From positions 1-35,256 of the forward strand of contig JAICSK010000007.1 in the NCBI GenBank assembly GCA_025936915.1: a stretch of 35,256 bases of DNA, in the 5' to 3' direction. Below, in pieces: positions 1 to 35,256 of the stretch. Positions within the stretch are counted from its first letter, which is position 1. Every line of letters begins with the position of its first letter. The stretch is from Nocardioides sp. (GTDB taxonomy: Bacteria; Actinomycetota; Actinomycetes; Propionibacteriales; Nocardioidaceae). A program made the position numbers and the translations under genes. A model generated the notes under the pieces. That model was not told where the DNA came from and ran no database searches. It was given only the letters and a program-made list of their open reading frames with translations.

Positions 1-505
1 AGGGCAGCGTGCCGTTCTTGCGGACCTCGGTGAGGCGCTCGGCCAGCGACTGCGCGATCTTGATCGGCAGCGGGAAGAGCTCCGCGGTGTCGTCGCAGGC
101 GTAGCCGAACATCAGGCCCTGGTCGCCGGCCCCCTGCTTGTCCATCGCGTCGACCGACCCGGTACGCGACTCGTGGCCGGTGTCGACGCCCTGCGCGATG
201 TCGCCCGACTGTCCGCCGATGGCGACCATCACGCCGCACGACGCTCCGTCGAAGCCCTTCTCGGAGGAGTCGTAGCCGATCCGCAGGATCCGGTCGCGGA
301 CGATCTGCTTGATGTCGACGTACCCCGTGGTCGTCACCTCGCCCGCCACGACCACGAGACCGGTGGTGAGCAGGGTCTCCACGGCGACCCGGCTGTGCGG
401 GTCCTGCCGGATCATCTCGTCGAGGACCGAGTCGCTGATCTGGTCGGCGATCTTGTCGGGATGTCCCTCGGTGACGGATTCGGAGGTGAAGAGGCGTCCG
501 GTCAC
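1..505 (-). CDS. metK: S-adenosylmethionine synthetase, N-terminal part (cut by window edge)
   Basis: MetK makes S-adenosylmethionine from methionine and ATP in the cytoplasm. Only the first 168 codons are in the window; the 3' end runs off position 1. The N-terminus carries the ATP-binding motif [12 protein letters not shown], and further in the [12 protein letters not shown] motif typical of the family. The start is GTG at 503-505, reading [13 protein letters not shown], with AGGAG about 13 nt upstream. It lies 89 nt downstream of coaBC, a spacing that leaves room for its own promoter; a TATCGT box (549-554, complement) is a weak candidate with no convincing -35. The order mihF-gmk-rpoZ-coaBC-metK is the usual actinobacterial one. 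Confidence 0.97.
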
Positions 506-594
506 GGTGTCAGTGGCTCCTGGTTCAGCTGGCTGAGGATCGGCGGTCACGATAGCGGGCGGGCGGCGAGTGGCCAGGCCCGGTCGTGAGGTGG

Positions 595-1875
595 TCAGTC
601 GGGCCCGTGGGTCGTCGTATCCGGCTCGAGGCGGCGTGCGACCTGGTCCCAGACGGCATGGGCGAGCGCGGTCTTGGACCCCGGTGGTACGTCGGCCTCG
701 GTGCCGTCCGCGGCGAGGATCACGGCCTGGTTGTCGTCGGCGCCGAAGACGGCGCCGCCGCGGACGTCGTTGACGACGAGCAGGTCGCAGCCCTTGCGGG
801 CGAGCTTGGCGCGTCCCAGGTCGAGCACCGACCCGGTGTCGTCCCCCGTCTCGGCGGCGAAGCCGACGACGACCTGGCCGGGGCGCAGCCGTGCGTGGGA
901 GATCTCCGCGAGTATGTCGGGGGTCTGGGTGAGCTCCAGGGCCGGAGCGGAGCCGTCCGAGGCCTTCTTGATCTTCCGGTCGGTCGCGGACACCGGGCGG
1001 AAGTCGGCCGGCGCGGCGGCCATCACCACCGCGTCGGCGGACCCGGAGGCGGACACCACGGCGTCGCGCAGCTCCTCGGTCGTCTCGACCCGGACCACCT
1101 TCACCCCGGCGGGGTCGGGCAGGGTGACATTGGCGGCCACCAGCGTGACCTCGGCCCCACGAGATGCGGCGGCCCGGGCCAGGGCGATGCCTTGGCGGCC
1201 CGACGAGCGGTTGCCGAGATAGCGCACGGGGTCGAGCGGCTCGCGGGTGCCCCCTGCCGACACCACGACGCTCCGGCCGGCCAGGTCGGGCGCCGCGACG
1301 CCTCGCGCGAGGACGTCCTGGCAGATCGCGAAGATCTCGTCGGGCTCGGGCAACCGGCCCTTGCCGGTGTCGACGCCGGTCAGCCGGCCGACGGCGGGCT
1401 CGATCACCAGTGCCCCGCGCCGGCGCAGCGTGGCGACGTTGGCCCTGGTGGCCTCGTGCTCCCACATCTCGGTGTGCATCGCGGGCGCGAACACCACGGG
1501 GCAACGGGCCGTCAGCAGCACGTTGGTGAGCAGGTCGTCGGCACGGCCGTGGGCGGCCCGCGCCAGCAGGTCGGCGGTCGCCGGAGCCACGACCACCAGG
1601 TCGGCGGCCTGGCCGAGGCGCACGTGGGGGACCTCGTGGACCGACTCCCACACCTCGGTGCGGACCGGCTTCCCGGACAGGGCTGCCCAGGTGGCCTCGC
1701 CGACGAAGTGCAGGGCCGAGGCCGTCGGTACGACGGTGACGTCGTGGCCCGACTCGGTGAAGCGACGGAGCAGCTCGGCGGCCTTGTACGCCGCGATCCC
1801 ACCGGCCACGCCGAGGACGACAGAAGGCCGACCCCCCGCCTCGGTGGAGGCGCCGGGATCGGCCATGTCGCTCAT
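595..1875 (-). CDS. coaBC: Bifunctional phosphopantothenoylcysteine decarboxylase / phosphopantothenate-cysteine ligase
   Basis: CoaBC performs two consecutive steps of coenzyme A synthesis: ligation of cysteine to 4'-phosphopantothenate (C-terminal CoaB) and decarboxylation (N-terminal, FMN-dependent CoaC). CoaC shows [18 protein letters not shown] near the start and the substrate motif APAMHTEMW. CoaB shows [20 protein letters not shown] and the KIKK motif. The CoaC flap reads [14 protein letters not shown] and has no Cys, and PAMN is PAMH; from memory mycobacterial CoaBC looks the same, so I regard this as the actinobacterial norm. The chosen ATG at 1873-1875 gives 426 residues and lies 19 nt after rpoZ. 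The longer ORF in the track runs back out of frame over rpoZ. A second ATG three codons in is a possible alternative start. Confidence 0.95.
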
Positions 1876-1894
1876 GGTCGTGAGGAGGGTCGGC

Positions 1895-2224
1895 TCACTC
1901 GGCCGAGAAGCCGGCGTCGAGGGAGGCTGCCTTGCGGGCCTCCTCCTCGGCCGCCAGCTCGGCCGGGTCGACGTCCTCGCAGGTGAGCAGGTCGTCGTTG
2001 ATCTCACGGAGCGCGATCGACAGGGGCTTCTCCTGCACGTGGGTCTCGACCAGCGGCCCGACGTACTCGAGCAGGCCCTCACCGAGCTGGGAGTAGTAGG
2101 CGTTGATCTGCCGCGCGCGCTTGGCGCTGTAGAGGACGAGCTTGTACTTGCTGTCGGTCTTGGTCAGCAGGTCGTCGATCGAGGGGTTGGTCACGCCCTC
2201 GGCGGCGGGGGTGGGGGCAGACAC
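1895..2224 (-). CDS. rpoZ: RNA polymerase omega subunit
   Basis: Omega is the small subunit that aids assembly and stability of RNA polymerase. The 109-residue product has the expected core: [15 protein letters not shown], then [12 protein letters not shown] and [10 protein letters not shown], matching the Rpb6/omega fold. The C-terminal third is acidic and Ala-rich, as usual in actinobacteria. The start is GTG at 2222-2224 (V-S-A-P-T-P), with GAGG about 9 nt upstream; the track ORF begins further upstream inside gmk in another frame. It sits 26 nt after gmk and 19 nt before coaBC, so the three are probably co-transcribed. Confidence 0.95.
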
Positions 2225-2250
2225 TCGGGCAGCCTCACAGGAAGTCGGGA

Positions 2251-2841
2251 TCAGGATCGGCCCAGGTGGCCGACCATCAAGGCTACCAATTCCTCTGCGG
2301 CATCGTGAATTTCGGTGTTGACGACGGTGACGTCGAACTCCGTCTCGGCGGCCAGCTCGACCCGGGCCGTCGCGAGCCGGCGATCCCGCTCGTCGGCCCT
2401 CTCCGTGCCGCGCCCCTCGAGCCGGCGTACCAGCTCCTCCCAGCTGGGCGGCGCCAGGAACACCATGAACGCCTCCGGCATCACCGCATGCACCTGTCGC
2501 GCGCCTTGGAGGTCGATCTCGAGGAGGGACATCCGTCCGGCGGCCAGGGCCTCGTCCACCGGCGCCCGCGGCGTGCCGTAGCGAGCAGCGCCGTGGACGA
2601 CCGCCCACTCCAGCAGCTCGTCGCATTCGACCATCCGGTCGAACTCCGCCTCGGAGACGAACCAGTAGTGGACGCCGTGCACCTCGCCCGGTCGCGGAGC
2701 GCGGGTGGTCGCCGAGACCGAGATCCAGATCTCGGGGTGGTGTGCCCGGATGTCGGCCGACACCGAGCCCTTGCCGACCGCGGTCGGTCCGGCCAGGACG
2801 GTCAGCCGTGAACGACGAGCTGGCGCGTCGTTGTCGCTCAC
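2251..2841 (-). CDS. gmk: Guanylate kinase
   Basis: Guanylate kinase phosphorylates GMP to GDP with ATP, in the cytoplasm. The P-loop is GPTAVGKGS (residues about 18-26). The family sequence [19 protein letters not shown], which binds GMP, follows, then the region around [12 protein letters not shown] and the lid around RRLEGRG. The GTG start at 2839-2841 gives 196 residues, normal length. This start overlaps the mihF stop by 4 nt (GTGA), which supports it over the longer track ORF that runs back over mihF. It is followed after 26 nt by rpoZ. Confidence 0.96.
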
Positions 2842-3158
2842 TCGCCGGGCGCGAACTCGCGCTCGAGTGCCGCCACCTGCTTGGCCCCGAGCCCCCGCAC
2901 CCGGCGGCTCTCGGCGATGCCGATCCGCTCCATCAGCTGCTTGGCGCGCACCTTGCCGACCCCGGGCATCGAGCACAGCAGGTCGACCACGCGCATCTTT
3001 CCGATGACCTCGTTGCGGTGACCCTCGTGGAGCACGTCCGAGATGGAGGCCCCGGAGTTCTTGAGGCGGTTCTTCACCTCGGCGCGCTCGCGGCGCGACG
3101 CCGCGGCCTTGTCGAGAGCCGCCTGGCGCTGCTCGGGAGTGAGCGGTGGAAGAGCCAA
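2838..3158 (-). CDS. mihF: Integration host factor, actinobacterial type (sIHF/mIHF)
   Basis: This is a small basic nucleoid-associated protein unrelated to the HU-type IHF of proteobacteria; homologues in Streptomyces and Mycobacterium bind and bend DNA and are needed for normal development or growth. The 106-residue product starts [17 protein letters not shown] and contains RAEVKNRLK and a helix-two-turns-helix segment [17 protein letters not shown], ending with [17 protein letters not shown]. The start is a TTG (3156-3158): the conserved N-terminus begins exactly there, and AAAGGA lies 6 nt upstream. The longer track ORF has no similarity before this point. First gene of the mihF-gmk-rpoZ-coaBC run. 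Confidence 0.95.
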
Positions 3159-3276
3159 GGCACATCCTTTGTCCGACGAGCACGGTGCCGATCCGGGCCG
3201 GCCCGGTCGACCCTCGTTGGTCCTCTGCCGGATCCTGGTCGCACCGTGTCCGACCGGGGGGAGTCGGCAGGGCGCC

Positions 3277-3306
3277 AATCTAGTCAGCAGGCACACGCAC
3301 GGGCAA
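3277..3306 (-). promoter_or_regulatory. Candidate sigma-70-type promoter for mihF-gmk-rpoZ-coaBC
   Basis: On the minus strand TTGCCC (3301-3306) is followed after 18 nt by TAGATT (3277-3282), a reasonable -35/-10 pair. Transcription would begin near 3270, giving a leader of about 110 nt before the TTG of mihF. It lies just beyond the terminator hairpin of the pyr operon, as expected for an independent transcription unit. Confidence 0.5.
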
Positions 3307-3326
3307 CGGGACCCCGCGCCCTCTCC

Positions 3327-3373
3327 GGTCGTCCGCTCGCCGGAGCACCCGACTTCGTGCCGGGCGGACGACC
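3327..3373 (-). terminator. Intrinsic terminator-like hairpin ending the car-pyr operon
   Basis: Two nucleotides after the lipoprotein stop, GGTCGTCCGC pairs perfectly with GCGGACGACC (10 bp). The interior can extend the stem (CCGG/CCGG and CAC/GTG around a short loop, with small bulges). There is no U-tract, which is common for actinobacterial terminators. Its place between the last gene of the pyr chain and the mihF promoter fits a terminator. Confidence 0.6.
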
Positions 3374-3375
3374 CG

Positions 3376-3819
3376 TCAGAGATCGAGCGGGGTGTGGCAG
3401 ACGTCGAGCACCTCCTGCTGCAGGGTGCCGAAGGCCTGCTGCGTGTCGCTCGCCGCGAGCTGGGCCGCGGCACGTCTGATGAGGGCGCGGTCCTCGGTGG
3501 TCAGGCCCGCGGGCGGGTGGGTCGCGTCGTACGTCGCGGGGTCGACGCCGGCGTGCCGCAACGCGGTGTCCAGCGCCTGGATCCGGGTCACCAGCAGCTG
3601 CCAGTCGTCCGAGACGTCGTCGGGCGCCCGCCCTTCGAGGTCCTCGAAGATCGGCAGGGCCCGGATCAGGGCCGTCGGGTCGTTGCTGTGCGCCAGCGAG
3701 CCGAGCTCGGACTGGTGGTCGCGAACGGCCGCGCAGTAGCTCTGACCGTGGCCGCAACCGCCGACCAGCGACGCCAGCACCAGCGTCACGGCGGTGACCG
3801 CTCCGCGACCGAGACTCAT
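3376..3819 (-). CDS. Small putative lipoprotein coupled to pyrF
   Basis: I do not recognise a family. The 147-residue product has a short hydrophobic signal (residues about 7-20) ending in a lipobox-like L-V-G-G-C with the acylatable Cys at 22, so it is probably a membrane-anchored, outside-facing lipoprotein. The mature part is mostly helical-looking, Ala-rich and acidic, with Cys residues near both ends (C29 region and the C-terminal VCHTPLDL) that could form a disulfide. Its ATG overlaps the pyrF stop by 4 nt (ATGA), so it is translated with the pyrimidine operon and is its last gene before the terminator. A role in pyrimidine metabolism is not implied by its sequence. Confidence 0.8.
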   Translation of the reverse strand: MSLGRGAVTAVTLVLASLVGGCGHGQSYCAAVRDHQSELGSLAHSNDPTALIRALPIFEDLEGRAPDDVSDDWQLLVTRIQALDTALRHAGVDPATYDATHPPAGLTTEDRALIRRAAAQLAASDTQQAFGTLQQEVLDVCHTPLDL

Positions 3820-4634
3820 GCGGTCAGCTCACGCAGCCGCCCGTTCAGGCGGTCGGCCGCCTCGGCCAGGCCTTCGGGTCCGACCCCGAGCAGCTCGCGC
3901 GAGGTGCTCGGCAGGACGTGGCCGACCTCGGCCCCGAAGACCCGCCGAAGGTCGTCGACGGTGCCGCCCTGCGCGCCGTACCCGGGGGCGAGCAGCGGTC
4001 CGTTGATGTCGAGGCGATGGTCTCCACGCTCGACGGTCGCGCCGACGACGGCCCCGAACGACCCGAGCGGTTCGGCGCCCTCGTTGAGCCATCGGAGGTG
4101 GTCGAGCACGCGGTCGGCGACCGTCCCGGCGCCGGTACGTGCCTCCTGCACCTCCGGTCCTTCGGGGTTGGAGGTCAGCGCCAGCACGAAGACGCCGGCG
4201 TCGTGCTTGCGGGCGGTGTCGACCATCGGGGTGAGCGAGCCGACTCCGAGGTACGGGCTGGCCGTGATCGCGTCGACCGCGAGCGGCGACGACGGGTCGA
4301 GGTAGGCGTCGGCGTAGGCCTGGCTGGTCGAGCCGATGTCGCCGCGCTTGACGTCGAGGAGCACCAGCGCCCCGGCCCTGCGACACGTCTCGATCAGCCG
4401 CTCCAGCACCGCGACGCCCCGGCTGCCGAAGCGCTCGTAGAAGGCCGATTGCGGCTTGACCACGGCCACGCGCGGTGCCAGCGCCTCCCCCGCCGTCAGG
4501 GCGAAGCGCTCCAGCCCCGCGAGGTCGTCGTCGAGCCCCCAGTCGTGCAGCAGGGAGGCGTGCGGGTCGATGCCCGCGCAGAGCGGGCCACGCTGCGCGA
4601 CGGCCGCGTGGAGACGGGCTCCGAAGGTGGTCAT
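3816..4634 (-). CDS. pyrF: Orotidine 5'-phosphate decarboxylase (type 2)
   Basis: PyrF decarboxylates OMP to UMP, the last step of de novo UMP synthesis. The 272-residue length and sequence fit the longer 'type 2' (mycobacterial) group. The active-site motif is LLDVKRGDIGSTSQAYADAY, with the catalytic Lys at about 96 and Asp residues around it; CAGIDPH near the N-terminus and GPLLAPGYGAQGG (phosphate-binding) near the C-terminus also fit. It starts with ATG overlapping the upstream pyrD-like stop by 4 nt and its own stop overlaps the lipoprotein start by 4 nt. Expression should follow the PyrR-controlled carA leader. Confidence 0.97.
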   Translation of the reverse strand: MTTFGARLHAAVAQRGPLCAGIDPHASLLHDWGLDDDLAGLERFALTAGEALAPRVAVVKPQSAFYERFGSRGVAVLERLIETCRRAGALVLLDVKRGDIGSTSQAYADAYLDPSSPLAVDAITASPYLGVGSLTPMVDTARKHDAGVFVLALTSNPEGPEVQEARTGAGTVADRVLDHLRWLNEGAEPLGSFGAVVGATVERGDHRLDINGPLLAPGYGAQGGTVDDLRRVFGAEVGHVLPSTSRELLGVGPEGLAEAADRLNGRLRELTA

Positions 4635-5482
4635 GCGTCGTCCTCTCCTGGGAGCGGGTCGGGTTCGGGGGCGAGCTCACGCGCGATCCGGAACGCCGAG
4701 GTCGGGTCGTGGAACAGGGCGGTCCCGACCTGGACGGCCCGAGCGCCGGCATCGAGGTGGGCCCGTGCGTCGTCGGCGTCCATGATGCCGCCACAGCCGA
4801 TCACGGCCGTGTCCGGGAGCGCTCGCGCCACCTCGGCGACGCAGCGGAGAGCCTGAGGCCGGATCGCGGGGCCACTCAGGCCGCCGGGCCTGCCGTCGGG
4901 CAGCGCGGCCGGGAGTGCGTTGCCGACCACGACCGCGTCGGCGCCGGCCTCGACGGCCGCCTTCGCGGTCTCGACCACCCGTACGACGTCGCTGCGCAGC
5001 TTGACCAGCAGGAGGACCCCTGCCCGCAGGTCGCGCCGGCAGGACCCGACCACGCTGGCGGCCTGGAACGGCTCACGAGCGTCGAACAGCCCCGACCCGA
5101 CGGGGTCGGGTACGGACAGGTTCACCTCGAGGGCGGCCACGCCGTCGGTCCGGCCGAGGGTGCGCGACAGCTCGGCGTACTCCCCGAGCGAGTGGCCGGC
5201 GATGCTCACCACGACCGTCGCCCCGAGCTCGACCAGAGGGGGCAGCTCCTCGCGGACGAAGGCCGTGACACCGGGGTTCTGCAGGCCGATCGCGTTGACC
5301 AGGCCGCTCGGCGACTCGACGATCCGCGGCTCGGCGCCGCCCGGTCGCGGCTGTAGCGTCACGGAGCGGGTGACGAAACCGCCCAGCTCCGAGAGGTCGC
5401 CGTACGCCGCGAGGTCGCGGCCGGTGCCGCCGCAGCCGGAAGCCGTCAGGACCGGGTTTCCGAACGGCCAGTCGGCGCTCAC
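4631..5482 (-). CDS. Class 1B-like dihydroorotate dehydrogenase paralogue with altered active site
   Basis: The fold is clearly that of the class 1B PyrD catalytic subunit: NPVLTASGCGGTGRD, SGLVNAIGLQNPG, GGLSGPAIRPQAL and the FMN-phosphate region IGCGGIMDADDA / AVQVGTALFHDP are all present over 283 residues. The key substrate motif is changed. Class 1 enzymes have N-x-S-C-P-N with Cys as catalytic base; here it is NLSVPDPVGSG (residues 121-131), so Cys becomes Val and the second Asn becomes Asp. The Lys touching FMN and orotate is Arg39 (VTRSVT). The surrounding frame is intact, so this is not a frameshift. GTG start at 5480-5482 overlaps the pyrK-like stop (GTGA). It may act on another substrate, be inactive or play a structural role; FMN binding looks retained. 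The fully conserved class 2 PyrD upstream should supply dihydroorotate oxidation. Confidence 0.88.
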   Translation of the reverse strand: MSADWPFGNPVLTASGCGGTGRDLAAYGDLSELGGFVTRSVTLQPRPGGAEPRIVESPSGLVNAIGLQNPGVTAFVREELPPLVELGATVVVSIAGHSLGEYAELSRTLGRTDGVAALEVNLSVPDPVGSGLFDAREPFQAASVVGSCRRDLRAGVLLLVKLRSDVVRVVETAKAAVEAGADAVVVGNALPAALPDGRPGGLSGPAIRPQALRCVAEVARALPDTAVIGCGGIMDADDARAHLDAGARAVQVGTALFHDPTSAFRIARELAPEPDPLPGEDDA

Positions 5483-6339
5483 CCCAGCGCCTCCCAGTCG
5501 ACCAGACCGCACCGGAACACCGGGCCGTCGACGCAGGCGCGTACGACGTGCGGGTCCCCCGCGTCGTCGAGCACCGGCACCGGGCAGCCCTGGCAGAGAC
5601 CGGTGGCGCAGGTCAGTGGACGCTCCAGCGCGACCTGGCAGCTGGTCTCCGAGCCGGCGACCGCGCCCGCGACGAACCGGAGCGTGGCCGTCGGCGCCGC
5701 GACGTACACCACGTCCACCTCCGGGAGCGCCCGGAGCACCGCCGCGGTCACGTCGCCCGCCGCGACCTCCACCTGGCCGACGCTGCGCCGGGCGGCGAGC
5801 GGCTCGAGGAGGTGAGCGTCGTCGGTGCCGCCGAGCACGAGCCGTACGCCGCAGCCGCGTTCGCGCAGCCGTTCGGCGAGCGACGTCAGGGCAGCCGCGG
5901 CGTACCCCTCGCCGACGAGGAGACACCGTGCGGGGTCCCGCGGCAGCGCGAACGGCCGCCCGAGGGGACCGGTGACGTCGACCCGCGCCCCTACCGGCAG
6001 CGCGGCCAGCGCCCGGGTGCCCGGGCCGCGCTCCTCGACCACGATCTCGACGACCGCACGGTGGCCTCCCATGGGTGCGACCCGGTGGATCCAGAACGCG
6101 CGCCGACCCAGATGGCCGTCATCCACCGACACCGCCAGGAAGCTGCCCGGCCGGGACCGCTCCCCCACACCGGGGGCGACCAGGCTGAGGTGGCGGTAGG
6201 CGCCGAGGGTCTTGGTGGCCAGCACCTCGGCGGTCACGTGCACCGGACCGGTCACGAGCCCGCGTCGTCGAGGGCCCTGTCGATCACCCTGTCGATCCGT
6301 CGGTCGATCCGTCGGTCGAGGGCTCACTCGGTCGGTCAT
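5479..6339 (-). CDS. pyrK: PyrK-like dihydroorotate dehydrogenase electron-transfer subunit (diverged)
   Basis: In class 1B dihydroorotate dehydrogenase, PyrK carries FAD and a [2Fe-2S] cluster and passes electrons to NAD+. The Cys set for the cluster is present: C244-x4-C249-x2-C252-x16-C269, within TCATGLCQGCPV and ACVDGPVF. The nucleotide-binding loop is poor: GGGxGxAP of the family reads VGEGYAAAAL here, and the FAD-binding RPxS motif reads RRAFWIH. So the cluster looks intact but the flavin and NAD sites are diverged, matching the changed partner PyrD. The ATG start (6337-6339) overlaps the pyrD2 stop by 4 nt; it adds a basic, repetitive tail of about 28 residues before V-T-G-P-V-H, where a GTG at 6253-6255 could be an alternative start. 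Confidence 0.85.
   Translation of the reverse strand: MTDRVSPRPTDRPTDRQGDRQGPRRRGLVTGPVHVTAEVLATKTLGAYRHLSLVAPGVGERSRPGSFLAVSVDDGHLGRRAFWIHRVAPMGGHRAVVEIVVEERGPGTRALAALPVGARVDVTGPLGRPFALPRDPARCLLVGEGYAAAALTSLAERLRERGCGVRLVLGGTDDAHLLEPLAARRSVGQVEVAAGDVTAAVLRALPEVDVVYVAAPTATLRFVAGAVAGSETSCQVALERPLTCATGLCQGCPVPVLDDAGDPHVVRACVDGPVFRCGLVDWEALG
6279..6326 (-). repeat. 12-bp tandem repeats inside the pyrK-like N-terminus
   Basis: Two perfect adjacent copies of gtcgatccgtcg (6291-6314) are flanked by two partial copies (6279-6290 and 6315-6326). In the coding frame they give a repetitive D-R-(P/Q)-(T/G) tail. The unit is a multiple of three, so copy changes would keep the frame. Confidence 0.8.
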
Positions 6340-7414
6340 CCGAGCAGTCCCTTGACCACGCGTCGCGGCCAGAGCGGTCCGCCGTAGACGAACGCGGTGT
6401 AGGCCTGCACCAGGTCGGCGCCCGCCCGCTGCCGTTCGCGTACGTCGTGGGCGCTGGAGACGCCGCCGACCGAGATCAGGGTGATCGCGCTGTCGTGGGA
6501 GCGCAGCAGCCGAAGCACCTCGATCGAGCGCCGCCGCAGCACGGGGCCGGAGAGACCGCCGGCCCCGATCTCCTCGACCGTGGCCGCGGGAGTGCGCAGG
6601 CCGTCGCGGGAGATCGTGGTGTTCGTCGCGATCAGGCCCTCCAGGGCACGGTCGCGGGCGAGCTCACCCACGGCGACGACGTCCTCGTCGGCGAGGTCGG
6701 GGGCGATCTTCACGCACAGCGGGACCGGGCGGCGGGCCGCGTCGTCGGCCACGCGACGTACCTCGTCCAGGAGCGGGCCGAGCCGGTCGACCGCCTGCAG
6801 CGAGCGCAGGCCCGGGGTGTTGGGCGAGGACACGTTGACGACGAGGTAGTCGGCGTACGGCGCGAGCAGCCGGGCGCTGGTGGCGTAGTCGGCGAGCACC
6901 GCGGCCTCGTCGTCCTCGGGGACCACCTTGGACTTGCCGATGTTGATCCCGAGCACCGGTCTGGTGGTGCGGCGTGGGACGTGGCCGATGGTGCCGGCGG
7001 CCCGGCGGTCGCGCCGGTCGAGCCGCGTGCTGCGCCGGGCGAGGCGGTGGGCGACGGCCTCGGCCCCGTCGTTGTTGAAGCCCATCCGGTTGACGATCGC
7101 CCGGTCCTCGGTCAGCCGGAAGAGTCGCGGTCGCTCGTTGCCCGGCTGGGCCAGCGCGGTCACCGTGCCGACCTCGACGAACCCGAACCCGAGGGCGGCC
7201 AGCGCGTCGATCCCGACGGCGTTCTTGTCGAAGCCGGCGGCCAGGCCGAGCGGGTTGCGGAACGAGAGCCCCATGGCCTCGACCGGGGCTGCCGGCGTGG
7301 CGACAGCGGTGCCGGCCAGCCCGCGCCCGGCCCGGATCGCCCGGAATCCCAGGTGGTGGGCCCGCTCCGGGTCGACCCGGCTGAGCACCGCCCGGAACAG
7401 GACGTCGTACGCCG

Positions 7415-7418
<4 letters not shown>
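6336..7418 (-). CDS. pyrD: Dihydroorotate dehydrogenase, class 2 (quinone-dependent)
   Basis: This enzyme oxidises dihydroorotate to orotate and passes electrons to membrane quinone. The 360-residue product has the class 2 N-terminal helical segment ([21 protein letters not shown]) for membrane association, the FMN-site [24 protein letters not shown] and the class 2 active-site motif [11 protein letters not shown] with catalytic Ser at about 198. NTTISR and [12 protein letters not shown] follow, then SVGGV and [11 protein letters not shown]. An Arg-rich insertion of about 20 residues (130-152) precedes the GINIGKSK strand. The start is GTG at 7416-7418, overlapping the carB stop (GTGA); the track's longer ORF runs back over carB out of frame. 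This is the only dihydroorotate dehydrogenase in the operon with an intact active site. Confidence 0.96.
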
Positions 7419-10749
<3,331 letters not shown>

Positions 10750-10750
<1 letters not shown>

Positions 10751-11898
10751 CAGTCGTCCCCTCGGTCCATCAGCCCGCAGAAGCGGTCGAAGAGGTAGGC
10801 CGCATCGTGGGGGCCGGCGGCGGCCTCGGGGTGGTACTGGACCGAGAAGGCCGTCAGCCGCCCGGGCTCGTCGCGGAGCTCGAGGCCCTCGACGACGTCG
10901 TCGTTGAGGCAGACGTGGCTCACCGTCGCGGCCCCGAAGGGAGTCGCGGTCGCAGCGTCGAGCGGGGCCCGGACCGCGAACCCGTGGTTGTGCGCGGTGA
11001 CCTCGACCTTCCCCGTCGTACGGTCCAGCACCGGCTGGTTGATCCCGCGGTGGCCGTAGGTGAGCTTGTAGGTGTCGAAGCCGAGGGCGCGGCCGAACAG
11101 CTGGTTGCCGAAGCAGATCCCGAAGTAGGGCAGCCCGCGTTCGAGTGCTCCACGCAGCAGCTCGACCTGTCCGGTCGTCGCCGCCGGGTCACCGGGCCCG
11201 TTGGAGAAGAACAACCCGTCCGGCGAGACCGCCAGCACCTCGTCGAGGGTCGCGGTGGCCGGCAGCACGTGGGTCTCGATGCCGCGCTCGGCCATCATCC
11301 GCGGCGTGTTCGCCTTGATCCCCAGGTCGAGGGCCGCGACGGTGAACCGCCGGTCGCCGACCGGCGGTACGACGTACGGCCGAGGCGTCGACACCTCGGC
11401 GGACAGGTTGGCCCCGGCCATCTCCGAGGAGACCCGCACCCGTGCGAGCAGCGCCTCCGGGTCGGACTCGGTGGAGGAGATCCCCACCCGCATCGCCCCG
11501 CGTTCGCGCAGGTGGCGGGTGAGCGCCCGGGTGTCGATCCCCGAGATCCCGACGACGCCCTGGTCGCGGAGCGACTCCTCGAGCGGCCGACGCGACCGCC
11601 AGCTCGACGGGATGCGGGCGGGGTCGCGGACGACGTATCCGGCGACCCAGATGCGCGCGGACTCGGGGTCCTCGTCGTTGAGCCCGGTGTTGCCGATGTG
11701 GGGGGCGGTCATCACCACGACCTGACGGTGGTACGACGGGTCGGTGAGCGTCTCCTGGTAGCCGGTCATCCCGGTGGCGAACACCGCCTCGCCGAAGGTC
11801 TCGCCCTCGGCGCCGAAGGACTCCCCGCGGAACGTCCGGCCGTCCTCGAGGACCAGCAGAGCGGGCGCCTCGGTGGCATCGATGACATGCAGCGGCAC
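10750..11898 (-). CDS. carA: Carbamoyl-phosphate synthase small (glutaminase) subunit
   Basis: CarA hydrolyses glutamine and channels ammonia to CarB. The N-terminal CPSase domain ([34 protein letters not shown]) is followed by a class I amidotransferase domain with the nucleophile in [16 protein letters not shown], the [13 protein letters not shown] segment and the His/Glu pair in QYHPEAA. The start I choose is GTG at 11896-11898 (V-P-L-H-V-I-D-A), because AGGAGG lies 6 nt before it and the upstream codons of the track's ATG are the PyrR leader itself. That gives 382 residues. It is the first gene of the seven-gene chain and is preceded by the PyrR-binding leader. Confidence 0.96.
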
Positions 11899-11899
11899 G

Positions 11900-11966
11900 C
11901 CGTACCTCCTTCTCCGCCTCACGGGACGGATCGTTAAAGGATGTCGAGCGCTGCCGACCCTAGCAG
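11900..11966 (-). promoter_or_regulatory. carA leader: candidate -10 box and PyrR-binding loop over the ribosome-binding site
   Basis: Read on the minus strand, the element begins CTGCTAGGGT, whose TAGGGT (11957-11962) is a likely -10 box; it overlaps the TAG stop of the upstream hydrolase gene. About 30 nt later comes TCCGTCCCGTGAGGCGGA (11913-11930), which folds as TCCG-T-CC-[CGTGA]-GG-CGGA with a bulged T. The core TCCCGTGAGGC fits the PyrR-binding consensus UCCNGNGAGGC. AGGAGG (11905-11910) follows almost at once, then the GTG. The leader is too short for a terminator/antiterminator pair, so PyrR-UMP would block ribosome binding, as described for Mycobacterium smegmatis. A second copy, 62/67 identical, precedes pyrR. 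No good -35 was found. Confidence 0.8.
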
Positions 11967-12769
11967 CCGGCGTCTCGGATCCCGGAGACGAACCCGCTGA
12001 TCTCCGACAGTGTCAGCTCGTCGGCCTCGAGATGGGGCAGATGGGCGACACCGGGGAGGTGCACCACCCGGGCGTGCGGGATGGCGGAGGCCGCGCGCTC
12101 GACGTAGCCGTGGAGGTGCTGCAGGTCGAGCTCGCCGATCAGCAGCAGGGTGGGGACCTCGATCTCGCCGAGCCGGTCCCAGGCCTGGGCGTCGTCGCGC
12201 CGCTCCCCCGGGTCCTCGGCCTCGATGGCGATCCGGTTCATCTCGAGGAACAGCTCGCGCGGCTCCCCCTGCACCCGCTCGGGCGCCCGCGGACCGTCCA
12301 GCCAGACGACGGCGTCGATCCGGTTGATCTCCTCGACGTCCCCACGCTCCCACGCCTCGTCGGAGGCGTCGCTGAGCGCCTTCACCTCCGGCTCGTACTC
12401 CTCGGCCGGGCCGCCGGTGACCGCCGGCGCGATCAGGACCAGCCCACGCACCCGGTCCGGATGGTCGAGCGCCAGGTGCAGCGCGCCGCGCCCACCCATC
12501 GAGCACCCGATCACGATCGCGGAGCTGACGCCGTAGGCGTCCAGCACGGCCAGGGCGTCGTCGACCTGTGACCAGCCGTCCTCGGCGGTGTAGGTCGTGC
12601 TGCCGTAGCCACGCTGGTCGTAGGCCAGGCAGCGGTTGTCGGGCAGGCGCTCGATCACGTGCCGCCAGCTGCGCCGGTCGGTGACGCCGGCGTGGATGAG
12701 GAGAACGTCCGGTGATCCGCTCCCGTGTGACTCGGCGGCGAGGGTCGCGTTTCCTGAGGTGATCTGCAT
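11960..12769 (-). CDS. Alpha/beta-fold hydrolase
   Basis: A 269-residue single-domain alpha/beta hydrolase with no signal peptide, so cytoplasmic. The nucleophile elbow is GCSMGG (Ser at about 90), the oxyanion region is [13 protein letters not shown], and [10 protein letters not shown] is the usual strand-4 motif. The acid is probably Asp in [10 protein letters not shown] and the base His in GVAHLPHLE. The substrate cannot be read from sequence; pimeloyl-ester or 3-oxoadipate enol-lactonase-type relatives share these features. Its stop overlaps the -10 box of carA, and it is divergent from the winged-helix gene across an 87-nt gap. Upstream, TAAATG (12809-12814, complement) is a weak -10 candidate; there is no obvious ribosome-binding site. 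Confidence 0.88.
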
Positions 12770-12843
12770 CGGTCGACAGTGAAGCCGTGCGCATCGCCGG
12801 GCTCAATGCATTTACCGTCGAGGCATCGGTCGGCGGCACCCTC

Positions 12844-12849
12844 TAGCGT
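12844..12849 (+). promoter_or_regulatory. -10 box placing the winged-helix gene on a leaderless mRNA
   Basis: TAGCGT (a TANNNT box) lies 7 nt before the ATG at 12857, the spacing expected when transcription starts at the A of the start codon. No Shine-Dalgarno sequence is present and no -35 is evident. Confidence 0.45.
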
Positions 12850-12856
12850 CCTCGTC

Positions 12857-13930
12857 ATGCATCACCTGTCCCGGGATGAGGCGCGGCAGATCGTCATCCG
12901 AGCGACGATGCTCGACGCCGAGCGCCCGACCGACCTGCTGACGATGGTCGAGCACCTGACCGCGCTGCCCGTCGAGCCGACCCGGGCGATCGCCGCGAGC
13001 TACGACCTGGTCAGCTGGGCGCGCCTCGGCTCGTCGTACGAGCCGGAGGACCTCGACGACCTGCTCGCCGAGCGCGACCTCTACGAGGACGCCGACGGGA
13101 TCCGGCCCATGGCCGACCTCCGCCTGCACCTGGCCGAGATGGCGACCTGGCCGCCGTGGGACGGCACCCGCGACTGGCTGGAGGCCAACGAGCTGTTCCG
13201 CAACGAGGTGCTCGACATCCTCGACACCGACGGCCCGCTCCCCTCGCGCGACGTGCACGCGACCGCGCAGGTGCCGTGGCGGTCCTCGGGGTGGAACGTC
13301 GACCGCAACGTCCGGATGATGCTCGGTTGCCTGCTGGCTCGCGGCGAGGTGGCGGTCAACGGTCGCACCGGGACGCAGAAGAGGTACGACCTGGCCGAGC
13401 GGGTCTATCCCGAGGGTTTCGCGGCCGTGCCGCTCGAGGAGGCTCGCACCGAGCGCAACGCGCGACGGCTGCGCGCACTCGGCATCGCGCGGGCCAAGGG
13501 GACCGAGCTGCCGGGCGAGCCGGTCCACGTGGGCGACGCCGGCGAGCCGGCCGTGGTCGACGGGACGCCGGGCGAGTGGCGGGTGGACCCTGGTCAGCTG
13601 GGTCGGCCCTTCGCCGGGCGCACCGCGCTGCTGTCGCCGTTCGACCCGGTCTGCCGCGACCGGGTGCGGATGGCCGATCTGTTCGAGTTCGACTACGTGC
13701 TGGAGATGTACAAGCCGGCAGCCACACGGCGCTGGGGCTACTTCGCGCTGCCGATCCTGTACGGCGACCGGCTGGTCGGGAAGCTCGACGCCACCGCCGA
13801 CCGGAAGGCCGGGCGGTTCTTCGTCGATGCGGTGCACGAGGACGTGCCGTTCACCCGGGCGATGTCGACGGCCGTCGACGCCGAGATCACGGCGCTGAGC
13901 CAGTGGCTGGGGCTCACGCTCGAACGGTGA
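12857..13930 (+). CDS. Winged-helix DNA-binding protein of the YcaQ/AlkX (HTH_42) family, catalytic motif not conserved
   Basis: The 357-residue product follows the layout of the HTH_42 family: an N-terminal helical part (LSRDEARQIVIRATML, then WARLGSSYEPEDLDDLL), a middle winged-helix part with the characteristic LLARGEVAVNGRTGTQKRYDL and a C-terminal LLSPFDPVCRDR, YVLEMYKP, RRWGYFALPILYGDRLVGK and DRKAG. Some relatives are DNA glycosylases that unhook interstrand crosslinks, using a Q-x-Q or Q-x-D motif after helix 1. Here that stretch reads LTALPVEPTRA, so neither polar residue is present and glycosylase activity is doubtful. I start at ATG 12857, where the family's homology begins and a -10 box sits 7 nt upstream; the track ATG at 12779 lacks support. 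It may be a nucleic-acid-binding protein of other function. Confidence 0.85.
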   Translation: MHHLSRDEARQIVIRATMLDAERPTDLLTMVEHLTALPVEPTRAIAASYDLVSWARLGSSYEPEDLDDLLAERDLYEDADGIRPMADLRLHLAEMATWPPWDGTRDWLEANELFRNEVLDILDTDGPLPSRDVHATAQVPWRSSGWNVDRNVRMMLGCLLARGEVAVNGRTGTQKRYDLAERVYPEGFAAVPLEEARTERNARRLRALGIARAKGTELPGEPVHVGDAGEPAVVDGTPGEWRVDPGQLGRPFAGRTALLSPFDPVCRDRVRMADLFEFDYVLEMYKPAATRRWGYFALPILYGDRLVGKLDATADRKAGRFFVDAVHEDVPFTRAMSTAVDAEITALSQWLGLTLER

Positions 13931-14005
13931 GGTGGGGCGTCGTCGGGGCGTGGGGGTTCCGCAGGTCGGGGCCAGTAACCGGGGGCCGATCAGCCCGACG
14001 AGCCC

Positions 14006-14139
14006 TCACAGGGGGAGGCCGAGCTCGGCTCCGTCCCAGCGGCGCCGCAGCCACCGGTCGTGGGAGGCGGCCTCCCAGGCGTCGTGGGGGACGGCACGCT
14101 CGAGCGCTGCGGCGTACGCCGTGTGGGGCGGCGACCGGT
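14006..14139 (-). pseudogene. Possible C-terminal remnant of a lost gene
   Basis: Directly after the peptidase stop, and in a different frame, an open stretch of about 44 codons reads as ordinary protein (for example AAALERAVPHDAWEAASHDR, ending GAELGLPL and TGA) with strong G/C at third positions. No ATG, GTG or TTG start with a ribosome-binding site precedes it; the track ORF that includes it begins inside the peptidase gene. I cannot name the family. It may be a 3' relic, or chance in GC-rich DNA. The rest of the gap, 13931-14005, shows nothing. Confidence 0.3.
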
Positions 14140-15078
14140 TCAGAGCCCGCGCAGGAACTCGACCAAGCCGGCGAAGTAGGTGTCGGCGTCGTCGACCAGG
14201 GCGAGGTGGCTGCCGTCGGGCGAATGGTGGTAGCGGCCCTGCGGAAGCTGCTCGGCCATCCACCGCAGGTGGGCCGGGTCCATGGTGTCGTGCTCGGCCC
14301 CCATCACCAGGGTCGGGACGTCGACCCGCGCCAGATCGGCCGTGCGGTCCCAGTGCGCGAGCTTGCCGCTGGCGCCGAGCTCGCTCGGACCCTGCAGCGG
14401 CACGTAGATCGCGGGGTTGATGTGGTCGAACCCGCGCAGCACCGGGTCGGGCCAGTCCTCCTGGGGCAGCCGACAGACGTGGTGCACGTAGTGGTGCTCC
14501 ATCAGCAGCGCGTCGTACGACGGGTCGTCGGTCTCACCGGCGGCCTCGAGCCGCTTGATCTCGGCCAGCGCCTCCTGGTCCATCGCCGGCATCAGCACCT
14601 CCTCGGCATACCTGTTGTACGCCGGGATGCTGGCCATCATGTTCGAGATGACGAGTCCCTTGAGCTGCTGCTGGTGGGCCAGCGCGTACTCCAGGGCCAG
14701 GACGCCGCCCCACGACTGGCCGTAGAGCACGAAGTTCTCCGGCCCGAGGCCCAGCGCCAGGCGCACCTGCTCGACCTCGTCGACGAAGCGGTCGATCTCC
14801 CACAGCGACGGGTCGTCGGGCTGGTCGCTGAAGTGCGACCCGAGCTGGTCGTAGAAGTAGTACTCGACACCGGCGGCCGGCAGGTAGGAGTCGCAGGTCT
14901 CGAGGTACTCGTGCGTCGCCCCTGGCCCGCCGTGCAGCAGCAACACCTTGAGCCTCGGGTTGTTGCCCACCCGCTTGGTCCAGACCCGGAACTCACCGGA
15001 CGGAGTGGACACGGGGACCATCCGCACGCCGCCGGCGATGCGGTCGGGCCGGCCCGAGGAGTCGAGGTAGTCGCTCAC
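14140..15078 (-). CDS. Proline iminopeptidase-like hydrolase (peptidase family S33)
   Basis: A 312-residue alpha/beta hydrolase with the hallmark HGGPG oxyanion motif of proline iminopeptidases (LLHGGPGATHEYL), the nucleophile elbow GQSWGG (Ser at about 122), acid in GAEHDTMDP and base His in SPDGSHLALVDD. YDQLGSHFSDQPDD is also typical. There is no signal peptide, so it should be cytoplasmic and cleave N-terminal proline residues from peptides or a similar amide/ester. It starts with GTG (15076-15078) 12 nt after the LuxR-family regulator gene and must be co-transcribed with it. Pairing with a LAL regulator hints that it could process that regulator's ligand, but this is only inference. Confidence 0.92.
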   Translation of the reverse strand: MSDYLDSSGRPDRIAGGVRMVPVSTPSGEFRVWTKRVGNNPRLKVLLLHGGPGATHEYLETCDSYLPAAGVEYYFYDQLGSHFSDQPDDPSLWEIDRFVDEVEQVRLALGLGPENFVLYGQSWGGVLALEYALAHQQQLKGLVISNMMASIPAYNRYAEEVLMPAMDQEALAEIKRLEAAGETDDPSYDALLMEHHYVHHVCRLPQEDWPDPVLRGFDHINPAIYVPLQGPSELGASGKLAHWDRTADLARVDVPTLVMGAEHDTMDPAHLRWMAEQLPQGRYHHSPDGSHLALVDDADTYFAGLVEFLRGL

Positions 15079-15090
15079 CGGGCGAGCATG

Positions 15091-17865
15091 TCACGCACGC
15101 GGCGCTGCTGGGGCTCCCGACGACCGCATCGCGGGAGTGAGCAGCTCGGCCAGCTCGGCGCGTGAGCCGATCCCGAGCTTCGTGTAGACCTTGCGCAGGT
15201 GGTACTCGACGGTCTTGGGGCTCAGGAACAGGGCGGCGGCGGCCTCCCGGGTGGTGCGCCCCTCGACCAGCAGCATGCTGACCTGCAGCTCCTGCGGCGT
15301 CAGCGAGCCCCGTGGGTCCGCATCGCGGCGCTGCACCGACTCCCCCGTGGCGGCCAGCTCGACCGCGGCGCGCTCGGCCCAGCGCGCCGCGCCCAGGTCC
15401 TCGAACTCGTCGAGGGCCTCGCGCAGCTGCTCCCGCGCCAGCACGCGGTGAGAGGAACGACGCAGGCGCTCGCCGTAGGCGAGGCGCGTGCGCGCGGTCT
15501 CGAACCGGTCGAGGGTGACGCCATGCGCCTCGAGTGCGGCCTCGAACCGCGAAGGGGCGGCGTCTTCGTCGGCCAGCAGACCGTGCGCACGTTCGGACCG
15601 CGCGAGCGCCCAGGGCTGCCCCTTCTCCCGGGCGGAGCGCTCGTACGCCGTGGCGATCGCCCGCGCCTCGTCGGCCAGGCCGAGCCGCAGCAGCGCCTCG
15701 ACGAGCTCCGCGGCCGGCACCAGGTCGGCGTCCGCGAGCTCGTGCACCTCGAGCAGGCGGAGCAACCCCCGGAACGCCTCGACGGCCCGCGAGGGGTCGC
15801 CGAGAGACAGCTCCAGGTCTCCCAGGGCGTAGCGGGTCCACGCCTCGGCCATGTGCACCTGGTCGCTGGCGGGCGCTGCCAGCACGGCAGCCGCGTGCTC
15901 CCGGCACCGGTCCTCGTGGCCCTGCCGGGACTCCAGCCAGGCCAGGCCCGCCAGCGACATCACCCGGATGGTCGCCTGGCCGGTCTCCTCGGCGAGGCGG
16001 ACCGACTCGGCGTAGTTGGCCTCCGCCTCGACCCAGGCGGACGTGGTGGCCTGGTCTCGAGCGACGTGGAAGAGGACGGCGGGCAGCGGCCCGATCCCCA
16101 CCTTCCCCCGCACTTCGTCCACGACCTCGCGCACCCCCCGGCCGCCGGTCGTGTCGCGCAGGTACAGCGGCAGCTGCATCACCAGCGACAACCGGTCGGG
16201 GTCCTGGTAGAGCGCGGGGGTCGCCTCGACCAGGGGGACCGCTGCCCGCAGCTCCTCGACGCCCCCAGGCTGACCGGCGAGCACTCGGGCCACGCCCGAC
16301 GCGATCAGACCGAGCGCGCGGGCGCGAGGGTCGGAGACGCCCGGGGCCAGGGCGTTCAGACGGTGCGCGACGGCGCGGGCGACGGCCGCGTCCGCGAGGT
16401 AGAAGTTCGCGTTCACGGCATCGGCGAGGATCACCGTCTCCTCGTCGGGATCCCCGGCCAGGTCCGCAGCGGCGACCAGCATCTCCCGGGCGTCTCGCAC
16501 CCGCCCGGTCCGGAGCGCGATGGCGCCGCGCACGGCGAGCTCGCGCATCCGCCCGGTCCGACCGGGCTGCTCGCGGGCGTGGGAGTCGAGCACGGCGAGC
16601 GCGCGCTCGGTCAGCCCGGCCGACCACGCCGTCTCGGCGGCGTCCAGCAGGAGCTCGGCCCGGCGTTCGCGGTCCGGACACAGCCGGGCGGACCGCTCGA
16701 ACGCGCCCGAGGCGACGGAGTACGCCGACCGGTCCCGCGCTCGTTCGGCGGCCTGGGCCATCAGCCCGGAGACCTCGGCGTCCGGTTGCCACACCGACCC
16801 GGCCAGGTGCCACGCGCGCCGGTCCGGGTCGCCCTCGGGCAGCGCCTCCGCCACGGCCCGGTGGGCCTCACGCCGCTCCCGAGCCGCAGCGCGAGAGTAG
16901 ATCGCGGCCCGGACCAAGGGGTGCCGGAAGGTGATCCGGTCAGCCTCGATGCTGATCAGACCGTCGTCCTCCGCCTCGGCAAGACTCTCGGCATCGAGGC
17001 CCAGGTGTGCGCTCGCACGCGTGGTCACCAGGAGGTCGCCCGCGCACATCGCAGCCACCAGGAGGACCCCACGGCAGGTCTCGTCCAGACGGTCGAGCCG
17101 CCGGGCGAACGCCGCCGTCACCGCGTCCGGCACCCGCACCGGCAGGTCCGAGGGCTCGATCGCGAGGGCGTCGAGTGCGTCGAGGTCGTCGCCGGCCAGC
17201 TCGACCAGAGCCAGGGGGTTGCCGGCCGCGAGGGCGAGGAGCGGCTCGACGCGGCCGGGGTCGAGCGGCACGCCCGCGGTCCTGGTGACCAGCGCCGCCG
17301 CGGCGTTGTCGTCCAACCCCGCCAGGTGCGCCACGGGAAGACCGGACACCAGCACGTCCGCCTCCCCGGTCCGCACCGCGGCCAGCACCGCGATCGGGTC
17401 GGCGGCCACCCGTCTCGCCGCGAAGACGATCGCCTCCGCCGACGGCAGGTCGAGCAGATGCAGGTCATCGACCACCACAGCGACCGGGCCCTCCTCGGCG
17501 AACCGGGACCACAGGCTCAGCACGGCGGCGCCGATCAGGAAGCGGTCACCGCTCACACTCCGCGCGGCGGAAAGGGCCAGCGCAGCCGACAGCGCCTCCG
17601 CCTGCGGCGGTGACAGGCCGTCCATGCTGTCCAGGGCGGGGCGCAACAGCTGGAGCAGGCCGGCGAACGGGATGTGCCGCTCGGCCTCGAGGCCGGTCGC
17701 GCGGAGCACCCGCAGGTCGCCGAGCGAGGCGACCACGTCCTCGAGCAGCGCCGTCTTCCCGACGCCCGGCTCACCCATGAGCACCAGGGTGCCGCCGACC
17801 CCGAGTCTCGCCGTTGCGACCAGACGGCCGACAGCCTCGCGCTCTGAGTCCCTCCCCAGCAGCAC
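15091..17865 (-). CDS. LAL-type LuxR-family transcriptional regulator with ATPase domain
   Basis: A 924-residue regulator of the large ATP-binding LuxR (LAL/MalT-like) class. The N-terminus has Walker A GEPGVGKT (about 32-39) and Walker B VAVVVDDLHLLDL; the long middle is helical and repeat-like, as in TPR-type sensor regions; the C-terminus carries a LuxR helix-turn-helix (SLTPQELQVSMLLVEG, REAAAALFLSPKTVEYHLRK, YTKLGIGSRAELAELL). It probably senses a small molecule or metabolic state and activates the divergent OsmC-FMO-SnoaL-P450-GT-hydrolase operon 157 nt away. The start is GTG at 17863-17865; an in-frame TAG four codons upstream rules out a longer protein. A TAGACT box 6 nt before the GTG suggests a leaderless mRNA. 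The peptidase gene follows after 12 nt. Confidence 0.95.
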   Translation of the reverse strand: MLLGRDSEREAVGRLVATARLGVGGTLVLMGEPGVGKTALLEDVVASLGDLRVLRATGLEAERHIPFAGLLQLLRPALDSMDGLSPPQAEALSAALALSAARSVSGDRFLIGAAVLSLWSRFAEEGPVAVVVDDLHLLDLPSAEAIVFAARRVAADPIAVLAAVRTGEADVLVSGLPVAHLAGLDDNAAAALVTRTAGVPLDPGRVEPLLALAAGNPLALVELAGDDLDALDALAIEPSDLPVRVPDAVTAAFARRLDRLDETCRGVLLVAAMCAGDLLVTTRASAHLGLDAESLAEAEDDGLISIEADRITFRHPLVRAAIYSRAAARERREAHRAVAEALPEGDPDRRAWHLAGSVWQPDAEVSGLMAQAAERARDRSAYSVASGAFERSARLCPDRERRAELLLDAAETAWSAGLTERALAVLDSHAREQPGRTGRMRELAVRGAIALRTGRVRDAREMLVAAADLAGDPDEETVILADAVNANFYLADAAVARAVAHRLNALAPGVSDPRARALGLIASGVARVLAGQPGGVEELRAAVPLVEATPALYQDPDRLSLVMQLPLYLRDTTGGRGVREVVDEVRGKVGIGPLPAVLFHVARDQATTSAWVEAEANYAESVRLAEETGQATIRVMSLAGLAWLESRQGHEDRCREHAAAVLAAPASDQVHMAEAWTRYALGDLELSLGDPSRAVEAFRGLLRLLEVHELADADLVPAAELVEALLRLGLADEARAIATAYERSAREKGQPWALARSERAHGLLADEDAAPSRFEAALEAHGVTLDRFETARTRLAYGERLRRSSHRVLAREQLREALDEFEDLGAARWAERAAVELAATGESVQRRDADPRGSLTPQELQVSMLLVEGRTTREAAAALFLSPKTVEYHLRKVYTKLGIGSRAELAELLTPAMRSSGAPAAPRA

Positions 17866-17871
17866 CCGAGG

Positions 17872-17896
17872 AGTCTAGGCCCGGCCGGAGCCGGCC
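17872..17896 (-). promoter_or_regulatory. Leaderless promoter of the LuxR gene with an overlapping dyad
   Basis: On the minus strand TAGACT (17872-17877) ends 6 nt before the GTG start. Just upstream, in the region between -10 and -35, an inverted repeat GGCCGG-AG-CCGGCC (17883-17896) could be an operator for self-control. GC-rich dyads are common in such DNA. On the other side of the 157-nt intergenic region, CTAGGGGGGTCTCCGG (17920-17935) is a second possible regulator site, and GGAG lies 6 nt before the osmC-like ATG. No clear promoter for the plus-strand operon was found. Confidence 0.4.
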
Positions 17897-18022
17897 CCAG
17901 GTCGGGCCGCGCGGCAGAACTAGGGGGGTCTCCGGATGCGGTGCCGCCGCAGCCGCGGCCACGGTGGTGTTCACACACATGCCGGCCGCGGGCCCACCCG
18001 ATCGGCTGAGAACGGAGTCAGC

Positions 18023-18580
18023 ATGACCATCACCGCACCCATCGACAACGGCGTCAACGTCGAGGCTCTGCTCGGAGCGCGAGCCGCGCTGGCGGAGACG
18101 CCGGAGATCGCCCAGTTCACCTGGCGCTCCTCGGTCTCGTGGATCAACGGCACGCACAGCCGCTCCGAGGTCGAGAGCTTCTACGGCTTCTCCGACGAGC
18201 AGGTCCACCACCAGTCGTTCACCATCGACGCCGACCACCCGCTGCAGTTCGCGGCGCAGGACATCGGCCCGACGCCGGTCGAGTACGTCCTGGTCGGGCT
18301 CGGTGCCTGCCTCACCGCCGGTGTGGCCGCCGTCGCCCAGCAGCGCGAGATCCAGCTGCGCTCGGTCAGGGCGACCCTGTCGGCCGACATGGACATCCAC
18401 GGCATCCTCGGCGCCGACCCGGATGTCCGCAACGGCTTCAGCGGCGTCAAGGTCGACTACGAGATCGACGCCGACGCCTCCGCCGAGGACATCGAGGCTC
18501 TGGTGGCGCAGTCGCAGAAGCGGTCGGCCGTCTTCGACATCGTGGCCAACCCGACCGACGTCACCGTGACCGTGGTCTGA
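18023..18580 (+). CDS. OsmC-family protein with a single cysteine
   Basis: A 185-residue OsmC/Ohr-fold protein. The core matches the family: a beta-rich N-terminal half, IGPTPVEYVLVGLGACLTAG with the conserved first Cys at about 96, and the C-terminal SAVFDIVANPTDVTV strand. Canonical OsmC and Ohr peroxidases use two cysteines; here the second is absent (the site reads KRSAVFD), and Cys96 is the only Cys in the protein. It therefore may not be a classical two-Cys thiol peroxidase; many OsmC-like proteins of this type remain uncharacterised. ATG 18023 is preceded by GGAG with 6 nt spacing; the track's longer ORF starts in intergenic DNA. First gene of a six-gene operon, 10 nt before the FAD enzyme. 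Confidence 0.9.
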   Translation: MTITAPIDNGVNVEALLGARAALAETPEIAQFTWRSSVSWINGTHSRSEVESFYGFSDEQVHHQSFTIDADHPLQFAAQDIGPTPVEYVLVGLGACLTAGVAAVAQQREIQLRSVRATLSADMDIHGILGADPDVRNGFSGVKVDYEIDADASAEDIEALVAQSQKRSAVFDIVANPTDVTVTVV

Positions 18581-18590
18581 GGGTGCGCTG

Positions 18591-19793
18591 ATGCCGACCG
18601 TCACCGCGGTCGTGGTCGGAGCCGGGCACTGCGGACTCGCCATGAGCCGCCACCTCACCTCGCGCTCGATCGACCACGTGGTCCTCGAGCGCGGGGAGGT
18701 GGCGCAGTCCTGGCGCACCCAGCGGTGGGACTCGCTCCGGCTCCTCACCCCGAACTGGATGACCCGGTTGCCCGGGTGGGAGTACGGCGGTGACGATCCC
18801 GACGGCTTCCTGTCCGCCGGAGAGGTGGCCGACCTCGTGGCGGGATACGCCGAGGCGTCGGCCGCCCCGGTGGTCACGGGAGCCACCGTCACGGCCGTCC
18901 GTCCGGGTCCCGGTGGGTTCGAGGTCGACACCGACCAGGGCCGGTGGACGGCGCGCACCGTCGTCCTTGCCGCCGGCGCCACCCGGGCCTTCGTCCCCGC
19001 CGTCGCGCGGCGACTGCCCGGCCTGGCGTCCATGACCGCGCTGCAGTACCGGCATCCCGAGCAGCTCCCCGAGGGCGGAGTCCTCGTCGTGGGCGGCTCC
19101 GCCAGCGGCGTACAGATCGCCGACGAGCTGCAACGCTCGGGCCGGCAGGTCACGCTGTCGGTGGGCGAGCACGTGCGCGTTCCCCGGACCTACCGGGGAC
19201 GCGACATCCTCTGGTGGCTGGACCACCTCGGGATCCTCGACGAGCGTTGGGACGAGGTGGACGACGTCGTCCGAGCGCGTCATCTGCCCTCGCTGCAGCT
19301 CGTCGGTGCTGCACACACGCTCGACCTGAACACGCTCCAAGCCAGGGGCGTCCGCGTCGTGGGTCGCTTCGCCGGGATCCGCGACGGCGTGGCCCAGCTC
19401 TCGGGCGCCCTCACCAACGTCTGCGTGCTCGCCGACCTCAAGCTCGGGCGGCTGCTCTCCACCATCGACGAGTACGCCGGCGGCCGCGGCGACCGCCCCG
19501 AGCCCACGAGACTCCGGGAGCGCCCTCCCCTCGGGCTCCCGCTGCACACCGGCGAGCTCCGCTCGATCGTGTGGGCCACCGGCATCGGGCCGGACTTCTC
19601 CTGGGTCGACGTCCCCGTCTTCGACCACCGGGGCCGGTTGCTCCACGAGGGCGGCGTGACCCGGTGGCCCGGTCTCTACGTCCTCGGGCTGCCGATGCTG
19701 AGGCGCCGCCGCTCGACGTACCTCGACGGCGCCCGACTCGACGTGGCCGACCTGGCCGCGCACCTCACCGACTCCCTGCAGGAGGCATCGTGA
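18591..19793 (+). CDS. FAD-dependent monooxygenase / CzcO-like flavoprotein
   Basis: A 400-residue two-dinucleotide-binding flavoprotein. FAD binds at VVVGAGHCGLAMSRHL near the N-terminus and NADP(H) at LVVGGSASGVQIADEL around residue 165. The segment WRTQRWDSLRLLTPNW is typical of CzcO/FMO-type oxygenases and IVWATGIGPDFSW of their C-terminal FAD contact. The Baeyer-Villiger fingerprint FxGxxxHxxxW is not seen; the corresponding place reads LQYRHPEQLPEG, so an N- or C-hydroxylase or related oxidase is more likely. The substrate is unknown. ATG 18591 has GAGGG about 7 nt upstream. Its stop overlaps the GTG of the SnoaL-like gene by 4 nt, so both are translated together with the P450. Confidence 0.9.
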   Translation: MPTVTAVVVGAGHCGLAMSRHLTSRSIDHVVLERGEVAQSWRTQRWDSLRLLTPNWMTRLPGWEYGGDDPDGFLSAGEVADLVAGYAEASAAPVVTGATVTAVRPGPGGFEVDTDQGRWTARTVVLAAGATRAFVPAVARRLPGLASMTALQYRHPEQLPEGGVLVVGGSASGVQIADELQRSGRQVTLSVGEHVRVPRTYRGRDILWWLDHLGILDERWDEVDDVVRARHLPSLQLVGAAHTLDLNTLQARGVRVVGRFAGIRDGVAQLSGALTNVCVLADLKLGRLLSTIDEYAGGRGDRPEPTRLRERPPLGLPLHTGELRSIVWATGIGPDFSWVDVPVFDHRGRLLHEGGVTRWPGLYVLGLPMLRRRRSTYLDGARLDVADLAAHLTDSLQEAS

Positions 19794-20155
19794 ACACTCA
19801 TCCGCTGGCGACGTCGGTCGCCACCGCGGTCGCCGACCGGGCGCTCGACCGCCTCAGCGACCACCTCACCGACGAGATCCGGCTCCGGGCTCTCCTGCCC
19901 GGCGGATCGATCGAGGAGAACGGCCGCGAGGCCGTCCTGGCCCGGTTCGACGACTGGTTCGGCAGCCACGACACCGTGGTGCTCAGCGATGTCGCGGGTG
20001 ACGACATCGGCGACCGGGTGCTGGTGCACTACAAGCTGACCATCGACCCCGACGGCGACAGCAGGGTGCTCAGCCAGACCGTCGTCTGCTCGGTGTACGA
20101 CGGCCTGATCGGCCGCATGGACCTGGTCTGCTCCGGCTACCGGACCCCGTCATGA
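19790..20155 (+). CDS. Small SnoaL/NTF2-like protein
   Basis: A 121-residue single-domain protein that looks like the NTF2-like cone fold: an N-terminal helical part (LDRLSDHLTDEIRLRALLPG), EENGREAVLARFDDWFG, then alternating strands (VLVHYKLTIDPDG, VCSVYDGLIGRMDLVC). Members act as polyketide cyclases, isomerases, dehydratases or ligand-binding accessory proteins; no specific catalytic residue can be assigned here. The GTG start (19790-19792) overlaps the flavoprotein stop (GTGA) and has GGAGG 6 nt upstream. Its stop overlaps the P450 ATG by 4 nt. The ORF track shows it only as the tail of a spurious longer frame. Confidence 0.8.
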   Translation: MNTHPLATSVATAVADRALDRLSDHLTDEIRLRALLPGGSIEENGREAVLARFDDWFGSHDTVVLSDVAGDDIGDRVLVHYKLTIDPDGDSRVLSQTVVCSVYDGLIGRMDLVCSGYRTPS

Positions 20156-21414
20156 GCACCCCGGCAGAGACCGCCCGGGACGCGGCTCTCGATCAGTGGG
20201 GCGACCACGACCCCGACCGACCCTTCCCCCTCTACGACAGGGTCCTCGGGTCGGGGCCCGTCCACGACGTCACCCTGTCCGACGGGCACCGGGCCGTCCT
20301 CGTCCTCGGGTACACCGCGACGCGCGAGGCCCTGACCCATCCGGACCTGTCCAAGGACATGCTCGCCGCCCTGGCCGACGGCGACTCGGTCGTCGCCGAG
20401 GGTCTCCCTGGCCCGGCGTTCGCCCGGCACATGCTCAGCGTCGACCCGCCGGACCACACTCGGCTCCGCAAGCTCGCGGCCGGGGCCTTCCGCCGAGCCC
20501 GGATGGAGGCGCTGGAGCCGCGGATCCGAGAGCTGGCCGACGAGCTGCTCGGCGAGCTCGCCTGCGCCGAGGGGCCCGTCGACCTGGTCGTCGGGTTCGC
20601 CCGTCCGTTCCCGTTCGCGGTGCTCGGCGAGCTGCTCGGCATCGACCGCGACGACCAACAGCGTCTCTCGGTCTGGTTCACCGCCCTGCTCGCGCCCTAC
20701 TCCGCTGCCGAGCCGCCGCCCGAGGCGGTGGCAGCCTCGGACGCCATCGTCGGTCACCTCAACGACCTCGTCGACGACCGTTGGACGTCGCCGTCCGAGG
20801 ACCTCGTCGGCGACCTCGTGCGGGCCTGCCGGGGCGACCTCCTGACCCGTCAGGAGCTTCTCTCGACACTGTTCCAGCTGATCGTCGCCGGACACGACAC
20901 CACGACCAGCCTGATCGGCAACGGGGTCGCGCTGCTGCTGCAGGACGTCGCCCAGCTGGACGCTCTGGTGGCCGACCCTGCGCTGGTGCCCAGAGCCGTC
21001 GAGGAGATGCTCCGCGTCGATCCACCCGCCCACCACGCGACCTTCCGGTACGCCATCCGCGACACCACGATCGCCGGGGTGACGGTCCCGTCCGGCGTTC
21101 AGGTCCTGGTGAACCTCGCCGCCGCCGGGCGAGACCCCGAACGCACCGACGACCCCGAGGTCTTCGACGTACGACGCGTCGGTGCCGCGCACGTGGCCTT
21201 CGGCCACGGGGTCCACCACTGTCTCGGAGCACCCCTTGCCCGGCTGGAGGCGCAGATCGCCTTCACCGAGCTGGTCCGGCGGTTCCCGCGGATGCGGCTC
21301 GCCGTACCACCGGAGGACCTCCACTGGGACCACGGCGACGGGCTCGTCCTGAGGGGGCTGTCGTCCCTGCCGGTCTTGCTGGGCCCGTCTCCCGAGGACG
21401 ACAATTCCCCATGA
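20152..21414 (+). CDS. Cytochrome P450
   Basis: A 420-residue soluble bacterial P450. All signatures are present: I-helix AGHDTTTS (about 246-253, oxygen activation), K-helix ExxR in EEMLR (about 285-288), and the heme loop FGHGVHHCLGAPLARLE with the thiolate Cys at about 357. RKLAAGAFRRARM is the usual C-helix region. It needs external ferredoxin and reductase partners, which are not in this operon. The substrate cannot be read from sequence, but position between an FAD monooxygenase and a glycosyltransferase suggests hydroxylation of a small hydrophobic molecule. The ATG overlaps the SnoaL-like stop (ATGA); its stop overlaps the glycosyltransferase start by 4 nt. Confidence 0.97.
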   Translation: MSTPAETARDAALDQWGDHDPDRPFPLYDRVLGSGPVHDVTLSDGHRAVLVLGYTATREALTHPDLSKDMLAALADGDSVVAEGLPGPAFARHMLSVDPPDHTRLRKLAAGAFRRARMEALEPRIRELADELLGELACAEGPVDLVVGFARPFPFAVLGELLGIDRDDQQRLSVWFTALLAPYSAAEPPPEAVAASDAIVGHLNDLVDDRWTSPSEDLVGDLVRACRGDLLTRQELLSTLFQLIVAGHDTTTSLIGNGVALLLQDVAQLDALVADPALVPRAVEEMLRVDPPAHHATFRYAIRDTTIAGVTVPSGVQVLVNLAAAGRDPERTDDPEVFDVRRVGAAHVAFGHGVHHCLGAPLARLEAQIAFTELVRRFPRMRLAVPPEDLHWDHGDGLVLRGLSSLPVLLGPSPEDDNSP

Positions 21415-22649
21415 CCAGCCGGACCTGGGTGCGAGCCCGGAGCCGCCCGCGGCGGGCGCTCTACCTCTCCTCGCCGATCGGGCTCGGCCATGCCCGTCGC
21501 GACCTCGCGATCGCGCAACATCTCGAGAGACTGCACCCCGACCTGCAGATCGACTGGCTCACCCAGCACCCGGTGACCCGGGTCCTGGAGGACGCCGGCG
21601 AGCACGTGCACCCGGCCTCCGCCTGGCTGGCCAACGAGTCGGCCCACATCGAGCAGGAGTCGGGCGAGCACGACCTCCACGTGTTCGGTGCGCTCCGGGA
21701 GATGGACGAGATCCTGGTCAACAACTTCATGGTGTTCAACGACGTGGTCGAGGAGACGCCCTACGACCTGGTGATCGGCGACGAGGCCTGGGACGTGGAC
21801 TACTTCCTGCACGAGAACCCCGAGCTCAAGCGGTTCTCGTTCGCCTGGATGACCGACTTCGTGGGCTTCCTGCCGATGCCCGACCTCGGCGAGCGCGAGG
21901 CGTTCCTCACCGCCGACTACAACGCCGAGATGCTCGAGCAACGTGCTCGGTTCAAGCGCATCCGCGACCGACAGGTCTTCGTCGGCAACCCCGACGACGT
22001 CGTGGACGAGTCGTTCGGACCGGGCCTGCCCGACATCCGCGAGTGGACCCTTGACCACTACGAGTTCTGCGGGTACGTCACCGGCTTCGAGCCGCCCTCC
22101 GAGGACGAGGTGGTCCGGTCGCGGCACGAGCTCGGGTACGGCGCCGACGACGTCCTGTGCGTGGTGTCGGTGGGCGGGTCGGGTGTCGGCGTGCCGTTGC
22201 TGCGTCGCGTCCTCGACGCCGTTCCGCTCGCGCGGGAGCGGATCCCCGAGCTGCGCTTCCTCGTGGTGACCGGTCCGCGGATCGACCCCCAGGCCCTGCT
22301 CCCCGTCGACGGCGTCGAGGTGCGGGGGTTCGTGCCCGACCTCCACCTGCGGCTGGCGGCCGCCGACGTGGCCGTCGTCCAGGGCGGCCTGACCACGACG
22401 ATGGAGCTGACCGCCGCGCGGGTCCCGTTCGTCTACGTGCCGCTGCAGCACCACTTCGAGCAGAACTTCCATGTGCGCCACCGCCTCGAGCGCTACCGCG
22501 CCGGACAGTGCGCGTCGTACGCCGAGGTCAGCGACCCGGAGTGGCTGGCCGACGCCTTGGTGAAGCTGGTCGGCACGGACGTGTCCTTCCGGCCGGTCGA
22601 GAGCGGCGGTGCCGAACGCGCGGCCGCGATGCTGGCGGAGCTCCTCTGA
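21411..22649 (+). CDS. GT-B fold glycosyltransferase (MurG/UGT-like)
   Basis: A 412-residue glycosyltransferase. The N-terminal Rossmann half opens with LYLSSPIGLGHARRDLAIA, the Gly-rich/His loop of GT28 and GT1 enzymes. The C-terminal half holds VVSVGGSGVGVPLLRR, LVVTGPRID and the nucleotide-sugar site VVQGGLTTTMELTAARVPFV followed by PLQHHFEQN, resembling the GT28 C-terminal domain. No signal or membrane segment is seen. The acceptor is unknown; the partners suggest a hydroxylated small molecule rather than cell-wall lipid, but lipid acceptors cannot be excluded. ATG 21411 overlaps the P450 stop (ATGA), and its stop shares one base with the next ATG (TGATG). Confidence 0.9.
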   Translation: MTSRTWVRARSRPRRALYLSSPIGLGHARRDLAIAQHLERLHPDLQIDWLTQHPVTRVLEDAGEHVHPASAWLANESAHIEQESGEHDLHVFGALREMDEILVNNFMVFNDVVEETPYDLVIGDEAWDVDYFLHENPELKRFSFAWMTDFVGFLPMPDLGEREAFLTADYNAEMLEQRARFKRIRDRQVFVGNPDDVVDESFGPGLPDIREWTLDHYEFCGYVTGFEPPSEDEVVRSRHELGYGADDVLCVVSVGGSGVGVPLLRRVLDAVPLARERIPELRFLVVTGPRIDPQALLPVDGVEVRGFVPDLHLRLAAADVAVVQGGLTTTMELTAARVPFVYVPLQHHFEQNFHVRHRLERYRAGQCASYAEVSDPEWLADALVKLVGTDVSFRPVESGGAERAAAMLAELL

Positions 22650-23527
22650 TGCGCGCGCTCGCGCCCGTCAACGAGGGCGTCCTCGACCGTCACGGGTTCG
22701 GGGTCGGGTACGCCGTGTACGGCGACGGGCCGGTCACCGTGTGCCTGGTGATGCCCGACACGATCGTGCACGCCCGGGCCTGGAAGGCGCAGGTGCCGTT
22801 CCTTGCCCGGCACTTCCGGGTGGTCACCGTCGACCCCCGGGGCAACGGCCGTTCGGACCGTCCCACGACTCCGGAGCAGTTCGCCCCGACCGAGCTCGAG
22901 GCAGACGTGTGGGCGGTCCTGGACCGCGTCGAAGCCACCCGCGCGGTGCTGGGCGGGCTGTGCAGCGGCGCCGCCCTGGCCACGATCATGGCCGCCGAGC
23001 GGCCCGAGCGGGTGATGGGAGTCGTGGCCATCAACCCGGGCATGGCCCTGAGTCCACCGCTGCCGCACAAGCTGCAGTACGACTTCGAGGCCGAGCTGGA
23101 CACCGACCAGGGCTGGGCGACGATGAACCGCCACCACTGGCTACGTGACTGGTCGGGGTTCGCCGAGTTCTTCTTCGGGGAGATGTTCCCGGAACCGCAC
23201 TCCACCAAGCAGGTCGAGGACACCGTGGCCTGGGCGACGGAGACGACACCGGAGGTCATGCTGCTCGACCGCCAGAGCGAAGCCGACCCGAGGTTCGGCG
23301 AGGGAGCCGAGGAGATGTGCCGCCGCGTCCGCTGCCCGGTGCTCGTCATCAGCGGCTCGCTGGACATGTGCCAGAGCCCCGACCGGGGCCGGCGGGTGGC
23401 GGAGCTGACCGGCGGCGACTTCGTGCTGATGGAGGGAAGCGGACATCTCCCCAACGCCCGAGACCCGGTGCGGGTCAACCTGCTGATCCGTGACTTCGTC
23501 CTCCGGGTGTCGGCAGACCGGGTGTGA
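22649..23527 (+). CDS. Alpha/beta hydrolase with a probable Cys nucleophile
   Basis: The fold is clear over 292 residues: VVTVDPRGNGRSDRP after strand 4, a nucleophile elbow, acid in ISGSLDMCQSPDRG and base His in EGSGHLPNARDP. The elbow reads VLGGLCSGAALAT. Aligned with the usual VLVGHSMGG, the nucleophile position is Cys105, not Ser; Ser106 follows it. Cys nucleophiles occur in dienelactone hydrolases and a few transferases, so this enzyme may act on activated esters or lactones or transfer acyl groups. The ATG (22649-22651) shares its A with the glycosyltransferase stop; the track's longer ORF is out of frame upstream. It is the last gene of the operon, followed by a hairpin. Confidence 0.88.
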   Translation: MRALAPVNEGVLDRHGFGVGYAVYGDGPVTVCLVMPDTIVHARAWKAQVPFLARHFRVVTVDPRGNGRSDRPTTPEQFAPTELEADVWAVLDRVEATRAVLGGLCSGAALATIMAAERPERVMGVVAINPGMALSPPLPHKLQYDFEAELDTDQGWATMNRHHWLRDWSGFAEFFFGEMFPEPHSTKQVEDTVAWATETTPEVMLLDRQSEADPRFGEGAEEMCRRVRCPVLVISGSLDMCQSPDRGRRVAELTGGDFVLMEGSGHLPNARDPVRVNLLIRDFVLRVSADRV

Positions 23528-23580
23528 CGAGCCGCTCCGTCACGACCGGAGGTCGCCGGCCATTGAGCACCATCGGCTCG
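23528..23580. terminator. Candidate bidirectional terminator between convergent genes
   Basis: Immediately after the hydrolase stop, CGAGCCG (23528-23534) pairs with CGGCTCG (23574-23580), enclosing a second hairpin CTCCG-tcacgac-CGGAG (23535-23551). It lies between the plus-strand operon and the minus-strand PLD gene, which ends at 23595. No U-tract is present. Confidence 0.42.
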
Positions 23581-23594
23581 GTGTCGCCCTGGAC

Positions 23595-25172
23595 TCAGTA
23601 GCGACTGCCTCCGGCGATGGGTCCCGGCCTGCCGTCGGGATCGTGAACGATGTCGAGCGGCACCTTGGCCCAGGTCCGGGTGAAGCGGGAGAGCCGCGGA
23701 AGCGGGATCGGCCGGAGGCGTCCCGGCGGCCGCTCCCCCACCCGTCCGGTGCGGTGCCACCGCTCGAGGTCGTCGGCGGAGGCGGCGTAGGCGTCGTACA
23801 TGCCGGCCGGGTCGAGGCAGTCGGACATCGTCTCGTGCAGGCCCCGGTCCGCGACCTCCCCGAGCCGGTCGAGGTGCTCGGCGGCCAGGGTCAGGCGCAG
23901 GTCTCGGGCGTAGTCCTCGTCGAGGACGACAGCGCTGAGCTCGGAGTCGTGGGTCCACGACCTGCGGTTGAAGTTGTCCGATCCGGTGCTCGCCCAGACG
24001 TCGTCGATCACGCACACCTTCGCGTGCACGTAGACGGGCGTGCCGGCGTGGTTCTCCAACCCGTACGCCGCGACCCGGCCGGGCGCGGCACGCATCAGCC
24101 GCACGAGGGCCCGTTCGCGGCCGAGGTACTGCGGCACCCGGTTCAGGCCGGCGATGTCGGGCACCAGCGGGATCACGACCATCACCCGCAGCTCCGGACG
24201 CGAGAGCAGCGCCGACTCGAACGGCTCGGCCACGCCATGGCCCCAGAAGTACTGGTCCTCGACGTAGATGATCCGCTCCGCCCGGCCGATCGCCTTGGAG
24301 TAGCCGCGGGCGACACTCCGCTCCCCACCCCGGGCGAACGGGTAGTCGCGGCCGTGCCGCAGGTCGGGATAGGTCCGCAGGAGCTGGACCGTGTGCGGGC
24401 CGGCCTCAGGGGGAGGCGGCCACTGGTCGGGCAGGCCGTCGGGTGAGGTGTCGTCGTGCCGCAACAGGTCGGCCGCCTTGCGGATGGGGCTGCGGGCCAA
24501 GGGGGTCGGGTCCTCCCAGCGCTCCCGGAACACGGTCTCGACGTCGTAGACCGCCGGACCGTGTATCTCGACCTGGACGTCGTGCCAGGGCGGGTGGTCG
24601 CCGTACTCCTCGGTGAGGGTCTGAGGCTGCGGGTCTCCCCCATGGTCGGCGTCGTCCCGGCGGTTGTGGGCGAGGTCCATCCCGCCGACGAAGGCGACGT
24701 CGCGAGTCGGGTCGTCGCGGTAGCGGATCACCACGAACTTCTGGTGGTGGGAGCCGCCGCTGCGCACCCGCATGTCCAGCAGCACCTCGGCTCCGCGGTG
24801 CTGGAGCTGCTCGCCCAGGTGCCGGTTCTCCGTGGCGAAGAAGCCGGTCTGGTCCAGGTGGGACCGCCAGACGAGGCCGCGCACGTGGACCCCGCGCTCG
24901 TCGGCCCGCCCGAGCACCTCGACGACCTCGCTCCCCGGTTCGCCGGTGAGGCGCTCGTCGGCGTCGCCCTGCCAGTCGGTGAAGGACACCTGGTCGCCCG
25001 GACCGGCAGCCTCGACGGCGTCGTACAGCGCCCGGAAGTAGGAGCTGCCGTGGATCAGCGGCCGCACCAGGTTGCCGCTGGACCACGCCCGGTCACCGCC
25101 GTGCCGGTCGTCGAGGACGGTGGACGGGTTCCCGCGTTCGGCCCGGGTCAGCAGCCACTCGGAGGGATCCAC
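23595..25172 (-). CDS. Phospholipase D-family (HKD) protein
   Basis: A 525-residue protein with two PLD domains. The second HKD motif is complete: YVHAKVCVIDD (His383, Lys385, Asp390), followed by GSDNFNRRS. The first is SHHQKFVVIRYRDD (His143, Lys145), where the Asp of HxKxxxxD is Arg; FVGGMDLAHNRRDDADHGG follows. From memory, several actinobacterial relatives also show this change. IIYVEDQYFWGHGVAEP is typical of phospholipase D or cardiolipin synthase-like enzymes. No signal peptide is seen. It begins with a GTG (25170-25172) that has AGGAGG only 1 nt before it, which is too close, so the exact start is uncertain; an in-frame TGA upstream excludes a much longer form. It lies 33 nt downstream of the MFS gene and is probably co-transcribed. 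Confidence 0.9.
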   Translation of the reverse strand: MDPSEWLLTRAERGNPSTVLDDRHGGDRAWSSGNLVRPLIHGSSYFRALYDAVEAAGPGDQVSFTDWQGDADERLTGEPGSEVVEVLGRADERGVHVRGLVWRSHLDQTGFFATENRHLGEQLQHRGAEVLLDMRVRSGGSHHQKFVVIRYRDDPTRDVAFVGGMDLAHNRRDDADHGGDPQPQTLTEEYGDHPPWHDVQVEIHGPAVYDVETVFRERWEDPTPLARSPIRKAADLLRHDDTSPDGLPDQWPPPPEAGPHTVQLLRTYPDLRHGRDYPFARGGERSVARGYSKAIGRAERIIYVEDQYFWGHGVAEPFESALLSRPELRVMVVIPLVPDIAGLNRVPQYLGRERALVRLMRAAPGRVAAYGLENHAGTPVYVHAKVCVIDDVWASTGSDNFNRRSWTHDSELSAVVLDEDYARDLRLTLAAEHLDRLGEVADRGLHETMSDCLDPAGMYDAYAASADDLERWHRTGRVGERPPGRLRPIPLPRLSRFTRTWAKVPLDIVHDPDGRPGPIAGGSRY

Positions 25173-25205
25173 CCCTCCTGCGTGCCCTTCGGGCGGCTCA
25201 GGTAT

Positions 25206-26474
25206 TCACGGCGTGGCGGGGCTCTGCGCCCCGGACACGACGTACGGCGCTCCCGAGCGCTCGAGGAACCGTTCGGCCGCGCGCGCGGCGGGGTGGGAGA
25301 CGGCCGCGGCGAGCACCCCGATCACCGCGATCACCGCCCAGCCGGGCTCGCCCCACTGCAGGGCCAGGAAGGTGAACAGACCGGGGAAGACGATCGGCTG
25401 GGCCTGGTAGCCGAGCCCCCAGACGCCCTGGTAGTCGCCGAGGCGTCGATGGTCGGACAGCTCGGACTGGAAGCCCCAGTCGGCGGCCGACTGCCACAGC
25501 TCGGCGCCGGTGATCGTGACGTGCCCGACCCAGATCAGCACGATCGACACCCAGCCGACGGTCTCATGGGTCACCCCGATGACCAGGCAGGACAGGATGA
25601 ACGCCCAGCCGGAGAGGCGCACCGCCCGCAGTGCGCCGTTCACGGTCTCGCAGCCACGCGAGGCGCGCACCTGCAGCAACACCGCCATCACGGTGTTGGT
25701 GCCGAACAGCCAGGCCAGCAGCGTATGGGGGGCATCGGTGCGCTCCACCAACCAGAGCGGGACCACGACGTTGAGGAGCACCTGGTTGGAGTTCAGGACG
25801 CCGTTGCAGATCGACAGCGTGACGAAGCCGAGGTTGCGCCACGCGGCCGGTGCCGGGGCTGCGTTCTCCTCGTCGTGGTCGGCGGACGGCTCGGCCCGGT
25901 CGATCCGCGGAAGGCGCGAGACCATCACGGCGTTGAGCACCAGCAGGCAGCCGGTCAGCACCGGCACCGCCATGATCGCCGATCGGGTGCCGATCGCCAG
26001 CGCGATGCCGCCGGCGAGAGCGCCGAGGGTGTAGCCGACGTTGCGGGCCGACCGCATGTAGGCGAGCGCCCGCACCCGGACCTCGCGCGGGAAGACCGCG
26101 ATCCGGTAGACGTTGCGGCCGGTGTTGCCCGCGGTACTGATCGCGGACAGCAGCGAGAGCAGGGCGACGAAGGTGACCATGCTGCGCGCCATCGGCCAGG
26201 CGAAGTACAGCAGAGCCTCGAGGAGCGCCGCCACCGCCCAGAGCGGCTTCGCTCCGACGTGGTCGGACAGCCGGCCGAGTGGCAGGGAGAGCACCAGCGT
26301 CACGACGCCCGCGATCGACATGCCCAGGCCGACCTGGGAGCCGGTCAGGCCGACGATCTGGGTGAAGAAGACGGCGGTGCCGGTGAGGAACGACCCGGTC
26401 GCGAAGGCCGACAGCACGCACTGCAGGGCGAGATCGCGCTCGAGCCTCGTAGGCGGGAGGATGCGAGAGATCAC
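25206..26474 (-). CDS. MFS transporter
   Basis: A 422-residue polytopic membrane protein of the major facilitator superfamily, with about 12 predicted hydrophobic segments. Motif A, between segments 2 and 3, is LGRLSDHVGAKPLW, and the preceding GLTGSQVGLGMSIAG is typical. A cytoplasmic acidic loop (RAEPSADHDEENAAPAPA) marks the middle. The cargo cannot be deduced; drug or metabolite efflux is the usual guess. I place the start at GTG 26472-26474 (V-I-S-R-I-L-P-P), because the hydrophobic core begins shortly after and the upstream part of the track ORF is unlike protein. No clear ribosome-binding site is near, so the start is tentative. PLD follows 33 nt downstream. Confidence 0.88.
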   Translation of the reverse strand: MISRILPPTRLERDLALQCVLSAFATGSFLTGTAVFFTQIVGLTGSQVGLGMSIAGVVTLVLSLPLGRLSDHVGAKPLWAVAALLEALLYFAWPMARSMVTFVALLSLLSAISTAGNTGRNVYRIAVFPREVRVRALAYMRSARNVGYTLGALAGGIALAIGTRSAIMAVPVLTGCLLVLNAVMVSRLPRIDRAEPSADHDEENAAPAPAAWRNLGFVTLSICNGVLNSNQVLLNVVVPLWLVERTDAPHTLLAWLFGTNTVMAVLLQVRASRGCETVNGALRAVRLSGWAFILSCLVIGVTHETVGWVSIVLIWVGHVTITGAELWQSAADWGFQSELSDHRRLGDYQGVWGLGYQAQPIVFPGLFTFLALQWGEPGWAVIAVIGVLAAAVSHPAARAAERFLERSGAPYVVSGAQSPATP

Positions 26475-26871
26475 CGAGACATCACGGCGGTCATCCTGGC
26501 AAGCCCGGATGGTCGTGATCCAGTTGTTATCCCGGGTCGAGCGTGGGGCCCGGTGGTGGAGCGAGGCTCCGGCCCCCAGGAGACAACCCACAGAACCCGG
26601 CAACAACCCCTCCGGAAACGGGTGGAGGTGTTCTCCCGCGGAGTTGACGGCCGAGGGTCTCGCCAGGTGTGTCCCACGTCAGGACGGTCCGGTGACCTGT
26701 CATGCCGATGTGCCCGGTGGTTGCCGACCTCCTTCGCCACCTCCGTGGCCCGCCGCCGACGGTGTTCACGAACCTGGCGCACACCCTCGCAGGACGCGCC
26801 CGCTCCTCATGCAGAGGAGACGGGCGGCCCCGCGTCGTCGGCTGCTGGAGCGCCTCCGTGGACGCGCTGGA
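26475..26871. other. Intergenic region, 397 nt
   Basis: No gene is supported here; the short track ORFs overlap on several frames and lack ribosome-binding sites. It holds the hairpin at 26798-26825 and a possible -10 for the MFS gene, GATAAC on the minus strand (26526-26531), with no matching -35. Nothing else was seen. Confidence 0.6.
26798..26825 (-). terminator. Terminator-like hairpin after the secreted-protein gene
   Basis: GCCCG-CTCCTC, loop ATGCA, GAGGAG-A-CGGGC forms an 11-bp stem with a single bulged base. It starts 46 nt past the TAG of the secreted-protein gene, on its transcription side, and precedes the MFS gene. No U-tract follows. Confidence 0.55.
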
Positions 26872-27387
26872 CTAGCCGCAGCCGAGACTGAACTTGTCGA
26901 AGTTGACCGTCACGGTCCCGTTGGCGTTCATGACGAACACGGTGGTTTCGTGGGCGATGATCGCCGAGCCGTCGGAACCGGCCGCGTGGATGGTCAGGGT
27001 GAACTCGGTGTTCTGGTTCCTCTCGTTCATGTTGAAGTTGCCCCACACGGTGGCGTGGCCACTGTAGGTCACCCCGGTCCCATCATCCGTCCCCGAGATC
27101 GCGCCGGTCTCGGTGAAGGTGGCCCACACCTCGTCGCTGGCTGTGAAGAAGGTGACGTGGTTGACGAGATTGCCGGTGAACTGGATGCCGTTGCCGCCGT
27201 TGAAGGTGTCCCCGGTGCAGGGGTTGGTGGCCTGCGGCTCGTAGAAGACGCCATGCACGTTCTGGGTCGAGGTGACCGTCTGGCCGTGGGGGCTGGCCGC
27301 GTTGGCCGGGCCGATGGCCAGCGACGCTCCCGCGAATCCCATCGCGGCCAGCAGGCAGAGCCGCCGCGCCAGTCTTGCAGTTCTCAT
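26872..27387 (-). CDS. Small secreted protein of unknown function
   Basis: I do not recognise a family. The 171-residue product has a classic signal peptide: basic N-terminus (MRTARLARRL), hydrophobic core, and an A-N-A site with cleavage after about residue 30. The mature part is rich in Thr, Asn and Gly with short alternating strands (VTFFTASDEVWATFTETG, TLTIHAAGSDG, TTVFVMNANGTVTVNF), suggesting a beta-sandwich or barrel. Its two Cys, in NPCTGDTF and the C-terminal LGCG, could form a disulfide. The ATG (27385-27387) is preceded by a run of G (GGGGGGAT) as ribosome-binding site. It stands alone between its own candidate promoter and terminator. Confidence 0.85.
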   Translation of the reverse strand: MRTARLARRLCLLAAMGFAGASLAIGPANAASPHGQTVTSTQNVHGVFYEPQATNPCTGDTFNGGNGIQFTGNLVNHVTFFTASDEVWATFTETGAISGTDDGTGVTYSGHATVWGNFNMNERNQNTEFTLTIHAAGSDGSAIIAHETTVFVMNANGTVTVNFDKFSLGCG

Positions 27388-27760
27388 TCGTATCCCCCCT
27401 GAGTCCGCGGGTCAGGACTCGGCCGTCGCCGCAGTTGTTGTTGGTGTGATGAGCAGCCACGGAGGCGGCGTTCGCGTCGCCACCACGCGGACTGTAAGCC
27501 CGGCGCGGACGTTTTGGAAATGGATCGTTCGGGCCATTCCCGGGACGGCTTGGGTCCAAGGCCGCACATCCCCGAAGCCCACTTCTCACACGATGCTTTC
27601 GACAGTCGAGCTCGGATGGCGCTGATCCCTGGGTCTGTCCAGCATGGACGGGCGTTCTGACGTCCGACGGTGCGACGGTGCTGCTGATCGCCGTGCCGTG
27701 AGTTCATCCAGGGACGGGACCAGGAGTCGAGGCACCCGGGGGACCTCAGCCAGGTCGGAG
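27388..27760. other. Intergenic region, 373 nt
   Basis: Lies between pyrC (3' end at 27761) and the secreted-protein gene, both on the minus strand. It contains the promoter candidate at 27491-27519 and, 5 nt past the pyrC stop, a small GACCT-cagcc-AGGTC hairpin (27742-27756) that is weak as a terminator. No coding region is supported. Confidence 0.6.
27491..27519 (-). promoter_or_regulatory. Candidate promoter of the secreted-protein gene
   Basis: On the minus strand TTCCAA (27514-27519) is followed after 17 nt by TACAGT (27491-27496). The leader would be about 100 nt to the ATG at 27387. The -35 match is partial. Confidence 0.35.
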
Positions 27761-29038
27761 TTACGCCAGCTTGCCGTCCAGCACTGTCGGTTTGCCGTGC
27801 CGGAACGTCGCGACGACCCGGCCTGGCAGCTCCATCCCGGCGTACGGCGTGTTCCGCGACAGCGAGACCGACTCGGCGGCCTCGACCACCCGTCGTACCG
27901 ACGGGTCGTAGAGCACCAGGTTGGCCGGGGCGCCGTCCTCGAGCGGGCGCCCGTGGTCGCTCACCCGCCCGATCCGGGCCGGCGCGTAGGACATCCGGTC
28001 GGCGACGTCCGCCCAGCTGAGCAGACCGGGGTCGACCATGGTCTCCTGCACGACCGACAGCGCGGTCTCGAGCCCGAGCATCCCGAACGCCGCTGCCGCC
28101 CACTCGCAGTCCTTGTCCTCCAGCGGGTGTGGCGCGTGGTCGGTGGCGACGACGTCGATCGTGCCGTCGGCGAGACCGGCCCGGAGCGCCTCGGTGTCGG
28201 CGGTGGTCCGCAGCGGTGGGTTCACCTTGTAGACCGGGTCGTACGACGCCGCCAGCTCGTCGGTCAGCAGCAGATGGTGGGGCGTCACCTCGGCGGTGAC
28301 GTTCCAGCCCGACGCCTTGGCCTGCCGGATCAGCTCCACCGATCCCGCGGTCGAGACGTGGCAGACGTGCAGTCGCGAGCCGACGTGGGCGGCCAGCAGG
28401 CAGTCGCGCGCAATCACCGCCTCCTCGGCCACCGCCGGCCATCCGGCCAGGCCGAGGCGTCCGGACAGCTCGCCCTCGTTCATCTGGGCGTTCTCCGTGA
28501 GCCGCGGCTCCTGCGCGTGCTGCGCGACGACGCCGTCGAACGCCTTGACGTACTCGAGCGCCCGCCGCATCAGCACCGCGTCGCCGACGCAGTGGCCGTC
28601 GTCGGAGAACACCCGGACCCGCGCGGCGGAGTCGGCCATGGCCCCGAGCTCGGCGAGCTGCCGGCCGGCCAGGCCGACGGTCACCGCACCGACCGGGTAC
28701 ACGTCGCAGTAGCCGCCCTCGCGCCCGAGTCGCCACACCTGCTCGACGACGCCGGCGGTGTCGGCGACCGGGTCGGTGTTGGCCATCGCGTGGACCGCGG
28801 TGAAGCCGCCCATCGCGGCCGCCTGGGTGCCGGTGAGCACGGTCTCGGCGTCCTCGCGACCGGGCTCCCGGAGGTGGGTGTGCAGGTCGACGAGGCCGGG
28901 CAGCGCGATCAGCCCGGTCGCGTCGATCACCTCGGCGTCGGCGTCGGGCTCCCCGAACACGAGGACCCCGTCACGGATCAGGACGTCGCGCGTGTCGCCG
29001 CCGAGGATCCGGGCTCCCTTGACCAGGAAGCTGCTCAT
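27761..29038 (-). CDS. pyrC: Dihydroorotase
   Basis: PyrC cyclises N-carbamoyl-aspartate to dihydroorotate, using a metal centre. The 425-residue length fits the class I dihydroorotases. The metal-binding HxH is in [11 protein letters not shown] (His53, His55); further ligands are in the [12 protein letters not shown] segment and [22 protein letters not shown] and the C-terminal [20 protein letters not shown] are usual for the family. The ATG (29036-29038) overlaps the pyrB stop by 4 nt; the track ORF runs back into pyrB out of frame. Ends with TAA. Third gene of pyrR-pyrB-pyrC, so its level follows the PyrR leader. Confidence 0.97.
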
Positions 29039-30003
29039 GCGTCTGCTCCGTCCGGGTTCCCCACCGCGGGTTCGCTGCCACCCAGCAACAGGTAGAGCAC
29101 CGCCATCCGGACCGCGACCCCGTTGGTGACCTGCTCGACGATCACGGAGCGGTCGCTGTCGGCGACGTCGGCGGTGATCTCCATCCCGCGGACCATCGGG
29201 CCGGGGTGCATCACGATCGTGTGCTCCTGCAGGGTCGCCATCCGGCGGCCGTCCAGGCCGTAGCGGCGGCTGTACTCCCGCGCGGTCGGGAAGAACCCGC
29301 CGTTCATCCGCTCGCGCTGCACCCGCAGCATCATCACCGCGTCGGCCTTCGGCAGCACCCCGTCGAGGTCGTACGACGTCTCCACGGGCCAGCTGTCGAC
29401 GCCCACCGGCAGCAGGGTCGGCGGGGCCACCAGTGTCACCTCGGCACCCAGCGTGTGCAGCAGCAGCGCGTTGGACCGGGCGACCCGGGAGTGCAGCACG
29501 TCGCCGACGATCGCGATCCGCTGGCCGTCGAGCGTCCCGCCGTTGCGAGGACCCAGGTGCCGCCACATCGTGAAGGCGTCGAGCAGCGCCTGGGTCGGGT
29601 GCTCATGGGTGCCGTCGCCGGCGTTGACCACCGACGCGCGCACCCAGCCGGAGTTGGCCAACCGGTGGGGAGCGCCGCTGGCTCCGTGCCGGATGACGAC
29701 GGCGTCGCAGCCCATCGCCTCGAGGGTGAGGGCGGTGTCCTTGAGCGACTCGCCCTTGGACAGCGAGGATCCCTTGGCCGAGAAGTTGATGACGTCGGCC
29801 GAGAGGCGCTTGGCGGCCGCCTCGAACGAGATCCGGGTGCGCGTGGAGTCCTCGAAGAAGAGGTTCACCACGGTGCGGCCGCGCAGCGCGGGCAGCTTCT
29901 TGATCGGGCGGTCGGCGAGCGAGCGCAGCTCCTCGGCCGTGTGCAGCACCAGCTCGGCGTCCTCGCGGCTCAGGTCACCGGCCGACAGCAGATGCTTCTT
30001 CAC
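29035..30003 (-). CDS. pyrB: Aspartate carbamoyltransferase catalytic subunit
   Basis: PyrB joins carbamoyl phosphate and aspartate, the committed step of pyrimidine synthesis. The 322-residue chain has the carbamoyl-phosphate motif [17 protein letters not shown] (about 51-67), [13 protein letters not shown] and HPGPMVRG. No regulatory pyrI follows, as usual outside enterics. The start is a GTG (30001-30003), overlapping the pyrR stop as GTGA; the sequence begins [16 protein letters not shown]. Its stop overlaps pyrC by 4 nt. Confidence 0.97.
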
Positions 30004-30590
30004 GACGCTGCTCCCTCGATGATCACCGCGTCCTCGTCGTCGACGCCGGTGAGGTGGACCCGCACGCGCTGCACCAGGGAGGTGGGGAGGTTCTTGCCGA
30101 CGAAGTCGGCGCGGATCGGCAGCTCGCGGTGGCCGCGGTCGACCAGGACGGCCAGCTGCACCGCTCGCGGCCGGCCGACGTCGTTGAGGGCGTCGAGCGC
30201 GGCCCGGATGGTGCGTCCGGAGAACAGCACGTCGTCGACCAGCACGACGACCTTGTCGTCGATGCCGCCGTCGGGGATCTGGGTCGGCAGCAAGGTGCGG
30301 GCGGGCTTGAGACGTAGGTCGTCGCGGTACATCGTCACGTCGAGCGAGCCGTGCGGCACGCTGCTCCCCTCGACCGCGGCGATCCGGGTGGCGATCCGCT
30401 CCGCGAGCGGTACGCCGCGCGACGGGATGCCGAGGAGGACCACGCCGTCGGCGCCCTTGTTGCGCTCGAGGATCTCATGGGAGATGCGGCTCAGCGCCCG
30501 GGAGATGTCGTCGGCGTCGAGGACGGTGCGATCGGCGCGGGAGTCGGGCACTCCCGACGATGGCGATGCGGTCGTGGCTGGCGCAGGCAT
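30000..30590 (-). CDS. pyrR: Pyrimidine operon regulator / uracil phosphoribosyltransferase
   Basis: PyrR binds UMP or UTP and the pyr mRNA leader; many homologues also have weak uracil phosphoribosyltransferase activity. The 196-residue product has the PRPP-binding signature [17 protein letters not shown] (about 114-130), [13 protein letters not shown] and the basic, Arg-containing segment [11 protein letters not shown]. The first 20 or so residues (Ala/Ser/Pro-rich) are an extension beyond the Bacillus protein. ATG 30588-30590 lies 11 nt after AGGAGG, a slightly long spacing. It heads pyrR-pyrB-pyrC and is preceded by its own PyrR-binding leader, so it should regulate itself and, through the second leader copy, the carA operon. 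Confidence 0.97.
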
Positions 30591-30596
30591 CTGCGT

Positions 30597-30663
30597 CCGG
30601 ACCTCCTTCTCCGCCTCACGGGACGGCTCGTTAAAGGATGTCGATCGCAGGCGACCCTAGCAG
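30597..30663 (-). promoter_or_regulatory. pyrR leader: candidate -10 box and PyrR-binding loop
   Basis: This is the near-identical twin of the carA leader (62 of 67 positions). Reading the minus strand: CTGCTAGGGT with TAGGGT (30654-30659) as -10, then ATCGACATCCTTTAACGA, then GCCGTCCCGTGAGGCGGA with the PyrR core TCCCGTGAGGC, then GAAGGAGG. The stem is CCG-T-CC-[CGTGA]-GG-CGG. AGGAGG (30602-30607) begins 3 nt after the stem, so a bound PyrR would cover it. The leader is too short for an attenuator. No convincing -35. Confidence 0.8.
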
Positions 30664-30693
30664 GCGGGCACGACAGCCCCGGCAACGACGCGG

Positions 30694-31791
30694 TCAGCCC
30701 AGCGGAACCTTGATCACCGAGCCGCCGGACGGGTCGATCGAGCCGAGGGAGACGTACGCCGCGCCGCGGTGGACGGCGACGCCGTACGGCGCGGGCAGGT
30801 TCGCCGCGACGGTGGTGTCGGGCTTCCCCGAGGCGTCGGAGCGCACCCGCAGCAGCGAGCCGACGAACGACGGGATGCCGGTGTCGGAGATCTGGACGGC
30901 GTACAGGGCGTGGCCCGACCACGCCAGGCTGGTCACGTTGGTCAGCCCGGACGCCCATACCCGCGGCTTGTGGCCAGGCCTCACCCGCCAGATGCGGGCG
31001 ACGCCCCGGGTGTACGGCGCCCCGGTGAGCTCGCTGACGTACCACGCGCCGTCGGGACCCTGCACGACGTCGGTCGGCACCGACTGGTACGACGTGCCGC
31101 CGCTCTTGCGGTCGCCGAACGCCGCGAGACCACGGACATGACCGTTCTTCGCGGCGACCAGCGTGTTGCCACCGGAGTCGGTGACGAGATAGCCCAGCCT
31201 GCCCGCCTTCGCGACACCGGTCGGGTCGCTGTCGGGCTTGTCGATCGGGTTGGCCCTGGCCTCGTGCCGGCCCAGGTCACCGAGGTCCGTCGCCTTCCCG
31301 CTGCGCAGGTCGAACGCGACCAGGTGGGCGAACTGCCGCCGCCCGGCCCTCGGGAACTCCCGGCGCTTGGCCGGGTTGGTGCCGAACCCGAAGCTCACGA
31401 CCACCGAGTGCCTCCCCACGGCCACCACACCGGACGGGCCGAGGGCGCTCACGCCGGAGCCCTGGTTGCCGAGCGAGGAGAGGTCCTTGACCACGCGCCT
31501 CTGCCTGCCGTGCGAGACGCGGGTGATCGACCCGGTCCGCCCGTAGCAGACCGTGACACCCTCGCCGCCCACCGTGCACGGCCCGTTGCCGCCCTTCCCG
31601 GCCTCGGCCACGTACATCGCGCCCGACGAGGAGAAGTCGAGCTGGCGTGGGTTGTGCAGGTTGGTCGCCACCGTCTTGTAGACCGGCGACGTCCCGCGGG
31701 CGGGAACACCCGTCGCCTCCGCCTGCGTCGTCGCCGCGAGCGCCACGAGAGCCGCCGAGACCCCGGCGGCCGTCATCACCAGCCGATGCAT
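30694..31791 (-). CDS. Secreted ScyD/ScyE-like beta-propeller protein
   Basis: A 365-residue protein with a signal peptide (MHRLVMTAAG, hydrophobic core, cleavage near ATTQAEA, about residue 26). The mature part has repeated propeller-like blades: NPRQLDFSSSGAMYVAEAG, GSITRVSHGRQRRVVKDL, PTDVVQGPDGAWYVSEL, ARIWRVRPGHKPRVWASGL and YGVAVHRGAAYVSLGSI. This pattern matches the ScyD/ScyE family, whose cyanobacterial members belong to the scytonemin gene cluster; actinobacterial members have no assigned role. The ATG (31789-31791) follows GGAGG with 9 nt spacing. It lies upstream of pyrR on the same strand, separated by the 103-nt region that holds the PyrR leader. Confidence 0.88.
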   Translation of the reverse strand: MHRLVMTAAGVSAALVALAATTQAEATGVPARGTSPVYKTVATNLHNPRQLDFSSSGAMYVAEAGKGGNGPCTVGGEGVTVCYGRTGSITRVSHGRQRRVVKDLSSLGNQGSGVSALGPSGVVAVGRHSVVVSFGFGTNPAKRREFPRAGRRQFAHLVAFDLRSGKATDLGDLGRHEARANPIDKPDSDPTGVAKAGRLGYLVTDSGGNTLVAAKNGHVRGLAAFGDRKSGGTSYQSVPTDVVQGPDGAWYVSELTGAPYTRGVARIWRVRPGHKPRVWASGLTNVTSLAWSGHALYAVQISDTGIPSFVGSLLRVRSDASGKPDTTVAANLPAPYGVAVHRGAAYVSLGSIDPSGGSVIKVPLG

Positions 31792-31867
31792 CCCATCCCG
31801 TCCTCCCAGACCAACACCGACGTCACCCGTCTCCGGGGTTCGGCCATGGTCGCACGAGGTGAGCCGG

Positions 31868-31975
31868 TCAGCCGTCGGCCAGCCCGAAGCGATGGGCCAG
31901 GATCGCTGCCTGCACCCGAACGCGCAGCTCGAGCGGCGGTCCCCGGCGGTCGTACCGGCCTGAGGTCCACCGGCC
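31868..31975 (-). pseudogene. Possible C-terminal relic of a LuxR/NarL-type regulator
   Basis: Directly after the flavoprotein stop and in its frame, 35 sense codons end at TGA (31868-31870). The last part, LELRVRVQAAILAHRFGLADG, resembles the end of LuxR/NarL response-regulator DNA-binding domains, where RxRVQAxxxAxxxGL closes the last helix. There is no start codon with a ribosome-binding site, so it would be a 3' fragment. The match is short; a chance open frame is possible. Confidence 0.3.
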
Positions 31976-31982
31976 TCACCGG
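31955..31982 (-). terminator. Hairpin over the flavoprotein stop codon
   Basis: TGAGG (31961-31965) pairs with CCTCA (31974-31978), and flanking CCGG pairs with CCGG across a two-base bulge. It overlaps the TGA of the flavoprotein gene. It could terminate that transcript, but the stem is interrupted and no U-tract follows. Confidence 0.3.
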
Positions 31983-33361
31983 CCGCCGAGCGCGGCGCCG
32001 AGCTCCTTCAGCACGGCCTCGTAGGCACGGTGGTAGGTGGGGTAGGCGAAGTGCTGGTGGAGCAGCGTCGCTATCGGCACCTCCGCATGGACGGCGAGCT
32101 CGAGCATCGACACGATCTCGCCGCCGGCGGGAGCGACCACGGCCCCGCCCACCAGCACCCTGCGACGTCGGTCTGCGACCAGCTTGATCATGCCGGGCTC
32201 GCGGGCGATCCAGCCCCTGCTGCCGAGATCACCGGTCGCGGCGACCACGTCGAGGCCGGCCTCGCGCGCCGCCTGCTCGGTGAGCCCGACCGAGGCCACC
32301 TCGGGCGCGGTGAAGGTCACCCGCGACACCGCCCGGTAGTCGGCCCACGGGCCGTCACGACCCAGGACATCGTTGACGACGACCGCCGCCTGATACATCG
32401 ACACGTGCGTGAACGCCCCCTTGCCCACGATGTCGCCCACGGCCCAGACGCCCTCTGCCGCCCGCATCCGCTCGTCGGTCTCCAGGACCCGAGCCTCGGG
32501 GTCGAGACCGACGTGCTCGAGCCCGATGCCGTGCAGGTTGGGACGCCGTCCCGCCGCGACGAGGAGCTTCTCCGCGGACACGTCCTGCTCACCGAGGTCG
32601 AGGGTGAACCGTCCGTCGGCGTACGAGACCGACTCGACGGAGACGCCGGTGAGCACCTGGATCCCGGTCTCGGCGAAGGCCTCCTCGAGCGCCCGGCTCG
32701 CCTCCGGCTCCTCCAGGGCGACCAGCCGGTCGGCGGCCTCGACCACCGTGACGTGCACCCCGAACAGCGCCATCACCTGGGCCAGCTCACAGCCGATCGC
32801 GCCCCCACCGAGCACGATCACCGATGAGGGCAGTTCGGTGAGCTTCACGGCGTCGCGGTTGGTCCAGTACGGCGTGTCCGCGAGCCCCGGGATCGGCGGC
32901 GCGGACGGAGCGGTGCCGGTGTTCAGCACGATCCCTCGGCTCGCCGTGTACGCCGTACCGCCGACGGTCACTCGGCCATCACCACCCAGCACCCCGCGTC
33001 CACGAACGAACGTCGCGCCCGCGTCCTCCAGCCGCTTCACCGCGGCGGTGTCGTCCCAGTCGTCGGTGGCCTCGTCGCGGATCCGCGCCGCGACCGGTGC
33101 CCAGTCGGGGCTCACGGTCGCGCTGCCGGCCATCGTGCTCACGCGCCCGACCTCGCGCAGCGTCTGCGCCGCGGCGATCATCATCTTCGAGGGCACACAG
33201 CCGAAGTAGGGGCACTCGCCACCGACGAGGCGCTCCTCGACACCGAGCACCCGGAGGCCGGCCTGGGCGAGCTTGATCGCCGCGTGCTCGCCGCCCGGGC
33301 CGAGCCCGAGCACGATCACGTCGAACTCGCCGGACCCGGTCTCCCCCGCGGTGTCGGTCAT
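31976..33361 (-). CDS. Pyridine nucleotide-disulfide oxidoreductase (not a classical lipoamide dehydrogenase)
   Basis: A 461-residue flavoprotein disulfide reductase. FAD binds at VIVLGLGPGGEHAAIKLA; the redox-active pair is in GGECPYFGCVPSK (Cys50 and Cys55); NAD(P)H binds at VIVLGGGAIGCELAQVM; and the second FAD contact is GVWAVGDIVGKG. The C-terminal dimer domain ends with FAYPTYHRAYEAVL, where lipoamide dehydrogenases have HPTxxE; the His base is Tyr, as at the related site of mercuric-reductase-like enzymes. So the disulfide substrate is unknown and the lipoamide role is unlikely. ATG 33359-33361 lies 6 nt after a TAGGCT box, indicating a leaderless mRNA. DUF1206 lies 31 nt upstream on the same strand. 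Confidence 0.9.
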   Translation of the reverse strand: MTDTAGETGSGEFDVIVLGLGPGGEHAAIKLAQAGLRVLGVEERLVGGECPYFGCVPSKMMIAAAQTLREVGRVSTMAGSATVSPDWAPVAARIRDEATDDWDDTAAVKRLEDAGATFVRGRGVLGGDGRVTVGGTAYTASRGIVLNTGTAPSAPPIPGLADTPYWTNRDAVKLTELPSSVIVLGGGAIGCELAQVMALFGVHVTVVEAADRLVALEEPEASRALEEAFAETGIQVLTGVSVESVSYADGRFTLDLGEQDVSAEKLLVAAGRRPNLHGIGLEHVGLDPEARVLETDERMRAAEGVWAVGDIVGKGAFTHVSMYQAAVVVNDVLGRDGPWADYRAVSRVTFTAPEVASVGLTEQAAREAGLDVVAATGDLGSRGWIAREPGMIKLVADRRRRVLVGGAVVAPAGGEIVSMLELAVHAEVPIATLLHQHFAYPTYHRAYEAVLKELGAALGGR

Positions 33362-33367
33362 GGGCCC

Positions 33368-33373
33368 AGCCTA
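33368..33373 (-). promoter_or_regulatory. -10 box for a leaderless flavoprotein mRNA
   Basis: On the minus strand TAGGCT is followed by 6 nt (GGGCCC) and the ATG of the flavoprotein. No ribosome-binding site is present in the 31-nt gap from DUF1206. Confidence 0.45.
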
Positions 33374-33392
33374 GGTGCGGCCTCGGGAGCGG

Positions 33393-34211
33393 CTACGTCG
33401 ACAGGTGCCGGGCGCGGGCGAAGCAGAACAGCCCGTAGCAGGCGATGCCCGCCGCGATCAGGATCAGCAGCACCGGGCCGAAGGGCTGCTGGAGCACCGT
33501 GTGCAGCGCCTGGTCGAGACCACCGGACTTCTTCGCGTGATGGGTGTACGCCGCCGCCACGAACAGCCCGCCGACCACGCAGAACGCCAGGCCCTTGGCG
33601 ATGTAGCCGATCTTGCCGATCAGCCGGTAGGCGTTGCCGGTGTCGCCGATCGTGCCGCGGGCGTCGAGGTTCTCCATGAACTTCTCGGTCCAGCCGCGCC
33701 GGGCGTAGGCCACGCCGTAGACCACGATGGCGGCACCGACGCCCCCCACGAGCCACCGGCCGTAGGGCTGGTTCATCAGCGTCTTGGTGTAGTTGGAGCT
33801 GCTGGAGCTCGACCCCGACCCGGTCGCGTAGCGCAGCGCCAGGTAGCCGATGTAGCCGTAGATGACGGCCTTGAAGGCCGAGGTGGCACGCCTCCGCCAG
33901 CGTTTGCCGCCGTCGTACTCCTGGTGCCCGGTGAAGACCTCGATCACCCGCCAGATCACCAGCAGGAACATCCCGACGGCGATCAGCCAGAGCAGCAGGG
34001 GCCCGACGGACTGCTTGGCCAGGGTCTGCATCGCGCCCTTCTGCGACGCGTTCTTGCCGTGGTTGCCCAAGGCCAGCTGGACCGCCAGCCAGGCGACCAC
34101 GAGGTGGACCACGCCGTAGGCGACCATCCCGAAGCGGATGCCGCGATCGAGCGTCTTGCTGTGCTGGACTTCCCGCCCCACCTGCTCGGCGCGGTCGCCG
34201 ACGTCGGTCAT
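33393..34211 (-). CDS. DUF1206 membrane protein
   Basis: A 272-residue integral membrane protein with six hydrophobic segments, at about 28-48, 68-90, 113-130, 150-170, 200-222 and 245-263, arranged as three related two-helix units. The repeated pattern GIRFGMVAYGVVHLVVAWLA, FKAVIYGYIGYLALRYATG, and IGKIGYIAKGLAFCVVGGLF is the DUF1206 signature. A serine-rich loop (SGSSSSSSN) separates units two and three. The function is unknown; homologues are widespread in actinobacteria. ATG 34209-34211 has TAGATT 6 nt before it and no ribosome-binding site, so it is probably leaderless. nusB lies 58 nt upstream. Confidence 0.92.
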   Translation of the reverse strand: MTDVGDRAEQVGREVQHSKTLDRGIRFGMVAYGVVHLVVAWLAVQLALGNHGKNASQKGAMQTLAKQSVGPLLLWLIAVGMFLLVIWRVIEVFTGHQEYDGGKRWRRRATSAFKAVIYGYIGYLALRYATGSGSSSSSSNYTKTLMNQPYGRWLVGGVGAAIVVYGVAYARRGWTEKFMENLDARGTIGDTGNAYRLIGKIGYIAKGLAFCVVGGLFVAAAYTHHAKKSGGLDQALHTVLQQPFGPVLLILIAAGIACYGLFCFARARHLST

Positions 34212-34217
34212 GGCGAG

Positions 34218-34223
34218 AATCTA
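34218..34223 (-). promoter_or_regulatory. -10 box for a leaderless DUF1206 mRNA
   Basis: TAGATT on the minus strand, then CTCGCC (6 nt), then ATG. The 58-nt gap after nusB also holds a small TCAC/GTGA hairpin (34246-34261) that could end the efp-nusB transcript. Confidence 0.5.
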
Positions 34224-34269
34224 GGGCGCTGCGCGGCTCGGGGCCTCACACCTTGGGGTGACGCGAGCG

Positions 34270-34680
34270 TCAACCGACCAGCGAGTCGCGGTCGCGCAGC
34301 ATGCTCCCCAGGACGCCGTTGACGAACGCCGGGGAGTCGTCGGTGGAGAGGTTGCGCACCAGGGTGACGGCCTCGGACACGGCCACCGCCGGAGGGACGT
34401 CGTCGACGAACAGCAGCTCGTAGGCACCGATCCGCAGCGCGGTGCGATCGACGGCGGGCATCCGCTCGAGGGTCCAGCCCTGGGCGTACGCCGCGAGCAG
34501 CTCGTCGATGCGCGTGCGGTGCTCGGTGACGCCGCGGACGAGCGCCTCGGTGTAGGGGTTGGTCGGGCCCTCGCCCTCGGCGATGGCGGCGTCGAGGGCC
34601 GCGACCGGCTCGTCGCCGCGCAGCTCGGCGGCGTACAGCACGTCGAGCGCACGTTTGCGCGCCTTCGAGCGAGCGGGCAT
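34270..34680 (-). CDS. nusB: Transcription antitermination factor NusB
   Basis: NusB binds boxA RNA with S10 (NusE) and aids rRNA transcription. The 136-residue all-helical product starts ARSKARKRALDVLYAAELRG, the basic RNA-contact region, and has DRTALRIGAYELLF and VPPAVAVSEAVTLVRNLSTD and SPAFVNGVLGSM, the standard C-terminal motifs. It begins 8 nt after efp, the common actinobacterial pair, and is followed by a 58-nt gap and DUF1206. Confidence 0.97.
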   Translation of the reverse strand: MPARSKARKRALDVLYAAELRGDEPVAALDAAIAEGEGPTNPYTEALVRGVTEHRTRIDELLAAYAQGWTLERMPAVDRTALRIGAYELLFVDDVPPAVAVSEAVTLVRNLSTDDSPAFVNGVLGSMLRDRDSLVG

Positions 34681-34688
34681 GGCCGGGG

Positions 34689-35252
34689 TCAGGCCTTGAC
34701 CCGGCCGAGGTACGACGAGTCGCGGGTGTCGACCTTGACCTTCTCGCCCTGGGTGATGAACAGCGGCACCTGGATCTCGTGCCCGGTCTCCAGGGTCGCG
34801 GGCTTGGTCCGGCCGGTGGCGCTGTCGCCGACGACACCGGGCTCGGTGTAGGTGATCTCGAGCTCGACCGAGGCGGGCAGCTCGAGGTAGAGCACGCGGC
34901 CGTCGTTGCTGGCGACGACCGCCTCCTGGTTCTCCAGCAGGAAGTTCTTCGCCTCGCCCACGACGTCGGGCCCGATCTCGACCTGGTCGTAGGTGCCGGT
35001 GTCCATGAAGACGTACGACGTGCCGTCGTGGTAGAGGTACTGCATCGTCCGCTTGTCGACGTTGGCCACCTCGACCTTGACGTCGGCATTGAACGTGCGG
35101 TCGACGACCTTGCCCGACTCGACGTTCTTCAGCTTCGACCGCACGACCGCGCCGCCCTTGCCGGGCTTGTGGTGCTGGAACCAGATGACCTGCCAGAGCT
35201 GGCCGTCGAGGTTGAGGACCATGCCGTTCTTGAGGTCGTTGGTGGTGGCCAT
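34689..35252 (-). CDS. efp: Elongation factor P
   Basis: EF-P relieves ribosome stalling at polyproline stretches. The 187-residue product has the KOW-like N-terminal domain with the loop [17 protein letters not shown], whose tip Lys is at about 32, then OB-fold domains ([65 protein letters not shown]). The loop is PGKGG; actinobacterial EF-P of this kind is thought to work without Lys modification. The ATG (35250-35252) is only 4 nt from the window edge, so its ribosome-binding site is not visible. It precedes nusB by 8 nt. Confidence 0.98.
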
Positions 35253-35256
35253 GCGG

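Follow-up and report, generated by a model that had tools for sequence, protein, structure and literature searches.

Gene organization of the locus

The window, i.e., the whole 35,256-nucleotide stretch of DNA analyzed here, is part of a Nocardioides-type genome of 3.4 Mb, the assembly of which is fragmented (286 contigs) and 94% complete. Six genes on its forward strand encode an OsmC-like protein (18023-18580, 185 aa; Pfam OsmC, 63 bits), an FAD/NAD(P)H oxidoreductase (18591-19793, 400 aa; Pfam Pyr_redox_3), a SnoaL-like protein with a GTG start (19790-20155, 121 aa; Pfam SnoaL_2, 34 bits), a cytochrome P450 (20152-21414, 420 aa; Pfam p450), a GT-B glycosyltransferase (GT) (21411-22649, 412 aa; Pfam Glyco_tran_28_C), and an alpha/beta hydrolase (22649-23527, 292 aa; Pfam Abhydrolase_1). 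The ORF coordinates match those of a preliminary description, including the strands and the gaps of 10, -4, -4, -4, and -1 nt, and each of the six domain names proposed there is backed by the Pfam search. A codon-usage gene caller gave identical starts and stops for all six genes; its training set included the FAD enzyme, P450, GT, and hydrolase genes and did not include the OsmC and SnoaL genes. The stop codon of the P450 gene and the start codon of the GT gene overlap in the sequence ATGA. No heterogeneity was observed in composition or codon use, and neither GC content nor codon use gave any sign of a recent foreign origin. The catalytic motifs read as intact: the heme cysteine of the P450, H27 and E350/Q351 of the GT, C-D-H of the hydrolase, and the FAD and NAD(P) glycine motifs of the FAD enzyme.

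On the opposite strand, a divergent gene (15091-17865) encodes a 924-aa LAL regulator, which the Pfam search confirmed as such: an AAA_16 domain (residues 2-160) was identified in the N-terminal part and a LuxR/GerE HTH (residues 854-907) in the C-terminal part. The protein also contains the Walker A motif GEPGVGKT. No PKS, NRPS, or terpene synthase was detected among most of the genes located at about 5.4-33.4 kb, so that the scaffold gene by which a biosynthetic cluster is recognized is absent from the window genes scanned, and the operon contains neither an exporter nor a ferredoxin. The ORF and Pfam searches support the idea of a compact, coupled oxidation/glycosylation operon adjoining its own regulator, with no scaffold synthase nearby.

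A gene encoding an S33 hydrolase of the proline iminopeptidase family (14140-15078, reverse strand; TIGR01250, 291 bits vs. a cut-off of 168) follows the LAL gene, and the unit is flanked by genes of the pyr operon. A contig of the close relative G170 (C41, loci L102/L213) shows about 82% DNA identity with the window through pyrB-pyrC-transporter-PLD (to position 23626), and a second matching stretch covers the 5' end of the iminopeptidase gene (14924-15095). Between these two flanks, G170 carries a methyltransferase, a fused hydrolase-GT, and a SARP/AAA regulator in the other orientation, which replace the whole stretch from the LAL gene to the hydrolase gene. These matches set the limits of the unit at about 15.1-23.6 kb and place the iminopeptidase in the flank. 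The earlier interpretation is thus supported in part: it holds for a compact oxidation/glycosylation operon (coupled genes, no scaffold gene), whereas the S33 peptidase has to be removed from the unit, its 5' end being part of a flank shared with a relative that has another cassette. A differently regulated GT cassette occupies the same chromosomal site in this close relative.

The LAL regulator and its operator

In Nocardioides, all 20 of the LAL homologues other than the window's own showing at least 43% identity adjoin a GT gene, despite the dozens of LAL candidates present in each genome; two weaker homologues (40%) are not located beside a GT. In the phylogenetic tree, the sister group of the window LAL consists of the LALs from the LAL/methyltransferase/GT/hydrolase operons of Microbacterium and Micropruina (support 99). 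As far as gene neighborhoods can tell, the window LAL is the cognate regulator of the GT cassette, the LAL and the GT being reciprocally linked.

A 23-bp element, AACTAGGGGGGTCTCCGGATGCG (17918-17940, forward strand), is the putative operator and presumed LAL binding site. It was scored with a position weight matrix (PWM) built from 51 other loci, the window being left out, and belongs to a type of element common to the LAL/methyltransferase intergenic regions. Its score was 31.3, vs. 8.7 for the runner-up site in the window, 12.3 for the best site in 20 shuffled 35-kb windows, and 24.3 for the best among 2000 Markov samples of the short intergenic gap. In a sample of 74 loci (4 kb on each side; 59 with LAL, 53 with methyltransferase), the operator was found at 58 of the 59 loci with LAL vs. 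none of the 15 without it. It lies upstream of the OsmC gene in the window and upstream of the methyltransferase gene in the 51 other loci. In the genomes searched, copies with zero mismatches occur only at the LAL locus, while those with two mismatches occur elsewhere about as frequently as a reversed control pattern, which makes essentially one operator per genome. This near-uniqueness, along with the control rate of the two-mismatch matches, argues for a dedicated regulator with a single target.

A -10-like hexamer, CACGGT (17960-17965, forward strand), begins exactly 19 nt past the operator, and the majority of the other 51 loci have a [TC]A..[GT]T hexamer at this offset, other offsets being very rare. 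From this spacing, we infer that the operator is arranged like an activator site directly adjoining the -35 region. On the reverse strand, TAGACT (17872-17877) is likely to act as the -10 element of the LAL gene; the corresponding element GAGTCTAGG has the same position in many LAL/methyltransferase intergenic regions. Its location 6 nt ahead of the GTG start suggests that the LAL mRNA may be leaderless.

The glycosyltransferase and the hydrolase

Homologues of the GT were found in 42 of the 220 Nocardioides genomes and, at 57-83% identity, in tens of genera of Actinomycetota, Chloroflexota, and Pseudomonadota, and its relatives reach the Deinococcota too. Carriage on a plasmid was observed for only one distant homologue, in Deinococcus. 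Residues H27, D124/E125, QGG 324-326, and E350/Q351 are invariant in 41 homologues. The predicted model (pLDDT 90.5) gave CalG1, a macrolide GT, and LanGT2 as the best PDB folds, which would place the enzyme nearest to natural-product GTs acting on small hydrophobic molecules, macrolide GTs included. It scored 33 bits with the macrolide GT model MGT (TIGR01426), the cut-off of which is 260. In the tree, the window GT is sister to the GTs of two Nocardioides, CER19 and N. terrae, which have MddA and a Ser hydrolase as neighbors.

In most genomes, the GT forms the C-terminal half of a protein of about 700 aa, the N-terminal half of which is an alpha/beta hydrolase. Separate genes in the order GT-hydrolase are present in the window, Microbacterium, Micropruina, and one Kribbella copy. 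The nucleophile is a Ser in 72 of 77 fused proteins and a Cys in the separate downstream hydrolases, and these two kinds of hydrolase form distinct clades. The window enzyme is of the Cys-His-Asp type, with a GLCSG nucleophile elbow, and groups in the Cys clade with those of Microbacterium, Kribbella, and Occultella (support 100/99). Since a fused hydrolase-GT was predicted to be a single rigid body (pTM 0.91), the separate GT and hydrolase of the window may form a complex. The nearest relatives of the hydrolase are esterases and lactonases, including enol-lactonases; it scored 81 bits with the model of the 3-oxoadipate enol-lactonase PcaD (cut-off 256) and far below the cut-off with the macrolide esterase models.

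The OsmC-FAD enzyme-SnoaL-P450 unit

The OsmC gene is located directly upstream of the FAD enzyme gene in 21 of the 21 loci examined. The window protein, the best PDB match of which is 2opl, has a single cysteine (GACLT), and a serine (KRSAVF) occupies the position of the second catalytic Cys of the OsmC/Ohr thiol peroxidases, as it does in all 21 FAD-linked OsmC proteins. Lacking this second Cys, the window OsmC is not a canonical hydroperoxide reductase. The FAD enzyme (PDB match 4usq; 105 bits with ArsO) appears, from its sequence matches, to be of an MSMEG_0569-like or flavin-monooxygenase-like type. The P450 has the heme motif FGHGVHHCLG; it matched PDB 6xa2 with 294 bits, its closest solved relatives are TamI, PikC, and a vitamin D hydroxylase, and its nearest relatives in the PDB comparison are macrolide/polyketide hydroxylases.

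These four genes recur, identically arranged, in Nocardioides G207 (loci L134 and L197), with 73% identity for OsmC, 67% for the FAD enzyme, 48% for SnoaL, the gene of which lies between those of the FAD enzyme and the P450 at L134, and 65/66% for the P450. The P450 is split over the ends of two contigs, and the two pieces are inferred to be one gene. Among 220 genomes of Nocardioides, 346 of the family, and 397 of the phylum, homologues of the P450 were found in G207 only.

A conserved cassette with an exchanged module

At the other loci, the first gene under the conserved promoter encodes a methyltransferase of about 358 aa with two domains, a PF21320 winged HTH and a methyltransferase domain, the closest solved structures being TnmJ (182 bits) and Rv2258c (140 bits). 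Its identification with MddM1/MddM2 (204-210 aa; PMC12904073) was rejected because of the difference in size and domain composition. The combination of a LAL, an Rv2258c-like methyltransferase, and a hydrolase-GT is a widespread and apparently undescribed cassette across Actinomycetota. Its divergent LAL, 23-bp operator, and hexamer at 19 nt are all present in the window, as are the GT and the hydrolase, unfused and in the Microbacterium order; the OsmC-FAD-SnoaL-P450 genes stand in the position of the methyltransferase gene, no Rv2258c-like homologue of which was found in the window's own 94%-complete assembly. The window operon is a hybrid of two conserved units, the LAL/methyltransferase/hydrolase-GT cassette and the OsmC-FAD pair. 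The LAL, hydrolase, and GT trees point to different relatives, so that the operon is a mosaic. The preliminary description had missed the operator, the replaced methyltransferase, the fact that the hydrolase and the GT are usually fused, and the different cassette present at this locus in a relative.

Conserved synteny, named there as a check, holds for parts of the set: the exact combination was present in no other genome searched, while the association of LAL with GT/hydrolase is strongly conserved, the OsmC-FAD pair is conserved as well, and the OsmC-FAD-SnoaL-P450 unit recurs once without the GT. The statement that no system with this gene set had been described agrees with the open-access papers searched, in which no description was found of either the set or the LAL/methyltransferase/hydrolase-GT operons. 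As the hybrid was present in one fragmented assembly only, the comparative support for its functioning as a unit consists of the intact frames and motifs.

Possible function of the operon

We are slightly inclined to regard the operon as a ligand-induced modification cassette, one enzyme module of which has been exchanged, inactivating a probably exogenous small molecule. A toxic or signaling small molecule would enter the cell and bind to the LAL, which, with ATP, would activate the single promoter via the operator next to the -35 region. Oxygen might be introduced by the FAD enzyme and the P450, with intermediates or peroxides dealt with by SnoaL and OsmC; the GT-B enzyme would transfer a sugar from a nucleotide donor onto the new hydroxyl or another acceptor group, and the Cys-type hydrolase could open a lactone or ester or transfer an acyl group in the same molecule. 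The net effect would be the inactivation and solubilization of a compound that probably comes from outside, for instance a polyketide-like antibiotic. The patchy distribution (42 of 220 genomes) and the different cassette in the relative fit core metabolism less well than an accessory function resembling resistance, and inducible inactivation of an outside compound fits the dedicated single-target sensor, this patchiness, the differences between versions, and the absence of scaffold genes. The lack of an Rv2258c-type methyltransferase in the assembly was also counted in favor of this interpretation; counted against it were the likeness to macrolide-acting enzymes, which is at the superfamily level only, the lack of an exporter and a ferredoxin in the operon, the single occurrence of the hybrid, and the fact that LAL regulators serve biosynthetic clusters too.

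The main alternative is that the operon is a tailoring unit decorating an endogenous product, with scaffold genes elsewhere in the genome and the LAL as the pathway switch, which we consider unlikely although several features agree with it. Biosynthetic clusters typically contain LAL regulators, CYP107-like P450s, and GT-B enzymes. The PDB neighbors of the P450 and the GT are biosynthetic enzymes, and TnmJ, which belongs to tiancimycin biosynthesis (PMC9464397), is the closest PDB relative of the sister-operon methyltransferase. The core is found, however, in very different neighborhoods in tens of genera with no recurring scaffold gene beside it, and the single operator site per genome leaves no room for control of a distant scaffold cluster by the LAL. 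It is rather improbable that we are dealing with a thiol/volatile-sulfur or oxidative-stress operon directed at reactive sulfur or thiol-reactive electrophiles and based on S-methylation in some lineages and on OsmC and FAD oxidation here: the GT and the P450 would have no obvious role in it, the methyltransferase of most relatives is Rv2258c-like and neither an MddA nor an MddM of 204-210 aa (PMC12904073), and the MddA loci carry neither LAL nor operator. The idea arises from the MddA homologues adjoining the GT/hydrolase in N. terrae, CER19, Bradyrhizobium, and an alphaproteobacterium (MddA being a methanethiol S-methyltransferase), that of N. terrae scoring 311 bits, above the cut-off; from the position of the N. 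terrae and CER19 GTs as nearest relatives of the window GT; and from the OsmC-FAD pairs adjoining metX-metY in many Nocardioides. In Pelagibacter, osmC and metY respond jointly to sulfur limitation (PMC5069961).

There is little probability that the operon serves for catabolic growth on a plant- or soil-derived compound. The hydrolase is similar to enol-lactonases and esterases, and LAL proteins have an architecture in common with MalT, so that a MalT-like inducer sensor could be envisaged, but glycosylation is a conjugating rather than a degrading step, and no downstream ring-cleavage or beta-oxidation genes occur in the operon. That the hybrid is an artefact of the 286-contig assembly, having been seen only once, is highly improbable given the exact junctions, where the operator and the 19-nt spacing lead into OsmC and the P450 and GT genes overlap in ATGA, and given the uniform composition and codon use.

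Returning to the modification cassette, it is possible, as a more tentative proposal, that it represents an undescribed, widespread family of cassettes with dedicated regulators, in which the GT/hydrolase core and the sensor/operator pair are fixed while the chemistry joined to them (methylation or P450/flavin oxidation) can be interchanged, forming a swappable defence of the phase-I/phase-II style against one class of toxin, the versions differing at the same site in related strains. The GT is highly conserved across phyla, with identities of at least 57%, yet no function was found for it. Because the locus has its own sensor and an operator readable by eye, the inducer, and hence the substrate, can be searched for directly; the compound that induces the methyltransferase operons in Microbacterium or Cellulomonas is expected to act on the window promoter too. 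If these are detoxification cassettes, they would constitute a widely shared source of glycosylating inactivation enzymes among soil bacteria, as well as a natural experiment in which methylation has been exchanged for oxidation behind one sensor.

Comparison with known systems

The closest solved GT-B folds (OleI/OleD, CalG1, and LanGT2) share donor-site features with the window GT, at 14-19% identity and a TM of about 0.6. The FAD enzyme is similar to the MSMEG_0569 family (TIGR04046) over its full length, but its score of 305 bits, below the cut-off of 498, led us to reject membership of the MSMEG_0569 cluster, and no nitrilase or radical SAM gene is present among the window genes scanned. 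The operator resembles the PimM/PAS-LuxR consensus CTVGGGAWWTCCCBAG in the CTAGGG half only, and is not claimed to be a site of this kind. In the G207 unit, the P450 is followed by a convergent transporter gene instead of a GT or hydrolase, and no LAL adjoins it. TnmJ and Rv2258c are relatives of the replaced methyltransferase, which is missing from the window. The LAL/methyltransferase/hydrolase-GT operons of Microbacterium, Cellulomonas, Kribbella, Nocardioides, and others have the same LAL family, operator, and spacing as the window, as well as a GT about 62-76% identical to its own and a hydrolase of the same superfamily. The Microbacterium operon shares with the window the GT-then-hydrolase order and the Cys-type hydrolase, whereas in most of the other operons the hydrolase and the GT are fused and the nucleophile is a Ser.

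Chromosomal site

The pyr genes of the window lie in two blocks, one carrying pyrR, pyrB and pyrC in that order (30.6-27.8 kb) and the other carrying carA, carB and pyrD, likewise in that order (11.9-6.3 kb). Since the pyrC and carA sides of these blocks are about 15 kb apart in the window (11.9-26.9 kb), whereas pyrC adjoins carA or is separated from it by only a few genes in most of the relatives whose gene order was read, the stretch between pyrC and carA is a variable insertion site.

Organization of the cassette and its neighbors

The transcripts of the LAL regulator genes (15091-17865, minus strand, in the window) appear to be leaderless. The motif TAGACT occurs about 6 nt upstream of the LAL start codons, as within the interval 17866-17877 of the window. 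In a second form of the cassette, the methyltransferase gene is divergent from a fused hydrolase-GT gene and a SARP/AAA regulator is located close by (loci L174, L176, L177, L179-L181, and L173). The LAL operator, a conserved 23-bp element at 17918-17940 in the window, is absent from these loci, and the GT reading frame looks broken in three genomes carrying this form (G043, G145, and G168).

The genes metX, metY (encoding O-acetylhomoserine sulfhydrylase) and that of a CoA-binding protein adjoin the OsmC-FAD pairs (18023-19793, plus strand, in the window) in many Nocardioides (L138, L136, L137, L139, L140, and others), which suggests that these pairs are linked to sulfur assimilation. In a second OsmC-FAD clade (L146-L151), the pair is preceded by a MaoC-like gene and followed by a FAD_binding_3 hydroxylase gene, often also by a SARP/AAA regulator.

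Two Nocardioides have homologs of the methanethiol S-methyltransferase MddA beside the GT/hydrolase genes (21411-22649 and 22649-23527, plus strand, in the window), and distant examples of this arrangement come from Bradyrhizobium and from an alphaproteobacterium (L032, L033, L103, and L108). Genes of the DUF1326 and PpoB2/DUF2182 (copper chaperone) families are recurrent neighbors of the GT (L099, L100, L104, and L106, and also L083, L088, L089, L097, and L107), and the Chloroflexota loci with this arrangement often carry two tandem hydrolases, one of the Ser and one of the Cys type.
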